This document shows, one piece after another, positions 1-64,000 of a stretch of DNA of 64,000 nt. The notes below the pieces were generated by a model. It had not been told where the DNA came from. It saw only the letters and a program-made list of their open reading frames with translations, and did no database searches. The first letter of the stretch is position 1; the number at the start of each line of letters is the position of its first letter. The translations under genes were made by a program, and so were the position numbers. Source of the DNA: Anaerosomatales bacterium (lineage in GTDB: Bacteria; Actinomycetota; Coriobacteriia; Anaerosomatales; SLCP01); contig JARGFT010000001.1 in assembly GCA_029210645.1 (NCBI GenBank), forward strand, positions 65,035-129,034, written 5' to 3'.

Positions 1-943
1 GCCCGGCCCACGCCGCCTCTTCGAGCGCTGGCAGGGATTCGGAGCCCCGTGCCACCAGGTCGAAGACATCGCAGGGAGAGGGCGGACTACCCGCGGGTGT
101 CATCTGCCCCCTGATACGGGGGCGCACGCGCAGAAGCAGATGGTGGGTGTCGGCCAGCGCGCGCTGCACCAACGACGGGTCCACGCGCATCTCGGCAGCC
201 AGCTCCTCGGTCATGACCTCACCCGACTGCGTCTGTTGGATCTCCCATCGCGCAGAGGCGATGACGTCAGCCGCGCTTGCGAGGCGTGCGTGCTCCGACT
301 TATCGAGAAGCCCGCGCGTCAGGAGTGGAGAAGGGTCCGATTGAGGGACTCCGGTCAGGAGCGCCGCGCTCCACGTCAACTCGTCGAAGTCGCGTTTGCC
401 GCCCGCGCCGGCCTTCAGCTCGGGTTCGAGCAGGTACGGCGAGCCCGGACGTTCGCGGGTCCCAAGCTGAGTGAGGAGGGCCGCCGACCGCCGTGCGCCG
501 TCCGCCGCGCATGCTCTGAGCGATTCGAGGCCGAGTGCACGGTCGCCTGCTATCACCCGACCGGTGAGTGTCGCGGTCAGTGTGGGAAGGTCTTCGCGCA
601 CGGCCTTCATCTGTTGCCGCCGCGAGCGGACCTGATGCCCGACGGCAAGTCCCGCGTCCCAGAGCGGGTAGAGCAAGGCCTCGACGAAGCGGGCGAGCGT
701 CCCTGCCCGTGCGTCGGAGAGCACGAGTAGGTCGAGGTCCGAGGCTGGCAGAAGCGTCCCTGCACCGTAGCCGCCGAGCGCGATGAGTGACCATCGTGCC
801 TGCCGTGGAAGCAGAGCGTCGGCCGATTCCTCGGCAAGCGCTGCGAGCATCTGGTCGGTCAGGTGCGCGAGCCGCCGCGCCGAGTCGGTTCCCGGCGCGG
901 CGGCTGCGATGAGCTCCTGCCGCTCCTCGAGATAGCGGCGCAC
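1..943 (-). CDS. glnD: [Protein-PII] uridylyltransferase GlnD, N-terminal part (cut by window edge)
   Basis: First 314 residues of a GlnD-type enzyme, which uridylylates and deuridylylates PII in response to glutamine. The nucleotidyltransferase core is visible: GGYG at about residues 57-60, then SDLDLLVL at 68-75 supplying the two metal-binding aspartates, and the GlnD motif LLEPELKAGAGGKRDF at about 171-186. The frame is open from a GTG at 943 to the window edge. That GTG lies 8 nt after the glnB stop, so amtB, glnB and glnD form one minus-strand operon. The UR/HD and ACT domains would lie beyond the window. The start is the least certain part; no strong ribosome site is seen, which suggests translational coupling. 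Confidence 0.85.
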   Translation of the reverse strand, partial: MRRYLEERQELIAAAAPGTDSARRLAHLTDQMLAALAEESADALLPRQARWSLIALGGYGAGTLLPASDLDLLVLSDARAGTLARFVEALLYPLWDAGLAVGHQVRSRRQQMKAVREDLPTLTATLTGRVIAGDRALGLESLRACAADGARRSAALLTQLGTRERPGSPYLLEPELKAGAGGKRDFDELTWSAALLTGVPQSDPSPLLTRGLLDKSEHARLASAADVIASARWEIQQTQSGEVMTEELAAEMRVDPSLVQRALADTHHLLLRVRPRIRGQMTPAGSPPSPCDVFDLVARGSESLPALEEAAWAG

Positions 944-951
944 GATCGTGC

Positions 952-1338
<387 letters not shown>

Positions 1339-1342
1339 TCAC

Positions 1343-2644
1343 CTAGAAGGTGGTCTCCGTGAGCACGAAGTCGGGGTAGGCCCGGTTGCCGTGCTCGCCG
1401 ATGTCCAACCCTTCCATCTCTTCCTCCTCGGTGACGCGCACGCCGATCGTGGCCTTGATCGCCAGCCAGACGAGGAGCGAGACGCCGAAGACCGCCGCGC
1501 CGACCGCTGCCACGCCGATGATCTGATTCCACAGCAGCCCGAATCCCCCGCCGAAGAGCAGCCCGTTGCCGGTCGTTCCCGGAGCGATGGCGTCCTGCGC
1601 GAAGAGCCCGACAGCCAGCGTCCCGAAGATACCGCCCATACCGTGCACCGCGATCGCTCCCACCGGGTCGTCGATGCGTACCCGGTCGAGCAGCAGCACC
1701 CCGAAGACGATGATCGCGCCGGCGATGGCACCGATGATGAGCGAGCTGCCGAGTCCGACGAACGCGCAGCCTGCCGTGATGCCGACGAGCCCGCCGAGCG
1801 CCCCGTTGATGGTCATACCGACGTCGGGCTTACCGAGGATCGCACAGGCGAGCGCGGTCGCGGCCAGCGCTCCGGCGGCCGCGGCGAACGCCGTCGCGAC
1901 GACGATGTGCGAGATGGCGCCCGCATCGGCGGCCATCGTGCTGCCCGGGTTGAAGCCGAACCAGCCGAACCACAGGATGAGCGCGCCGGTCATCGCCGAG
2001 GTCATGTTGTGGCCGGGGATGGCGTGTGCCTTGCCGTCCCTCCCGAACTTGCCGAGACGGGGCCCGAGCACGAGCACGCCGGCCAGCGCTGCCCACGCTC
2101 CCGTCGAGTGCACGACGGTCGATCCTGCGAAGTCCCAGAACCCGAGTTCGGCGAGCCACCCACCGCCCCAGATCCAGTGCCCGACGGTCGGGTAGACGAG
2201 TGCCACGAGCACGAACGAGAAGACGATGAAGGACATGTACTTGATGCGCTCGGCTACCGCGCCGGAGACGATCGTCGCGGCGGTGGCGGCGAACACGAGC
2301 TGGAAGAAGAACTTGGCGAGCAGGGGCACGCCGGTCCAGCTGATCGCGGAGTAGACGCCGCTGTAGGCATCCTCGACGGCGGGACTGTTGTCGGCGCCGC
2401 CGAGCATGAACAGCCCCTGCGTCCCGAAGATCCCGTTCCCGTCGCCGAACATCAGTCCCCACCCGATGACGAAGAAGGCGACCGTCGCCACCGCGAAGAC
2501 GATGAAGTTCTTCGAGATGATGTTGACGGTGTTCTTCGCACGGGTGAATCCGGATTCCACGAGCCCGAAGCCGAGGTTCATCAGAAACACCAGCATTCCG
2601 GCTACGAGCACCCAGACTGTGTCCAGGGCTACCTGTACATCCAT
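1343..2644 (-). CDS. amtB: Ammonium transporter
   Basis: 433-residue Amt/MEP/Rh family channel for ammonium uptake across the cytoplasmic membrane, with about 11 predicted membrane segments. The start MDVQVALDTVWVLVAGMLVF at 2644 is chosen because GGAAGGGAG lies a few bases upstream and the protein then begins at the first helix; the frame stays open to 2818, but those residues are basic and unlike Amt. Family signatures are present, for example FGDGNGIFG and GWFGFNPGS. The C-terminal tail after the last helix (VTEEEEMEGLDIGEHG) is the PII-interacting region. It is first gene of amtB-glnB-glnD. Confidence 0.95.
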   Translation of the reverse strand: MDVQVALDTVWVLVAGMLVFLMNLGFGLVESGFTRAKNTVNIISKNFIVFAVATVAFFVIGWGLMFGDGNGIFGTQGLFMLGGADNSPAVEDAYSGVYSAISWTGVPLLAKFFFQLVFAATAATIVSGAVAERIKYMSFIVFSFVLVALVYPTVGHWIWGGGWLAELGFWDFAGSTVVHSTGAWAALAGVLVLGPRLGKFGRDGKAHAIPGHNMTSAMTGALILWFGWFGFNPGSTMAADAGAISHIVVATAFAAAAGALAATALACAILGKPDVGMTINGALGGLVGITAGCAFVGLGSSLIIGAIAGAIIVFGVLLLDRVRIDDPVGAIAVHGMGGIFGTLAVGLFAQDAIAPGTTGNGLLFGGGFGLLWNQIIGVAAVGAAVFGVSLLVWLAIKATIGVRVTEEEEMEGLDIGEHGNRAYPDFVLTETTF

Positions 2645-2849
2645 TGTTGCTCCCTTCCGCAATACCATGCCGAGCGGCCTGCCGAGCATCGTCAGGTGCG
2701 CATGTTTCGTGCACGTTGCGGGGGAGTGAATTCTGCGAGACGCATGAAGGGCAGCCTCCGGGCCTCTCCGAACGTGCGTTCGCTCGCCAGGGCGGGTAGA
2801 ATCAAGACTTGGCTGCAATCCGGTTCCGACGGTTAGGCAGGTCTACTCC

Positions 2850-5717
2850 GTGTCACTTGAATCCATCTCGATCCGCGGCGCGCGCGAGCACAACCTCAAG
2901 GGATTCGATCTCGAGATCCCGCGCGACCAGCTCGTGGTCATCACGGGACTTTCCGGCTCCGGGAAGTCCTCGCTCGCGTTCGACACCATCTACGCCGAGG
3001 GGCAGCGGCGCTACGTCGAGTCGCTCTCGGCGTATGCACGGCAGTTCCTTGGCCAGATGAGCAAGCCCGACGTCGACCACATCGAGGGACTCTCACCGGC
3101 GGTCTCGATCGATCAGAAGACCACCAGCAAGAACCCGCGTTCGACGGTGGGTACGGTCACCGAGATCTACGACTACCTGCGTCTCCTCTACGCGCGCGTG
3201 GGCATCCCTCACTGTCCGATATGCGGCAGACGCATCGAGCGGCAGACGCCGGACCAGATCGTGGACCGGATCCTCGAGCTCGCCGAGGGCACGAAGTTTC
3301 AGGTCCTCGCTCCCGTGATTCGGGGGCGGAAGGGCGAGCACGGCAAGCTCTTCGATGAGCTACGCAGGGAGGGATTCACCCGCGTCCGCGTCGACAGGGC
3401 GATGCGCACGCTCGACGAGGACATCGTTCTGGACAAGAAGTTCAAACACGACATCGAGGTCGTCGTGGACCGGCTCGTCATGAAGGACGGTGTCCGCACG
3501 CGGCTTGCCGACAGCGTCGAGACCGCACTGCGGTTGGCCGCCGGTACGGCGGTGGTGTCCGTTGCCGAGGGCGAGGAGCTGTCCTTCTCGCAGGCGCTCG
3601 CCTGTCCCGTCCACGGGGTTTCGATGGACGAGCTTGCGCCGCGCGACTTCTCGTTCAACGCGCCCTACGGCGCGTGTCCCGACTGCGCCGGCCTCGGATC
3701 GCGGCTCGAGGTCGACCCCGATCTCATCGTGCCGGACGGCTCGCTCTCCCTTGACGAAGGCGCGATCAAGCCCTTCGCCCGCGGCATGAACTACTACCCC
3801 CAGCTCGTCGCGGCCGCAGCAAAGCACCTGGACGTCCCGACCGACGTGGCCTGGGACGAACTCCCGGAGCCGGCGCGGTCCGCGCTCATGCACGGGCTCG
3901 GTGACGAGCGCATCAGGATCGACTACCTGACCCGTGACGGTCGCGAGACGCACTGGTTCTCGCGGTACGAGGGTGCGCTCGCGAGCGTGATGCGGCGCTT
4001 CGAGGAGAGCGAGTCCGAGGCGGTCAAGGAGAAGCTCGAGGAGTACATGGCCGTGATCCCGTGCAAGACATGCGGGGGTACACGGCTGAAGCCCGAGATA
4101 CTCGCGGTCACGTTCGGCGGCATCAACATCCACGACGTCACCGTCATGAGCGCGAAGGCCTCGCTCGCCTTCTTCGAGTCGGTGGAGCTGTCCGAGCGCG
4201 AGGAGCAGATCGCGCGACGGGTCATCAAGGAGATCGTCGAGCGGCTGCGCTTCCTGGTGGACGTGGGGTTGGACTACCTGACGCTCGAAAGGGGCACGGC
4301 GACGCTGTCCGGTGGCGAGGCACAGCGCATCCGGCTCGCCACCCAGATCGGCTCGGGTCTCATGGGCGTGCTCTACATCCTCGACGAGCCGTCTATCGGC
4401 CTGCACCAGCGTGACAACGCCCGCCTCATCGCGACGATGGAGCGCTTGCGCGACCTCGGCAACACCGTGATCGTCGTCGAACACGACGAGGAGACCATCC
4501 GCGCGGCGGACTTCGTCGTCGACATGGGACCGGGGGCGGGGGAGCACGGCGGCCAGATCGTGTGTGTCGGCCGCCCCGAGGCGATGCTCTCGTGCGAGGA
4601 TTCGCTCACCGGTGCGTATCTGTCGGGCAAGACGACGATTCCCGTTCCCGACGAACGCCGACGTGGGACGAAGGGCGCGATCGTGCTGACGGGTGCCAGG
4701 GAACACAACCTCAAGAGCATCGACGTCGAGTTCCCGCTCGGCTCGCTCGTGCTCATCACCGGGGTGTCCGGTTCGGGTAAGTCATCGCTCGTGACGGACA
4801 CCCTCGCGCCGGCACTCGTTAACAAGATCCATCGCGCCCGCAAGAGGACCGGCCGCTACTCGTCGCTTACCGGGATCGACTCGGTCGACAAGGTCATCGA
4901 CATCGACCAGTCGCCCATCGGCCGTACTCCACGCTCCAACCCGGCGACCTACACGGGACTCTGGGACGACGTGCGCTCCCTTTTCTCCTCGACACCCGAG
5001 TCCAAGGCACGCGGGTACGCGCCGGGACGCTTCTCCTTCAACGTGAAGGGGGGGAGGTGCGAGGCGTGCAAGGGCGACGGGCAGATCAAGATCGAGATGC
5101 ACTTCCTGCCCGACATCTACGTTCCGTGCGAAGTCTGCAAGGGCGCGCGGTACAACCGCGAGACCCTCCAGGTGACCTACAAGGGCAAGACCGTGAGCGA
5201 CGTGCTGGACATGACCGTCGAAGAGGCGTTGCATTTCTTCGAGAACATCCCGCCCATCAAGCGCAAGCTGCAGACCCTCTACGACGTTGGTCTGGGCTAC
5301 CTGCGCCTCGGTCAGCCTGCGACGACGCTTTCGGGAGGCGAGGCCCAGCGCGTCAAACTCGCGAGCGAGCTGCAGCGCCGCTCCACCGGGCGCACCTTCT
5401 ACATTCTCGACGAGCCGACCACCGGCCTGCACTTCGACGACGTGCGGCAGCTGCTCAACGTGCTGCAGCGTCTGGTCGAGGTCGGCAACACGGTACTCGT
5501 CATCGAGCACAACCTCGATATGATCAAGAGCGCCGATTACGTCATCGATCTGGGACCGGAGGGCGGAGACGCGGGCGGCGAGGTGGTCGCGACCGGCACG
5601 CCGGAGGAGATCGCGGCATGCGAGCACTCCCACACCGGCCGTTTCCTGCGACCCGTGCTCGAAGGCCGGGCGGCGACGGTCGATGCGGGACACTCCCGCG
5701 AGGTGCCCGCACCGTGA
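2850..5717 (+). CDS. uvrA: Excinuclease ABC subunit A
   Basis: 955-residue UvrA, the damage-recognising ATPase dimer of nucleotide excision repair. It carries two ABC ATPase modules: Walker [11 protein letters not shown] near residue 32 and [10 protein letters not shown] near 640, each with an LSGGEAQR signature and an LDEP Walker B. Zinc-finger cysteines are visible ([21 protein letters not shown] with CEVCKG). The GTG start at 2850 gives [18 protein letters not shown], the usual N-terminus. Length is normal. uvrC follows one gene downstream; uvrB is not in the window. Confidence 0.97.
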
Positions 5718-7111
5718 GCCGGGTGGCACGCAGACCGGCGGTACGCACTACGTTCGCCGCGATCGCGCTGGTCGTGCTGGTAACGGCGGGGGTGTTGATA
5801 GCCCGCTCGATCTCCGATCCGGATCGCGTGCTGCTCGCGCGATCCGATCAGCGGGAGACGGTGCTGCGATCGCTGCGTCTCGCGGGCATCGAGCACGCTG
5901 TGGTGGGCTTCGGGGACGGGGTCGCAGTGGTGCGCATCGACGTTCCGGTGTTGGTCTCGGCCTCAGACGCAACGATCTCGTCGCAGGCGTCCTTCGCAAC
6001 GCTGGCGGCCGGGTACCCGTCTGCACGCGAGTACGTGGTTCAGCTGTTTGCCTCCGGACATCCGCTCGTGGAGGTCTCGGCTACCGGAGACGCGGTGCGT
6101 GACGCCGTGAGAGCGGATGACACCGGCATACTCCACTCCGCGCTCGCCGCACGGCTCATCACCCGCAGTGTCGACGTCGATCCTGGGGTGCGGGTCGTTC
6201 CCGACGCGCAACTCGCCGGGGTCACCCCCGGTCAACGAGCGAGAGCGGAGGTACTGCTCACCGCTGCTCCGGAGGAGGCGACGGCGCTGCCGCCAGACGC
6301 CGTCGCTGTCGACGTGCATCTGGCCGGCGCGTATCTGGACGCTAAGAACCGGGCCGCGGGCCTGTTGGGCGACGACGGTCCGGCCAGCCAGACGGCGTCA
6401 GCGCTCGCCACGGCGGCCGCACGCGTGCGACAGGACGCACCCGGGGTGCGCGCGCCCGGACCCGACGAGCGGGCGCTCGACACGTACCGCCTGCGCCTGC
6501 GGACTGCGGTCGAGGCCTCTGACGTCGCGGGTGGCGGCGACCTTCTCGCCGACATCGACGCGCTCGGACCCGACCCCGGACGCGCGGAGGTAACCCGCGT
6601 TCGATCGGTGGTTCTGGCGATCGAGTCGCTGGCGGCATCACCCTCGCCGGCGAGCGTTCTCGCAGGTGCGCACCTTCTTGCGACCGACGTCGCCGCCTCG
6701 GCGCTGCCCGCAGGAACGGGAGCGGACGCGGTGCTCGCGGCAGCCGATGCGCCAAGCGCCCCCGACTCCGCTGTCGACGTCAGGGCGTTCGAGCGCTCGC
6801 CGGAGCTCGATTTCGTCCCAGGAGAGGCCGCCTCGGGGGCTCTCCCCGAGCGAGTCCTGCGTCTCAACGCCCGTCCGGGTTCCCCGCCGTCGCTCACGTG
6901 GGCCGGGGAGGGAGGGAGCGAGTCAGTCGCCCCTGAGGTATGGCTTGCCTTCGAGCGTGCCGACGGCGCGCTCTACTGGCTGGCCGATGAGGACGGGCAG
7001 GTCGCCCTGACCGATGCGTCCCTGCGCGGGTGGGCGTTCTCCCGAAGCGTTGCCGCGCTGGTGGACGCTTCACGCTGCGGGCGCCTCCTGGCGACGTTTG
7101 CGGCGGAGTGA
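5714..7111 (+). CDS. Membrane-anchored protein of unknown function
   Basis: 465 residues starting at a GTG that overlaps the uvrA stop (GTGA), so it is translationally coupled to uvrA. A basic N-terminus is followed by one hydrophobic segment at about residues 12-32, then a long Ala-, Asp- and Val-rich soluble region, presumably extracytoplasmic. I recognise no catalytic motif; the C-terminal 100 residues are best ordered, with a LTWAGEG...[16 protein letters not shown] stretch. It sits between uvrA and uvrC, but nothing in its sequence links it to DNA repair. A much longer open frame runs upstream through uvrA and is not credible. Confidence 0.7.
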
Positions 7112-7116
7112 TCGAG

Positions 7117-8991
7117 GTGTCTCGCGACCAGACCTCGCTTGCCGAACAGGTTGCCGGCGTTCCGGACGAGCCGGGCGTCTACCTGTGGAAGGCGGAGTCA
7201 GGTCAGGTGCTCTACGTCGGCAAGGCGAAGTCCCTACGCAAGCGCATGAAGCAGTACACGCTCGGCCAGGACGATCGCGAAAAGGTACCGCTCATGATGG
7301 CGCAGGTCTCCTCGTTCGATTACGTGGTGACCGACAACGAGGTCGAAAGCCTCATCCTCGAGAAGAACCTCATCCGCCAGTTCAACCCGCCCTACAACGT
7401 CGACTACCGGGATGACAAGTCGTATCCGTTCATCGCCGTCACCACCACCGACCGGTTTCCGGCGATCAAGTTCACGCGCGAGAAACACCGGCCGGGAACG
7501 CGCTACTTCGGGCCGTACACCGATGCCCGTGCAGCGCGCGAGACCGTCGACGTCGTGCGCAGGATCTACCCGATCTGCAGCGCCCAGTGTGTCGAGTGGA
7601 AGCGCGTGAACGCGAAGGGCGGCGAGCCGAGCGGGAAGGCGTGTTTCGACTACAACGTCGGCAAGGGCCCGGGTCCGTGCGTCGGAGCGGTCACGCCCGA
7701 GCGCTACGCCGAGAATGTGGGGCACGTGCTGCGCTTTCTCGAGGGCCGTCACCGGGGTGTCGCAGACGAGCTCGAGGAGTGCATGCGCGCGGCGGCGGAC
7801 GACCTCGACTACGAACGAGCGGCACGGTATCGCAACCGGCTCGACGCGGTGCGCCGCATCGAGCAGAAGCAGACGGTCGTCTCGAGCCGCCCGCTCGAGA
7901 TCGACGTGGTGGGCTTCTTCCGCGAGGAGACCATCGCGGGCGTGCACGTGTTCGTGGTGCGCGAAGGCCGCGTTCTGATCGGCAATGAGTTCGTGCTCGA
8001 CAAGGGGCTCGACGTGCCGATCGCCGAGCTCGTCAAGGGGTTCATCCTCCGTTACTACGACGATGCCGGCCACGTGCCGCGCGAGGTCGTGCTGCCCGAG
8101 CTGCCGCAGAGCGCCATAGCGGTCGAGGAGTGGCTGGGCGGGCTGCGGGGCACGAAGGTACGCCTGGTCGTGCCGGTGCGCGGGGAGAAGCGGCGGCTTC
8201 TCGATATGGCCGAAGTCAACGCGCGCCACACGCTCATGCGCCACAAGGTCCGGACCCGCTACGACGAGGAGCGTCTCAACACCGCGCTGCTCGAGCTGGA
8301 GAGTGCACTGTCACTGCCCTCGGCGCCGCTGCGCATCGAAAGCTACGACATCTCGACGCTGCACGGGCGTCACTCGGTAGGCTCGATGGTGGTGTTCACC
8401 AACGGTCGCCCCGACACCGCGGCGTACCGGCGTTTTCGCGTCCGGATGGATGAGGGGGAGTCGAATGACGTCGCGATGATGGCCGAGGTGCTGCGCAGGC
8501 GCTTCGCGGCCGAGCGTGCCGGTGACGAGCGCTTTGCGGCGTCAACTCCGGATCTCATCATCGTCGATGGGGGCAAGCCGCAGCTCTCAGCGGCCAAGGC
8601 GGCGCTCTCACAGTCCGGTGCCCAAGACGTGTCGCTCGCTGCGCTCGCGAAGCGCGAGGAGGAGCTGTGGCTCCCCGGTTGGGACGAGCCGGTTGTGTTG
8701 CCCGCGGGGTCAGCCTCGCTCTACCTCGTGAAGCGCATTCGCGACGAGGCCCACCGCTTCGCGATCGCCTACCACCGCGAACTGCGGGGCAAGGCGATGA
8801 CCGCGAGCGTGCTCGACGACATCCCGGGCGTGGGCCCGAAGCGCAAGAAGCTGCTCCTGAAGGCTTTCGGGTCGGTCAAACGGCTGCGCGAGGCCGATGT
8901 GGATGCGATCGCGGCCGTACCCGGGGTTCCGCGAGACGTGGCCGAGGAGATCGCAGCGGTGTTGCGCCGCTCCGCGGCGGAGAGCGGATAG
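7117..8991 (+). CDS. uvrC: Excinuclease ABC subunit C
   Basis: About 624-residue UvrC, the dual-incision nuclease of nucleotide excision repair. It has an N-terminal GIY-YIG domain (GVYLWKAESGQVLYVGKAKS, about residues 18-95), a UVR segment for UvrB contact near residues 205-240, the RNase H-like C-terminal nuclease with the DLIIVDGGK motif, and a tandem helix-hairpin-helix at the end (IPGVGPKRKKLLL and VPGVPRDVAEEI). GTG at 7117 is preferred because GGCGGAG sits about 9 nt upstream; GTG 7108, overlapping the previous stop, is possible. Confidence 0.95.
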   Translation: MSRDQTSLAEQVAGVPDEPGVYLWKAESGQVLYVGKAKSLRKRMKQYTLGQDDREKVPLMMAQVSSFDYVVTDNEVESLILEKNLIRQFNPPYNVDYRDDKSYPFIAVTTTDRFPAIKFTREKHRPGTRYFGPYTDARAARETVDVVRRIYPICSAQCVEWKRVNAKGGEPSGKACFDYNVGKGPGPCVGAVTPERYAENVGHVLRFLEGRHRGVADELEECMRAAADDLDYERAARYRNRLDAVRRIEQKQTVVSSRPLEIDVVGFFREETIAGVHVFVVREGRVLIGNEFVLDKGLDVPIAELVKGFILRYYDDAGHVPREVVLPELPQSAIAVEEWLGGLRGTKVRLVVPVRGEKRRLLDMAEVNARHTLMRHKVRTRYDEERLNTALLELESALSLPSAPLRIESYDISTLHGRHSVGSMVVFTNGRPDTAAYRRFRVRMDEGESNDVAMMAEVLRRRFAAERAGDERFAASTPDLIIVDGGKPQLSAAKAALSQSGAQDVSLAALAKREEELWLPGWDEPVVLPAGSASLYLVKRIRDEAHRFAIAYHRELRGKAMTASVLDDIPGVGPKRKKLLLKAFGSVKRLREADVDAIAAVPGVPRDVAEEIAAVLRRSAAESG

Positions 8992-9006
8992 AGCTCCGCC
9001 TGCGGG

Positions 9007-9012
9007 TATACT
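9007..9012 (+). promoter_or_regulatory. Candidate -10 element of the YvlD-like gene
   Basis: TATACT just after the uvrC stop and about 40 nt before the next gene. No good -35 is visible 16-18 nt upstream, so this is weak support for a separate promoter. Confidence 0.35.
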
Positions 9013-9051
9013 GAGCACACACCGACCGGCGGCGAGAGGGAGGATGCGACC

Positions 9052-9399
9052 ATGAAGTTCGTCCTGCGTATGGTGGTGAGTGCTGCTGTCATCTTCGGCG
9101 TGGCGTATCTGTCAGGTGGCTGGCTGCTGAGCGTCGATAGCTTCGTTGCCGCGCTCTGGGCCGCCCTCGTGCTTGCCGTCGTCAACGCGTTTGTCCGGCC
9201 CGTCGTCAAGATCCTCTCGCTGCCGATCACGGTCCTGACGCTGGGCCTGTTCGCACTCGTCGTCAACGCGGCGATGATATATCTCGTCGCATGGGTGGTT
9301 CCGGGTGTGAACACGACAGGCTTCTTCCAGACGGTGCTTGCGGCGATCGTCATCTCTATCGTCACCTCCCTGTTCACTGCAGCGATCGACAAGGACTGA
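9052..9399 (+). CDS. YvlD/phage-holin-IV-like small membrane protein
   Basis: 115 residues with about four hydrophobic segments covering nearly the whole protein, and the hallmark AALVLAVVNAFVRPVVKILSLP, in which a polar NAFVRP turn follows the second helix. This family (mycobacterial 4-TMS holin-like, B. subtilis YvlD) is widespread in chromosomes and is not evidence of a prophage; its role is unsettled. GGGAGG lies upstream of the ATG. It stands alone between uvrC and rapZ. Confidence 0.85.
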   Translation: MKFVLRMVVSAAVIFGVAYLSGGWLLSVDSFVAALWAALVLAVVNAFVRPVVKILSLPITVLTLGLFALVVNAAMIYLVAWVVPGVNTTGFFQTVLAAIVISIVTSLFTAAIDKD

Positions 9400-9419
9400 C
9401 CCCGATGTGAGGATCTCTG

Positions 9420-10349
9420 ATGCCCGACGAGCGCGCCGTCCCTTCTGATCCGGGTACGTCCGATGAGAACGAGGCGACCGAGCTGGTCGTCATCACCGGC
9501 ATGTCCGGCGCCGGGCGGAGCCAGGCGATCCATACCTTCGAGGACCTGGGCTACTTCTGCATCGACAACCTGCCTCCGGCCTTCATCGGCCAGCTGGTCG
9601 ATCTGACGCGGTTGCCCGGCAGCCGTATTCGCCGTATCGCTGTCGTCAGTGACGTGCGAGCCGCAGAGTTCTTCGAGGAACTCGTTGGTGAACTCCGCCA
9701 GCTCAAAGAGGGAGGGGTGCCCTTCCGCCTCCTCTATCTGGAGGCAGATGACGAGGTGCTCGTGCGCCGGTTCAAGGAGACCCGCCGGCTGCACCCGCTC
9801 TGTGCCGAGGGCGACTCCGTGCTCGACGCGATCGCGGCGGAGCGCCAGGCGCTCGCCGAGGTGCGCGAGCGAGCGGACTTCATCATCGACACGAGCGGCC
9901 TGAAGCCGGCCGCGCTACGAACGATCATCCGCGAGCGGTTCTTCACCGGCAGTGTTGCCGACACCCTCGCGGTCACCGTGATGTCGTTCGGGTTCAAGTA
10001 CGGTGTCCCCACCGATGCCGACATCGTGATGGACGTCCGCTTCCTCCCGAACCCGTTCTACCAGCGCGCGCTGAGAGAGCGCACGGGCCTCGATACACCC
10101 GTCCGGCGCTTCGTGCTCGAGCGCGAGGAGACCGCCGAGTTCCTCGAGAAGTGGTTCGACCTACTCCAGATGTTGACGCCGAGCTACCTGACCGAGGGCA
10201 AGGCGCATCTGGTCGTCTCACTGGGATGCACGGGCGGGATGCACCGGAGCGTGGTGCTTGCCGAGGAGACCGCACGGTTCCTGTCGACCCACGGCTTCCG
10301 CGTCGCGGTGACCCACCGTGACATCGCGAAGGACCGGGAGGCCAGATGA
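9420..10349 (+). CDS. rapZ: RapZ-family nucleotide-binding protein
   Basis: 309-residue YvcJ/RapZ protein. In E. coli RapZ is an RNase E adaptor controlling glmS sRNAs; in Gram-positives it is a nucleotide-binding protein whose target is unclear. The N-terminal P-loop reads GMSGAGRSQ, with Arg in place of the canonical Walker A Lys, as in several actinobacterial homologues. DLGYFCIDNLPPAFI follows. The C-terminal domain has SLGCTGGMHRSVVLAEETARFL and THRD. The gene overlaps yvcK by 4 bp and heads the conserved rapZ-yvcK-whiA trio. Confidence 0.93.
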   Translation: MPDERAVPSDPGTSDENEATELVVITGMSGAGRSQAIHTFEDLGYFCIDNLPPAFIGQLVDLTRLPGSRIRRIAVVSDVRAAEFFEELVGELRQLKEGGVPFRLLYLEADDEVLVRRFKETRRLHPLCAEGDSVLDAIAAERQALAEVRERADFIIDTSGLKPAALRTIIRERFFTGSVADTLAVTVMSFGFKYGVPTDADIVMDVRFLPNPFYQRALRERTGLDTPVRRFVLEREETAEFLEKWFDLLQMLTPSYLTEGKAHLVVSLGCTGGMHRSVVLAEETARFLSTHGFRVAVTHRDIAKDREAR

Positions 10350-11320
10350 GCGAGGGCTGTCGCCGCGGGGTCGCGATCGGGGGCGGCACGGGCTTGCCCG
10401 GGGTTCTTCGATGTTTGGTCGATCTCGGGCTGGAGACCACGGCGGTCGTCACGATGGCTGATGACGGAGGATCATCGGGGACGCTCAGGCGTGAACTGGG
10501 TATGTTGCCGCCGGGCGATGTCAGGAACTGCCTCGTCGCTCTCGGTGATCCCGAGAGCGCTTTCGGCCGTCTGTTCCAGTATCGCTTCCCGCACGGTGAA
10601 GGGCTTGCGGGCCACGCTCTTGGCAACCTGATCATCGCTGCTCTCGCAGACATCACCGGCAGCTTCCCGGGAGCCATCGAGGAGGCCCAACAGATGCTCG
10701 GTGCCCGCGGCCGCGTGCTGCCCTCAACGCTCGCGGACGTCTCCCTGCATGCAGTGGACGCGGCGGGGTGCGACGTCTCAGGGCAGGCCCGGATCGCCGT
10801 GAGCGACGGTCCGGTGACCGGGGTCCGTTTGGAGCCCTCGACAGCGCCGGCCTACGAGCCCGCGGTCCACGCGATTCTCGAAGCAGACATCGTCGTGCTC
10901 GGTCCCGGCAGCTTGTTCACGAGCCTCGTTCCCAACCTGCTGGTGCCCGGCATCGCCGAAGCACTGCGCGCCACTCCCGCACGGGTCATCTACGTGTGCA
11001 ACGTCGCGAACCAGCGAGGGGAGACGAGCGGCATGGACGCCGCGGACCATGCGCGGGTGCTCCTCGACCACGGGCTGGAGGGCTGCGTCGACGTGGCCAT
11101 CGTGAACGATCCGGGGTGCTCACCCGGGCCTGTGGGCCGCTGCCTGTTGTGCGATGATGAGCACGAGCCGGTCGACGCGGTCGAAGCGGGACCCGCGGCG
11201 ATCGACCGGATCGAGGCGATGGGGATCCGGGCGGTCACCGCCGATGTGGTCGATCCTGTCGACGTTCGCCACCACTCGTATCACAAACTGCGTCGCGTTC
11301 TCGGGAGGCTGGTCGGCTAG
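10346..11320 (+). CDS. yvcK: YvcK/gluconeogenesis factor, CofD-like
   Basis: 324 residues of the YvcK family, related to 2-phospho-L-lactate transferase CofD. The glycine-rich N-terminus (AIGGGTGLPGVLR) and VVTMADDGGSSGTLRRELG are the UDP-sugar/nucleotide-binding signatures, and MLPPGDVRNCLVAL follows. In B. subtilis YvcK binds UDP-GlcNAc and is needed for growth on gluconeogenic carbon and normal cell shape. Middle gene of rapZ-yvcK-whiA; start overlaps the rapZ stop (ATGA) and whiA begins at the next base after its stop. Confidence 0.93.
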   Translation: MSEGCRRGVAIGGGTGLPGVLRCLVDLGLETTAVVTMADDGGSSGTLRRELGMLPPGDVRNCLVALGDPESAFGRLFQYRFPHGEGLAGHALGNLIIAALADITGSFPGAIEEAQQMLGARGRVLPSTLADVSLHAVDAAGCDVSGQARIAVSDGPVTGVRLEPSTAPAYEPAVHAILEADIVVLGPGSLFTSLVPNLLVPGIAEALRATPARVIYVCNVANQRGETSGMDAADHARVLLDHGLEGCVDVAIVNDPGCSPGPVGRCLLCDDEHEPVDAVEAGPAAIDRIEAMGIRAVTADVVDPVDVRHHSYHKLRRVLGRLVG

Positions 11321-12268
11321 GTGTCGTTTACCGCCGAAGTCAAAGACGAACTCTCGCGCATCGAACTGAAGCGGCAGTGCTGCCTGAAGGCGGAGCTGGC
11401 AGCGCTCGTTCGTATCGAAGGCACGTTGCACATCACCGGCAAGGAGCGCTACCGGCTCGAGATCGCAACGGAGACCGCGCCGGTTGCCCGCAAGACCATC
11501 AAGCTGCTTCACGGTCTGTACGACCTCAAGACGGAGCTCACCGTACGGCGGAGCGTGCTGCACAAGACGAACAACTACCTGATCACGGTAGTCAGTCAGC
11601 AGCGGTTGCCGCAAGCGCTCAACGAGCTCGGTATACTCGAAGAGGGTCTCGCTCTCACGCATGGTATCGCACCCCGGCTTGTGAAGCGCGACTGCTGTGC
11701 GATCTCCTATCTTCGTGGCGCGTTTCTCGGTGGAGGCTTCGTGGCCGACCCGCACGGTGACTTCCACTTCGAACTCACCGCCGAGACCGATGGGATGGCC
11801 GAGGACCTGCGCACGCTCATGGCGCGCTTCGGCATTCACGCCAAGGTGACGCAGCGACGAGGTCTACACGCCGTCTACCTCAAGGGTGCGGAGCCGATCG
11901 TGACGTTCCTCGCACTCGTCGGTGCTCATCGGGCGCTCCTTCGCACCGAGGACGTGCGGATCGTCAAGTCGATGCGCAACGACGTCAACCGTCTGGTCAA
12001 TGCCGAGACAGCGAATCTGCAGAAGTCTGCCGAGGCAGCGATGGTGCAGCTGGAGGCGATACGCACGCTTGAGGCCACGCGGGGACTGGAGAGTCTGCCG
12101 CCTGCCCTGCGCGAACTGGCGGCCCTCAGGCTGGAGTACCCCGAGGTCAGCTTGCGAGAGCTCGGCGAACTAGCCGACCCGCCGCTCTCGAAGTCAGCCG
12201 TATATCATAGGATCCGTCGCATCGAAGAACTGGCTTCACGCGGGGTTGCTGGGGAACAGTACCCGTAG
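11321..12268 (+). CDS. whiA: WhiA DNA-binding regulator
   Basis: 315 residues with the two-domain WhiA architecture: a degenerate LAGLIDADG homing-endonuclease-like domain (SYLRGAFLGGGFVADP and FELTAET around residues 125-160) and a C-terminal helix-turn-helix (SLRELGELADPPLSKSAVYHRIRRI). WhiA controls sporulation in Streptomyces and affects division and chromosome segregation in other Gram-positives. The GTG start abuts the yvcK stop. WhiA restricts the host to Gram-positive-type lineages. Confidence 0.95.
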   Translation: MSFTAEVKDELSRIELKRQCCLKAELAALVRIEGTLHITGKERYRLEIATETAPVARKTIKLLHGLYDLKTELTVRRSVLHKTNNYLITVVSQQRLPQALNELGILEEGLALTHGIAPRLVKRDCCAISYLRGAFLGGGFVADPHGDFHFELTAETDGMAEDLRTLMARFGIHAKVTQRRGLHAVYLKGAEPIVTFLALVGAHRALLRTEDVRIVKSMRNDVNRLVNAETANLQKSAEAAMVQLEAIRTLEATRGLESLPPALRELAALRLEYPEVSLRELGELADPPLSKSAVYHRIRRIEELASRGVAGEQYP

Positions 12269-12361
12269 GGAAGGTCGCGCCTGCTCCGCGCCGTGCGCAG
12301 CGGGCGTTCGTACGGGCGCCAGGCAGAGGGCCGGCGCCAGCCACTAGAGGAGGGATCCACT

Positions 12362-13366
12362 GTGTCGATCAAAGTCGGGATCAACGGTTTCGGACGCATC
12401 GGTCGTCTCGTGTTCCGGGCCTGTGCGAGCAACCCGGACATCGAGGTCGTCGCCGTCAACGATCTCACCGACGCGAAGACCCTTGCGCACCTACTGAAGT
12501 ACGACTCGGTTCATGGTCGTTTCGGCACGGAGGTCGTGGCGCACGACGACGCCTTCAGCGTCGACGGCACCACCGTCAAGGTGCTCTCCGAGCGGGATCC
12601 GGCGGCGCTGCCCTGGCGCGACCTCGGGGTCGAGATCGTCGTCGAGTCCACCGGCTTCTTCACCGACGCCAACAAGGCCCGCGCTCACATCGACGCCGGT
12701 GCCCGCAAGGTGCTCATCTCCGCACCCGCGAGCAACGAGGACCTCACCGTCGTCATCGGCGTGAACGATGCGGACTACGATCCGGCGACCCACCATATCG
12801 TGAGCAACGCCTCGTGTACGACGAACTGCCTTGCGCCCTTCGCCAAGGTGCTGCGAGACGAGTTCGGCCTGGTGCGCGGCTTCATGAACACCATCCACAG
12901 CTACACGAACGACCAGGTCACACTCGATGCGCCGCACAAGGACCTTCGCCGTGCGCGCACCGCCGCCGCCTCGATCATCCCGACGAGCACCGGTGCCGCC
13001 AAGGCGATCGGCCTCGTCATGCCCGACATGAAAGGCAAGCTCGACGGCATGTCGATGCGCGTGCCTACTCCGGACGGCTCGGTCGTCGACCTCGTGGCCG
13101 AGCTCTCGCGCGACGTCACCGTCGACGAGATCAACGCCGCGATGAAGGCGGCAGCCAACGGCCCGATGCGCGGCATCCTCGAGTACTGCACCGATCCCAT
13201 CGTCTCGGTCGATGTGGTCGGCAACCCCGCGTCCTCGGTCTTCGATTCGCTGCAGACGATGGTGATGGGCGGTAGCGGCAACTTCGTGAAGTGCGTCTCC
13301 TGGTACGACAACGAGTGGGGCTACAGCAACCGCGTGGCGGACCTCGTGAAGATCATGGCCGGCTAG
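12362..13366 (+). CDS. gap: Glyceraldehyde-3-phosphate dehydrogenase, type I
   Basis: 334 residues. It oxidises and phosphorylates glyceraldehyde 3-phosphate with NAD(P), in glycolysis and in reverse. [15 protein letters not shown] is the Rossmann start and [13 protein letters not shown] carries the catalytic Cys near residue 152. The C-terminal [14 protein letters not shown] is intact. The GTG start at 12362 follows GAGGAGGG; an upstream in-frame extension of 23 residues lacks family similarity. First gene of the lower-glycolysis set, separated from whiA by a 93-nt leader. Confidence 0.96.
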
Positions 13367-13429
13367 CCGCTCGACCCGGATCGCCCGGTTCGCACGACAG
13401 GCACGGCACCCGGACCGTCAGGAGACTCG

Positions 13430-14617
13430 ATGTTTGCGAAGAAGACCGTCAAGGACGCAGACGTCCGCGGCAAGCGCGTGCTCGTGCGCGTCGACTTCAA
13501 CGTACCCCTGAGCGAGGGCGCCGTTGCGGACGACACCAGGGTCCGGGCGGCTCTGCCGACCCTTCGATACCTGGTCGATCACGGCGCGCGCGTCATCATC
13601 ATGAGCCATCTCGGCCGGCCCAAGGGCGAGCCGGACCCGCGGTACTCCCTGAGGCCGGTACGCCGCGTGCTCCAGCGCCTTCTCGGCCGTAACGTGGTCT
13701 TCGTCGACGATATCGTCGGGCGGGAGGCGCGCGAGGCCGTAGAGCGGATGGTCGACGGCGAGATACTCATGCTCGAGAACGTGCGGTTCCATCCGGGGGA
13801 GAAGGCGAACGACCCCGCCTTTGCGGCCGAGCTCGCCTCTCTCGGCGACCTCTACGTCAACGATGCGTTCGGCGCGGCTCACCGGGCTCATGCCTCCACT
13901 GAGGGTCTCGCCGCACACCTGCCTGCGTATGCAGGGCTGCTGCTCGCTCGGGAGGTCGAGACTCTTACCGGGATGCTCGCCGATCCCGAGCGGCCGTTCG
14001 TGGCCATCCTTGGCGGCAGCAAGGTTTCCGACAAATTCGGGGTCATCGAACGGCTCCTCGACGTCGTGGACACGCTCGTCATCGGCGGAGGTATGTGTTT
14101 CACGCTTCTCGTCGCCAAGGGCGTAGACGTCGGGCGCAGCCTCGTGGAGCAGGAGTGGGTCGAGCCGGCCAAGACGATGCTCGACGCCGCCAGGGCCAAG
14201 GGCGTCGACCTGCTGCTGCCGGTCGACTTCGTAGCCGCCACCGACATCGTCGACGACGCGGATACGCGCGTGGTCGGGCGCGAGGAGATTCCGTCCGAGA
14301 TGATGGGCCTCGACATAGGACCCACGAGCGTCGAGCTCTTCAAGGAGGCCATCGCGCCGGCCCGCACGATCTTCTGGAACGGCCCCATGGGTGTCTTCGA
14401 GATGAAGCCGTTTGAGGCCGGCACTCGTGAGGTGGCCGCAGCTGTCGGACGCAACAACCGTGCGGTTTCGGTCATCGGCGGAGGCGACTCCGTCGCAGCA
14501 CTGAAGAAGTTCGGTCTCGAGGAGAGAGTGACGTTCGTCTCCACGGGCGGAGGCGCCTCGATGAAGCTGCTCGAGGGCGCGACTCTCCCCGGGCTCGACG
14601 TCCTTCTGGACAGGTAG
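13430..14617 (+). CDS. pgk: Phosphoglycerate kinase
   Basis: 395 residues, the normal monomeric PGK length. It transfers phosphate from 1,3-bisphosphoglycerate to ADP. RVDFNVPL near residue 20, MSHLGRPKGEPDPRYSL, LLENVRFHPGE-type motif and the C-terminal nucleotide-binding VIGGGDSVAALKKFG and STGGGASMKLLEG are all present. AGGAG precedes the ATG. It lies 63 nt after gap and 12 nt before tpiA, in one transcription unit. Confidence 0.97.
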   Translation: MFAKKTVKDADVRGKRVLVRVDFNVPLSEGAVADDTRVRAALPTLRYLVDHGARVIIMSHLGRPKGEPDPRYSLRPVRRVLQRLLGRNVVFVDDIVGREAREAVERMVDGEILMLENVRFHPGEKANDPAFAAELASLGDLYVNDAFGAAHRAHASTEGLAAHLPAYAGLLLAREVETLTGMLADPERPFVAILGGSKVSDKFGVIERLLDVVDTLVIGGGMCFTLLVAKGVDVGRSLVEQEWVEPAKTMLDAARAKGVDLLLPVDFVAATDIVDDADTRVVGREEIPSEMMGLDIGPTSVELFKEAIAPARTIFWNGPMGVFEMKPFEAGTREVAAAVGRNNRAVSVIGGGDSVAALKKFGLEERVTFVSTGGGASMKLLEGATLPGLDVLLDR

Positions 14618-14629
14618 GGAGGAGTACAC

Positions 14630-15397
14630 ATGGCACGTCGACCGATGGTCGCCGGCAACTGGAAGATGTACAAGACTGCAGGGGAGGGAGCGATCCTGAC
14701 CCAGAACATCGAGCCGCTGGTCGCGGACTTCTGGGAGGACGTCGAGGTCGTCGTCTGCCCGCCGTTCACCGCGCTCAAGAGCGTGTCGACCGTCATCGAA
14801 CTCGACCGTCTCAAGATGGGGCTCGGAGCCCAGGACGTGCACTGGGAGGACGAGGGTGCGTTCACGGGGGCCATCGCTCCCCGCATGCTCGTCGATCTTC
14901 GCTGCGACTACGTCATCGTCGGTCACTCCGAGCGGCGAGAGTACTTCGGCGAGACGGACGGCACCGTCAACAAGAAGGTCCACGCTGTCTTCGCCGCCGA
15001 CATGGTCCCGATCGCCTGCGTTGGTGAGTCGCTCGCGGTGCGTGAGGCAGAGGAGACCGAAGCGTTCGTGCGCGGGCAGGTCCGCGCCGCGGTCGAAGGG
15101 CTCTCTGCCGAGCAGGCCGCACGTCTCGTGATCGCCTACGAGCCGGTCTGGGCCATCGGCACGGGGCGCACGCCCACGCCCGAGGGAGCCAACGACGTCT
15201 GCCGCTCGATCCGCGCGACGGTTGGTGCGGTCTTCGGCCAGCCAGCCGCGATCTCTGTGCGGGTGCTCTACGGCGGCTCGGTCAAGCCCGAGAACGCGGC
15301 GCTGTTCTTCGCCGAGCCTGACATCGACGGCGCGCTCGTCGGAGGCGCCGCGCTCGATGCTGCTTCCTTCGCGTCGATAGTGGAGGCCGCCCGGTGA
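14630..15397 (+). CDS. tpiA: Triosephosphate isomerase
   Basis: 255-residue TIM barrel interconverting dihydroxyacetone phosphate and glyceraldehyde 3-phosphate. VAGNWKMYK carries the N-terminal Asn-Lys, VIVGHSERREYFGE the catalytic His, and AYEPVWAIGTG the catalytic Glu. The phosphate-binding YGGSVKPEN and the final VGGAALDAASF are conserved. GGAGGAG precedes the ATG. The end overlaps gpmI by 4 bp. Confidence 0.97.
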   Translation: MARRPMVAGNWKMYKTAGEGAILTQNIEPLVADFWEDVEVVVCPPFTALKSVSTVIELDRLKMGLGAQDVHWEDEGAFTGAIAPRMLVDLRCDYVIVGHSERREYFGETDGTVNKKVHAVFAADMVPIACVGESLAVREAEETEAFVRGQVRAAVEGLSAEQAARLVIAYEPVWAIGTGRTPTPEGANDVCRSIRATVGAVFGQPAAISVRVLYGGSVKPENAALFFAEPDIDGALVGGAALDAASFASIVEAAR

Positions 15398-16932
15398 GCG
15401 AGGCGCGACTGCCGCTCTGCCTCATCGTGATGGACGGCTACGGGCTCGGAGAGCCGGGGCCGTCGAATGCCATCACCTCTGCACGCACGCCCGAACTCGA
15501 CGCTCTGTTCGAGACCTACCCGCACACGCGTCTCTGCGCGTCAGGCGAGGCGGTCGGCCTGCCCGAGGGCCAGATGGGCAACTCGGAGGTCGGGCACCTC
15601 AACATCGGTGCCGGCCGCGTCGTCTACCAGGAGCTCACCCGCATACACAAGGCCATCGAGGACGGTTCCTTCTTCGAGAACGAAGTTCTCGATGGTGCCG
15701 TGGACGCGGCCGTAGCCAACGGGAAAGCCGTCCACTTCATGGGGCTGCTCTCCGACGGAGGCGTTCACAGTCACCGCGACCACCTCTACGCGCTCCTGCG
15801 TCTCGCGAAGCGCAGAGGCGCGACGCGCGTCTTCGTCCACTGTTTCCTCGACGGCCGGGACGTGCCGCCCGACTCCGGACTCCGCTTCATCGAGGACCTC
15901 GAGACCTTCCTCGTCGAGGAGCAGGCAGGGCACATCGCCAGCGTGGTAGGTCGCTACTACGCGATGGACCGCGACAACCGCTGGGAGCGGGTCGAGAGAG
16001 CCTGGCGGGCCCTGGTTCTCGGGGAGGGCGTCAACGCTCCGGGCGCTCTCCAGGCGGTGGCGCGCTCCTATGCTGACTGCGTGACGGACGAGTTCGTGGT
16101 CCCATCGGTGGTCGTTCACGACGGGGTACCCGTCGGGCCTATCCAGGACGGCGATGCCGTGGTCTTCTTCAACTTCCGTCCCGACCGTGCGCGGGAGATC
16201 ACGCGTGCGTTCGTCGACCCGGCGTTCGCCGGGTTCGAGCGGCCGGGTGCTCCACAGACGCACTTCGTCTGCCTGACCGAGTACGACCCCTCGATCCCGG
16301 CGCCGGTCGCGTTTCCCAAGGACCTGCCGTGCTGCGTGCTGGCCGACGTTCTGGCCGAGGCGGGCCTGCGCCAGCTGCACATCGCGGAGACCGAGAAGTA
16401 CGCGCACGTCACGTTCTTCCTGAACGGTGGGGCCGAGAAGCCCAAGGAGGGCGAGGAGCGAGTCTTGATCCCGAGCCCGCGGGTGGCCACCTACGATCTC
16501 AAGCCCGAGATGAGTGCGATCGAGGTGACCGACGAGCTCGTCCGCGCCATCGAGGCCGGACGGGCCGACGTCTACATCGTGAACTATGCGAACTGCGACA
16601 TGGTCGGACACACGGGCATCTTCGATGCCGCCGTCGCCGCTGTCGAGGCAGTGGACGGCTGTATAGGACGCGTCGTCCGGGCGGTCCGAGAACGTGGAGG
16701 CGTCGCCCTGGTGACCGCCGACCACGGGAACGCAGAGCAGATGACCGAGTCGGACGGGGTCAGTCCGTTCACCGCCCATACCCCTGCGGATGTGCCACTG
16801 ATCGTGGTGGACGAGCGCATCGCCGCGCTCTCCGACGGCGGGATTCTCGCCGATGTCGCGCCGACGGTCGTGGCTCTGTTGGGGATCGAGCCGCCGCCGG
16901 AGTGGACGGGACGAAGCCTCCTGCTATACTGA
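15394..16932 (+). CDS. gpmI: 2,3-bisphosphoglycerate-independent phosphoglycerate mutase
   Basis: 512-residue Mn-dependent iPGM of the alkaline-phosphatase superfamily, interconverting 3- and 2-phosphoglycerate. MDGYGLGEPG supplies the first metal aspartate, and QMGNSEVGHLNIGAGRVVYQ has the phosphorylated Ser near residue 62. GRYYAMDRDNRWERVE and NYANCDMVGHTG with TADHGNAEQM complete the metal sites. The GTG start overlaps the tpiA stop. No enolase gene follows here; secG does. Confidence 0.96.
   Translation: MSEARLPLCLIVMDGYGLGEPGPSNAITSARTPELDALFETYPHTRLCASGEAVGLPEGQMGNSEVGHLNIGAGRVVYQELTRIHKAIEDGSFFENEVLDGAVDAAVANGKAVHFMGLLSDGGVHSHRDHLYALLRLAKRRGATRVFVHCFLDGRDVPPDSGLRFIEDLETFLVEEQAGHIASVVGRYYAMDRDNRWERVERAWRALVLGEGVNAPGALQAVARSYADCVTDEFVVPSVVVHDGVPVGPIQDGDAVVFFNFRPDRAREITRAFVDPAFAGFERPGAPQTHFVCLTEYDPSIPAPVAFPKDLPCCVLADVLAEAGLRQLHIAETEKYAHVTFFLNGGAEKPKEGEERVLIPSPRVATYDLKPEMSAIEVTDELVRAIEAGRADVYIVNYANCDMVGHTGIFDAAVAAVEAVDGCIGRVVRAVRERGGVALVTADHGNAEQMTESDGVSPFTAHTPADVPLIVVDERIAALSDGGILADVAPTVVALLGIEPPPEWTGRSLLLY
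16925..16930 (+). promoter_or_regulatory. Candidate -10 element ahead of secG
   Basis: TATACT inside the last codons of gpmI, about 50 nt before secG. A GTGGAC sequence 17 nt upstream is a poor -35. It could give secG its own promoter besides operon read-through. Confidence 0.35.
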
Positions 16933-16980
16933 AGGGCCGTGTGGCCGACCCGGCCCGGGATCACGTAAGGAGAATCGCTG

Positions 16981-17226
16981 GTGAACGTGTTTGTTGGCTT
17001 CCTTCTGCTGATACACGTGCTCGCGTCAGTCGGGCTCGTCGTACTCATCCTTCTGCACTCCGGCAAGGGGACGGGCGTCTCCTCCATGTTCTCGGGGATG
17101 ATGTCACCGACCTCGACCGGCACGGGCATCATCGAGAAGAACCTCGACCGCTTCACCATCATCGCCGCAGGCACGTTTGCGGTGACCACACTGCTTCTCA
17201 TGGTCACATACTCTCCCGGCGGTTAG
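16981..17226 (+). CDS. secG: Preprotein translocase subunit SecG
   Basis: 81 residues starting at GTG after AAGGAG. Two hydrophobic segments (about residues 3-24 and 54-74) flank the conserved HSGKGTGVSSMFSG loop. SecG is the auxiliary membrane subunit of SecYEG. Its place directly after the glycolytic genes is the common Gram-positive/actinobacterial arrangement. Confidence 0.92.
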   Translation: MNVFVGFLLLIHVLASVGLVVLILLHSGKGTGVSSMFSGMMSPTSTGTGIIEKNLDRFTIIAAGTFAVTTLLLMVTYSPGG

Positions 17227-17259
17227 CGACTGCGAGGAATCACATCTGCGCGTATCTGA

Positions 17260-17286
17260 GGGCGGGACGTACTCATGTACCCGCCC
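17260..17286 (+). terminator. Hairpin terminator after secG
   Basis: GGGCGG pairs with CCGCCC and inner GTAC with GTAC around a TCAT loop, with a small bulge, followed by TTCTTG. It plausibly ends the gap-secG unit. Confidence 0.6.
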
Positions 17287-17486
17287 TTCTTGCTGCCCAC
17301 ACATCGTTTTGCAGCGGGCACGCGACACTTGCCATCGAGCGCGAACAGGTGGACACTTGATGCGTTGCCGCGTGCGGTTATGCGGCGTGCGCGACCACGG
17401 ACACTCCGGAAGATGCGGGGAGGTCGCCCTCGTTGGTTCGGGGCTGTGGTCGATGCGACCGTTCAACGTTGGAAGGAGGCACTACG
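17287..17486 (+). other. Leader/promoter region of the oligopeptide transporter operon
   Basis: 200 nt between the terminator and the substrate-binding protein gene. I see no gene, tRNA or recognisable riboswitch. A GGCACG...CTTGC pair near 17322-17334 resembles a -24/-12 site, but its spacing is 2 nt too long. Confidence 0.4.
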
Positions 17487-19142
17487 TTGTCAGAGAGATT
17501 GCGCAAGTCGATCGCGCTTCTCCTGGTCTTCGGACTCGCGTTCACAGTGCTCGGTTTGGCTGGGTGCGGCGGGGCCGAAGAGGAGGAGCCGGAACCTGGC
17601 GAACCGGTGTCCGAGGGGCCGTTTGAGGGTGGGACCTTCAACTTCTACATCTCCGAGCCCGCTTTCATCGATCCCGTCAACCTGCAGGAGTCGGAGGGCA
17701 CCCAGGTCGGCCAGGCGCTCTTCGACAGCCTTGTGACCTTCGATCCGGTCTCCATGGAGGTCCAGCCGGCTGCAGCCGAGACGTGGGAATCGAACGACGA
17801 CGCTACGGTGTGGACGTTCAACCTCGTCGAGGGTGCGAAGTTCCACAACGGCCGCGACGTGACCGCTGAGGACTTCAAGTACGCGTGGGAGCGCATCGCG
17901 AACCCCGAGAACGAGTCCGAGATCTCGTATCACCTCTCGGCCGTCAAGGGCTTCGATGAGATGCAGGACGGTTCGGCAACCGAGCTCGAGGGCGTCGTCG
18001 CGATCGATGACTACACGCTCGAGGTCACGCTGAACTATGCGTTCGCCGACTTCGAGTACGTCGTCGGCCACCCCGCACTCGCCCCCGTTCCGGCCGAGGA
18101 AGTAGATGCCGGAGACTTCGGCGAGATGCCGATCGGTAACGGTCCGTTCAAGATGAGCGAGCCGTGGGCACACGATCAGTACATCAAGGTCGAGAAGTTC
18201 GACGATTACTACGGCGATGCACCCTACATCGACGGCGTCGAGTTCAAGATCCTTGCCGACCAGGACACCGCCTTCCTGGAGTTCCAGGCCGGCAACGTCG
18301 ACTTCGTGCCGATTCCCACCGGCCAGATCCAGTCGACCATCGACCAGTACGGTGAGAGCCCGGACGGCTACACGTCCAACCCGGGCGAGCAGGTCGTGCT
18401 CGGTGGCGAACTCGCCGTGTACTACATGCTCATGAACAACACCGATGACGTCCTGAGCGACCCGATCGTCCGGCAGGCACTCTCGCTCGCCATCGATCGT
18501 CAGGCCATCTGCGACACCGTCTTCGAGGGAACCCGTTCGCCTGCAACCGGTATCGTTCCGGAGGGCATTTTCGGCTTCCAGGACGATGCGTGGCCCTACT
18601 CCAAGTATGACGTCGAGGCAGCCAAGGCCAAGCTTGCTGAGGCCGGCTACCCCGACGGCGAGGGCCTGCCCACCATCACGCTCCAGTTCAACAGCGGATC
18701 GGGCCATGAGGACATCATTCAGTTGATCCAGCAGGACTTCGCCGCCATCGGCGTCGAGGCCGACCTGGCGGGCATGGAGTGGGCGCAATACCTCGACATG
18801 CTCTCCGAGGGCACGTACCAGATGGGTCGTCTGGGCTGGATCGCCGACTACCCGATCATGGACAACTTCCTCTATCCGCTCTTCAAGTCCGGCAGTGCCG
18901 ACAACTACGCGCTGTACGAGAACTCTGACGTCGACGCTCTTCTCGATGAGGCGCGCATCACGATCGACGACGACGAGCGCGTAGCGGCATATCGCGAGAT
19001 CGAGAAGATGATCGGTGAAGAGGCGGCTGTCGCCCCGATCATGTTCTACCGTCACACTCGTGTTGCGTCCGACCGCGTGAACGACGGCGTCTACAGCGCC
19101 AACGGACTCTACGACTTCCAGAGAGTCTGGCTGGAGCAGTAG
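17487..19142 (+). CDS. oppA: Oligopeptide ABC transporter substrate-binding lipoprotein
   Basis: 551-residue family-5 (SBP_bac_5) solute-binding protein. The TTG start at 17487 is chosen because GGAAGGAGG lies 7 nt upstream and the product then begins with a basic n-region, a hydrophobic segment and the lipobox LAGC near residue 27, giving a membrane-tethered lipoprotein. Family motifs include FHNGRDVTAEDFKYAWERI and PIGNGPFKM. An acidic EEEEPEPGEP linker follows the lipid Cys. First gene of an opp/dpp-type operon; the true peptide specificity cannot be read from sequence. Confidence 0.92.
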   Translation: MSERLRKSIALLLVFGLAFTVLGLAGCGGAEEEEPEPGEPVSEGPFEGGTFNFYISEPAFIDPVNLQESEGTQVGQALFDSLVTFDPVSMEVQPAAAETWESNDDATVWTFNLVEGAKFHNGRDVTAEDFKYAWERIANPENESEISYHLSAVKGFDEMQDGSATELEGVVAIDDYTLEVTLNYAFADFEYVVGHPALAPVPAEEVDAGDFGEMPIGNGPFKMSEPWAHDQYIKVEKFDDYYGDAPYIDGVEFKILADQDTAFLEFQAGNVDFVPIPTGQIQSTIDQYGESPDGYTSNPGEQVVLGGELAVYYMLMNNTDDVLSDPIVRQALSLAIDRQAICDTVFEGTRSPATGIVPEGIFGFQDDAWPYSKYDVEAAKAKLAEAGYPDGEGLPTITLQFNSGSGHEDIIQLIQQDFAAIGVEADLAGMEWAQYLDMLSEGTYQMGRLGWIADYPIMDNFLYPLFKSGSADNYALYENSDVDALLDEARITIDDDERVAAYREIEKMIGEEAAVAPIMFYRHTRVASDRVNDGVYSANGLYDFQRVWLEQ

Positions 19143-19173
19143 TACTGGATCAGAGCTTCACAGATGTGAACCA

Positions 19174-19207
19174 GGTGCCGGGACGCCCGCCCGGGCGTCC
19201 CGGCACC
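19174..19207 (+). repeat. Perfect inverted repeat between oppA and oppB
   Basis: Two 16-bp arms (GGTGCCGGGACGCCCG and its exact complement) around only 2 nt, with no T-tract after it. In the mRNA this would be a very stable hairpin inside an operon. Such hairpins typically protect the binding-protein message and attenuate the permease genes. Confidence 0.8.
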
Positions 19208-19253
19208 GCGCTTCTGGCACCTATCCTCTGACCCGAGGGCGAAACGGATTCCG

Positions 19254-20231
19254 ATGTTCAAGTACGTTGTCCGTCGCGTGTTCCAAATGATCCCGGTGTT
19301 CATCGGCGTGACCCTGATTCTGTTCATTCTGCGGGCACCAGGGGTACTGCCAGGTGATCCGGTGCGCATGATCACCGGCGAGCGCGGCATGACCGACGCC
19401 CTGCGTCAGCAGATCATCGAGAAACACGGTCTCGACCAGCCGCTGTACCGACAGTACGTCATCTACCTCGGTAATCTTCTGCAGGGCGACCTCGGCGAGT
19501 CGTATCAACGGGGTCGGGCCGTGACCGAGATCTTCGCCGACAAGCTTCCCAACACCCTGCGGCTCGCCCTCGCTGCTATCGTCATCGAGGCGATCGTCGG
19601 TGTGACCGCGGGCATCATCTCGGCGGTCCGGCAATACTCATTCCTCGATGTACTAGTGACGCTGTCAACATCCATACTCGTGTCGGTGCCGGTGTTCTGG
19701 CTCGGCATGCTGTTTCAGATCTTCTTCGGCATCAAACTGAAAGAGTGGACCGGCGGTGCGTTCTACCTGCCCATCTCGCAGATGTCGTCGGGTGAGTTCC
19801 CCGACTGGGCCCACATGATTCTTCCGGCTATCACCCTGGCCTCCGTCTCTACGGCGTACGTCGCGCGCATCATGCGCAGCCAGATGCTCGAGGCGATGGG
19901 GCAGGACTACATACGGACCGCCGAAGCCAAGGGACTCACCCGTCGCGCGGTCACCTTCCGCCATGCGCTGAAGAACGCGCTCATCCCCGTGGTCACGTTC
20001 GTAGGCATCGACTTCGGGGTCATGATGGGGGGTGCGATCCTCACCGAGACGGTCTTCAGCTGGCCCGGAGTGGGTCGCGAGATCTTCCTCGCCGTGGGCC
20101 AGCGTGACTGGCCGATCGTGATGGGTGGGGTCGTGATCATCGTGTTCCTCGTGATGATCATCAACCTGCTGGTCGACCTCAGTTACGCGCTCCTCGACCC
20201 TCGGATCAGGTACGGGGGTGGTCCGGAATGA
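19254..20231 (+). CDS. oppB: Peptide ABC transporter permease, DppB/OppB type
   Basis: 325-residue membrane permease with six predicted helices. The N-terminal MFKYVVRRVFQMIPVFIGVTLILF helix and the first-loop LPGDPVRMITGERG are typical of OppB/DppB. The cytoplasmic EAA loop reads YIRTAEAKGLTRRAVTFRHALKNALIP, contacting the ATPases. It overlaps oppC by 4 bp. Confidence 0.94.
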   Translation: MFKYVVRRVFQMIPVFIGVTLILFILRAPGVLPGDPVRMITGERGMTDALRQQIIEKHGLDQPLYRQYVIYLGNLLQGDLGESYQRGRAVTEIFADKLPNTLRLALAAIVIEAIVGVTAGIISAVRQYSFLDVLVTLSTSILVSVPVFWLGMLFQIFFGIKLKEWTGGAFYLPISQMSSGEFPDWAHMILPAITLASVSTAYVARIMRSQMLEAMGQDYIRTAEAKGLTRRAVTFRHALKNALIPVVTFVGIDFGVMMGGAILTETVFSWPGVGREIFLAVGQRDWPIVMGGVVIIVFLVMIINLLVDLSYALLDPRIRYGGGPE

Positions 20232-21214
20232 CCGACAAGCACGGCGCCTCACCACCCCACGGGACCAACGGCCCGACCGATGTCGAGGGCCACGAGATCA
20301 GGCACGAGGGTACGACGCTACCTACGCTCCCTGGCGGCCTGCACGAGACTACGACGAGCCGCACGCTGTGGGGCGATGCCTGGGGGCGTCTGCGCAGGAA
20401 CAAGCTCGCCATCGCGGGACTCATCTGGATCGGCCTCGTCGTGGCGATGACGATCACCGCCGATCTCTGGGTGCCTCCGACCTTCGGAGACCCCCTCTCG
20501 GTGAACACCACGCCCGGCGCCAACCTGCAGCCGCCCTCGCTCGAGCACCCCTTCGGAACCGACAAGCTCGGCCGCGACGTGTTCTCGCGGGTGGTCTACG
20601 GGGCCCGGGTGTCGCTCACCGTCGGGCTTCTCGCCGTCTCGATATCGCTCGTCATAGGCCTGCTGATGGGTGCGCTCTCCGGATACTACAGCGGGATTCT
20701 TGACGCTTTCGTGATGCGAACCGCCGACGTGTTCTTCGCGTTCCCGTACATCCTCTTCGCGATCTCGCTGATCGCCGTCTTGGGGCCCAGCTATCGCAAC
20801 GTCTTCATTGCCATCGGTATCCTTGGATGGCCGAGCATCGCGCGCGTGTTTCGCAGCTCGATCCTCTCGGTCAAGGAGAACGAGTACGTGGATGCGGCTC
20901 GCGCGATGGGCGCCTCGGACATACGCATCATGTTCCGGCACATCATGCCCAACGCCATCGCTCCGATCATCGTCTACGGCACGATGAGCATCGGAGGTGC
21001 GATCATCACGGAAGCTGCCCTCTCGTTCCTCGGAATGGGCGTTCAGCCGCCGACGCCGTCATGGGGGCTGATGCTCTCTGACGCCAAGTCGCTGATGTTC
21101 GCAGCGCCCTGGCTCACTATCTGGCCCGGTTTCGCGATCCTGACCACCGTGCTCGCGTTCGTCCTCATGGGGGACGGCATGCGTGACGCCCTCGACGTCA
21201 AAATGAAGGACTGA
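20228..21214 (+). CDS. oppC: Peptide ABC transporter permease, DppC/OppC type
   Basis: 328 residues. A 50-residue polar N-terminal tail rich in His, Thr and Gly precedes the OppC_N segment (TLWGDAWGRLRRNKLAIAGL). HPFGTDKLGRDVFSRVVYGARVSL is the family signature and YVDAARAMGASDIRIMFRHIMPN the EAA loop. It pairs with OppB to form the channel. The N-terminal extension is longer than usual and of unknown role. Confidence 0.94.
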   Translation: MTDKHGASPPHGTNGPTDVEGHEIRHEGTTLPTLPGGLHETTTSRTLWGDAWGRLRRNKLAIAGLIWIGLVVAMTITADLWVPPTFGDPLSVNTTPGANLQPPSLEHPFGTDKLGRDVFSRVVYGARVSLTVGLLAVSISLVIGLLMGALSGYYSGILDAFVMRTADVFFAFPYILFAISLIAVLGPSYRNVFIAIGILGWPSIARVFRSSILSVKENEYVDAARAMGASDIRIMFRHIMPNAIAPIIVYGTMSIGGAIITEAALSFLGMGVQPPTPSWGLMLSDAKSLMFAAPWLTIWPGFAILTTVLAFVLMGDGMRDALDVKMKD

Positions 21215-21218
21215 CCCG

Positions 21219-22235
21219 ATGTCGGCACTCCTCGAGGTCAAGAACCTCGCCACACACTTCACCACCCGCGACGGCATCGTTCGCGCCGTCGACGGTGTCT
21301 CGTTCACCCTCGATTGCGGTGAGACTCTGGCCATCGTAGGGGAGTCCGGTTCCGGCAAGTCGGTGACGGCGCTGTCGATCATGCGGCTCATCCAGGAGCC
21401 GCAGGGCAAGGTCGTCTCCGGAGAGGTGCTCTTCAAGGGCGATGACATCCTCAAGCTGAGCGATTCGAAGGTCCGCGCGATCCGGGGCGACCGCATCGCG
21501 ATGATCTTCCAGGACCCGATGACCTCGCTGAACCCGGTCTTCAGGGTCGGGCGCCAGATCGGCGAGTCGCTCATCCTGCATAAGGGGATGAGCCGCAGGG
21601 AGGCGTTCGAGCGCGCGGTCGAGCTGCTCGACATGGTCGGCATCCCGCATCCTCGAGACCGTGCGAGGGACTACCCGCACCAGTTCTCGGGAGGTATGCG
21701 GCAGCGCGCGATGATCGCCATGGCGCTCGCGTGCGATCCCGACATCCTCATCGCCGATGAACCGACGACCGCGCTCGATGTCACGATCCAGGCGCAGATC
21801 CTCGAGCTGATGATCGAGATGCAGGAGCGCACCGGGGCCGCGATCATCATGATCACGCACGATCTCGGGGTGGTCGCGGACATGGCCGACGACGTCATGG
21901 TCATGTACGCGGGCAAGCAGGTCGAGTACGGGAAGGCCGACGGTGTCTTCTACACTCCGCGACACCCCTACACCTGGGGCCTGCTCGACAGCCTGCCGCG
22001 TCACGACATCGACGAGAAGGGCGCCCTGCTCCCCATCACCGGCCAGCCCCCGAGTCTCATCAACGTTCCGGCGGGATGTGCGTTCCACCCGCGCTGTCCG
22101 TACGCCAAGGACGTCTGCACCACCGGGACGCCGGTTCTCACCGACGTGGGCGAGGGGCATCTGTCCGCATGCCACTTCTCGAATGATCCGGAGTTCGATC
22201 GCCGCGCTTCCCAGCACCCGGGGGAGGTGGCCTAG
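21219..22235 (+). CDS. oppD: Peptide ABC transporter ATP-binding protein, DppD/OppD type
   Basis: 338-residue ATPase with Walker A GESGSGKSVT, signature FSGGMRQR, Walker B ILIADEPTTALDV and switch His in MITHDLG. The C-terminal oligopeptide-transporter extension carries the CAFHPRCPYAKDVC cysteine motif, which in some family members binds an Fe-S cluster. It begins 4 nt after oppC. Confidence 0.94.
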   Translation: MSALLEVKNLATHFTTRDGIVRAVDGVSFTLDCGETLAIVGESGSGKSVTALSIMRLIQEPQGKVVSGEVLFKGDDILKLSDSKVRAIRGDRIAMIFQDPMTSLNPVFRVGRQIGESLILHKGMSRREAFERAVELLDMVGIPHPRDRARDYPHQFSGGMRQRAMIAMALACDPDILIADEPTTALDVTIQAQILELMIEMQERTGAAIIMITHDLGVVADMADDVMVMYAGKQVEYGKADGVFYTPRHPYTWGLLDSLPRHDIDEKGALLPITGQPPSLINVPAGCAFHPRCPYAKDVCTTGTPVLTDVGEGHLSACHFSNDPEFDRRASQHPGEVA

Positions 22236-23291
22236 GTGAGTGAGCTGCTTCGGGTCGATAACCTCGTCAAGTACTTCCCGGTCGAACAGGGCGTACTCAG
22301 CAGTCGCCTCGGCCGCAAGGTGCACGCCGTCGACGACGTGTCGTTCAGCGTCAACTCCGGCGAGACGCTCGGACTGGTTGGCGAGTCGGGGTGCGGGAAG
22401 TCCACGACCGGCCGGTGCGTCATCAGGCTCCTGGAGTCCACGTCAGGGTCGATCACATTCGACGGCGCCGACGTGAGAACCATGAAGCGCTCCGCACTGA
22501 AGGCCTTCCGCCGCGACGTCCAGATCATCTTCCAGGACCCCTACGCCTCGCTGAACCCGCGCATGACGATCGGCGAGATCGTGTGGGAGCCGCTCGTCGT
22601 GCACAACATCGGCGACCGGACGACGCGCCGCACGCGCGTCAAGGAACTCCTTGAGGTCGTGGGGTTGAACCCCGAGCACATCAACCGCTACCCGCACGAG
22701 TTCTCCGGCGGCCAGCGCCAGCGTATCGGTATCGCGCGGGCGCTCGCTCTGCAGCCGAGGCTGATCGTCTGCGACGAGCCGGTGTCAGCACTCGACGTCT
22801 CGATCCAGGCGCAGGTCGTCAACTTGCTCGACGAGCTTCAGGACACCTTCGGGCTGACGTACCTCTTCATCGCACACGACCTGTCGGTGGTCCGTCACAT
22901 CTCCGACCGCGTCGCGGTCATGTACCTCGGCAAGATCGTCGAGATGAGTGACTGGAAGGGCCTCTACGACCGGCCCCATCACCCGTACACGCAGTCGTTG
23001 CTCTCCGCCGTGCCCGTTCCCGACCCGGCCAAGCAGCGTACCCGCGAACGGATCATCCTCAAAGGTGACGTGCCGAGTCCGATCGAGCCGCCCACGGGGT
23101 GCCGTTTCCACACACGCTGTCCGATCGCGCAGTTCCCGAAGTGCCGGGACGAGGAGCCACAGCTGCTGGAGGTCTCCACGGGACACGCAGCCGCGTGTCA
23201 CTTCGCCAAGCCGTTCCCTATCGCGCTGGACTCAGTCTGCGGTCAGCCGGTGCCTTCCGCTGCCGTCGTGTCCGGGTCCGATGAGGCCTGA
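22236..23291 (+). CDS. oppF: Peptide ABC transporter ATP-binding protein, DppF/OppF type
   Basis: 351-residue ATPase partner of OppD. Walker [13 protein letters not shown], signature [15 protein letters not shown], Walker [15 protein letters not shown], and [23 protein letters not shown]. The C-terminal cysteine motif [15 protein letters not shown] is present. The GTG start directly follows the oppD stop. Its 3' end overlaps the next gene, a PH-domain protein. Confidence 0.94.
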
Positions 23292-23760
23292 CCCGACCGA
23301 GAGGATCGACGGCCGGGCGGTGACCGTCTGGCGTCTCGCCGGAGCGCTCGGCGCTCTGATCGTGGTTGCTGCAGCCGGCGTCGCGATCGGGTTGTCCGCG
23401 GCGGGCGTGCTTCCGGCATTCGTGGCCGCGACAGCCGCGGCTGTCGCCATCGTTGCGTCTGTGCTGATCGTCGGCGTGGTGCCGAAGGTCCGCTGGCTGC
23501 GCTGGCGCTATGAGGTCAGCGAGAGCGAGGTCTACTTCCGCCACGGGCTGATCGTTCGCAAGCGCGTGTTGATACCGATGACGCGGGTACAGCACGTCGA
23601 CACTACCGCCGGGCCGCTCCTGAGGGCGTTCGGCCTGTCCTCGGTCACCGTGGCTACCGCCGGCGGTCAACACGAGATCCCCGCGCTCTCGGACGAGGTC
23701 GCCGATCGCCTGCGCGATCGCATCGCGGCACTCGCCCGGGTGACCGAAGATGTGGTCTGA
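23281..23760 (+). CDS. PH domain-containing membrane protein (YdbS-like)
   Basis: 159 residues starting at ATG 23281, inside the end of oppF. Two hydrophobic segments (about 20-40 and 45-65) are followed by one bacterial PH domain (bPH2/DUF304) with the pattern [44 protein letters not shown]. subtilis YdbS/YdbT-type pairs affect resistance to antimicrobial peptides; the mechanism is not settled. It overlaps the next PH-domain gene by 11 bp, so the two act together. Longer in-frame starts would lie within oppF. Confidence 0.85.
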
Positions 23761-25246
23761 TCCCCGCAGAGCGCATCCCGCCGGCGTCATCGTCACCTCG
23801 CTGCGATACGTAGGCGCGCTCCTCGCTCCGGTCACGGGTTGGTTCTTCGCGATCGCCGCTGTGTTGGAGGACGCACGCGCTGCGTTCGGCAGCCTGCTGA
23901 TCGTATTCGGTCTGGTCTTCGCCGGTGTCCTCGCAGTCCTGCTCGCCTGGGTGCACTGGTACCGCTTCACGTACCAGGTCGCCGAGGACGGTTCGCTGCG
24001 CGTCGAGCACGGGCTGATCGTCCGCAAGAGCACACGCCTCTCTCCCGAGCGTGTCCAGTCGGTCGACACCAAGGCCAACCTGCTCTTTCGCGTACTCGGT
24101 TTGGTGACCGTCGACATCCACACGGCTGGCCGGGGCCAAGAGCCCGAGGTGTCCATTGCTGCGATGACCGAGGAGGACGCCCACCAACTCGCCGCGGCGC
24201 TGCGTCCCGCATCCCGTGGCCAGGCGGTCACCGAGGCCGCAGCCGATGCGGCGGAGGAGCCTCCGCAGGGCCCGAGGTGGCGTCTCACCGGAAGCGAGCT
24301 GGCTCTGGTGGCCGTCACGTCGAGCGCCGGACTCATCGCGCTCGCTGCGCTGGCACCGCTCATCGGCGCGCTCGTGTCGATGCTCCCGGAAAGCGCGTTC
24401 GACGTTGAGATCGTCGCCCCGTCGGGCACGGTCATCGCGGCTGTGGCCGGGGGAGCGCTGGTGCTGCTCGTCGCCGCCTGGGTGGTGGGGAGTGTCGCGA
24501 CGGCACTGCAGTTCTGGGACTTCCTAGTGGTCCGAAGCGGCGGTGAGGTCCGGGTCGAGTGGGGGCTGCTTCAGCGCAACACCCGAAACGTGCCGCTCGA
24601 CCGGGTCCAGGCCGTCCGGTACACGGAAGGCCTGCTCCGTCAGGCGATCGGGCGGGTCACGGTGGGGGTCGACGCCGCAGGGATCGGTGCAGGGGGCGAA
24701 CTCGGCCCGACGGTGCTCCACCCGCTGCTCACTGCTGCTGAAGCGCGGCGATTTGGAGAGGTGATGGTGCAAGGGCACTCTACGCCGGGAATACGCTCCG
24801 TACCCCGGCGCGCCCTGCGCCGATACGTGTTCCGTTCGACGGTCCTTCCGTTGTTGCCGAGTCTGGTCGTCGCCTGGTTCGTGCCATACGGGTGGGCGGC
24901 GCTCGTGATCCCGTGTGTCGCGGCGGCATGGGGAGTCTGGGTGTACCGTGATGCCGGATGGGGCGTGTCCGGTGAGGTGCTTGCAATCAGGTGGCGCAGT
25001 GTCGCCCGCACGACCGCGCTCGTACGGCGTAGCCGGGTACAGTCCGTCTCGGTCAGCCAGCATCCGCTGCAGAAGATCGCCGGGCTTGCGACACTGTCCG
25101 TCCGCGTCGCTGCAAGTCCTGCAAACGCCACGTTCACCGTTCGCCACGTGGACGAGACGGACGCCCTGGGTGCGCTCGAGTGGGTCTCCGAGGGGACGCA
25201 GCGGCGGGGTGAGCCGGACACCGGAGCGCCTATCGAGGCCGTGTAG
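23750..25246 (+). CDS. PH domain-containing membrane protein (YdbT-like)
   Basis: 498 residues with three PH-like repeats. The first (about residues 75-140) has RVEHGLIVRKSTRLSPERVQSVDTKANLLFRVLGL, the second (about 260-335) RVEWGLLQRNTRNVPLDRVQAVRYTEGLLRQAIG, and a third (about 400-470) is more divergent. Paired hydrophobic segments separate them. This is the YdbT architecture, companion of the one-domain YdbS-like protein just upstream, and both run on from the opp operon. Function is unknown beyond the family link to cell-envelope stress. Confidence 0.85.
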   Translation: MWSDPRRAHPAGVIVTSLRYVGALLAPVTGWFFAIAAVLEDARAAFGSLLIVFGLVFAGVLAVLLAWVHWYRFTYQVAEDGSLRVEHGLIVRKSTRLSPERVQSVDTKANLLFRVLGLVTVDIHTAGRGQEPEVSIAAMTEEDAHQLAAALRPASRGQAVTEAAADAAEEPPQGPRWRLTGSELALVAVTSSAGLIALAALAPLIGALVSMLPESAFDVEIVAPSGTVIAAVAGGALVLLVAAWVVGSVATALQFWDFLVVRSGGEVRVEWGLLQRNTRNVPLDRVQAVRYTEGLLRQAIGRVTVGVDAAGIGAGGELGPTVLHPLLTAAEARRFGEVMVQGHSTPGIRSVPRRALRRYVFRSTVLPLLPSLVVAWFVPYGWAALVIPCVAAAWGVWVYRDAGWGVSGEVLAIRWRSVARTTALVRRSRVQSVSVSQHPLQKIAGLATLSVRVAASPANATFTVRHVDETDALGALEWVSEGTQRRGEPDTGAPIEAV

Positions 25247-25266
25247 CGCGCCCGAAACGAGTACGC

Positions 25267-25272
25267 TATACT
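25267..25272 (+). promoter_or_regulatory. Candidate -10 element of tRNA-Leu
   Basis: TATACT 30 nt before the tRNA. The -35 region is weak (TAGCGC at 17-nt spacing). Confidence 0.4.
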
Positions 25273-25302
25273 GTCGTCCGTCGCGCTCACGGGTGCGGAG
25301 AT

Positions 25303-25388
25303 GTCCGAGTGGCGGAATGGCAGACGCGCTAGGTTGAGGGCCTAGTGTCCCTAGGGACGTGCGAGTTCAACTCTCGCCTCGGACACCA
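25303..25388 (+). tRNA. tRNA-Leu (GAG)
   Basis: Acceptor GTCCGAG pairs with CTCGGAC, followed by A and an encoded CCA. Anticodon stem CTAGG/CCTAG encloses TTGAGGG with anticodon GAG at 25336-25338. A long variable arm (TGTCCCTAGGGACG) marks a class II tRNA, and GAGTTCAACTC forms the T arm. Confidence 0.95.
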
Positions 25389-25399
25389 ACGAATGAACA

Positions 25400-25430
25400 G
25401 CGGCCCTTCCCGAGTCGGGGAGGGCCGCTT
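25400..25430 (+). terminator. Terminator of tRNA-Leu, probably shared with ubiB on the other strand
   Basis: GCGGCCCTTCCC pairs with GGGGAGGGCCGC (one wobble) around GAGTC, followed by TTGCTGT. It lies between the tRNA and the 3' end of the convergent ubiB-like gene, so it can serve both. Confidence 0.8.
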
Positions 25431-25448
25431 GCTGTGCTCGCCGTGCGC

Positions 25449-27020
25449 CTACTGGTCGTGTCGGCGCTGTCGCCAGCGGCGGAACACGATCGACAGGAAG
25501 AACCACACCCCCACACCTGCTGCGCACACGAGCGCGAACGCCGCGATGGCTTCGAGCCACCAGGCGAGCTCGGTCGGCGCAAGCAGCCAGGAGAAGCCGA
25601 GGACGAACGACGAGACCACCAGCGCGAACGCGAGCCGGTCGATCGCCTGCTCGATGCGGGCCATGAGCGGGTCGAACCCGCCCGGACGGACCGTCATCCG
25701 CAGGTCGCCGTCGGCAACGCGCTTGAGCGCCCGGTTGACGTTGTCGGGCAGGCCTTGCAGCGCCTTCATCGTGCGGCGTACGGTGCCCGTGAACCCCTTC
25801 GCCATCGTGGCGGGGTTGGTCTGCTCCTCGATGATCCGCTTTGCGAACGGCGTCACCGAGTCGACGAAGTGGAACTCGGGGTCCACGTTCGTGCCGAGAG
25901 ACTGGATCGTCGCAAGCGTGGTGAGCAGTAGGGCGAACTCGGACTCGAGCGTCAGCCCGCGCCTCCCGATGAGCGACATGATCTCGAAGAGAAGCTCCCG
26001 CGTGTCGACCTCGTTGAGCTTGAGGTTGTAGTACTTCCTGATGAGGTTGGTGACATCGCGCTTGAGCCCGACGGCATCGACGTCGGCGGTGCCCCGGCTG
26101 ACCTCGAGCAGGATGTCACCCGCGAGCTCGCCGTCCTGGCCGATGATGGCGACGAGCAGGTCCGTCACGTGCGCCCGCGCCGAGGAGGTGAGCACGCCCG
26201 CACGGCCGAAGTCCGTGAAGGCGACGCGGCCATCGTGCAGTGCGAACAGATTGCCCGGGTGCGGGTCGGCATGGTAGAAGCCGTGAATGAAGATCTGCTC
26301 GTAGTAGCATGAGATGCCGCGCCCGGCGATCTCGTGGCGGTCCACCCCCCGGGCATCGAGCCCGTCGAGCCGGTTGAAGGGGATGCCGTCGATCCGCTCG
26401 AGGGTGAGCACGGTTGCCGAGGTCAGCTCCCAGTAGATGCGTGGGAAGTAGACGGTCTCGTCCCCCGCGAACGCCTCGCGGAGACGCTCGGCGTTCTGGG
26501 CCTCGTTGACGTAGTCGCACTCCTCGTGAAGGATGCGGACGAACTCGTCCACGAGCGCCACCACGTCGAAGCGCCTTCCGACATCGGTTCTCCCGTGGAT
26601 GCGCCGGGCCTGGGTGCGCAAGATGTCCAGATCGGCCTCGGTGACATCACGGATGCCCGGTCGTTGCACCTTGACCGCGACGGGCGTACCGTCGTGGAGG
26701 ACGGCCATGTGGACCTGTCCGATGCTTGCCGCAGCGGCAGGGACTTCGCCAAACTCCGCGTACAACTCCTCGAGCGGCTGGCCGAAGGACGCTTCAACCT
26801 CCTCCCGGGCCTCGGCGAACGGGAACGCCTCCATCTCGTCCTGGAGTCTCGCCAGCTCGTCGGCGAACGACTCGGGGATGAGGTCCCGCCGCACCGAGAG
26901 GATCTGGCCGATCTTGGCGAAGGTCGGGCCGAGGCGCTCCATCGTGCGTCGGACGCGCTGCTCGGGTGCGAGCGAGGTATCCTCGGGCGCGCGACGACGC
27001 ATGAGCAGAGGGTGATCCAC
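25449..27020 (-). CDS. ABC1/AarF/UbiB-family kinase-like protein, N-terminus displaced by an apparent frameshift
   Basis: 523 residues in the main frame, from GTG 27020. It has the atypical-kinase core of the UbiB family: LGPTFAKIGQILSVRRDLIP near residue 31 (KxGQ motif), AAASIGQVHMAVLHDGTPVAVKVQRPG (A-rich loop and ATP-contacting Lys), FHADPHPGNLF and FTDFGRAG. Two C-terminal hydrophobic segments anchor it in the membrane. In respiring bacteria the family supports ubiquinone synthesis; in Gram-positives its role is unclear. The usual N-terminal helix is found in another frame at 27021-27121, directly downstream of the phosphatase gene, which indicates a lost base or a sequencing error. Confidence 0.85.
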   Translation of the reverse strand: MDHPLLMRRRAPEDTSLAPEQRVRRTMERLGPTFAKIGQILSVRRDLIPESFADELARLQDEMEAFPFAEAREEVEASFGQPLEELYAEFGEVPAAAASIGQVHMAVLHDGTPVAVKVQRPGIRDVTEADLDILRTQARRIHGRTDVGRRFDVVALVDEFVRILHEECDYVNEAQNAERLREAFAGDETVYFPRIYWELTSATVLTLERIDGIPFNRLDGLDARGVDRHEIAGRGISCYYEQIFIHGFYHADPHPGNLFALHDGRVAFTDFGRAGVLTSSARAHVTDLLVAIIGQDGELAGDILLEVSRGTADVDAVGLKRDVTNLIRKYYNLKLNEVDTRELLFEIMSLIGRRGLTLESEFALLLTTLATIQSLGTNVDPEFHFVDSVTPFAKRIIEEQTNPATMAKGFTGTVRRTMKALQGLPDNVNRALKRVADGDLRMTVRPGGFDPLMARIEQAIDRLAFALVVSSFVLGFSWLLAPTELAWWLEAIAAFALVCAAGVGVWFFLSIVFRRWRQRRHDQ

Positions 27021-27121
27021 GGCGCACGGACTCCGAGCTGGTCGAGGACGGTGCCAAAACCCTCTTCGACGAGCACCGTGATGATGCGACGGTAGCGCTC
27101 GCTACGGCTGATGGTGGACAT
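27021..27121 (-). other. Out-of-frame N-terminal segment of the UbiB-like gene
   Basis: ATG 27121, 6 nt after the stop of the phosphatase gene, opens a frame encoding SERYRRIITVLVEEGFGTVL, which is the family's usual N-terminal helix. This frame then runs into unrelated sequence, while the family match continues one base back in the GTG 27020 frame. The original gene was therefore probably 25449-27121. Confidence 0.6.
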
Positions 27122-27127
27122 GAGCGC

Positions 27128-29566
27128 TCACGACCACCTCGATGTCGATCTCTCGACGCCCGTTGCCGGTCCAGTGTAGCGCAGGGCGATGACGGCGACG
27201 TCATCGCCGAGAGTCCCGCCGCAGTGGGCCTCGACGCTCTCCACCAGCGCATCGATGACCGCCGCCGGTCCGCCGCCCGCGCTGCGGGCGACCACCTCCT
27301 TCACGCGCTCCTCGCCCAGGAAGCCGGAGCTGCTGCGCGCCTCGATGAGTCCGTCACTGAACGCAACGAGCAGGCTGCCCGGCTCGAGTGGCATGCTGAA
27401 GCACTCGAAGGTTCCTCCGGGCACGACACCAAGCGGGGGAGAGCTCGTGATGGCGTCATCGGTACATCGCCCGCTCATGCACAGGACGGGCTGCGGATGT
27501 CCGGCACATGCCAGTTCGAGCCGGCCTGTCGGCACGTGGATGGTTCCGTACAGCGCGGTGATGAAGCGGCTGTCACCGATCTGAGAGGCGATCGCATCGT
27601 TGGCCGCCCCGAGCACGATGTCCGGACGAGGGTCCTGGTAGGCGTACGCGCGGATGGTGCTCTTCGCCATGGCGGTGAGCGTGGCCGCCTCGATGCCCTT
27701 ACCGGACACGTCCCCGAGGACCAGCGCGACCCGGTCATCGGAGACCTCGAACACGTCGTAGAAGTCCCCTCCGATCCGTGCGAGTTCGGTTGCGCTGCGG
27801 TACACGTGTGCGAGTTCGAGCCCCGGAAGGGACGAGGGCATTGCCAGCAGGGCAGACTGTAGCGTGTCAGATATCATGCGCTGGGACGCGTAGAGACGCG
27901 CGTTCTCGATCGCGAGCGTGACAGAGGAGGAGAGCCTGCGGGCGAAATCGACCTCAAGGTCGGTGAAGCGATGGGGCGCCGAGTGGTAGTTCATGTAGAT
28001 CACTCCGAGGTCTTGACCCCGGAAGCGCAGCGGGATCGTGGCCAGCGAGCGGATGCCCAGGATTCTCATCGTCTCGGGGCTCATGCGCTTGTGCGTGAAC
28101 GCATCATCGACGATCAGCGGGCCGCCGTCGTCGTCGGCAACGGGCACCGGCCGGTCGCCGGGAGCGTGTAGGGGGATCTTCTCGTGCGGGAACCGGTAGA
28201 GATGGCCCGGCCGCCATCGCTTCCCGTCTCGCATCAGGACGGCTGCGCTCTCTGCGCCGAGCGCGTCGCACCCTGCTTCGGCAGCGGCTCGCGTGATCTC
28301 TGCAACATCGGTCATCGCGTTGATCGCGAGATCGAGCGCGCTCAGGGCCGCGGTGAGATCGCGAGCCCTCAGGAGGTTCCCCTCACGCTCCTTGCGCTCG
28401 CTGATATCTTCGATCGTGGCGATGAAGTACTTCGGGGCGCCATCCGGACCGCGCATGAGCGTGCGGCTCACCTCGGCCCAGGCGACCGTTCCGTCTCCTC
28501 GGATGTAGCGTTTCTCCAGGCGGTACTCACTGATATCGCCCTCCAGCAGGCGCCTGATGAGCGCTATCTCGGCGGGCCGGTCCTCGGCATGGGTGATGTC
28601 CTCAGGCCGAATCTGCCTGAGTGCCTCGGGAGAGTGACCCGCGATCTCGGCAAGCCTGCGGTTGAAGCGGAGCCAACGGCCGTCCAAGGAGACGTGGGCG
28701 ATGCCGATCGTGGCCTGTTCGAACGTCGACCGGAAGCGCACCTCGCTCTCCCTTAACTCCTCCGATGCCTGCTGGAGGTCGCCGAAGAGCACGTCGAGCG
28801 GGCGTGTGAGCGCGGTCTCGACGATCGCCCGGTACAGCAGGAAGAACGTAAGGACCTTGAGCATGTGGCCGATGAAGTTCCACGCCCCGAACGGGTCCGT
28901 GTACAACGTGAAAGCTATCTCGGCGGCGACGGCGGTCAGGATCACTCCCGAGAGCAGCCAGACGACCTCGCGGGTGAATGTGTCCCGGTATCTCCAGACT
29001 GCCGCAAGACTCAGCAGCATTGCCGCGCTGATGATGTACTCGCTCCAGATCTTGAAGGGGGTGAGTCCCGCACCTTCGACGAAAGCGGCCGGAAAGACAT
29101 CGAACACGAACACGCTTGCGAGCAGTACGCCTGTTGCGGCTGCGAAGAGCCAGAACGCGGCGACTGCCGAGATCTTGCGTCGCGCGAAAGCGGGGGCGAT
29201 CAGGAGCCCGGCTGTCTGGAGGTAGCGCGCGACGAGCCACAACTGGGTCGGCAGATCCGCGTCAGCGTCCGGGAAGACCCCCATTCCCCGGTAGGCGAGC
29301 AGGTGCAGGGTGTCAACGCACGCGGCGAAGAAGAACGCTACCGCAAGCACCACGAGATGCCCGGTGTCGAAGTAGCGACGGAGGTTCCAGGCGACCATGA
29401 AGGTGCCTGCGGCGACCGCGATCGCGAAGAGCTCGACCAGTGAGTGGAACAGAAGGTAGTCGTAGGTGAGCCTGACACCGAGCAGTCCGAGGAAGACCGC
29501 GATCACGAGCACGGCGTACCCGGCGACGCTCACCCGCTTCCCCTGGCTCTGCACGACCTGTGGCAT
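27128..29566 (-). CDS. MASE3-PAS-GAF-PP2C (SpoIIE-type) phosphatase
   Basis: 812 residues. About eight N-terminal membrane helices (residues 15-255) form a MASE3-type sensor (FHSLVELFAIAVAAGTFMVAWN, HLLAYRGMGVFP). A PAS domain (about 275-390, with the PAC end YFIATIEDISERKE), a GAF domain (about 410-555) and a C-terminal SpoIIE/RsbU-type PP2C phosphatase (about 585-800; GGDFYDVFE, LGDVSGKGIEAA, SDGLIEARS) follow. Such proteins dephosphorylate anti-sigma antagonists with STAS domains. The partner here is unknown; a STAS-HATPase fusion is encoded near 47.5 kb. The ubiB-like gene follows 6 nt downstream. Confidence 0.9.
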   Translation of the reverse strand: MPQVVQSQGKRVSVAGYAVLVIAVFLGLLGVRLTYDYLLFHSLVELFAIAVAAGTFMVAWNLRRYFDTGHLVVLAVAFFFAACVDTLHLLAYRGMGVFPDADADLPTQLWLVARYLQTAGLLIAPAFARRKISAVAAFWLFAAATGVLLASVFVFDVFPAAFVEGAGLTPFKIWSEYIISAAMLLSLAAVWRYRDTFTREVVWLLSGVILTAVAAEIAFTLYTDPFGAWNFIGHMLKVLTFFLLYRAIVETALTRPLDVLFGDLQQASEELRESEVRFRSTFEQATIGIAHVSLDGRWLRFNRRLAEIAGHSPEALRQIRPEDITHAEDRPAEIALIRRLLEGDISEYRLEKRYIRGDGTVAWAEVSRTLMRGPDGAPKYFIATIEDISERKEREGNLLRARDLTAALSALDLAINAMTDVAEITRAAAEAGCDALGAESAAVLMRDGKRWRPGHLYRFPHEKIPLHAPGDRPVPVADDDGGPLIVDDAFTHKRMSPETMRILGIRSLATIPLRFRGQDLGVIYMNYHSAPHRFTDLEVDFARRLSSSVTLAIENARLYASQRMISDTLQSALLAMPSSLPGLELAHVYRSATELARIGGDFYDVFEVSDDRVALVLGDVSGKGIEAATLTAMAKSTIRAYAYQDPRPDIVLGAANDAIASQIGDSRFITALYGTIHVPTGRLELACAGHPQPVLCMSGRCTDDAITSSPPLGVVPGGTFECFSMPLEPGSLLVAFSDGLIEARSSSGFLGEERVKEVVARSAGGGPAAVIDALVESVEAHCGGTLGDDVAVIALRYTGPATGVERSTSRWS

Positions 29567-29699
29567 CTTACCGTCCCTGATGTGAGCGCACTCGGCTTAT
29601 CGTCGCACGGTGGGAGGCGGAGCGGCAACCGGGCGGAGAGCTGAATGAGCCTCCGCCATCGGCTATGCTGTGGACGACTCGACGAGAGGAGCGCGTCAC

Positions 29700-30413
29700 G
29701 TGCTCGTGTTCTGCGACATACCTGTTGGCGACGCCGGAGAGGTTTGCTGCTGTCGGTGCCGCGGCGCCGATGCCCCGCCACACACGAGCATCGCCGAGCT
29801 CGGCGAGCGCATCGATTCCGCGCTCCGCACTGTACCGGACGCCGGCGTTCTCCTTTCGGGTGTCGACTCGCTCGACCACAGCGAACTCGGCGATCTCGTG
29901 AAGCACGCTGCAGGGGCGGGTGCTTCCCGCATCGCCCTGCGCACGTCTGGCCGCGCGCTTGCCGACGCCGCCACGGCTCGGGAGCTCGTGCGCAGCGGCG
30001 TCCGGGTCGTCGAGGTGACTTTCCTCGGTTCCAGCGCGCAGGCGCACGATGCGCTCGCCACCACCCCGGGCGCGTTCGATACCGCGGCCGCCGGCGTCGC
30101 AAACGTCCGTGCGGCTGCGGACGCACTCGGCATCCGGGTGGCCGTTCGCGGACGGGTGCGGGTATGCCGCCACAACCTCCAGGACCTTCCGGCAACGGTC
30201 ATGCGCCTCGCAGAGATGGGCGTTGCCAGCATCTCGCTGGCTTGCGATCCCACCCTCGACCCCCGACGCTCCGTCGACTGGGTGCGTGCCGCGTGCGACA
30301 CCGGGATCGTGAATCGTGTCTGGGTTTCGGTGTCAGGTGTGGGCGATGGCGTGCTCGGGGACAGATCGCTGCACGCCACCGATCCGATCACCATCTGCGA
30401 GGTCCCGGCGTGA
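29700..30413 (+). CDS. Radical-SAM-like protein lacking the CX3CX2C motif
   Basis: 237 residues. GTG 29700 is preferred because AGAGGAG lies 9 nt upstream; an in-frame GTG at 29670 is possible. The body resembles the middle of radical SAM barrels: SGVRVVEVTFLGSSAQAHDALATTPGAFD, then VRGRVRVCRHNLQDLPATVMRLAEMGV. In place of the usual cluster motif near the N-terminus it has VCCCRCRG after VFCDIPVGD, so there are five cysteines but no CX3CX2C spacing. It overlaps the following genuine radical SAM gene by 4 bp. It may be a non-catalytic partner or use a different cluster. Specific function unknown. Confidence 0.6.
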   Translation: MLVFCDIPVGDAGEVCCCRCRGADAPPHTSIAELGERIDSALRTVPDAGVLLSGVDSLDHSELGDLVKHAAGAGASRIALRTSGRALADAATARELVRSGVRVVEVTFLGSSAQAHDALATTPGAFDTAAAGVANVRAAADALGIRVAVRGRVRVCRHNLQDLPATVMRLAEMGVASISLACDPTLDPRRSVDWVRAACDTGIVNRVWVSVSGVGDGVLGDRSLHATDPITICEVPA

Positions 30414-31681
30414 GCAGGGGGCCGCTCCAGAAGGTGGCGCTTGTCGGCCTCAACTCGGCAGGGTACCGCTCGCTTGCTTTGGGATACGTGCGCGCCTACG
30501 CGCAGGCGGACCCGCGCCTTTCGGGCAAGAGCGGCTTCATGACGCTCGATCTCGACGTCAACGTCGATCCCTGGTGGGTCGCGTACCGGGTGGCCGCACT
30601 CGAGCCGGACGTGGTCGGGTTCTCGGTGACCTGCTGGAACGCCCGGTCGGTCTACGATGCATGCCGCCTGTTGAAGCGAATCGTGCCGAACGCCTTCGTC
30701 GTCGTGGGTGGCCCTGAGGTCGCGCCCATCGCCGAGGAGGTTCTTGTGGACCAGCCCTCGATCGACGCGGTCGTGCGCGGAGAGGGGGAGGAGACCTTCG
30801 TGGAGCTTCTCTCCACGCTTCTCAAGGGCCGCTCGCCCTGGCGGGTCGAGGGCGTCACGGCCCGGCGAGACGGTGAGATCGTCTCCGGCTCCGACCGGGC
30901 GTTGATCGGGGACCTGGACGCCATCCCTTCACCGTACCTGACGGGTGTGCTCGAACCGGTCGAGGGCACTGCGTATATCGAGACGTACCGGGGGTGCCCC
31001 CATCGGTGCGGATACTGCTTCGAGGGGAAGGGATTCGGACGCTTGCGGTCCTTCTCGAAGGAGCGCGTCCAGACCGAGATCGAGTTCCTCGCGAGCACCG
31101 CGGGGCTGCGGTCCTTCTCCTTCATCGACCCGGTGTTCAATCTCACAAGGGATCGCCTGGAGTGGCTCGCCGGGGTCATGGACCCGTACGCGCGACGGGG
31201 CGTGCGCCTGCACACCATCGAGGTCGACATCGAGCGAATAGGAGCCGACGAAGCGGCCCTGCTCCGCCGTGCGGGAGTGGCATCGGTCGAGACCGGCCCT
31301 CAGAGCGTCGGAGAGACGGCACTCGCGCTCTGCCGCCGCACCTTCGACCGCGACCGGTTCGTCGCAGGTGTGGAGGCGCTGCGGGCCGAGGGTATCTCCG
31401 TGGAGTGCGACCTGATCATCGGTCTGCCCGGCGACACCGCTGCTGACGTGCTCGAAGGCATGCGGTTCGTGGCCGCGCTGGACCCGGGAATGCTCCAGAT
31501 GTCGACGCTGCACGTGTTGCCCGGGACGGACCTGTGGCAACGTTGCGGAGAGGTCGGTCTGGCGTTCGACCCGGCTCCGCCGCACGAGGTCATCAGCACC
31601 GGGGAGATCGACTTTGCCGACCTGCGTCGCCTCGAAGTGATGGGCAACGCGGTCATGGACCACTACCGGGCGCGTCTGTAG
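30410..31681 (+). CDS. B12-binding domain radical SAM protein
   Basis: 423 residues starting at GTG 30410, which overlaps the previous stop. The N-terminal cobalamin-binding-type Rossmann domain (about 1-135) has LEPDVVGFSVTCWNARSVYDAC, VVVGGPEVAP and VVRGEGEETFVELL. The radical SAM domain (from about 185) carries the cluster motif CPHRCGYC, and later IIGLPGDTAADVLEGM. The architecture is that of B12-dependent radical SAM enzymes, methyltransferases and others; the substrate is not readable. It is co-transcribed with the degenerate radical-SAM-like gene and followed 20 nt later by an aminotransferase. Confidence 0.88.
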   Translation: MSRGPLQKVALVGLNSAGYRSLALGYVRAYAQADPRLSGKSGFMTLDLDVNVDPWWVAYRVAALEPDVVGFSVTCWNARSVYDACRLLKRIVPNAFVVVGGPEVAPIAEEVLVDQPSIDAVVRGEGEETFVELLSTLLKGRSPWRVEGVTARRDGEIVSGSDRALIGDLDAIPSPYLTGVLEPVEGTAYIETYRGCPHRCGYCFEGKGFGRLRSFSKERVQTEIEFLASTAGLRSFSFIDPVFNLTRDRLEWLAGVMDPYARRGVRLHTIEVDIERIGADEAALLRRAGVASVETGPQSVGETALALCRRTFDRDRFVAGVEALRAEGISVECDLIIGLPGDTAADVLEGMRFVAALDPGMLQMSTLHVLPGTDLWQRCGEVGLAFDPAPPHEVISTGEIDFADLRRLEVMGNAVMDHYRARL

Positions 31682-31701
31682 CGCGCTGTGTGAGGAGAGA
31701 G

Positions 31702-32880
31702 ATGGAGCCCACATCAGAACACGTGTCGAAGCGGGCGACAGCGATTCGGCCGTTCGTCGTGATGGATGTCGTTGCGCGGGCCAAGGAACTGGCCGCGATG
31801 GGCCACGACGTGGTGCGTCTGGAGATCGGAGACCCCGACCTGCCCACGCCGGCCGTCATCACACGTGCCGCCGAGGAGGCGATGGAGCAGGGGGACACCG
31901 GATACACGCAATCCGCCGGCCTGCCGACGCTCCGGCAAGCGATTTCGGCCCACTACGACACGTCGTACGGCGTCACGGTCGACCCCGAGGACATCGTCGT
32001 CAGCCAGGGCACGTCACCCGCGATGCTTCTCGTCTTCGGCGCTCTGCTCGACCCTGGCGATGAAGTGATCGTCTCCGACCCGTGCTATCCGGCGTATCCG
32101 AACTACGTGAACTTCCTCGGCGGCGTGCCGGTGCCGGTGAGCGTTCGTGCGGAGGAGGGCTTCCGGTTCCGCCCCGGGGAGGTCCGCGCCGCGATCACGC
32201 CGCGGACGCGCGCGATCATGGTGAACTCGCCATGCAACCCGACGGGGACCGTCCTGCCCGCCGAGGACCTGGCCGAGCTTGCCGCCATCGCCGAGGAGCA
32301 CGACATCTGGATCGTAAGCGACGAGATCTACCACGGCCTCGATTTCTCCGGACGCAGCCGCTCGATCCTGGAGTTCACCGACCGGGCCTTCGTGCTCAAC
32401 GGATTCTCGAAGGTCTACGCGATGACCGGTTGGCGACTCGGGTACCTCATCGCGCCGCGCCCGTTCGTGCGCCCGTGCGAGAAGATCCAGCAGAACTTCT
32501 TCCTCTGCGCGAACCATTTCGTGCAGGTGGCCGGGACCGTGGCCCTCACCACAGCACAGGCCGAGGTGGCCCGCATGCGCGAGATATACGACGAGCGGCG
32601 TCGCTACCTGGTTCCCGCTCTGCGCGACATCGGGCTCACCGTGGCGTGCGAGCCCACCGGTGCCTTCTACGTGTTCGCCGACGCACGCTCGTGGGGTGTC
32701 GACTCGCTGGAGTTGTCACGCCGCATCCTGGAAGAGGCATACGTCTCGGCGGCGCCCGGCATCGATTTCGGTCCGGGCGGTGAGGGGTTCTTGCGCTTCA
32801 GCTACGCAACGTCACTCGAGCGGCTTGCCGAGGGCGTGTCCAGGCTGGGAGCGTGGAGCCGTGAACACGCCCGGGGATAG
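31702..32880 (+). CDS. Pyridoxal phosphate-dependent aminotransferase, class I/II
   Basis: 392-residue fold-type I aminotransferase. ATG 31702 follows GAGGAGAGAG and gives a normal N-terminus (ATAIRPFVVMDVVARAKEL). Motifs are EIGDPDLPTP, MVNSPCNPTGTVL, VSDEIYHGLDF and the Schiff-base Lys in NGFSKVYAMTGWRLGYL. The C-terminal Arg that binds the substrate carboxylate is in FLRFSYATSLERL. Closest in style to aspartate/LL-diaminopimelate-type enzymes, but specificity cannot be assigned. Confidence 0.9.
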   Translation: MEPTSEHVSKRATAIRPFVVMDVVARAKELAAMGHDVVRLEIGDPDLPTPAVITRAAEEAMEQGDTGYTQSAGLPTLRQAISAHYDTSYGVTVDPEDIVVSQGTSPAMLLVFGALLDPGDEVIVSDPCYPAYPNYVNFLGGVPVPVSVRAEEGFRFRPGEVRAAITPRTRAIMVNSPCNPTGTVLPAEDLAELAAIAEEHDIWIVSDEIYHGLDFSGRSRSILEFTDRAFVLNGFSKVYAMTGWRLGYLIAPRPFVRPCEKIQQNFFLCANHFVQVAGTVALTTAQAEVARMREIYDERRRYLVPALRDIGLTVACEPTGAFYVFADARSWGVDSLELSRRILEEAYVSAAPGIDFGPGGEGFLRFSYATSLERLAEGVSRLGAWSREHARG

Positions 32881-32969
32881 GTGTACCGCTCGCCGAATGA
32901 TGCTCATGTTCGCGTCCCGTGCGTCCGAAGAGTAGTGTGCATGACGTCGTTGCGGATCCGCTCCGACGA

Positions 32970-32985
32970 CGGCACGGATATTGCA
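32970..32985 (+). promoter_or_regulatory. Sigma-54 (-24/-12) promoter ahead of the PHP gene
   Basis: CGGCACGGATATTGCA. Against the consensus TGGCACG-N4-TTGCA only the first base differs, and GG and GC are exactly 10 nt apart. It lies about 54 nt before the PHP start, so a transcript start near 32996 would leave a 43-nt leader. Confidence 0.75.
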
Positions 32986-33038
32986 CCAGCGGGTCGAACA
33001 CCGCACGGCGCCGACAGAATCCCTCGAGAGGGGACCTC

Positions 33039-33767
33039 TTGACTGATACGTGGAGCAAGGCCGACCTTCACATCCACAGTGACTTCAGTGACGGTCTGGC
33101 CACCATTCCCGAGATCATGCAGCACGTCCAGGACAACACCGATCTCTCTGCCATCGCCATCACCGACCACAACACCATCGAGGGCGCGTTGCTCGCGAAG
33201 TCACTCGAGAACGAGTACGACCTCGAGGTCGTCGTGGGCGAGGAGATCTCGACGAAGTCGGGCCACGTGATCGGGCTCTTTCTCGAGGAGCATATCCCCG
33301 CGGGCATGACGGTCGCTGAGACCATCGCGGCCATCAACGAGCAGGGTGGCGTCGCGATGATCCCTCACCCGTTCTCCGCACAGGGCGTCTTCGGCCCGTT
33401 CGGCGTCAAGGGGTTCGGCGCGGCACTCAACGAACTCGCATTCCACGCCCTCGAAGTCTACAACTCGATGCCATTCCTCGTGTTCGCCAACCGCGTGGCG
33501 GCCAAGGTCTTCGCCGGGGGCCAGGGCATCGCCGCGACCGGTGGCTCGGACGCTCACGTTCTCCAGGGCATCGGGAAGGGCTACACCGTTTTCCGTGGCA
33601 CCACGACCGCGAATCTGCGCTCGAGCATCGACGCGCTCGAGACGAGGGCGGAGACGGGCAGGGGCGGACTCGCGATCGCGCTGCGCTACGCGTATACGTT
33701 CCCGCGCATCAGGCGCCAGCGAGAATGGAATCGCGCGGTGTGTAAGCCGCAGCGCGTCAGCGCGTAG
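33039..33767 (+). CDS. PHP-domain metal-dependent phosphoesterase
   Basis: 242 residues from TTG 33039, with GAGAGGGG 6-9 nt upstream; no in-frame ATG or GTG fits. The PHP metal site is complete: ADLHIHSDFSDG, ITDHNTIEGA, VVGEE, MIPHPFS and GGSDAH. Relatives hydrolyse nucleotides or phosphoamino-acid-type substrates (TrpH/YciV group), for example 3',5'-bisphosphates. The exact substrate is unknown. A near-perfect sigma-54 promoter precedes it. Its 3' end overlaps the convergent chelatase-like gene by 11 bp. Confidence 0.87.
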   Translation: MTDTWSKADLHIHSDFSDGLATIPEIMQHVQDNTDLSAIAITDHNTIEGALLAKSLENEYDLEVVVGEEISTKSGHVIGLFLEEHIPAGMTVAETIAAINEQGGVAMIPHPFSAQGVFGPFGVKGFGAALNELAFHALEVYNSMPFLVFANRVAAKVFAGGQGIAATGGSDAHVLQGIGKGYTVFRGTTTANLRSSIDALETRAETGRGGLAIALRYAYTFPRIRRQREWNRAVCKPQRVSA

Positions 33768-34995
33768 CCGCCACACAGGTTCCGGGCGCGCCGCCGGCCG
33801 CCTCTTCGATGTCTGCTGCCAGCACCTCGGCGAATACCGGGTCGTCTCCCCAGGGCGCGATGTGTACCACGCGCACATTCTCGGACACGCGAGCATCACG
33901 TGCCGCCGCCGGTACGTCGAGCAGCGTCTGCAAGTTCGCGAACGGATGACAGGCGGGAACGACCAGTATGCGGTCGCATCCGAGAGCTGCGAGATGCCGC
34001 ACCGTCTCGGTCACACCCGGGTCGCGCCACTCGGCGGTGCACACCCGTACGCGGTCGCTCTCGAGCCCCTCCTCGACGAGGAAGAGCCGGACTCTGTTGG
34101 CGAACGCATTCTCCTGGATGTCGAAGGGTTGGTTGACGTGCTCGTATTCCCCGGGTTGGCCATGGACGACGAGTGCCACACCCGTGATCTTAGGGTCCGA
34201 GCGGACCGCAAGGGTTCTTCGTGCAACGAGGCGTGCGAGTTCGTCCGAGGCCCAGAGCGAGCGGGTGTAGGAGACCGAGAGCCCCGAGACGCGCACATCG
34301 GCCCTTCGTCGCTCGGCGTTCGCCCGGTACCCCTCGGCGATGTAGGCGCCGGCGACGACCGCGGCGTCGAAGCCCGCCTCGCCGGCCGCGTGCAGCAACC
34401 CGTCGAGGGATGAGCCGTTCCCGCAGCGCACTACGAGCGGCCCGGCGAAACGCATCCGGTCGAGACGTCCCTCAACACGCTCTGCGAGTCCCATCACCTG
34501 ACCCTGTTCGGGGCTGCGTCCGCCCACCGCGCGGTAGCGGGCCTTCTGAGCGGCGTAGTGGAAGGGGACAACGCTGAGAGCGGGCTCGGGAAGGCCAGAG
34601 TCGACGAGATCGGCGATCTCCTTCGTTACCTCACCGGGGGCGTAGTGCTCCGCCTCCATATCGGCGATGACGACCACCAGCGTGCGAGGCGGTGTTCCAA
34701 GCGCAGGCAGCGTCGGGAGGTCCAGCTTCGGCCGGACGTAGGCGAGCAGCGAGGCCACGAGCGCGAAGCCGCCCCCGATGGCGGCGAGTACGATGACGCT
34801 CGCGATGACGGTGAGCGCCGGCCGCTCGTACGTGGCGACCAGGCGGTTGCCGGCGAGCACGCTCAGGGTCATCGAGGCGACACCGGCTACCATCACGAGG
34901 CCTTCGCGACGGCGGACGACGACAAGAAGGATCGCCAACGCAGATCCCGCTCCCAGAGAACCGCCCACCAGCCCGATCCAGAGGAGCGGTGTCAT
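33757..34995 (-). CDS. Membrane-anchored chelatase-superfamily protein (CbiX/ferrochelatase-like)
   Basis: 412 residues. ATG 34995 (third of three consecutive ATGs) has GGAAGG upstream. About three hydrophobic segments fill the first 105 residues. The cytoplasmic part looks like a two-lobed class II chelatase fold: TLVVVIADMEAEHYAPGE, AGPLVVRCGNGSSLDGLLHAAGEAG, ALVVHGQPGEYEHVNQPFDIQENAFANRVRLFL and RILVVPACHPFANLQTLLDVP. The HGQ...N and ACHPF residues sit where chelatases hold metal-inserting His. Fusion to a membrane domain is unusual. Metal insertion into a tetrapyrrole is one possibility; not proven. Confidence 0.6.
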   Translation of the reverse strand: MTPLLWIGLVGGSLGAGSALAILLVVVRRREGLVMVAGVASMTLSVLAGNRLVATYERPALTVIASVIVLAAIGGGFALVASLLAYVRPKLDLPTLPALGTPPRTLVVVIADMEAEHYAPGEVTKEIADLVDSGLPEPALSVVPFHYAAQKARYRAVGGRSPEQGQVMGLAERVEGRLDRMRFAGPLVVRCGNGSSLDGLLHAAGEAGFDAAVVAGAYIAEGYRANAERRRADVRVSGLSVSYTRSLWASDELARLVARRTLAVRSDPKITGVALVVHGQPGEYEHVNQPFDIQENAFANRVRLFLVEEGLESDRVRVCTAEWRDPGVTETVRHLAALGCDRILVVPACHPFANLQTLLDVPAAARDARVSENVRVVHIAPWGDDPVFAEVLAADIEEAAGGAPGTCVAATR

Positions 34996-35059
34996 CATCA
35001 TCCTTCCGAATGCACCCCGACGAACACGATGATAACCGAGCAGGGCGGGGCGCGCCGTG

Positions 35060-35089
35060 TTGACCACTAAATACCCCGTGGGGTATACT
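35060..35089 (+). promoter_or_regulatory. Promoter of the thioredoxin cluster
   Basis: TTGACC (35060-35065), 18 nt, TATACT (35084-35089). The CsoR-type palindrome covers the spacer and the start of the -10. Confidence 0.75.
35071..35086 (+). promoter_or_regulatory. CsoR-family operator 1 (thioredoxin)
   Basis: ATACCCC-GT-GGGGTAT, 7-bp arms around 2 nt, overlapping the promoter. It matches the two sites at 36432 and 43413. Confidence 0.8.
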
Positions 35090-35127
35090 CATGGATAGAT
35101 ACGATGCTGAGTGTGGAGGGAAGAGCT

Positions 35128-35454
35128 ATGTCGGACAAGGTTATCGAGGTCAGTGCCGCACAGTTCGATTCGGAGGTGCTCGATGCGACCGTTCCGGTGG
35201 TCGTCGACTTCTGGGCTCCGTGGTGCGGACCCTGCCGAGTGGTCGCTCCAGAGGTCGAGAAGCTTGCAGGGCGGGCTGACGGCGCGGTGAAGTTCGTCAA
35301 GGTCAACATCGATGAGAATCGCGATGTTGCGATCAGATACAACGTGATGAGCATACCGACGATCGCGAAGTTCGAGCGTGGCTCGGTCGTGGCGCAGGCA
35401 ATCGGCGCCAAGGGAGCCGATGCGCTCTCGAAAGAGCTGGGTCTGGGGGTGTAG
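35128..35454 (+). CDS. trxA: Thioredoxin
   Basis: 108 residues with active site WAPWCGPCR and the cis-Pro in MSIPTIAKF. It reduces protein disulfides, taking electrons from thioredoxin reductase. ATG 35128 has GGAGGG upstream; an in-frame ATG at 35104 lies before the ribosome site. It is first in a three-gene set with an FmdB-type zinc ribbon and a DUF302 protein. Its promoter carries a CsoR-type operator, which suggests a thioredoxin devoted to metal, sulfide or thiol stress rather than the housekeeping copy. Confidence 0.93.
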   Translation: MSDKVIEVSAAQFDSEVLDATVPVVVDFWAPWCGPCRVVAPEVEKLAGRADGAVKFVKVNIDENRDVAIRYNVMSIPTIAKFERGSVVAQAIGAKGADALSKELGLGV

Positions 35455-35457
35455 GAG

Positions 35458-35658
35458 TTGCCCACCTACGACCTGAAGTGTCAGGATTGCGGTGAGCGAT
35501 TCGAGCGATTCTTCATGCGGTTGATCCGCACCGAGGATCGAGTGTGCCCGTGCTGTGGCTCCACCCGCGTTGCGACGGGGCCCGGTGGAGGAGTGGTGGC
35601 GGTCGCTCGCGCTGCACGGAACGACGCGGGAGCGTGCGGCACAGGAGGTTTCAGCTGA
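35458..35658 (+). CDS. FmdB-type zinc-ribbon protein
   Basis: 66 residues from a TTG 3 nt after the thioredoxin stop. MPTYDLKCQDCGERFERFF and CPCCGST give the two CxxC pairs of an FmdB/CxxC_CXXC_SSSS zinc ribbon. The C-terminal third is Gly/Ala-rich. These small proteins are common but their function is unproven. Confidence 0.75.
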   Translation: MPTYDLKCQDCGERFERFFMRLIRTEDRVCPCCGSTRVATGPGGGVVAVARAARNDAGACGTGGFS

Positions 35659-35701
35659 GCATGAGCACCTGCGCCCGGTCGGGCGCAGCCGAGGGGGACC
35701 G

Positions 35702-36070
35702 GTGGACCACGCATACAAGCGAACGAGGACCGGGAGCTTCTCAGAGACCATCGAGGCCGTGGAGCACGCAGTGCGCGCCCGCGGCTTCGTCATCGAGAAC
35801 AAGTACGACATCGGCGGCACGGTAGTCGCCAAGGGGTTCGCCATCCGGCCCCTGGTGATCATGGAGGTGAGCCCCGTCGAGGAGGTGGGGAGCCCGCTCT
35901 CGCTCGTGCTGCCGTGTCGCATCAATATCTACGAGGAGGACGGGGCCGTCGTGGTCGCGGCACTTCGCCCTACCATCTTCGGTGCGATCTACCCGGAACA
36001 CCGGCTCGACGAGCTCGCAACGGGCATCGAGGAGGCGGTCATCGGCATCGTGGATGACGCGATCAGCTGA
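35702..36070 (+). CDS. DUF302 family protein
   Basis: 122 residues from GTG 35702, with GAGGGGGA upstream. The core SFSETIEAVEHAVRARGFVI, LPCRINIYEEDGAVVVAALRPT is the DUF302 signature. The family is of unknown function and often sits near sulfur- or metal-related genes. It ends 9 nt from the convergent CsoR-family gene and is third in the operator-controlled thioredoxin cluster. Confidence 0.8.
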   Translation: MDHAYKRTRTGSFSETIEAVEHAVRARGFVIENKYDIGGTVVAKGFAIRPLVIMEVSPVEEVGSPLSLVLPCRINIYEEDGAVVVAALRPTIFGAIYPEHRLDELATGIEEAVIGIVDDAIS

Positions 36071-36079
36071 GCGGTTGGC

Positions 36080-36376
36080 CTATTTCACGCACGATGAGTA
36101 CTTGAGGAAGACGCTGATCGCTTCGTCGATGAGCTCGTCGCGCGTCCTCTCCTCATCGTCGATGAGGCAACGCTTCATGGAGTGGCCGATGATGTGGAGA
36201 CCGACCTGGTTCAGGGCCGACTTCGCAGCCATGATCTGAGTGAGGACGTCTTCGCAGTCCTTTCCCGACTCGATCATGGACTGCAAGCCCCGGATCTGTC
36301 CCTCGAGGCGACGGAGGCGGTTGAGGATACGCGTGCGCTCGGCATCTGCGGAGAGCGGGCCCAGGGAATCTGTCAT
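36080..36376 (-). CDS. CsoR/RcnR/CstR-family (DUF156) transcriptional repressor
   Basis: 98-residue all-helical repressor. ATG 36376 has GAGGTGA 5 nt upstream. NRLRRLEGQIRGLQSMIESGKDCEDVLTQIMAAKSAL is the family signature. Of the CsoR copper ligands Cys-His-Cys, the first and last Cys are present (KDC and KRC) but the His position holds Ser, with a His one residue earlier. The spacing and the GKDC motif resemble the persulfide sensor CstR as much as CsoR. It is divergent from the CDF transporter, with a strong operator between them. Confidence 0.85.
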   Translation of the reverse strand: MTDSLGPLSADAERTRILNRLRRLEGQIRGLQSMIESGKDCEDVLTQIMAAKSALNQVGLHIIGHSMKRCLIDDEERTRDELIDEAISVFLKYSSCVK

Positions 36377-36431
36377 CGAGTTCACCTCGCACGGTGTGGG
36401 GTATCATCACTCATCTGTGATGCATCTGTAG

Positions 36432-36454
36432 AATATACCCCCAGGGGGTATATT
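36432..36454. promoter_or_regulatory. CsoR-family operator 2, between the repressor and CDF genes
   Basis: Perfect palindrome with 11-bp arms (AATATACCCCC) around a single A. It embeds the plus-strand -10 TATATT (36449-36454) and, for the minus strand, TATATT (36437-36432) with TTGCGC 17 nt before it. One bound repressor could shut both divergent promoters. Core spacing is 3 nt versus 2 nt in the other two sites. Confidence 0.85.
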
Positions 36455-36472
36455 GCGCAAGCGGGAGGTCAC

Positions 36473-37417
36473 GTGGGCTACACGGCAGGACCCGGTGAGA
36501 GCGGTGCGCCGGATCGCAAGTCGCGCATCCGGCGCATCCTGGTCTTCATCCTTGCACTGAACCTCGCGGTGGCACTCGCAAAGCTGGGGTGGGGGTACGT
36601 GGCGGGATCGGTGTCGATGGTCGCCGACGGCTTCCACTCTCTGTTCGACGGTGCTTCCAACGTGATCGGCCTCGTGGGCCTCGCTCTGGCGGCACGGCCG
36701 GCCGACCGGGACCATCCCTACGGCCACGGCAAGTACGAGACGTACGCATCCGCCGCCATCGGCGCGATGCTCGCGTTCGCTGCGTACAACGTGGGGAGCG
36801 CTGCGATCGGCAGGTTGCTCGAGGGCAGCCCGCCTCCGCGCGTCGATGCCATCGCATTCGGCGTGATGCTCGGGACGCTCGCCGTCAATATCGGCGTCAC
36901 CCTCTACGAGCGGGCAGTTGGCAAGCGCTTGGGCAGCGAGATCCTCGTCGCCGACGCGAGTCACACCGGAAGCGACGCCCTCGTGAGCGTGGGCGTCATC
37001 GCCGGGCTGGTCGCGGTCCGTGCGGGGTATCCGATCGCTGACCCGCTCATCGCCCTGGTAGTCGCCGGGGTTATCGCGTACACGGCGCTGAACGTATTCA
37101 GGCAGGCAACCGTGACGTTGTCCGATACGGCCCGCATCGATCCCAAGCTCATCGCCAGCGTGTGCATGGAGGTCCCGGAGGTGCTCGGGTGTCATCACGT
37201 CCGCACCCGGGGCTCCGCGGCCGAGGTCTACGTCGATCTGCACATCCAGGTCGACCCGGCCGCCACCGTGACCGCCGGGCATGCGGTGGCCGAGTCGGTG
37301 GAACGCGAGGTGTGCCACTCGTTCGAGTCGGTCGTCGATGTCGTCGCGCATCTCGAACCCTACGACGCCTACCAGGTCGGCAAGACGGTCAAGGAGATAG
37401 ATGCAGGACTCGCTTAA
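36473..37417 (+). CDS. Cation diffusion facilitator (CDF) efflux transporter
   Basis: 314 residues from GTG 36473; an in-frame extension upstream would cross the operator and is rejected. Six membrane helices with CDF metal motifs in TM2 (DGFHSLFDGASN) and TM5 (ADASHTGSDALVS), HPYGHGKYE between TM2 and TM3, and a cytoplasmic C-terminal domain (VRTRGSAAEVYVDLHIQVDP). The HxxxD pairs are typical of Zn/Fe/Mn-exporting members. Its promoter is overlapped by the CsoR-type operator, so efflux is probably induced by the repressor's signal. It overlaps eamA-like gene by 17 bp. Confidence 0.9.
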   Translation: MGYTAGPGESGAPDRKSRIRRILVFILALNLAVALAKLGWGYVAGSVSMVADGFHSLFDGASNVIGLVGLALAARPADRDHPYGHGKYETYASAAIGAMLAFAAYNVGSAAIGRLLEGSPPPRVDAIAFGVMLGTLAVNIGVTLYERAVGKRLGSEILVADASHTGSDALVSVGVIAGLVAVRAGYPIADPLIALVVAGVIAYTALNVFRQATVTLSDTARIDPKLIASVCMEVPEVLGCHHVRTRGSAAEVYVDLHIQVDPAATVTAGHAVAESVEREVCHSFESVVDVVAHLEPYDAYQVGKTVKEIDAGLA

Positions 37418-38396
37418 GCCCGAGCCGGACCAGAGTCACAGCTGGAAGGGGTATGCGCTCGCGACGGTCGCAGCGTTGTGCTGGGCCACGGGAGGGCTTA
37501 CCGCCAAGTGGCTCTTCACTGCGCAGGGACCGGACACCGCGGCGTGGCGCGTGCCGCCGCTCGGGATGACCATCGACCCCGTGATCCTGTCGGGTGCGCG
37601 CGCCTTCAGCGCGTTTGCGGTGCTGATCGTCTACCTGGTCGTGTCGCGCCGCTACGCACTCCGTATCTCCCGACGACAGCTGCCGTTCTTCGCGTTGTTC
37701 GGGGTGTTCGGGCTTGCCGGCGTGCACTTCACCTACTTCATGGCGATCTCGTATACCAACGTTGCGACCGCGATCCTGCTCGAGTATCTCGCACCCGTGC
37801 TGGTGCTCATCGTCTCGGTCGCGTTCCTTGGCGAACGCCTGACGTGGACGCTGCCGACCGGCGTCGGGCTCTCGATCTTCGGGTGCGCGCTCGTCGTGGG
37901 TGCGATCGGCGGCGACGGACTCGCGGTGAGCCCCGTGGGCATCGCGTGGGGGCTCGCGTCCGCGGTCTTCTTCGCAGCATACTCGTTGATGGGCCGGTAC
38001 GCCGCGAGACGCTTCTCTCCCTGGACGACACTCGTGTACGGCCTGGGCTTCGCCTCGGTCTTCTGGATGCTCTATCTGCGTGGCCCCACAGGTGTTGCCG
38101 ACGCGTTTGCGACCCCGGCATCTACCGCCGCGGTCCTCTTCATCGCGGTGGCGAGCACGATCATCCCGTTCGCGGCGTTCCTCAAGGCGCTCCACTACAT
38201 CGACCCGACCCGTGCGACCATCGTCGCAACGCTGGAGCCGGTGATCGCAGGGCTCGTCGCCTACATCGCGCTGGGAGAGACGTTCGGCCCGGTCCAGATC
38301 CTCGGAGGCGTACTCGTGCTCGGCGCGATCATGCTCATACAGGCGCCGGGCAAGGCCGCTCCCGCGCAGCCGTTCGAGGTGCCTCCTGCCTCCTGA
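37401..38396 (+). CDS. EamA/DMT-family transporter
   Basis: 331 residues with ten predicted helices in two EamA repeats (about 17-165 and 175-320). GVHFTYFMAISYTNVATAILLEYLAPVLVLI and LHYIDPTRATIVATLEPVIAGLVAYIALGE are the repeat signatures. Substrate unknown; relatives export amino acids or metabolites. The first loop (TAQGPDTAAWRVPPLGMT) is longer than usual. It overlaps the end of the CDF gene. Confidence 0.88.
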   Translation: MQDSLKPEPDQSHSWKGYALATVAALCWATGGLTAKWLFTAQGPDTAAWRVPPLGMTIDPVILSGARAFSAFAVLIVYLVVSRRYALRISRRQLPFFALFGVFGLAGVHFTYFMAISYTNVATAILLEYLAPVLVLIVSVAFLGERLTWTLPTGVGLSIFGCALVVGAIGGDGLAVSPVGIAWGLASAVFFAAYSLMGRYAARRFSPWTTLVYGLGFASVFWMLYLRGPTGVADAFATPASTAAVLFIAVASTIIPFAAFLKALHYIDPTRATIVATLEPVIAGLVAYIALGETFGPVQILGGVLVLGAIMLIQAPGKAAPAQPFEVPPAS

Positions 38397-38433
38397 CCTC
38401 ACGTAACCTCCACGAAAGAACACCCCCTTCCGG

Positions 38434-38449
38434 TGGTATATTCTTTGCT
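38434..38449 (+). promoter_or_regulatory. Weak sigma-54-like site, or sigma-70 -10, ahead of rpoN
   Basis: TGG-TATATTCT-TTGCT has the invariant GG and GC at correct spacing and TTGCT, but lacks CAC. The internal TATATT could instead be a vegetative -10. Confidence 0.3.
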
Positions 38450-38499
38450 AGGCGCGCCGCCTTCTTCTGGCGGGCGACACGCACCGGGGAGGGTTTTCA

Positions 38500-39894
38500 G
38501 TGGAGCTCGGGCAGAGAACCGAACTCAGACAGAAGGTCACGCTCTCGCCCCAGGTCTACCAGGGCTTGAGCATCCTCGCCATGCCCATCTTCGAACTCCA
38601 GCAGCTCGTCGAGGCCGAGATGCTGGAGAACCCACTTCTCGAGGTCGACGAGATCGACCCCGAGCCGGACGAGGTCGATGAGGCGCGCCAGGAAAGCGCC
38701 GAGGAGGAGCGCGCCTGGGACGAGTGGCTCGACATGTACGACGAGCTCGACTCGGCGGAGTACAGCGGCCCGCGCGATCCCAACGAGGAGGCGGCCAACA
38801 CCGAGGAGTTCGTCGGCGGTTCGGTGAGCTTCTCCGACTACCTCGAACAACAGCTGGCGATGATGGATCTCAGCGACGAGGTCGACGCGGCAGCGCGTGC
38901 GGTGATCGGCTCGCTCGACGCCGACGGGTTCTTCAAAGGGGATTGCAGCGAGGTCGCCGCGCTCGTGGGCGTGACGACCGAACACGCCGAGGAGGGCCTG
39001 CGTGTCGTGCAACAGCTCGATCCACCGGGCGTGGGTGCCCGTAGCCTGACCGAAGCGCTCGTCCTCCAGATGGACTTCCTCGGCCTGGAGGACCCGCTGC
39101 TGGAAGCTATCATCACAGACCACCTCGACGACGTTGCGGCGAACCACTTCCGCAAGATCGCCCGGGCGCTGAAGGCGACGGAGCCGGAGGTCCGTGAAGC
39201 GGTCGCCGCATTGCGCTCGCTCAATCCCCGGCCGGCCGGAGCCTATTCGCCTGGCCCCTCACCGGGCTACATCGTGCCTGACGTGACCATCCGCCGCTTC
39301 GACGACGAGTGGCTGATCATCCCGAACAGCGAGTCCGTGCCCACGCTGCGGGTCAGCCCGCGCTACCGCTCGATGCTGCGCTCGGGTTCGAACGCCGATG
39401 AGGACACCCGTCGCTATCTCAAGGAGAAGATCCGCTCCGCAGAGAGCTTCATCAAGAACGTCGACCGGCGCAAGGACACCGTGAGCCGGATCACGGGTAT
39501 CATCCTCGAGGTCCAGTCGGAGTTCTTCGAAGATGGGAAGGGGCCACTGCGGCCGTTGCGTCTCGAAGACGTTGCGGTTGAACTGGGCGTCCACCTTTCC
39601 ACGGTCAGCCGCGGCGTGACCGGTAAGTACATGGCGACACCTTACGGGCTCTTCGAGCTGAAGCACTTCTTCGCCGGCGGATACCGGACCAGCACCGGGA
39701 TGGACATCGCGTCCACCAGCATCAAACAGAGGCTGAAGGAGCTCGTGGCGGAGGAGGACGCGGTGAAACCGCTGTCCGATCAGAAGCTCGCCGAGTTGCT
39801 CTCCGCCGAGGGTGTGAGCGTCGCACGCCGTACGGTGGCCAAGTACCGCGAGGAGCTACACATCGAACCTTCCTGGGCGAGGAGACGACGGTGA
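38500..39894 (+). CDS. rpoN: RNA polymerase sigma-54 factor
   Basis: 464 residues from GTG 38500. Region I (TELRQKVTLSPQVYQGLSILAMPIFELQQLVEAE) is the Leu/Gln-rich activator-interacting segment. An acidic region II follows, then the core-binding domain, the helix-turn-helix (LEDVAVELGVHLSTVSRGVTGKYMATPYGLFELKHFF) and the RpoN box ARRTVAKYREEL at the C-terminus. All parts needed for -24/-12 recognition are present. It heads an operon with a histidine kinase and an NtrC-type activator, each overlapping by 4 bp. Sigma-54 is generally considered missing from Actinobacteria, so its presence here is notable. Confidence 0.96.
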   Translation: MELGQRTELRQKVTLSPQVYQGLSILAMPIFELQQLVEAEMLENPLLEVDEIDPEPDEVDEARQESAEEERAWDEWLDMYDELDSAEYSGPRDPNEEAANTEEFVGGSVSFSDYLEQQLAMMDLSDEVDAAARAVIGSLDADGFFKGDCSEVAALVGVTTEHAEEGLRVVQQLDPPGVGARSLTEALVLQMDFLGLEDPLLEAIITDHLDDVAANHFRKIARALKATEPEVREAVAALRSLNPRPAGAYSPGPSPGYIVPDVTIRRFDDEWLIIPNSESVPTLRVSPRYRSMLRSGSNADEDTRRYLKEKIRSAESFIKNVDRRKDTVSRITGIILEVQSEFFEDGKGPLRPLRLEDVAVELGVHLSTVSRGVTGKYMATPYGLFELKHFFAGGYRTSTGMDIASTSIKQRLKELVAEEDAVKPLSDQKLAELLSAEGVSVARRTVAKYREELHIEPSWARRRR

Positions 39895-41414
39895 CCGAGC
39901 AGCCCAGGTCGGCCGAGGAGGCGGAGGCGCAGCGCAGGGCGGTTCGGCTGCGCGCGGTGATCATCGTCGTGGCGATGCTCGCGGTGGTCACCACTCTGCA
40001 CCTCTACACGAATGTCGCCGGTGGTGCCGTCATGCTGCACCTGCTCTACCGGCGCCTCTACTACGTCCCGATCCTCTATGCGGCTTTCGTCTTCGGCAAG
40101 AAGGGCGGGTTGCTCACCGCCCTGGCCGCCTCGGTGCCGTTCGCCATCAACGCCCAGATCACCCTCGGAGGATTCACCGGTCGGACCATCGACAGCAGCC
40201 TCGAAGTGTTCATGTACTTCGCCATCGGCGTTCTCTTCGGCGCACTACGGGACATGGAGGAACGCAAGACGGCGGACCTCCGGCAGGTGAGCGCGCGGCT
40301 CGAGGAGGCGTACAAGAAGCTCGAGGAACGCGCCATCCAGCTCATCAACATCCAGGACTACACGCAGTCCATCCTCAGGTCGATCACATCCGGCGTGCTC
40401 ACCATCGGTCCTGACGGCTCGATCACCACCGCCAATCCCGCCGCCGAGCGCCTGCTCGGCATGTCGGAGTACGAGATGGTGCCCAAGAGCATCGGCGCGC
40501 TCTTTCGCGACGACGGAGGACTTGAAGGTGATGTCAGGAAGGTGCTGTCGGGGCGCATCCCGCTCACGCTTCGGGAGGTCCGGATGGTGACCGACGCCGG
40601 GCACGAGATACACGTTCAGGCCTCGACGTCGCGGATGCGGGCGGTCGGCGGTCGTATCCTCGGGGCGGTCGTCACGATCGAGGACGTCTCTGAGGTCAAG
40701 GCGCTTACCGAGCAGCTCATGAGGGCCGACCGGCTCGCGGCGATGGGGGAGCTCACCGCGGGCGTCGCACACGAGGTGCGCAACCCTCTCGGTGTCATAC
40801 GCGCGAGCGTGCAGCTGCTCGAGGACGCCGAGTGCGATGCCGAGCGGGTCCGTCAGGCCGGTGAGGTCATGAAGCAGGAGATCGACCGCCTTGACAAGGT
40901 CATCAAGGCGCTCTTGGACTTCGGCCGCCCGAGCAAACCGACGATGCTGGCGACCGACGTCTCAAGCGTGCTCGGGGACGTCGTGCTGTTCACCAGTCGC
41001 TTCGCGGCGCAGTCCGAGGTCACCATCACAGGGGAGTACGCACCCGATCTGCCCCGTGTCACGGCCGATCCGGACCAATTGAAGCAGGTGTTCCTCAATC
41101 TCATCACCAATGCGGTGCAGTCCATGGAGGAGACAGGCGGAGCCATACGCCTCTCCGCACACGAGCAGGGCGACTTCGTGGTGGTGACGCTCTCCGACAC
41201 CGGCCCCGGGATACCCGCTGAGGACCTCGGGAAGGTGTTCGACCCGTTCTATTCGACCCGGGACGCGGGGACCGGTCTCGGACTGACGATCGTACATCGC
41301 ATCATCGATGAGCACGATGGGCATATCGAACTGGAGAGCAGCCCGGAGGGCACGACGATCCGGGTCGCTCTTCCAACCGCATTCGACTACGAACCGATGG
41401 GGGGCGCTCGATGA
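39891..41414 (+). CDS. Membrane PAS histidine kinase paired with the sigma-54 activator
   Basis: 507 residues from a GTG overlapping the rpoN stop. About four N-terminal helices (residues 15-120, including LYRRLYYVPILYAAFVFGKKGG), a coiled coil (RQVSARLEEAYKKLEERA), a PAS domain (about 160-265), HisKA with phosphorylated His near residue 294 (VAHEVRNPLGVIRAS) and HATPase_c (NLITNAVQSME, DTGPGIPAEDLGKVFDPFYSTR, GTGLGLTIVHRI). Resembles AtoS/ZraS-type kinases that phosphorylate NtrC-family activators. With little extracytoplasmic sequence, it probably senses a membrane or cytoplasmic signal; the ligand is unknown. Confidence 0.92.
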   Translation: MTEQPRSAEEAEAQRRAVRLRAVIIVVAMLAVVTTLHLYTNVAGGAVMLHLLYRRLYYVPILYAAFVFGKKGGLLTALAASVPFAINAQITLGGFTGRTIDSSLEVFMYFAIGVLFGALRDMEERKTADLRQVSARLEEAYKKLEERAIQLINIQDYTQSILRSITSGVLTIGPDGSITTANPAAERLLGMSEYEMVPKSIGALFRDDGGLEGDVRKVLSGRIPLTLREVRMVTDAGHEIHVQASTSRMRAVGGRILGAVVTIEDVSEVKALTEQLMRADRLAAMGELTAGVAHEVRNPLGVIRASVQLLEDAECDAERVRQAGEVMKQEIDRLDKVIKALLDFGRPSKPTMLATDVSSVLGDVVLFTSRFAAQSEVTITGEYAPDLPRVTADPDQLKQVFLNLITNAVQSMEETGGAIRLSAHEQGDFVVVTLSDTGPGIPAEDLGKVFDPFYSTRDAGTGLGLTIVHRIIDEHDGHIELESSPEGTTIRVALPTAFDYEPMGGAR

Positions 41415-42760
41415 AGGGACGCGTTCTCGTCGCCGATGACGAGAAGAACATGCGCTGGGTGCTTGCGCAGGCACTCGAGGCGGAGGAGTTCGAGGTCGTG
41501 CAGGCGGTAGACGGCAAGGAAGCTTTGGCGGCCATCGCCGAGGCCGAGCCCGACCTCATGGTCCTCGACCACCGCATGCCCAAGCCGGATGGCATGGAGG
41601 TCCTGCGACGCGTGCGCGCGCAGGGGAGCACGTTCCCGATCATCATGCTCACAGCCCACGGCAACGTGGAGTTGGCGGTCGAGGCGATGAAGGCCGGGGC
41701 CACCGAGTACCTGACCAAGCCCTTCGACCTCGAAGAACTCAAGATAGCCATCGAGAAGGCGCTCACGATGCGCGGTCTCGCGGCGGAGGTCGAGCGCCTG
41801 AGAGAGGAGCTCGACCGCGAGTACGATGTGGAGGGCATCGTCGCTGCCGAACCCGGCATGATGGAGGTCATCGAGAACATCCGCAAGGTGGCTCCCACCA
41901 GTGCCACGGTGGTCATCTACGGAGAGTCAGGCACGGGCAAGGAGCTCGTCGCCCGCGCGATCCATCAGCTCTCAGACCGCGTCGGCAAGCCCTTTGTCTC
42001 TGTGAGCGCGGGAGCCCTGCCCGAGACCCTGCTCGAAAGCGAGTTGTTCGGGTACGAGAAGGGCGCGTTCACCGGCGCGATGACGGCCAAGCCCGGACGC
42101 TTCGAGCTGGCCAACGGCGGAACGCTCTTTCTCGACGAGATCGGCGACATCACGCCAGGCGTGCAGGTCAAACTCCTGCGGGTCCTGCAGGAGCGCCGGT
42201 TCGAACGACTCGGCGGCACGCGGAGCATTGAGGTGGACGTCAGGGTGGTGGCCGCCACCAACCGGGACCTCCAGCAGCTCATCGCCGACGGTGAGTTTCG
42301 CGAGGACCTCTTCTACCGGCTCAACGTCGTTCCTGTGACACTGCCGCCTCTGCGCGCGAGAATCAGCGATGTCCCTCTGCTCGTGGCGCACTTCCTGGAG
42401 AAGTTCAACGCCGGTGCCAGGAAGATCTCAAGCGCAGCCATGGAGGCGCTCGTCACCTACCAGTGGCCGGGCAACATCCGCGAACTGGAGAACACGATCG
42501 AGCGTATCGTCATCCTGAGCCAGGGCGACGAGATCGGCATCGATGACCTGCCGATGGAGATCAGGCTCAACAGCGGGGCGTGCGTACCCGCCACGGGCGA
42601 GTTCGTCCTGCCCGAGGAGGGGATCGACCTGGAAGAGGTCGAACTCGACCTTGCGCGCCAGGCGCTCTCGCGGACCGGGGGGAGCGTGCCGAAGGCAGCC
42701 AAGCTCCTCGGTCTGACGGCCAAGACGCTCGAAGCGCGGATGCAGCGTTTGGGGCTCTGA
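41411..42760 (+). CDS. NtrC-family sigma-54-dependent response regulator
   Basis: 449 residues. Receiver domain (1-120) with acidic DDE, phosphorylated Asp at residue 53 (MVLDHRMP) and TKPF Lys. AAA+ domain (about 140-370): Walker A GESGTGKELVARAIH, the sigma-54-contact loop GAFTGA, Walker B TLFLDEIGD and REDLFYRLNVVP with Arg fingers. C-terminal Fis-type helix-turn-helix (GGSVPKAAKLLGLTAKTLEARM). It is a full enhancer-binding activator. Overlaps the kinase gene by 4 bp. A sigma-54 promoter begins 12 nt after its stop. Confidence 0.95.
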   Translation: MKGRVLVADDEKNMRWVLAQALEAEEFEVVQAVDGKEALAAIAEAEPDLMVLDHRMPKPDGMEVLRRVRAQGSTFPIIMLTAHGNVELAVEAMKAGATEYLTKPFDLEELKIAIEKALTMRGLAAEVERLREELDREYDVEGIVAAEPGMMEVIENIRKVAPTSATVVIYGESGTGKELVARAIHQLSDRVGKPFVSVSAGALPETLLESELFGYEKGAFTGAMTAKPGRFELANGGTLFLDEIGDITPGVQVKLLRVLQERRFERLGGTRSIEVDVRVVAATNRDLQQLIADGEFREDLFYRLNVVPVTLPPLRARISDVPLLVAHFLEKFNAGARKISSAAMEALVTYQWPGNIRELENTIERIVILSQGDEIGIDDLPMEIRLNSGACVPATGEFVLPEEGIDLEEVELDLARQALSRTGGSVPKAAKLLGLTAKTLEARMQRLGL

Positions 42761-42771
42761 GCGACCGGCGC

Positions 42772-42788
42772 TTGGCATGGGTGTTGCA
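42772..42788 (+). promoter_or_regulatory. Sigma-54 (-24/-12) promoter ahead of the zinc-ribbon/HMA genes
   Basis: TTGGCATGGGTGTTGCA. It matches YTGGCACG-N4-TTGCW with one change (C to T) and correct GG-N10-GC spacing. The predicted start near 42799 lies about 30 nt before the next gene. Confidence 0.75.
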
Positions 42789-42829
42789 CCCTGCGTGACA
42801 TCGCTGCGCATCCACGCCGGGAGTGAAGC

Positions 42830-43174
42830 ATGGCCCGCGAAGGGGACACGAGAAGGACGGTGCTCGCCGGTTTGTCATTCGGCCTCCTGCTCCTGTTCTC
42901 CGTAGCAGCGCTCCTGCTGTCGCTCGTACGGTCCGTGCCGGCGGCACCGGCATGGGGCCTGGCACTTATCGTGGGCACGTTGTGTGCCCTGGTCGCTCTG
43001 CTTCTGCTGGAGCCCGGATCGGAGTCCACCGACGCCGATCCTGTGGTATCGTCATGTGCCGCATGCGGTAGTCCCATGCTTGCCGAGTGGCGACTCTGTC
43101 CGCACTGCGGCCAGATGCTCGAATGCGACATGTTCGCGCCGATGCAAGGAGATCGCACCCCATGGCTGACCTGA
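42830..43174 (+). CDS. Membrane protein with C-terminal zinc ribbon
   Basis: 114 residues; GGGAG precedes the ATG. Two hydrophobic segments (about 12-33 and 40-60) are followed by a short linker and CAACGSPMLAEWRLCPHCGQML, a zinc ribbon with two CxxC pairs. No enzymatic motif is seen. It overlaps the HMA gene by 13 bp, so the products may act together. It is the first gene after a strong sigma-54 promoter, itself just downstream of the NtrC-type gene. Confidence 0.7.
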   Translation: MAREGDTRRTVLAGLSFGLLLLFSVAALLLSLVRSVPAAPAWGLALIVGTLCALVALLLLEPGSESTDADPVVSSCAACGSPMLAEWRLCPHCGQMLECDMFAPMQGDRTPWLT

Positions 43175-43386
43175 AGACCGTTCACCTGACGACAACGGGC
43201 ATGCACTGCGGTTCGTGCGCGATGCTCATCGACATGACAGTCGGGGACCTCGAGGGTGTTTCCGAGGTGAAGACCGACTACGCGTCCGGAGACACGACCG
43301 TCACCTTCGATCCCGAGAAGACTTCCGTGGACAACCTCGTGCAGTCCGTCCGGTCGGCGGGGTACGAGGCTACCGCTACCACATAG
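43162..43386 (+). CDS. Heavy-metal-associated (HMA/CopZ-like) domain protein
   Basis: 74 residues, a single HMA fold with metal-binding GMHCGSC near residue 13 and the usual EGVSEVKTDYASGDTTVTFDP continuation. Stand-alone proteins of this kind carry Cu(I) or other soft metals to P-type ATPases; none is in the window. ATG 43162 has AAGGAG upstream. A longer in-frame reading starts inside the preceding gene and is not needed. A CsoR-type operator lies 26 nt after its stop, ahead of ccdA. Confidence 0.85.
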   Translation: MADLKTVHLTTTGMHCGSCAMLIDMTVGDLEGVSEVKTDYASGDTTVTFDPEKTSVDNLVQSVRSAGYEATATT

Positions 43387-43402
43387 CGAATCGCGCGCGA
43401 GT

Positions 43403-43431
43403 TTGTTTCCAAATACCCCATGGGGTATAAT
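43403..43431 (+). promoter_or_regulatory. Promoter of ccdA
   Basis: TTGTTT, 17 nt, perfect TATAAT (43426-43431). The operator palindrome covers the spacer and half of the -10. Confidence 0.75.
43413..43428. promoter_or_regulatory. CsoR-family operator 3 (ccdA)
   Basis: ATACCCCATGGGGTAT, a perfect 16-bp palindrome nearly identical to the site ahead of thioredoxin. Confidence 0.82.
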
Positions 43432-43469
43432 TCGGCTTCGATGACCGCTTCACCCCGGGAGGTAGATCG

Positions 43470-44186
43470 ATGGAGATGGGTTTCGCGCTTGCCTTCGCCG
43501 CAGGCGTCGTGTCGTTCCTGTCTCCGTGCGTGCTTCCGCTTATCCCCGGATACTTGTCCTTCATGACGGGAATCGCCGTCGGCGACCTCGGTTCGGGCCG
43601 CGCAGCCCGTGCGGTCATCGGACCCGCGCTTCTCTTCGTCGCGGGCTTCTCTGTCGTTTTCACCTCGCTCGGCGCTTCAGCTTCGGTTCTGGGGTCGTTC
43701 CTTGTCGACTACCGTGTCGTTCTCGAGCGGGTGGCGGGTGTGCTGGTCATCGGGTTCGGCATTCTGATGCTCGGGATAGTGAGAGTGCCATGGCTCTACG
43801 GCGAGGCGCGGGTCGACATGGGCAAGGCACGCGCCTTCGGTCGGGGAGCGGCCTTCGTCATGGGTGCCGCTTTCGCATTCGGCTGGACGCCCTGCGTCGG
43901 ACCGGTGCTCGGTTCGATTCTCGCGCTCGCGGGCACCACTGCCAGCGTCGGGCAGGGCGCGGCTCTGCTGCTGGTGTACTCCCTCGGGCTCGGTCTGCCC
44001 TTCATAGCCACCGCGCTGCTCTTCGGGAGCGCGGGTCCGCTGCTTGCCCGCATCAACCGTCACTCGCTGATCATCAACCGCGTCGCCGGCGTGCTCCTGA
44101 TCGCTGTCGGCCTGCTGATCGTGACCGGCAGGCTCTCCGCGCTCGTCGGCGCGTTGAGTTCGGTGCTTCCCGAGGTAGCTCTCTAG
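43470..44186 (+). CDS. ccdA: CcdA/DsbD-type thiol-reductant transmembrane protein
   Basis: 238 residues, six helices. The paired redox cysteines sit in FLSPCVLPLIPGY (about residue 21) and FGWTPCVGPVLGS. CcdA passes electrons from cytoplasmic thioredoxin to the outer face of the membrane, for cytochrome c maturation or repair of extracytoplasmic thiols. GGGAGG precedes the ATG. The promoter carries a CsoR-type operator, as does the thioredoxin gene 8 kb away, so donor and membrane relay are probably co-regulated. Confidence 0.92.
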   Translation: MEMGFALAFAAGVVSFLSPCVLPLIPGYLSFMTGIAVGDLGSGRAARAVIGPALLFVAGFSVVFTSLGASASVLGSFLVDYRVVLERVAGVLVIGFGILMLGIVRVPWLYGEARVDMGKARAFGRGAAFVMGAAFAFGWTPCVGPVLGSILALAGTTASVGQGAALLLVYSLGLGLPFIATALLFGSAGPLLARINRHSLIINRVAGVLLIAVGLLIVTGRLSALVGALSSVLPEVAL

Positions 44187-44260
44187 CAGTTGGTAGCCTG
44201 CTGCCCGTGCTTTACGATGGGTAGCGTCTCTGCGTCCATGCTACGACGGGTGAGGGCACG

Positions 44261-47200
44261 ATGAGCAAACGAGGCGGCCGGAACACAAGTCTGGCCACCA
44301 GCGTCGTACTGTTGACCTTCGTGTTGGCGATGACCGCCGTCAGCGTGGTCAGCCTGTCCGCGCTCGTCGGTGTCTACGATCTGGCGAACAGCCAGGTCAG
44401 TGCGAGACACCAGGCATACCTTCAGACCCTCGTCGGCGACATCGCGCTGCGTCTCGATCCCGCCGGACGGCTCGTGTCCCGCTCCATCGCAGTATCGATC
44501 GATCCCGCCACCGGCGAGGTGAACCGCACCGCGCTCGCCGCGCAGTTCGATACCGGAGTGGAGTACGTGGACCAGCTGCTTCTTGCACGCAGTGACGGCA
44601 GTGTCGTGAGCGGTTATCCCACGTTTCGGACGCCGCGCAGTGTCGATGGATATCCGGTGCTCTCGATGGCCACTACCGAAACCCCTGTCTACTACTTCGA
44701 GCGGATGGAAGGCTCCCTTGACACGCGTTTGTGGGTCGCGCAGGCAGCTGCAGGCGACCCTGAGCTCGTCATGCTCGCCCGGGTCAGATTGGGCTTCCTC
44801 AGGCCGGTGATAGACCGTTTCGCTGACCCCACGATCGACCGGTGGGTGCTTCTCGTCGAGCGCGATGGCGACGCGGTAGTCACGAGTGTCGGTTCTTCCC
44901 GGCTCGTGCAGGAAAGCATCGTCTACGAGGAGCAGGAGCCCGGGGGCGGCACCGTGTCGGCGGTTGCCGAGGACGAAGCTGTTGTCTGGGGCCACTACGC
45001 CGAAATAGACGACCATCCCGGGCTGCCCTGGCGAGCGGTGATCGTCGAACCGCGTTCGGGAATGGTCATGGCGACACTGGTCGCGCTCGGGCCTGCCGTC
45101 ATGGCGCTCGTGGCTACCGGAGTCGTCACCCTTGTCCTGGTCGGTATCTTCGCCCGGCGGCTCGTGTCACCCCTTACCCACCTCGAGGAACGTGCTCGTG
45201 AGGCGGTTACCGGGGCCTACGTCAGGCCCTTGCAGAGCGAGCGCTCTGACGAGGTCGGTCGTCTGGCGGCTGCGTTCAACGCCATCGCACTGCGCCTGAA
45301 CGCGCTGCACGACCTATCTCAGCTACTGGCGTCGTCGTCCCGCCTCGACCAGGTGCTCGACGGCATCATGTCTGCGATGGGGCACATCGTCGGAACGGCG
45401 ACCGTTGCGGTCTTCCTCGTCGACGAGAACTCAGGCACGTTGGCGCTCGCACGCGCGGGGGATTCGTCGTCCGATCAGGCCCGGGGCGTCATGCTTGATT
45501 CGGATTCCTGGCTCGTTGATGCGCTTCACGCAGAGAACCCGCAGGTGCGCTCCGCACCGGGCGATGACGTTGCGGAGCTCGTCCCCGGCGAGTACGGGCA
45601 GACAGTGACGGTGCTTGCGGCTCCGCTCACGGTCGGTACCGAACCGCTCGGCGTCGTGCTCGTGATCGAAGACGGCGCTCGCACGTTCAGTGAGGCGGAG
45701 ACGGAGATGGTGCGGACGTTCTCAGCGCAGGCGGCGGTGGCCGTCTACAACTCGCGCCTCTTCCAGTTCGAGACCCGCTCGCGCATGGAGGCCGAGGTGC
45801 TTCGTGCGGTCGCCGAACAGCTCTCCCGCCCACAGGAACTCGCCGCTGCTCTCAAGAGCGTGGAAGAGAGCACGGCAGTCCTCGTGGGGGCGTCCTCGAC
45901 GATGATGGCGGTCTTCGACCGTTCGGGATTCGGGTTGCCGCCGGCCTCGTACCCGCTAGAGGAAGAGACCCTGCTCGCTGCATGGGCCGAGCGTGACTAC
46001 GCAACGGGAACCACCGCGGTCGTCGACACCGGTTCAGGGGAGGGTGCGAGGCGCCTGCTCGCCGCTGCATCGGCCAGCAGCGCGCTCCTGGTCGCCATCG
46101 TCATCGACGACGATCCCCGCGCCGTGCTGGCGTTCCTGCGCGCCGGCGACAGGCCCTTCACGCTGCGCGAGCACCGCCTCGCAGCGGCCCTGGCGAGCCA
46201 GCTCGCGCTGGCGTTCGAGAGCGCGTACAACTTCGAGCGTGCCCGCACCCGGGCAGTGAACCTGGAGACCATCTTCCGGATCAGCCAGGCGGTCAGCTCC
46301 TCGCTCCAGACCAAGGTAGTCCTCAACCGGGTCCTCGACGTCGTCCAGAAGATCTTCGCGGCTGATGGAGTATCGCTGATGACGTACGATGCTGCGTCGG
46401 GCCTGGTATCGACCGAGATGGCGCGCGGCATGATCTCCTCAGAGATGCTCCACTTCGAGGTCGAACCGGGCGCCGATATCCCGGGCCAGGTCTTCTCGAG
46501 TGGCGAGCCAACTCGTGCAGATGACGTGGTCTCGACCGGTGAGGGGCTCGCCGCCCTCGCCGCCGAGCAGGGACTCCACTCCATGCTCTCCGTTCCTCTC
46601 CTCGCTCGCGGGCGCAGCATCGGCGTGCTCACCGTGTTCTCGACGGAGTACGGCGCATTCAGCCACGAGGACATGGGGCTGCTACACACATTTGCGTCCC
46701 AGGCTGCCCTGGCCATCGATACCGCCAAGCTCTACGGCAAGGAGCACCTGGTGGCGACCGTCCTGCAGGCTTCGATCTTGCCCAAGACCCTGCCAGAGTT
46801 CCCCGAGATCGAATCGAGCAGCGTCTACCTGCCAGCCGGGATGGAGGCTGATATCGGCGGCGACTACTACGACCTGTTCAGGACGCCCGACGGACGGATC
46901 CTGATGGTGATGGGCGACGTCTGCGGCAAGGGAGTCGTGGCGGCCACGAAGACGTCGATGATCAAGTACACGGTGCGGGGTCTCGCAACGGCAGGATTGG
47001 CGCCGGACGAGATCATCTCCGAGGTCAACCAGATGGTGTCGCAGAGCGGGGACACGAGCGACATCGTGACGCTGTGGGTCGGCGCACTCGACGCCGGGAA
47101 CGGCACGCTCGAGTACGCGAACGGGGGTCATCCTGCCGCACTCGTGCGTCGAGCGGCGGACTCCTCGATCGTGCGATGCCCGCCGACGGGGGCCCTCCTC

Positions 47201-47482
47201 GGCGCCACGGAAAGCGCGCACTACGACCTTGAGACAGTCGATGTCCGGCCCGGTGACCTCATCCTTCTCTACACGGATGGAGTGACCGAGGCCCGTCGTG
47301 GGAATACATTCTTCGGTGAGGGCAGGGTGCAGCGGGCTCTGCGCCAGGGCAGCGACGCCGGCGACGTGACACAACGTCTGCTGTCTCTCCTCGACAGATT
47401 CGTTCCCGGCGCCATTCGGGATGATGCCGCGATACTTGCGGTTGGCGTCGTGGGGAAGCGTGATGAAGATGCGATCCACTAG
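44261..47482 (+). CDS. Membrane sensor with HAMP, GAF domains and SpoIIE-type PP2C phosphatase
   Basis: 1073 residues. TM1 (about 12-35), an extracytoplasmic sensing region (about 36-262), TM2 (about 268-292) and HAMP (about 293-350) are followed by three GAF-like domains (about 355-510, 520-660 and 670-815). The C-terminal SpoIIE/RsbU PP2C domain (about 840-1065) has ADIGGDYYDLF, MGDVCGKGVVAATKTSM, YANGGHPAAL and LLYTDGVTEAR. Such phosphatases activate STAS-domain antagonists by dephosphorylation. The STAS-HATPase fusion encoded 18 nt downstream is the obvious partner. Confidence 0.92.
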   Translation: MSKRGGRNTSLATSVVLLTFVLAMTAVSVVSLSALVGVYDLANSQVSARHQAYLQTLVGDIALRLDPAGRLVSRSIAVSIDPATGEVNRTALAAQFDTGVEYVDQLLLARSDGSVVSGYPTFRTPRSVDGYPVLSMATTETPVYYFERMEGSLDTRLWVAQAAAGDPELVMLARVRLGFLRPVIDRFADPTIDRWVLLVERDGDAVVTSVGSSRLVQESIVYEEQEPGGGTVSAVAEDEAVVWGHYAEIDDHPGLPWRAVIVEPRSGMVMATLVALGPAVMALVATGVVTLVLVGIFARRLVSPLTHLEERAREAVTGAYVRPLQSERSDEVGRLAAAFNAIALRLNALHDLSQLLASSSRLDQVLDGIMSAMGHIVGTATVAVFLVDENSGTLALARAGDSSSDQARGVMLDSDSWLVDALHAENPQVRSAPGDDVAELVPGEYGQTVTVLAAPLTVGTEPLGVVLVIEDGARTFSEAETEMVRTFSAQAAVAVYNSRLFQFETRSRMEAEVLRAVAEQLSRPQELAAALKSVEESTAVLVGASSTMMAVFDRSGFGLPPASYPLEEETLLAAWAERDYATGTTAVVDTGSGEGARRLLAAASASSALLVAIVIDDDPRAVLAFLRAGDRPFTLREHRLAAALASQLALAFESAYNFERARTRAVNLETIFRISQAVSSSLQTKVVLNRVLDVVQKIFAADGVSLMTYDAASGLVSTEMARGMISSEMLHFEVEPGADIPGQVFSSGEPTRADDVVSTGEGLAALAAEQGLHSMLSVPLLARGRSIGVLTVFSTEYGAFSHEDMGLLHTFASQAALAIDTAKLYGKEHLVATVLQASILPKTLPEFPEIESSSVYLPAGMEADIGGDYYDLFRTPDGRILMVMGDVCGKGVVAATKTSMIKYTVRGLATAGLAPDEIISEVNQMVSQSGDTSDIVTLWVGALDAGNGTLEYANGGHPAALVRRAADSSIVRCPPTGALLGATESAHYDLETVDVRPGDLILLYTDGVTEARRGNTFFGEGRVQRALRQGSDAGDVTQRLLSLLDRFVPGAIRDDAAILAVGVVGKRDEDAIH

Positions 47483-47500
47483 CCAGCGGAGACGGTGCGC

Positions 47501-48286
47501 ATGGATCTTGCGATAGACCGACACGAGGGACAGCGCGCATGCGTGTTCCATCTTGCGGGTGACATAGACGTAGCGGTCGTGCCCGATCTCCGGGGCTCCT
47601 TGGACCAGGTCATCGAGACCGGTTGTGAGAACATCGTCCTGGACCTCACCGAGGTCACGTACGCGGACAGTTCCGCGCTCGGCCTGCTGGTCTGGCTCGA
47701 TCATCGTCTCCAGCCGCGCGAGGGTAAGGCGATCCTCGCGGGTGCGAATGACGACGTCGCTCGCATCTTCGAACTCTCGGGGTTGTTGAGTGTCGCCGGC
47801 TGTCTTGAGGAACGCGAGGATGTCGAGAGCGCCGTCGCGTGTTTCGATCCGGTCGGGACCGGTACGGAGGCCGAGTGGTCGCAGATGCTGGAGATGCCCG
47901 CTGATGTGCAGGCGCTCGCAGGCGTTCGCGAGCAGGTGCACGACCTCGTAGGCACGCTCGACTTCGGCGAGTCGGCCCTCTTCGATATCAAGGTCGCTGT
48001 GGGCGAGGCGCTCGCCAATGCGGTGCGTCACGGATCGCCCACGGACGGTCAAGCGGCCATACACATCGCCGTTACCGCGTATCCCGACCGCGTCGTGCTG
48101 CAGGTCACCGATTCGGGCAGCGGCTTCGACGGAGACCACGTGTGCAGCGACGATCTCTACGCGGTCGGCGGTCGCGGAGTGATGTTCATGCGCGCGCTGA
48201 TGGATCAGGTGTGCTTCGCTCCTCGCGAAGGGGGCGGGACCGAAGTGACCCTCGTCAAGCATCGTCCGCTCAGGCTGGCGGAGTAG
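47501..48286 (+). CDS. STAS domain fused to a HATPase_c_2 anti-sigma-factor-type kinase
   Basis: 261 residues combining the two halves of a partner switch. The N-terminal STAS domain (about 1-115) has VLDLTEVTYADSSALGLLVW with the phosphorylatable Ser at 57/58. The C-terminal RsbW/SpoIIAB-like ATPase (about 135-255) has EALANAVRHGSP (N-box), DSGSGFD (G1) and GGRGVMFMRALMDQV (G2). These are usually separate proteins. It follows a SpoIIE-type phosphatase by 18 nt, so phosphorylation and dephosphorylation of the STAS serine may be encoded together. No sigma factor of the SigB/SigF type is adjacent. Confidence 0.88.
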   Translation: MDLAIDRHEGQRACVFHLAGDIDVAVVPDLRGSLDQVIETGCENIVLDLTEVTYADSSALGLLVWLDHRLQPREGKAILAGANDDVARIFELSGLLSVAGCLEEREDVESAVACFDPVGTGTEAEWSQMLEMPADVQALAGVREQVHDLVGTLDFGESALFDIKVAVGEALANAVRHGSPTDGQAAIHIAVTAYPDRVVLQVTDSGSGFDGDHVCSDDLYAVGGRGVMFMRALMDQVCFAPREGGGTEVTLVKHRPLRLAE

Positions 48287-48431
48287 AGGATCGCCGCATC
48301 GGATCCGGTCGGACACGTGCAGCCGGAGGAGTGCGGCAGCGGATCGGCGAAGAGGAAGGTATCCGGCCGCTGGCAGTTGACGGTATGCTCGCTTCGGTGG
48401 CATCGGTGCGAAGTTAGGGAAGGTGCGCAGC

Positions 48432-49001
48432 ATGGACGTGTTCGAGGCCCTCGAGAAGCGCCACTCGGTGAGGTCGTTCAAGACCGACCCGGTCCCGGTC
48501 GAGATGATCGAGCGGATCATGCGTGCCGCGTCGCTCGCGCCTTCGGCGATGAACGAGCAGCCGTGGCGTTTCTACGTCACCACCGGCCAGACTCGACGTC
48601 GTGTCGGTGAAGCCATGGCGCAGGGCACGACGCATCTCGAAGAGTTCATCGATGTCATGGGAGCGGAGCTGCATGCGGAGGCGGTGAGGTGGTACTCGGA
48701 GCTGGGCAACGCTCCGGTGGTGATCGTCTGCACGATGCCGAAGGCGGCAGACGAGTTCTGGCGCATGAACAAGCACCTGTCGATCGGCGCGGCCATCGAG
48801 AACATCCTGCTCGCGGCGACCGCTCAGGGTCTGGGGGCGTGCAACATCACGTTCTCGTTCTACGTCCGAGACGAGTTGGCAGAGACGCTCGACATCCCCG
48901 AGGACCGCACTATCATCGCGATCGTGGCGCTCGGATACCCCGATGAGGTGCAGCCGGTACCCGCGGAGCACAATCCCGACATCGCCGTCTTCCTCGACTG
49001 A
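48432..49001 (+). CDS. Nitroreductase family protein
   Basis: 189-residue FMN-dependent nitroreductase-fold protein. MDVFEALEKRHSVRSFKTDPVP and LAPSAMNEQPWRFYVTT are the FMN-binding N-terminal motifs; GLGACNITF and IIAIVALGYPDE complete the family pattern. ATG 48432 follows AGGGAAGG. It probably reduces a quinone, nitro or enone compound with NAD(P)H; substrate unknown. Confidence 0.9.
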   Translation: MDVFEALEKRHSVRSFKTDPVPVEMIERIMRAASLAPSAMNEQPWRFYVTTGQTRRRVGEAMAQGTTHLEEFIDVMGAELHAEAVRWYSELGNAPVVIVCTMPKAADEFWRMNKHLSIGAAIENILLAATAQGLGACNITFSFYVRDELAETLDIPEDRTIIAIVALGYPDEVQPVPAEHNPDIAVFLD

Positions 49002-49006
49002 GTCCG

Positions 49007-49705
49007 ATGACGAAGGCCGTCTTCTTCGACGTCGGGAACACGCTGCTCTTCCCGTACCCCAGCGTGTCAGAGGTGTGCCGTCAGGTGCTGAGCGAAGCGG
49101 GGCACGTGCGCGACATATCAGCCATCGACGAGTACATGCCGCTCGTGGACGCGTACTACGAGGACCGGTATCGCGAAGACGACACCTTCTGGACCGACGA
49201 GGGTGCCACCAACGAGGTGTGGGTGGGGATGTACTCGCTGCTCGCGCGCAAGCTCGGGCTCCACGACGATGCCGAGGAGCTTGCCCGACGCGTCTACGAG
49301 GAGTTCGGACGGTCGGACCGGTGGCGTGCCTACGAGGACGTCGTCCCCGCACTGATGCGTCTCAAGGAGCGTGGACACCGCCTGGGCATCATCTCGAACT
49401 GGGACCGGCGGTTGACTGGTGTGCTCACCGGTCTCGGGATCACAGAGCTGCTCGACACCATCGTCTCCTCGGCCGAAGTCGGGCTCCACAAGCCAGATCC
49501 GCGCATCTTCGAGCTCGCATGCCGGCGGGTGGGGGTCGAGCCCCGGGAGGCGGTTCACGTGGGCGACCACCACTATGCGGACGTGCTCGGAGCGTCGTCC
49601 GTCGGCATGACACCGGTGCTCATCGATCGCTACGAGACGCCCGGGCCCGACCGGGGCATCACAACGCTCGATGCACTGGAGATGTTTCTGGGTTGGACGA
49701 CGTGA
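49007..49705 (+). CDS. HAD-family hydrolase
   Basis: 232 residues. Motif I FFDVGNTLL holds the nucleophile Asp at residue 8 but Gly in place of the second Asp, as in dehalogenase-like members. Motif II is in GIISNWDRR (Ser-Asn), motif III the Lys of GLHKPDPRIF, and motif IV VGDHHYADVLGA, where Asp-His-His replaces the usual Asp-xxx-Asp. A phosphatase or dehalogenase; substrate unknown. It starts 5 nt after the nitroreductase gene. Confidence 0.87.
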   Translation: MTKAVFFDVGNTLLFPYPSVSEVCRQVLSEAGHVRDISAIDEYMPLVDAYYEDRYREDDTFWTDEGATNEVWVGMYSLLARKLGLHDDAEELARRVYEEFGRSDRWRAYEDVVPALMRLKERGHRLGIISNWDRRLTGVLTGLGITELLDTIVSSAEVGLHKPDPRIFELACRRVGVEPREAVHVGDHHYADVLGASSVGMTPVLIDRYETPGPDRGITTLDALEMFLGWTT

Positions 49706-49721
49706 CGAGGGAGGAGCCCGG

Positions 49722-51416
49722 ATGAGACGTTCCGTTGCGTGGATGGCGGGAGCACTTGCGCTGGCCGTGTGTGTGGCAGGAGCGTACGGTGCGTACCTGC
49801 TTGCGGGCTACTCGTGGGACCAGGTGGTGTCGTACGAGACGCCGTTCGGCGACTACGACCGGCCGTGGGCGCTCGACACCGTTCCCGCCGGGGTCGCCAC
49901 CCCCGCTGATGCCCCGCGTGCTGTGCTGGTGATCGTCGATGGCTTGCGGGCGGACACGACCCAAGAGATGCCGGGTTACCAGACGCTGCGCCAGTACGGC
50001 GCAGACATGATCGCGGTGACACCTCAGCCCTCGTTGTCCTACCCGACGTGGACGACCATCCTCTCCGGTGCGTCACCCGACATCTCGGGTGTGACCACGA
50101 ACTGGTTCGAGGGAGCGGTACCCGTCGAGACGCTGATCGACAGCGCGCTCGCGGCCGGGCTCACAGTCGCGGTATCGGCGCCGGACGACTTCGTGACCCT
50201 CTACAGCGCAGAGCGTGCGCAAGCGACATACTTCGACGCGTGGGCGAAGGAGTACCTGTCGGATGTCTACGTCGACCGCGCCATCGAACTCGTGACACGG
50301 GCCGATCCGGCGTTGCTCGTCGTGCACCTGCCCGATGTGGACGAAGCGGGCCACGCCTACGGTGGGGGATCGCCGCAGTACACGGAGATGGCACAGCGGA
50401 TCGACGGGGAGATACTGAGGCTCGTCCAGGCACTGCAGGACGACCGGACACTCTTCGTGGTGGCAGGCGATCACGGTCACATCGACGCAGGCGGCCACGG
50501 TGGGTGGGAGAGTGTCGTCAGGCAGGTGCCCGCCCTGTTCATCGGGCAGGCATCGTCGTTGGAGCGGGAACCGATCTCGCAGACGGACATCGCCCCCACG
50601 ATAGCCGCGTACCTCGGCATTCCCGTTCCGGCGCACGCAGAGGGCAGCGTGCTGACCGAACTCCTCGTACCCGGAGCGGTGAGTCCGGGGGTTGATGACG
50701 AGCATGCTCTGCGGTTCGCGGAGATCTATCTCGCAGCCCTTGGTGCGCCTGAAGCTGTACCCGCTGCTGGAGCGAGCGCCGAGAGTGTCGCAGTGGCTCT
50801 GGACAACGCCCGGGCGGAAAGACTCGCAGCGGAGCGCAGGGACCGGCTGCCGATGGCACTCGGATTGGGGGCTACAGCGGTGATCGCACTGCTCGCACTC
50901 TTCACACTGTCGTGGCGGGCAGGTGTTGCGGCCACCGCCGGAACGTTCGCGTACTACCTTGCCTACAACGGGCTCTACTTCGTCGTCCACGGCTACCGTT
51001 GGTCGCTTTCCGCCTTCAATGACGAGGCGCTTGTCCAGCAGTTCTTCTACCTCCGCATGGTGGAGGCGGCCATCGCCGGGCTCGTGGCTGTGGCAGTGGC
51101 GGCCATCATCTATCCGCTGCTCCGCGCCGAGCCGATGAGCCCCCGCGTCGGAGGCTACCTCGGCGGATGGCTCGCCCTCGGTCCGGCCACCGTGCTGGCG
51201 GTGATGGCGACACTGGCCCTGCAGGTTGCCTGGTTCCTCTGGGCGTACGGGGCCGAGGTGGTCTGGCGTCTTCCCGACCTGAGATGGGGATTCAAGTACG
51301 ATCTGGACCTCATACAAGCGACGGCGGTAGGGGCAACGGCGCTCGTGGCACCGCTGGTAACGTACCTGATAGGCCGGTATCATCCGAAGACCCGCGTCCG
51401 ACCTGCCGGCGAGTAG
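49722..51416 (+). CDS. Alkaline-phosphatase-superfamily membrane hydrolase/phosphodiesterase
   Basis: 564 residues from ATG 49722 with GGAGG upstream. A signal anchor (about 5-27) precedes an extracytoplasmic catalytic domain of the type I phosphodiesterase group: VLVIVDGLRADTT (metal Asp and nearby Thr), PSLSYPTWTTILSG (nucleophile Thr), HLPDVDEAGHAYGG and VVAGDHGHIDAGGHGG. After about residue 385 come roughly five membrane helices. The layout recalls GPI-ethanolamine-phosphate transferases, but in bacteria the substrate, perhaps a lipid or polymer phosphodiester, is unknown. Confidence 0.85.
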   Translation: MRRSVAWMAGALALAVCVAGAYGAYLLAGYSWDQVVSYETPFGDYDRPWALDTVPAGVATPADAPRAVLVIVDGLRADTTQEMPGYQTLRQYGADMIAVTPQPSLSYPTWTTILSGASPDISGVTTNWFEGAVPVETLIDSALAAGLTVAVSAPDDFVTLYSAERAQATYFDAWAKEYLSDVYVDRAIELVTRADPALLVVHLPDVDEAGHAYGGGSPQYTEMAQRIDGEILRLVQALQDDRTLFVVAGDHGHIDAGGHGGWESVVRQVPALFIGQASSLEREPISQTDIAPTIAAYLGIPVPAHAEGSVLTELLVPGAVSPGVDDEHALRFAEIYLAALGAPEAVPAAGASAESVAVALDNARAERLAAERRDRLPMALGLGATAVIALLALFTLSWRAGVAATAGTFAYYLAYNGLYFVVHGYRWSLSAFNDEALVQQFFYLRMVEAAIAGLVAVAVAAIIYPLLRAEPMSPRVGGYLGGWLALGPATVLAVMATLALQVAWFLWAYGAEVVWRLPDLRWGFKYDLDLIQATAVGATALVAPLVTYLIGRYHPKTRVRPAGE

Positions 51417-51474
51417 GCCGTGTCGGCTACTGCGGACTGCATCCTTACCTGAGCACGCCCGAGAGGAGTCAGAG

Positions 51475-52071
51475 ATGGGCCGGTACACAGTTGCGATCAC
51501 GGGCGCATCGGGGAGCGTCTACGGGATGCGCGTCGTGGAGCGTCTGCTGGCGTCGGGCCATGAAGTCGCGCTTGTCATGACGCCCGCTGGCCAGGAGGTC
51601 ACCGCCTACGAACTCGAGCTTGATCTCCCCGCCGAGGAGCCTGGCCGGGCCTTGCTGCGCTACCTCGAACTGCCGCTCGACGCACCGCTGCGCATCGCCT
51701 GCTGCGGCGATCTGTTCGATCCGCTCGTATCCGGTTCTCATCTGACAGACGCGATGATCGTCGTGCCCGCCTCGATGGGATTCTGCGCCAGCGTGGCCAA
51801 CGGCCTGGCATCGAACCTGGCTGAGCGAGCGGCCGACGTGGTCCTCAAGGAGCGCAGGCCGCTCGTGATGGTGCCCCGCGAGACGCCGCTCTCCCTGGTT
51901 CACCTGCGCAATCTCACCGCGCTGGCCGAGGCGGGCGCGATCATCGCGCCCGCGATGCCCGCCTTCTACCATCATCCGCAGACTCTCGATGACCAGGTGA
52001 ATTTCGTCGTTGGCAAGGTGCTCGACGTCCTCGGGATCGAACACGATCTGTTTCCGCGGTGGGGAGCGTAG
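51475..52071 (+). CDS. UbiX/Pad1-like flavin prenyltransferase or flavoprotein
   Basis: 198 residues. The N-terminus YTVAITGASGSVYGMRVVERL and the middle MIVVPASMGFCASVANGLASNLAERAADVVLKERRPLVMVPRETPLSLVHLRN are the UbiX hallmarks. UbiX makes prenylated FMN for UbiD decarboxylases. No ubiD is in the window, so the partner is elsewhere. GAGAGGAG precedes the ATG. Confidence 0.88.
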   Translation: MGRYTVAITGASGSVYGMRVVERLLASGHEVALVMTPAGQEVTAYELELDLPAEEPGRALLRYLELPLDAPLRIACCGDLFDPLVSGSHLTDAMIVVPASMGFCASVANGLASNLAERAADVVLKERRPLVMVPRETPLSLVHLRNLTALAEAGAIIAPAMPAFYHHPQTLDDQVNFVVGKVLDVLGIEHDLFPRWGA

Positions 52072-52092
52072 GGGGTCTTCCTCGGCCTAAGG

Positions 52093-52121
52093 TTGACGGA
52101 CGTGCCACCTCGGCGGAGAAT
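52093..52121 (+). promoter_or_regulatory. Candidate promoter of the 50-aa orphan gene
   Basis: TTGACG, 17 nt, GAGAAT. It lies just after the ubiX-like gene and fits a start about 80 nt before the small gene. Confidence 0.5.
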
Positions 52122-52152
52122 GTATGTTCGTAAGGGTCAGAACCACCGCACC

Positions 52153-52192
52153 GCAGCAGTAGTAGCAGTAGTAGTCGCAGTCACAGTCGCAG
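52153..52192 (+). repeat. Triplet-like repeat in a leader
   Basis: A 40-nt run of GCAG/TAG/TCG triplets built on CAGTAGTAG and CAGTCG, directly upstream of the ribosome site of the 50-aa gene. G and C alternate so regularly that it is clearly unlike the flanks. Confidence 0.7.
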
Positions 52193-52208
52193 CACGGAGG
52201 TAGAAGCC

Positions 52209-52361
52209 ATGACCCTGGCACAGGCGCGCAAGCGCTATCCGCTCGTGCCCGCCGAGATCGTGAAGTGGGCCGTCGATAACATCCCCGATCCGCGCGATGT
52301 CGAGCGCGGGCTGATGCGGCTCGAGAACTCCCGCCGCGTCGAGCTCAAGTACTCGGCATAG
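52209..52361 (+). CDS. 50-residue protein of unknown function
   Basis: ATG 52209 has a strong GGAGGT 7-8 nt upstream and the frame ends in TAG before a clear terminator, so this small gene has the full set of signals. The product begins MTLAQARKRYPLVPAEIVKWA and is highly charged (many Arg, Glu and Asp), probably helical and soluble, with no Cys. I recognise no family. It has its own promoter candidate, a triplet-repeat leader and a terminator, suggesting an independently expressed small protein. Confidence 0.7.
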   Translation: MTLAQARKRYPLVPAEIVKWAVDNIPDPRDVERGLMRLENSRRVELKYSA

Positions 52362-52372
52362 CAGACACACAA

Positions 52373-52400
52373 GAAGGGCCGCCCACCGGGACGGCCCTTC
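52373..52400. terminator. Bidirectional terminator
   Basis: GAAGGGCCG pairs with CGGCCCTTC around a 10-nt loop. It lies between the 50-aa gene (plus) and the tRNA-Cys end (minus), and on the minus strand is followed by TTGTGTG. Confidence 0.8.
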
Positions 52401-52408
52401 ATCGGTTC

Positions 52409-52482
52409 TGGAGGCGACGCCCGGATTCGAACCGGGGATAAGGGCTTTGCAGGCCCCTGCCTTGCCACTTGGCCACGTCGCC
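52409..52482 (-). tRNA. tRNA-Cys (GCA)
   Basis: Minus-strand acceptor GGCGACG/CGTCGCC with T discriminator and encoded CCA. Anticodon loop CTGCAAA gives GCA (plus positions 52448-52450). T arm CGGTTCGAATCCG is canonical. Confidence 0.96.
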
Positions 52483-52574
52483 GTATGCGGCGCTGAGCTG
52501 CGCCTGTTATGAATCGAAGGCCGGCCCCGTGGGCCGCGTTGAAGCCTCCCGGACCGACCTTCGGATCGAATCGA

Positions 52575-52650
52575 TGGAGCGGACGAAGGGATTCGAACCC
52601 TCGACCCCCACCTTGGCAAGGTGGTGTTCTACCACTGAACTACGTCCGCG
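52575..52650 (-). tRNA. tRNA-Gly (GCC)
   Basis: Acceptor GCGGACG/CGTCCGC, T discriminator, encoded CCA; anticodon loop TTGCCAA with GCC (plus 52615-52617). Lies about 90 nt upstream of tRNA-Cys on the same strand and shares its promoter. Confidence 0.96.
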
Positions 52651-52661
52651 CGCAAAGGGTA

Positions 52662-52690
52662 GTCTAGCAAGGGCACTACACCGTGGCAAG
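52662..52690 (-). promoter_or_regulatory. Promoter of the tRNA-Gly/tRNA-Cys unit
   Basis: On the minus strand TTGCCA, 17 nt, TAGACT, 12 nt before tRNA-Gly. A good vegetative promoter. Confidence 0.75.
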
Positions 52691-52781
52691 GAAGAATCCA
52701 CGCTGGTTCTGACAGCTACCGAGGATAAGTGGTTCCCGGGCGTCCTCGCATTTTGGGGGTGGCGCGGACGGCTGGAGTTGG

Positions 52782-52787
52782 TACAAT
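52782..52787 (+). promoter_or_regulatory. Candidate -10 element of tRNA-Val
   Basis: TACAAT 30 nt before tRNA-Val. No convincing -35 at the right spacing. Confidence 0.45.
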
Positions 52788-52817
52788 GTGCGTCGCTGCC
52801 CGATAGGGTGGCTGCAT

Positions 52818-52892
52818 GGGCGCTTAGCTCAGGGGGAGAGCACTTCCTTGACGCGGAAGGGGTCAGAGGTTCAAATCCTCTAGCGCCCACCA
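52818..52892 (+). tRNA. tRNA-Val (GAC)
   Basis: Acceptor GGGCGCT/AGCGCCC, A discriminator and encoded CCA. Anticodon stem CTTCC/GGAAG encloses TTGACGC with GAC at 52850-52852. T arm AGAGGTTCAAATCCTCT. Confidence 0.96.
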
Positions 52893-52900
52893 ACAGCACG

Positions 52901-52931
52901 AGGGCCCTGGACCGCCGGTTCGGGGCCCTTT
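52901..52931 (+). terminator. Terminator of tRNA-Val
   Basis: AGGGCCC pairs with GGGCCCT, with a secondary GGACCG/CGGTTC stem inside, followed by TTTC. It also abuts the 3' end of the minus-strand UroD-like gene. Confidence 0.75.
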
Positions 52932-52936
52932 CACGT

Positions 52937-53866
52937 TCAGATACCCCGTGCGCCTTCGACGAACGCCGCGAGTCGGCTGACGGGTATACGCTCCGGCACA
53001 GCCGAGCCGGGCGTTGCGATGAACGGGCGCCCTCGCATCTCCTCGGCCATCTGCGCCCCCTGTTCTCGTAGCCACTCCTCCTCGCGGTCGAGCAGGCGCA
53101 TCGAGTCGAGGTTCCCGAAGACCACGATGTGGGAAGAGAGCTTCTCTCGTGCGGTGGCCAGAGGGGTATCCGCCGTGATCGACATCCCGCCGGCACCCGT
53201 ACGGTTCACGGCATCGAGAACGTGCGTGGCCGGCCCGCTCACATGCACCACCGGGTCTGCGCCCGCAGCTCGGCTGCGCGCGAGCAGTTGCCTCATCGCC
53301 GGTAGCCAGACCGCGCTGAGTGACTGCGGACTGGCGAGTGCCGCCAGAGGTTCTCCGATCCACAGGAGTGCAGGATGTGTCTCGAGCGCGGCTTCGGTCA
53401 CTGCCAACGTTGCCTCGAGTCCGCGCTCGAGGTGCGAGTATGCCTCGCTGCTGCCTGCGAGCGATTCGACGAAGGGTTCGAGTCCGACGATCGTTGCAGC
53501 CATCGTCAGCGGACCCCACACCTGGGCGACGACCGGCAGGGAACTGCCCGCGAGTTCGGTCATCAGCGACCGGTAGCGCTCGACCGAGCGGGAGCCCGCC
53601 CCCTCGAGCGGACGAGCCGCCGCCTCAAGCGGAAGCATCGCACCGAGAACGCAGGGGGACTCCCACGACCGTGCATGGTGAAGTGCGTACTCCGGGTTCA
53701 TCCAGGTGGATGGACCGGGTCCCGCGAACGGCGTCGCCGGAGGGCCGCCGGTGACGAAGACCATCTGTCGCGGCGCTGCACGAACCATGTCCAGCAAGCC
53801 CGTCCACGCTGCGGGCCGGTCCTGTGCGTCGGTGTGTGGCCGGGCGGCGGATTCCTGCGCATCCAT
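52937..53866 (-). CDS. Uroporphyrinogen decarboxylase-fold protein (UroD/MtaA-like)
   Basis: 309 residues of the UROD superfamily, which includes uroporphyrinogen decarboxylases and corrinoid or CoM methyltransferases. SSLPVVAQVWGPLTMAATIVG, HVSGPATHVLDAV, VVFGNLDSMRLLD and the end FIATPGSAVPERIPVSRLAAFVEGAR fit the barrel. In methyltransferases the Zn ligand is HxCG; here it reads HVSG, so the Cys is missing. Nor are heme-synthesis neighbours present. It may act on a corrinoid or be a non-zinc relative; function open. Confidence 0.7.
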   Translation of the reverse strand: MDAQESAARPHTDAQDRPAAWTGLLDMVRAAPRQMVFVTGGPPATPFAGPGPSTWMNPEYALHHARSWESPCVLGAMLPLEAAARPLEGAGSRSVERYRSLMTELAGSSLPVVAQVWGPLTMAATIVGLEPFVESLAGSSEAYSHLERGLEATLAVTEAALETHPALLWIGEPLAALASPQSLSAVWLPAMRQLLARSRAAGADPVVHVSGPATHVLDAVNRTGAGGMSITADTPLATAREKLSSHIVVFGNLDSMRLLDREEEWLREQGAQMAEEMRGRPFIATPGSAVPERIPVSRLAAFVEGARGI

Positions 53867-53973
53867 GGTGTGAGTGTACCCGCGGCACGTGCGCGAACCC
53901 CGCTACCGTGATGGGTAGAAACCTGATGAGGTCACACGCTCAGCGACTCTGCGGAGACGGGGAAGGATGACAC

Positions 53974-54330
53974 ATGCTGTTGGCGAAGCGTTGGCGCATG
54001 CTTATCGTCTGCACGGTAGTGATGGCACTCGTGGTCTTTGGTGCGGCGGCGTGCGGGTCGGACCAGCCGGACACGATAGCACCTGACACCCCCGGCACCG
54101 TCGAACCGGACGAGGCCGATGGCGGCGAAGGCACCGAGGTTCCCGCTACAGACGCTGACCGCACACTCGTCGAGGCGAAATGCTCGGGCTGCCACAACCT
54201 GGACCGGGTCTGGGCCGTTGATCAGGACCGTGCCGGGTGGGAGGCGACGGTCCGCAGGATGGAAGCGAACGGCCTGCAGGTCTCGGAGGATGAGCGAGCC
54301 GCCATCATCGAGTACCTGGCCGGGCAGTAG
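53974..54330 (+). CDS. Monoheme cytochrome c lipoprotein
   Basis: 118 residues. Hydrophobic segment and lipobox (AAACG) near residue 27 give a membrane-tethered lipoprotein. A 35-residue Asp/Glu/Pro/Thr linker is followed by a small c-type domain: VEAKCSGCHNLDRVW (CxxCH heme site) and VRRMEANG with a likely distal Met ligand. Probably an extracytoplasmic electron carrier. CcdA at 43.5 kb could support its maturation. It converges on the lipid-kinase gene with a 9-nt gap. Confidence 0.85.
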   Translation: MLLAKRWRMLIVCTVVMALVVFGAAACGSDQPDTIAPDTPGTVEPDEADGGEGTEVPATDADRTLVEAKCSGCHNLDRVWAVDQDRAGWEATVRRMEANGLQVSEDERAAIIEYLAGQ

Positions 54331-54339
54331 CGTCTCCGT

Positions 54340-55230
54340 CTAGGGCAGGATCAGGCGCGTCGCGCCAGGGAGTACCCGCGCGCGCAGCGGTGTCGTCGCC
54401 GGGAGGACCTCGCCGTCGTACTGGAGCGAGAGATCCGGCTCTGCCTCGATTACCACTTCCTGTGCCGAGTGGACCTCGAGGCCCGCGGTGTGGTCGGGAT
54501 TGGCCACGAAGCGGTCGAAGAACGCACCCCAGACCGTCGGGATAAGCCCCGGAACGTTCTTGGTCCTGACGACGACGACCTCGAACAGGCCGTCCGCCGG
54601 GTCGCTCCGGTGCGTGAGCGCCAGGTCGAACTGCAACCGTGCGACGTTCATCACCAGCACGGCGATCCCCTCGGAGTGCACCGTTCTGCCGTCGATCTGC
54701 AGCGTGAAGCGCGACACGGTCGGTGTCAGGTTCTGGAGCGCGCCGACGAAGTAGGCGGCAGCACCGAGGGTCGGCTTCAGCCGGTCGGCCGCTTCCATGA
54801 TCGCCGCATCGAAGCCCGCACCGGCAGCTACGATGAAGCCCTGTCGGTGCTCTTCATCCGGGCCGTAGGTGAACTCGCCCAGATCGATGTCCTTCAGCTG
54901 TCCCTTGAGCGTGATGTGCGCGAGATCCTCGGGGGCTGCGGGCATACGCATGTTCAGGGCGAACACGTTTGCCGTGCCCGCGGGGTAGGCAAGCACGGGG
55001 ATACCGGAGTTCGCGAGCGTGTAGCAGATCGCCGAGACCGTTCCATCGCCGCCGGCGGCTACCACACGGTCGTGTTCCGTGGCATCGCGTAGCGCGCCGC
55101 CGACGTCGCCACTTCGATGGAGATCGCGCACGGTGACCTCGGCACCGCGCTCCACCAGGGCGCGGACGTACTCGTAGACGCCGGCGTCGCCCTGACCGGA
55201 CTTGAGATTGACGACGAGCAGGATTCGCAT
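54340..55230 (-). CDS. Diacylglycerol/sphingosine kinase-family lipid kinase
   Basis: 296 residues with the DAGK catalytic domain: ILLVVNLKSGQGDAG start, the nucleotide motif AAGGDGTVSAICYTLANSGIPVLAYPAGTANVFA and the C-terminal sandwich ending with LSLQYDGEVLPATTPLRARVLP. Substrate is presumably diacylglycerol or an undecaprenyl/other lipid; YegS/DgkB-type members differ in specificity. Single gene on the minus strand. Confidence 0.9.
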   Translation of the reverse strand: MRILLVVNLKSGQGDAGVYEYVRALVERGAEVTVRDLHRSGDVGGALRDATEHDRVVAAGGDGTVSAICYTLANSGIPVLAYPAGTANVFALNMRMPAAPEDLAHITLKGQLKDIDLGEFTYGPDEEHRQGFIVAAGAGFDAAIMEAADRLKPTLGAAAYFVGALQNLTPTVSRFTLQIDGRTVHSEGIAVLVMNVARLQFDLALTHRSDPADGLFEVVVVRTKNVPGLIPTVWGAFFDRFVANPDHTAGLEVHSAQEVVIEAEPDLSLQYDGEVLPATTPLRARVLPGATRLILP

Positions 55231-55343
55231 CGCAATCCTCCACCTTCGGAGCCGCCGGTCAGGATCTGTCCGGTCCGCATCATGTCACTCCTATACGGTA
55301 TTGTGTGAACGGCGGATTTACCAGCACCGACGGAAGGCGGCAC

Positions 55344-56531
55344 GTGTACGTCAGCGATAGTGGAGCGCTGCAGGAGCTCGTCTCGCTCGTCAAGGGTGCC
55401 GAGTTCGTAGCGCTGGACACCGAGTTCATGCGAGAGCGTACGTACTATGCCCGTCTCTGTCTCGTGCAGCTCGCTACCGACGATGTCGAGGCGATCGTCG
55501 ACCCGCTGGCCGTTGAAGACTTGATGCCGCTGCTGGACGTGCTGTCCGACACGCGTATGACGAAGGTCTTTCACGCGGGCCAGCAGGACCTGGAGATCAT
55601 CTGTCTCATCGCCGGCACCGTGCCTGCGCCCGTCTTCGATACCCAGGTGGCCGCCACGCTCGCAGGCTTCCCGACCCAGGTGGGCTACGGTGCTTTAGTC
55701 AGCGAGATCGCCGGCGTGAAACTCGACAAATCGGACACTTTCACCGATTGGTCCCGCAGGCCGCTCTCGTCGACACAGCTCGAGTACGCGCTCAATGACG
55801 TCAGGTACCTTCCCACTGTCTACCGGGAGCTGCGCTCGCGTCTGGAGGCCGAGGGTCGGCTGTCGTGGCTGGAGCCCGAGTTCGACCGCATGGTCGATCC
55901 GGCAACGTACGAGGTCGTTCCCGAGGAACTGTTCCGGCGCGTCAAACGCATGTCCTCCCTGAAGGCGCGTCAACTGGGCGTCCTCATGAAGCTCACCGCA
56001 TGGCGCGAGCATGAGGCGCAGCGCCGTGACATCCCGCGCAAGTGGGTGCTTGGAGACGAGAGCCTGCTCGAGATAGCGCGCAGGTCACCGCAGGACCGGG
56101 ACGCCCTCGCGTCGATCAGAGGCGTTGCTGACAAACTCGCCAAAGCGTCGTATCCGGGTGTCCTGTCCGCGGTTGCCGAGGGCCTCGCGCTGCCGCGCGA
56201 GGAACTGCCGACGCTCGAGCGCAAGCGACGTCGGCCGCTCGACGTGGACGGCGCGGTGGATCTGATGGCCGCGCTGGTGCGTCTCCGGGCGAAGGAGCAT
56301 GGGGTCGCCACCCCGCTGCTCGCTTCGCGCGGCGATCTCGAGCTGCTCGCAGGTGGCGAACGTGACGATACGCCGCTCCTGGAGGGGTGGCGCCGCTCCA
56401 TTGTCGGCGATGAGCTGCTCAGGTTGCTCGACGGGGAGCTCGTCCTCCGGCTCGCGGACGGGCGCGTGGTGGTCGACGAGTGTCGGGTCCCGGCCGAGTG
56501 TCCCGACCCCGGGAAGAGTGGGCCTCAGTAG
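55344..56531 (+). CDS. rnd: Ribonuclease D
   Basis: 395 residues. DEDDy exonuclease domain with FVALDTEFM (Exo I), HAGQQDLEII (Exo II) and YALNDVRYLPTVYR (Exo III Tyr), then two HRDC-type regions (VLMKLTAWREHEAQRRDIPRKWVLGDESLLEIAR and a second after residue 300). Trims tRNA 3' ends. GTG 55344 is chosen because GGAAGG lies 7 nt upstream and VYVSDSGALQELV is the normal beginning; GTG 55305 would add 13 residues without a ribosome site. Confidence 0.9.
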   Translation: MYVSDSGALQELVSLVKGAEFVALDTEFMRERTYYARLCLVQLATDDVEAIVDPLAVEDLMPLLDVLSDTRMTKVFHAGQQDLEIICLIAGTVPAPVFDTQVAATLAGFPTQVGYGALVSEIAGVKLDKSDTFTDWSRRPLSSTQLEYALNDVRYLPTVYRELRSRLEAEGRLSWLEPEFDRMVDPATYEVVPEELFRRVKRMSSLKARQLGVLMKLTAWREHEAQRRDIPRKWVLGDESLLEIARRSPQDRDALASIRGVADKLAKASYPGVLSAVAEGLALPREELPTLERKRRRPLDVDGAVDLMAALVRLRAKEHGVATPLLASRGDLELLAGGERDDTPLLEGWRRSIVGDELLRLLDGELVLRLADGRVVVDECRVPAECPDPGKSGPQ

Positions 56532-56536
56532 AGCGC

Positions 56537-56552
56537 TGGCAAAGGGTTTGCA
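56537..56552 (+). promoter_or_regulatory. Sigma-54 (-24/-12) promoter ahead of the YugP-like gene
   Basis: TGGCAAAGGGTTTGCA. TGGCA and TTGCA are both perfect with correct GG-N10-GC spacing; only CG is replaced by AA. It begins 6 nt after the rnd stop, in the short gap before the next gene. Confidence 0.75.
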
Positions 56553-56605
56553 CCTAGGTCGGTCTGACGTTCCGACCCCCACGACCATGACAGACGGAGG
56601 ATCAG

Positions 56606-57274
56606 ATGTTCGGTTCGTACCTGCCGATTCTCATCATCGCGGTAGTCCTGGGGCTTGCGACCCAGGGCTTCGTCAACGCCTCGTACCGCCGCTACTCGCA
56701 GGTGGCCTTGGCGACGGGTAAGAGCGGTGCCGAGGTGGCTCGCTACATGCTCGACTCCGAGGGACTCGGTCACGTCGGCATCGAGATGGTGCCGGGGCAC
56801 CTGACCGATCACTACGACCCGAAGCAGGACGTCTTGCGCCTGTCCGAGGACGTGTATCGCGGCCGGACGGTTGCGGCAGCGGGAATCGCCGCCCACGAGG
56901 CGGGACACGCCGTCCAACACGCGCGCGGGTTCGTCTTCGCACGCGTGCGCGGAGCGCTCGTTCCGACGGCACAGCTCGGATCGTCGCTCGCATTCCCGCT
57001 GATTCTCGGTGGGCTGTTCATCGGATTGTCGGGGCTCATCACGCTGGGTGTCATCATGTTCGCGGGGGCGGTGCTCTTCCAGATCGTGACCCTGCCGGTC
57101 GAGTTCGACGCATCTCGTCGGGCACTGGCCGCCCTCAACATCGGCAACGCCCTTCCGGCCGAGCAGATGAGCGGCGCACGCTCGGTGCTTACGGCGGCCG
57201 CACTGACCTACGTCGCAGCCACTCTCATCGCGGTCCTGCAGCTGCTGTACTTCCTGGGTCTCTCGCGCCGCTAG
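56606..57274 (+). CDS. Zinc metallopeptidase, YugP family
   Basis: 222 residues with four hydrophobic segments and the zinc-peptidase motif IAAHEAGHAVQHARG near residue 95 (HEAGH). The upstream DHYDPKQDVLRLSEDVYRGRTVAAAGIAAHE is typical of YugP. It is a membrane-bound peptidase with unknown substrates. ATG 56606 has CGGAGG upstream. The start of transcription predicted from the sigma-54 site leaves a leader of about 40 nt. Confidence 0.88.
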   Translation: MFGSYLPILIIAVVLGLATQGFVNASYRRYSQVALATGKSGAEVARYMLDSEGLGHVGIEMVPGHLTDHYDPKQDVLRLSEDVYRGRTVAAAGIAAHEAGHAVQHARGFVFARVRGALVPTAQLGSSLAFPLILGGLFIGLSGLITLGVIMFAGAVLFQIVTLPVEFDASRRALAALNIGNALPAEQMSGARSVLTAAALTYVAATLIAVLQLLYFLGLSRR

Positions 57275-57338
57275 CGCCGGAGGCGTCCGACCGGTCGGGT
57301 ACCATCGTGATTAGCACCAGCGGCGGAGAGGGGAGCGG

Positions 57339-58682
57339 GTGCCTGAGGAACGAGCGGTCAGCGTAAGCGAGGCGATCGCCCGCGCAAAGCGTGCTCTGGA
57401 GGGAGTGCGGCTGCGGGTTGTCGGGGAGGTCTCGGAGTTCGCCGACAAACCCGGCTACGCTGCCGCGTACTTTACCGTGTCCGACGGGGCCGCCGCGCTT
57501 CCGTGCCTGATGTGGCGCGATCAGTATGCGTCCTCGGGCGTCGTGCTGCGCTGCGGCATACTCGTCGAGATGGACGGCTACTTCTCCGCCTATGCGGCCA
57601 AGGGAAGGATGCAGTTCATCGTCAGATCGCTCTCGCTGGCGGGGGAGGGGCGCCTGCGCCTAGAGGTTGCCGAACTCGCGCGCAGGCTCGAGACCGAGGG
57701 ACTGCTGCGTCCGGAGCGCAAGCGTGAACTCCCGGCCTATCCCGCGCGCATCGGGGTGGTGACCTCTCCCCGGGGCAAGGCGGTGCACGACGTCCTGCGC
57801 ACGCTGCGCCGGCGCTACCCGCTCGCCGAGGTTCTGCTCGCCGGAGTCGCGGTAGAGGGCACAGAGGCGCCCTCAGCGATCCTAGAGGGGCTTGAGGTCG
57901 TTGCGGACGCCCGCCCCGATGTTGTCCTGCTCGTACGGGGAGGCGGCTCCTACGAGGACCTCATGCCCTTCAACGACGAACGAGTCGCCCGGGCGATCGC
58001 TGCGTGCCCCGTGCCGGTAGTCACCGGAATCGGGCACGAGCCCGACACGTCGATCGCCGACATGGTCGCAGACGTCAGGGCCTCCACACCCACTGCTGCA
58101 GCGGAGTCCGTGGCCCCCTCCGTTGATGAGCTCAGCGTGACGCTGCACAAGACGCGCAGGTTGCTCGGGCGCGCGCTCCAGCATCGCGTCCAAGTTGCCG
58201 AGCACCGTCTCGGTGTGCTCGTGCATCGCCCCGTCTTCACCGACTGCACCGTACTTACGGGCCCTGCTGCCCAGGCACTCGACCAGGCAGGCATCGCGCT
58301 GCGCCGTGCGCTTCCCGTGCGACTCGAACGCGAGGACGAGCGGTTGACCCGGATCGCGGATGACCTGACCCTCATCGGCACACGGATGCTCCCGCAGGTG
58401 AGCGAGCGCGTTTCGCGATCGGGTCGTGATCTGGAGCGCCTCGGGCCACGATTGGTCGAGCGCGCCACCGACTCGGTCGGCCAGGCTGCCGCTCGGCTGC
58501 ACGACCTGTCGCCGGTGGCGATACTGGGCAGGGGCTATGCGGTATGCCGGACGTCCGACGAAGGACGCGTGCTCAGGTCTGCGGCAGAGGTCTCCACCGG
58601 CGACCGGGTCACGGTCACGCTCGGCAAGGGCACACTCGGTTGTGTCGTCGAATCCACAGAGAAGGAGGAACACGATGGATGA
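57339..58682 (+). CDS. xseA: Exodeoxyribonuclease VII large subunit
   Basis: 447 residues from GTG 57339 with GAGAGGGGAG upstream. An N-terminal OB-fold (RVVGEVSEFADKPGYAAAYFTVSD) and the catalytic domain (PARIGVVTSPRGKAVHDVL, LVRGGGSYEDLMPFNDERVARAI, VVTGIGHEPDTSIADMVADVRASTPTAAAE) are complete, followed by a long helical region. Acts with XseB on single-stranded DNA. Overlaps xseB by 8 bp. Confidence 0.95.
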   Translation: MPEERAVSVSEAIARAKRALEGVRLRVVGEVSEFADKPGYAAAYFTVSDGAAALPCLMWRDQYASSGVVLRCGILVEMDGYFSAYAAKGRMQFIVRSLSLAGEGRLRLEVAELARRLETEGLLRPERKRELPAYPARIGVVTSPRGKAVHDVLRTLRRRYPLAEVLLAGVAVEGTEAPSAILEGLEVVADARPDVVLLVRGGGSYEDLMPFNDERVARAIAACPVPVVTGIGHEPDTSIADMVADVRASTPTAAAESVAPSVDELSVTLHKTRRLLGRALQHRVQVAEHRLGVLVHRPVFTDCTVLTGPAAQALDQAGIALRRALPVRLEREDERLTRIADDLTLIGTRMLPQVSERVSRSGRDLERLGPRLVERATDSVGQAAARLHDLSPVAILGRGYAVCRTSDEGRVLRSAAEVSTGDRVTVTLGKGTLGCVVESTEKEEHDG

Positions 58683-58911
58683 GCCCGTCTGTGCCGCTCC
58701 CGGGGAGATGTCCTTTGGCGATGCGCTGGGGGAGCTGGAAGGCATCGTTACGGCGCTCGAGAGCGGTCAACTTGAACTCGAGGAGAGTCTCGACCGGTAT
58801 CAGCGCGGGGTTGAGCTGCTGCAGGCGCTCAAGGCCAAGCTCGAGGACGCGCAGCAGAAGGTGACGGCTCTGATCGGGGAGCTGGAGGGCGAGGCAGCGC
58901 AGCCGGAGTAG
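58675..58911 (+). CDS. xseB: Exodeoxyribonuclease VII small subunit
   Basis: 78 residues. The conserved FGDALGELEGIVTALESGQLELEESLDRYQRG is followed by a helical tail. ATG 58675 follows AAGGAGG and overlaps the end of xseA. Several copies wrap the large subunit. Confidence 0.93.
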   Translation: MDEPVCAAPGEMSFGDALGELEGIVTALESGQLELEESLDRYQRGVELLQALKAKLEDAQQKVTALIGELEGEAAQPE

Positions 58912-58979
58912 GCGCCGGGAATCGGCGCCGGGTACGATACACTGAACGTACGGAGGCCGCGAGATGAGGAGGAGCACCC

Positions 58980-59342
58980 GTGGACACCTGCGTGTTCTGC
59001 AAGATTGCCGGGGGGGAGATACCGGTCGAGCCTGTCTACCAGGACGACACCGTGATCGCGTTCAACGACGCCTCGCCTCAGGCCCCCGTACACGTCCTGG
59101 TGATCCCGCGGACGCACCACGCCCATCTCGGTGATGGAGTTCCCGACGCCACGCTCGCGAGGCTCTTCGGGGCCGTTCCTGAGGTCGCGCGCCGGACGGG
59201 AGTGGCGGATTCGGGCTACCGGGTTATCGTCAACGCCGGTCCGGATGCAAACCAGACCGTGCCGCACCTGCACGTGCATGTGATGGGGGGCCGTGGGATG
59301 ACTCACGGCATGGTCTCGTTCGAGGGAGAAGCGCATGGATAG
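58980..59342 (+). CDS. HIT-family hydrolase (HinT-like)
   Basis: 120 residues from GTG 58980 after GAGGAGGAG. CVFCKIAGGEIP carries the Cys pair and PHLHVHVMGGR the catalytic histidine triad. Such proteins hydrolyse nucleoside phosphoramidates. The end overlaps degV. Confidence 0.93.
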   Translation: MDTCVFCKIAGGEIPVEPVYQDDTVIAFNDASPQAPVHVLVIPRTHHAHLGDGVPDATLARLFGAVPEVARRTGVADSGYRVIVNAGPDANQTVPHLHVHVMGGRGMTHGMVSFEGEAHG

Positions 59343-60192
59343 TGTTGAGGGAGCAGGAACGATCGCGATCGTCACGGATTCGACATCCGATCTGCCTGCC
59401 GAGCTTCGCGATGCCTATGAGATCACGGTTGTTCCGCTCAACGTTACCATCGAGGGCGAGACGTGGCTTGACGGTGTGATGACTCAGCAGGAGTTCTTCG
59501 ACCGGATGCGTGCCGCAGCCACTCTCCCGACGACGTCCCAGCCATCTGTGGGTTCGTTCGTGGATGTCTACACCGAGGCACTCAAGACCGCAGCACACGT
59601 GATCTCAGTCCACATATCCTCTGAACTGTCGGGCACCATGGCTTCCGCACACGCCGCCGCAGAACGTTTTGCCGGTAAGGTGAGCGTCTTTGACTCCCGC
59701 AACCTCTCGGGCGGCCTCGGGTTCGTTGTCATCGAGACCGCCAGGGCGGCACACGAGGGACTCTCTGTCGCCGAGGTACTGGCGCGCACGGAACAGGCGC
59801 GCGATCGCGTGCAGATGATCGTCGGCCTGGACAACCTCGACAACCTCGTCAAGGGCGGGCGTGTCGGACGGGTCGCGGCGTTCATGGGCAGCATGCTCAA
59901 TCTGAAGGTGACGCTCACCGTGAAGGACGGCGCCTTCGAGCCTGTCGCTCGTACCCGGGGCGGTAAGGCGGCTCTCGAACACACGTTGAACTGGTGTTCC
60001 GAGCGCATAGGTGACGCTCGCAAGGGAGCGTTCTGCGTGATGCACGCGCTGGCAGAGGACCGGGCCGAGTGGCTGACTGAGAAACTGCGGGAGCGCTTCG
60101 ACATCACCGAGCTCTACACCGTACCGACGGGTTCTGTCATCGCGACCCACACCGGCACCGGTTGGGGAGTGGCCTTCCTTCCTGAGCGATGA
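59335..60192 (+). CDS. DegV family fatty-acid-binding protein
   Basis: 285 residues with IAIVTDSTSDLPAELRDAYEITVVPLNV at the N-terminus and HISSELSGTMASA, DSRNLSGGLGF and GRVGRVAAFMGSMLNLKVTL in the middle, all DegV hallmarks. Family members (FakB) bind fatty acids and present them to the kinase FakA; no fakA is in the window. Overlaps both neighbours by 4-8 bp, in a HIT-degV-ASKHA chain. Confidence 0.92.
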   Translation: MDSVEGAGTIAIVTDSTSDLPAELRDAYEITVVPLNVTIEGETWLDGVMTQQEFFDRMRAAATLPTTSQPSVGSFVDVYTEALKTAAHVISVHISSELSGTMASAHAAAERFAGKVSVFDSRNLSGGLGFVVIETARAAHEGLSVAEVLARTEQARDRVQMIVGLDNLDNLVKGGRVGRVAAFMGSMLNLKVTLTVKDGAFEPVARTRGGKAALEHTLNWCSERIGDARKGAFCVMHALAEDRAEWLTEKLRERFDITELYTVPTGSVIATHTGTGWGVAFLPER

Positions 60193-61769
60193 GGGCGGAC
60201 GGCGAGTGCGCTTCGGTACGTTTCCTGCCGGCCGGCACCCGGGCCGAGGTTGCTCCCGGGTCGACCGTCTTAGCCGCTGCAGCAGCTGCTGGTATGGTGC
60301 TGCCTGCGCCCTGCGGGGGTCGCGGCGCATGCGGGCGCTGTGCGGTGAAGGTGATCGAGGGCGCGCTCGAGCCGCCTGAAGACCGCGAGCTGTCGGCGCT
60401 GGCGCGTGCGCGCGCCGATGCGTCCCTGGTGCGCCTCGCGTGCATGGCCCGTGTCGCCCCCGGGGAGGTGACCGTGCGACCGTTGGCGGCTGCCGCTGCG
60501 GTAGCGACGGCAGGGGAGGTCGGCTCCGCCCCTCGACTTGTGGCTGGGGTCGACCTCGGGACCACATCGGTCGCCGCGCAGCTCATCGACGCAAGCCGGC
60601 GCACCCTCATAGGGTCGGTGCGTATCCCGAACCGCCAGGCATCGTTCGGCGGCGACGTGCTCTCGCGGATCTCAGCGGCGCTCGGAGGTGAGCACGAGCA
60701 TCTCATGGCAGCTGCCGAGGACTCCATTCTCGACGCCCTGTCCACGGCTGGTGCTGGTCCGTCGGTGGCTGCATCGACGCTGGAGAGGATCGTTGTCGCC
60801 GGCAACACCGCCATGACGTCGCTGCTCCTCGGAGCGGACGTGTCGGGTTTGGCCTCACACCCGTTCTCGCACGCGCTGGACAGGCTGGACCGGATCACCG
60901 ACACCGGGCTGGCGGCACGTCTGGGTGGGGTGGAGATCCGCATGGTCCCGCCGGTAACAGCGTTCGTCGGCGGCGACCTGGTGGCCGGAGTGATTGCCGC
61001 GGGACTTGCCGATGACAGCGCCGACGCCCTTCTGATCGACCTCGGCACCAACGCCGAGGTCGCGGCGGTGACCGGCGGGAAGGTCGTGGTCGCCTCCGCA
61101 CCGGCCGGACCCGCGTTCGAGGGCTGGGGAATCGCCTGCGGCGGCCAGGCGGGGCCGGGAGGAATCGTCCGGATAGCCCCCGGGGGCTCCATCGTAGGGC
61201 TGCGGGCGATCACCGACGAGGGCCCCCCGTCACATCTGACGGGCTCGGGACTCATCTCCGCCATCGCATACCTGCGTCGAGCCGGCCATCTGGATGCCGA
61301 CGGCCTGCTACGACCCGAGGGGCCGTGCAGCGAGCGCTTCTTCACTGCGGGCGGGGTCCTGGCGGTCTCGCTCGGAACCGACCCGCTCGATCGCCGCGTC
61401 TTCCTGTCACAGCTCGACGTACGTGCACTGCAATCAGCGAAGGCGGCGGTGTGCGTTGCAGTGAAGGCGGTCGTGCGGGCAGCGGGAGCGAACAGCGTGA
61501 GGGACGCTGTCGTCACCGGCGCCTTCGGCGGCGCCCTGGAGACCGGGGATCTTGTCGAGTTGGGAATCGTGCCGACCGAGGCCGGGGGGGCGTTGCGCTA
61601 CCTACCGGAGGCAGCACTGCAGGGGGCCGCTGCGATGGCGCTTGAGCCAGGCTTGTTCGAGGACGCTCAGGCGTTCGTGTCCCGCGCCGAGCACCTCGAT
61701 CTGGCGGTCGGGGAGTCATTCACCAGTGAGTTCGTCGCCGCCCTGCGCCTGGAGGCGTTCTCGCTGTAA
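60189..61769 (+). CDS. Ferredoxin-ASKHA protein, corrinoid-protein reductive activator (RACo/RamA-like)
   Basis: 526 residues. The N-terminal 2Fe-2S ferredoxin domain has PCGGRGACGRCAVKV and a fourth Cys in RLACMARV. A linker leads to a C-terminal ASKHA ATPase (DUF4445-type) with AGVDLGTTSVAAQLID, VVAGNTAMTSLLLG, PPVTAFVGGDLVAGV, LLIDLGTNAEVAAV and SGLISAIAYL. Such proteins reduce inactive Co(II) corrinoid proteins to Co(I) using ATP, in acetogens and O-demethylating anaerobes. No corrinoid protein or methyltransferase is adjacent, apart from the UroD-like protein 6 kb away. At 526 aa it is shorter than typical RACo. Confidence 0.85.
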   Translation: MRADGECASVRFLPAGTRAEVAPGSTVLAAAAAAGMVLPAPCGGRGACGRCAVKVIEGALEPPEDRELSALARARADASLVRLACMARVAPGEVTVRPLAAAAAVATAGEVGSAPRLVAGVDLGTTSVAAQLIDASRRTLIGSVRIPNRQASFGGDVLSRISAALGGEHEHLMAAAEDSILDALSTAGAGPSVAASTLERIVVAGNTAMTSLLLGADVSGLASHPFSHALDRLDRITDTGLAARLGGVEIRMVPPVTAFVGGDLVAGVIAAGLADDSADALLIDLGTNAEVAAVTGGKVVVASAPAGPAFEGWGIACGGQAGPGGIVRIAPGGSIVGLRAITDEGPPSHLTGSGLISAIAYLRRAGHLDADGLLRPEGPCSERFFTAGGVLAVSLGTDPLDRRVFLSQLDVRALQSAKAAVCVAVKAVVRAAGANSVRDAVVTGAFGGALETGDLVELGIVPTEAGGALRYLPEAALQGAAAMALEPGLFEDAQAFVSRAEHLDLAVGESFTSEFVAALRLEAFSL

Positions 61770-61793
61770 TCCGGGTTGTAACCGGCGGAAACC

Positions 61794-61823
61794 GAAGACC
61801 CCGGCCTTCGGGCCGGGGTCTTC
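61794..61823 (+). terminator. Strong terminator after the RACo-like gene
   Basis: 13-bp perfect stem GAAGACCCCGGCC/GGCCGGGGTCTTC with a TTCG tetraloop, followed by TCATTCC. Confidence 0.92.
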
Positions 61824-62266
61824 TCATTCCTTCCCCTGCTTACCCCTGAGTCTCTGGCGGATGCATGGGGTGCCTGGTTCCCGCATGCGCGTCGGATGCC
61901 GGTCGCGACGCCCGCCCTCTGTGCTGTCCGGATTCCCCGGTCAGCGCTGCTGGGAAGGGAAGATTGTCTGGAGAGAAGGTACCCCATTACCGGGTAGTGT
62001 GCAACATGTGTTACAAGACAGTTTCGTTCAGGTTTGTGCTCCGGGGACGGTCCTTCGAGATCGTCCGCCGCCCACCGAGCGGTTTGCGCCGTCCACCTGA
62101 TCCACCGGTACTGAAGTGCGTTGCGACGCGATACGCTAGGGCACGCAACGCCCGAGCGCTGCGTTGAGAGACGCACGGCGCGAGGGCACGACAGTCCGCA
62201 AGTGGGTGGGCGCGTGCGTCCGTCGAACCGACTGGACTGACCGATTCCAGGAGTAGGAGGCCGCTT
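61824..62266 (+). other. 443-nt region upstream of acsA
   Basis: No gene with a ribosome site is seen. Between about 61984 and 62040 the sequence is less GC-rich and includes GTACCCCATTACCGGGTA, a loose inverted repeat, followed by GTGCAACATGTGTTAC. TTGCGA near 62110 with TACGCT about 17 nt downstream is a possible acsA promoter. No riboswitch that I recognise. The open frame at 61865-62167 lacks coding character. Confidence 0.4.

Positions 62267-64000
<1,734 letters not shown>

Follow-up and report, generated by a model that had tools for sequence, protein, structure and literature searches.

Can a sequence that looks like a sigma-54 promoter be a working one in an actinobacterium, and what would it switch on? 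A 2025 survey described Actinomycetota as effectively devoid of functional RpoN and proposed high GC content as the cause (PMC12316311), and older surveys agree on the lack of RpoN in this phylum (PMC3162934, PMC3372290). The window analyzed here, i.e. the whole stretch of 64,000 nucleotides from a bacterium of the order Anaerosomatales, contains a -24/-12 element on the forward strand at 42772-42788, further referred to as site A. Its sequence and coordinates are exactly those given in a preliminary description of this DNA, which had also stated that all consensus positions but one are matched and that the spacing is exact. Both statements were confirmed. The 17-mer TTGGCATGGGTGTTGCA has one mismatch against TGGCACGN4TTGCW; compared as 16-mers, TGGCATGGGTGTTGCA differs from TGGCACGNNNNTTGCW by a single C to T change at one -24 position, and the GG-N10-GC spacing is kept. 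With this one mismatch, site A satisfies the definition of a sigma-54 promoter (-24 TGGCACG, -12 TTGCW, GG-N10-GC). Transcription would be expected to start at about 42799.

Site A begins 11 nt beyond the TGA stop codon (42758-42760) of the last of three successive forward-strand genes. The first of them, rpoN (38500-39894), codes for a sigma-54 factor of 464 aa with activator-interacting (AID), core-binding and DNA-binding domains (Pfam PF00309, PF04963 and PF04552). The protein scores 402 bits against NCBIfam TIGR02395 (cut-off 277) and carries the RpoN box ARRTVAKYR, a box present in all 23 orthologues. With three domains, the RpoN box and a score above the cut-off, the genome can be said to contain a complete RpoN, the activity of which is only inferred. 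The second gene (39891-41414) codes for a membrane sensor histidine kinase with PAS, HisKA and HATPase domains according to Pfam; its nearest NCBIfam families, AtoS and ZraS, are matched below their cut-offs. The third (41411-42760) codes for an NtrC-type response regulator with a receiver, an AAA+ domain (PF00158, E 2.9e-71) and a Fis-type helix-turn-helix. Its GAFTGA motif, kept in 18 of 18 regulators, identifies it as an AAA+ activator of the sigma-54 type. It is the sole strong PF00158 match in its own genome (1.98 Mb in 46 contigs); three other matches are weak (E 1e-7 to 4e-5), and one of these is apparently a ClpC-like gene, judged from position and translation. Because the only sigma-54 activator of the genome adjoins site A, the earlier proposal that the NtrC module probably controls its immediate neighbours is strongly favoured; there are no data on transcription.

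Taken alone, site A is weak evidence, since the window contains a second match with one mismatch and the whole genome contains 22 matches with at most one, mostly intragenic. A chance match without function has to be considered: the genome is rich in GC, and comparable one-mismatch matches do occur in coding DNA. What decides the matter is conservation. With the RpoN protein as query, a search across 84,980 species genomes gave 23 loci, nearly all labelled Coriobacteriia, Actinobacteria/Actinomycetota or Anaerosomatales (one is labelled Aeromicrobium, probably by mistake). Within 120 nt past the stop of the orthologous response regulator, the motif YTGGCAYR-N4-TTGCW was found at 18 of 19 loci (18 relatives and the window), compared with 0.0005 on average over 2000 shuffles. 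Identity among the compared loci is 94-100% in the core and 31-72% in the flanks. In the genomes of the order, site A follows the orthologous regulator in 61 of the 66 that carry the activator. In 53 of them it fits the strict pattern, 429-520 nt past the activator domain, and in 8 further genomes it is near-identical, with C as the first base or G as the last (TTGCG). Two more genomes (G065 and G015) possess the site at loci that are contig-broken or displaced. Conservation at the orthologous position across the whole order leads us to reject a chance match, to which we give practically no credence. Lack of conservation before orthologues had been named beforehand as an observation that would refute the promoter; site A passed this check.

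The only intact loci without site A belong to G022, G028 (the genome of L023) and G033, and these have lost the downstream gene as well. That gene, here called ZnR, starts with an ATG at 42830, 41 nt 3' of site A, and the distance is about 40 nt in most compared loci. The absence of site A wherever ZnR is lost indicates that the two travel together, as expected of a ZnR promoter. As a separate observation, strict sites at this position end with TTGCA in 54 of 54 cases, and the other strict sites mostly with TTGCT (53 of 68).

How widespread is sigma-54 in this group? Of 69 genomes assigned to the order by record titles, not by a tree, 66 have RpoN (50 of the 51 good ones). A sigma-54 activator is likewise encoded in 66, and 54 of these have just one. 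In a spread sample of 396 Actinomycetota genomes, the RpoN cut-off was passed in 18, four of them from this order. A few Actinomycetota lineages outside the order (families f41, f19 and f89) likewise contain full-length matches to RpoN. Some 12 genomes of the order encode an additional sigma-54 activator (L130-L137, e.g. G051:C21:263229 and G021:C9:225398); those examined mostly align to the regulator from the window only beyond the receiver, and some of these loci (L131, L134) have -24/-12 sites of their own. Cultured members of the order exist and were described without mention of sigma-54 (PMC9686372). Among the papers listed in our literature search, none links OPB41 with sigma-54 or rpoN. 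An order that is high in GC, almost universally has RpoN and conserves its promoters means that the high-GC explanation cannot hold in general.

ZnR (42830-43174, forward strand) is a predicted membrane protein of 114 aa. Its N-terminal half is hydrophobic, with likely two transmembrane helices, and a zinc ribbon CxxCG...CPxCG, the cysteines of which are conserved in 18 aligned members, lies C-terminally. The Pfam match to Zn_ribbon_3 is weak and below cut-off, and no NCBIfam family was matched. The end of ZnR is overlapped by a forward-strand gene for a metallochaperone-like protein with an HMA domain (43162-43386; Pfam HMA, E 1.3e-14). The domain and the CxxC motif (GMHCxSC in the alignment, here GMHCGSC) are those of an HMA metallochaperone, with the ligand only inferred; the best NCBIfam match, UxxU_metal_bind, is below cut-off. 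At this position L021 (8249-10710) has a CopA-like P-type ATPase in place of the free HMA protein, and L017 (13940-15010) has four HMA modules.

Next comes a gene for a CcdA/DsbD-type membrane protein (43470-44186, forward strand; Pfam DsbD_TM), a conserved neighbour by synteny. The order of genes around the module (ferrochelatase-like, Trx, DUF302, CsoR, CDF, DMT, RpoN, kinase, response regulator, ZnR, HMA, CcdA, GAF/SpoIIE) is largely kept in relatives. A genuine sigma-54 promoter could accordingly serve a longer operon that includes CcdA and the GAF/SpoIIE phosphatase, with a thiol-redox or phosphatase output. The conserved succession from ZnR to GAF/SpoIIE and the short spacing to CcdA would fit such an operon. 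In the window, however, HMA and CcdA are separated by a CsoR-type operator, TACCCCATGGGGTA (43414-43427, forward strand), which overlaps a TATAAT before CcdA and suggests that CcdA is a separate unit. Operators of the same type precede CsoR at 21 of 21 loci, Trx at 16 of 20 and CcdA at 8 of 17, and in some loci kilobases are inserted between ZnR, HMA and CcdA. We regard the longer operon as rather unlikely. The operator over the TATAAT implies a sigma-54 unit that probably extends no further than HMA; as read from the sequence, the unit in this genome is probably ZnR-HMA only, with CcdA outside it. CsoR-type operators (TACCCC-N2/3-GGGGTA) lie in the window at 35072-35085, 36436-36450 and 43414-43427, i.e. 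before Trx/ferrochelatase-like, CsoR/CDF and CcdA, and are kept in relatives. In a hand alignment, the CsoR-like protein itself (36080-36385) is without the His that copper CsoR has, which would fit a persulfide (CstR-like) sensor.

Site A is not the only conserved site of its type. Genomes of the order typically contain two sites at the strict sigma-54 pattern, versus about 0.3 for the reversed control. The second class of strict sites is intergenic and stands before an RNA of about 98 nt, which we call the C-loop RNA; it has two hairpins with C6 loops and ends in a terminator. CUCCUCCCCCCUCA is exposed in hairpin 1, and the terminator consists of hairpin 2, whose loop is CCCCCC, and the T-rich tail behind it. 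The fold is supported by compensatory changes on both sides in 12 of 20 pairs, and 95% of cells are paired. None of 500 shuffles reached the observed covariation, and all slid controls fell below it. With a covariance model, 67 of the 69 genomes of the order were found to contain the RNA, usually as two unlinked copies (two copies in 50 genomes). No match was obtained in the 292 other Actinomycetota that were sampled. An Rfam scan of the window returned tRNAs only. The C-loop RNA is a previously undescribed family. In G022, one of its loci (L086:1518-1730) is expanded to several successive hairpins with C5-C6 loops.

The association of the RNA with the promoter motif is close. Among strict sites other than site A, 52 of 67 stand 7-13 nt before the RNA. 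The 15 remaining ones, spread over 69 genomes, are about as many as chance would give, and G001:C62 among them actually follows a second activator copy. Approached from the RNA, a -24/-12 element lies about 8-13 nt before the model start in 48 of 49 copies inspected. ZnR-HMA and the C-loop RNAs together account for nearly all sites at the strict pattern. The expected transcription start, 12 nt past the C of the -12 element, coincides with the 5' edge of hairpin 1, which independently indicates that the sites before the RNAs are promoters. In the genome of the window, one copy (G000:C33:26393-26490) lies before a WYL/PafC-like gene pair, and the other (G000:C45:48718-48820) is convergent with the end of the pst phosphate transport operon, the genes being named from their translations; the latter copy stands behind the only zero-mismatch site of this genome. 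Since RNA and promoter are kept together even though their location shifts from family to family, the RNA appears to be a free-standing small RNA and not a leader. The preliminary description is supported as regards the ZnR-HMA pair as a target, and its scope has to be extended by the small RNAs, which are encoded outside the window and were invisible from it.

The targets of these RNAs are guesswork, because pairing energies of the loops with nearby leaders were not better than those of the best random stretches. Feedback on the leaders of rpoN, kinase and response regulator found no support either: pairing varied and did not exceed background.

One further explanation of site A can be weighed against these results, namely that another regulator binds there at a conserved site, or that the motif is a processing or RNA element at the 3' end of the response regulator gene, and that in either case it merely resembles -24/-12. 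In the window, site A is indeed very near the stop codon, and no enhancer site has been found: dyads upstream of the RNA promoter sites did not exceed shuffles (the best dyad equalled the shuffle maximum), and upstream of site A there is coding sequence. Against it, both half-sites fit the sigma-54 consensus with the GG-N10-GC spacing fixed, and the distance from the regulator stop varies from 7 to 71 nt across loci, so the motif is not bound to the gene end. It tracks ZnR and not the regulator, the same motif precedes unlinked RNAs at the correct distance, and the genomes having it belong to the set that has RpoN. We consider this explanation very unlikely. In our opinion, site A is with high probability a working sigma-54 promoter, part of a dedicated and near-minimal sigma-54 circuit ancestral to the order, as inferred from comparison of genomes in the absence of transcript data. 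The original promoter call is thus supported by conservation and widened in scope; transcription itself is without data.

Other candidate targets were less convincing. The one-mismatch sites of the own genome were rejected as a source of further targets, being mostly intragenic, and so was G000:C15:1206, for which the strict pattern gave no equivalent elsewhere in the genus. About 110 nt before a ClpC-like gene there is an intergenic sigma-54-like sequence TGGCACCGCGCTTGCT (TGGCACC..., L038, G000:C22:15192-15207, minus strand). Sites weaker than the strict pattern were surveyed non-exhaustively, so the regulon may exceed three promoters. G033 (locus L121) has kept rpoN and the activator and lost both ZnR-HMA and the C-loop RNA; another target may therefore exist there. 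It contains two identical other sites, C71:8497 and C95:74 (TTGGCACACGGCTTGCT), which may represent a replaced regulon. Other sigma-54 outputs probably exist in G033 and in the genomes with a second activator.

What can be read directly from the genomes is a row of rpoN, kinase and NtrC-type activator (one in most genomes), a conserved promoter directly after it, and the same type of promoter elsewhere in the chromosome before one or two copies of the C-loop RNA. From these parts we propose the following circuit. The kinase would sense an envelope signal or a metal/thiol signal and phosphorylate the activator. The nearby HMA protein, CsoR-type repressor with its operators, Trx and CcdA suggest soft metals or reactive thiol/sulfur species. 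Activator and RNA polymerase with sigma-54 would then switch on ZnR-HMA and the twin small RNAs in response to one signal. At the membrane, ZnR-HMA might bind and hand over a ligand, either a soft metal or a thiol. The exposed CCUCCCCCC loops of the RNAs may repress target mRNAs by pairing with their Shine-Dalgarno stretches. A single signal would in this way both make a metal handler and silence other genes. We find it fairly probable, with less assurance than for the promoter itself, that the whole conserved output consists of one metal-handling gene pair together with two new C-loop RNAs directed against Shine-Dalgarno sequences, and that the sigma factor is kept essentially for these in a phylum said to lack it. 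Such a single-activator switch, kept across an order of actinobacteria, has a regulon that looks small enough to be measured as a whole, a clean case of how few targets keep a sigma factor. Further, a C-loop RNA linked to a defined promoter type and a defined activator offers a direct route to what actinobacterial 6C-like RNAs respond to.

Several known systems invite comparison. In the ZraSR-ZraP (HydHG) system of enterobacteria, a kinase and an NtrC-type regulator act on the sigma-54 promoter of a neighbouring small metal-binding gene. The locus in the window follows the same logic of kinase, NtrC-type regulator and promoter of a neighbour gene, but it has no ZraP homologue, its output is a zinc-ribbon membrane protein and an HMA protein, and rpoN itself lies within it. 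Membership in ZraPSR was rejected: the scores are 399 bits of the 760 needed for ZraR and 203 of 479 for ZraS, and the target ZnR has no family match.

Small RNAs as the output of sigma-54 activators are familiar from LuxO-Qrr, GlrR-GlmY/Z and CbrB-CrcZ, and Qrr exists in multiple copies. The present circuit resembles them in this output; Qrr1, for example, is a sigma-54-driven small RNA (PMC10162802). It differs in belonging to Actinomycetota, in having an unrelated RNA of two C6-loop hairpins, and in the clustering of activator, kinase and rpoN. Chlamydia likewise has a small genome and one sigma-54 activator, CtcC (PMC7482065, PMC3162934), but it belongs to another phylum, and its system acts on membrane and secretion genes rather than on small RNAs.

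The closest likeness in RNA structure is with 6C RNA (Rfam RF01066; mycobacterial B11), also two hairpins with C-run loops in Actinomycetota, and the C-loop RNA meets the description of two hairpins with C6 loops. As members of RF01066 our RNAs were rejected: in none of 69 genomes was the gathering score of 47 bits reached (best 39 bits), and relaxed thresholds were searched as well. Unlike 6C, the C-loop RNA stands nearly always behind a sigma-54 promoter, usually in two copies. B11 represses its targets through its loops, which base-pair with G tracts located at the ribosome-binding sites (PMC10470900), and by analogy the C-loop RNA may work like 6C.
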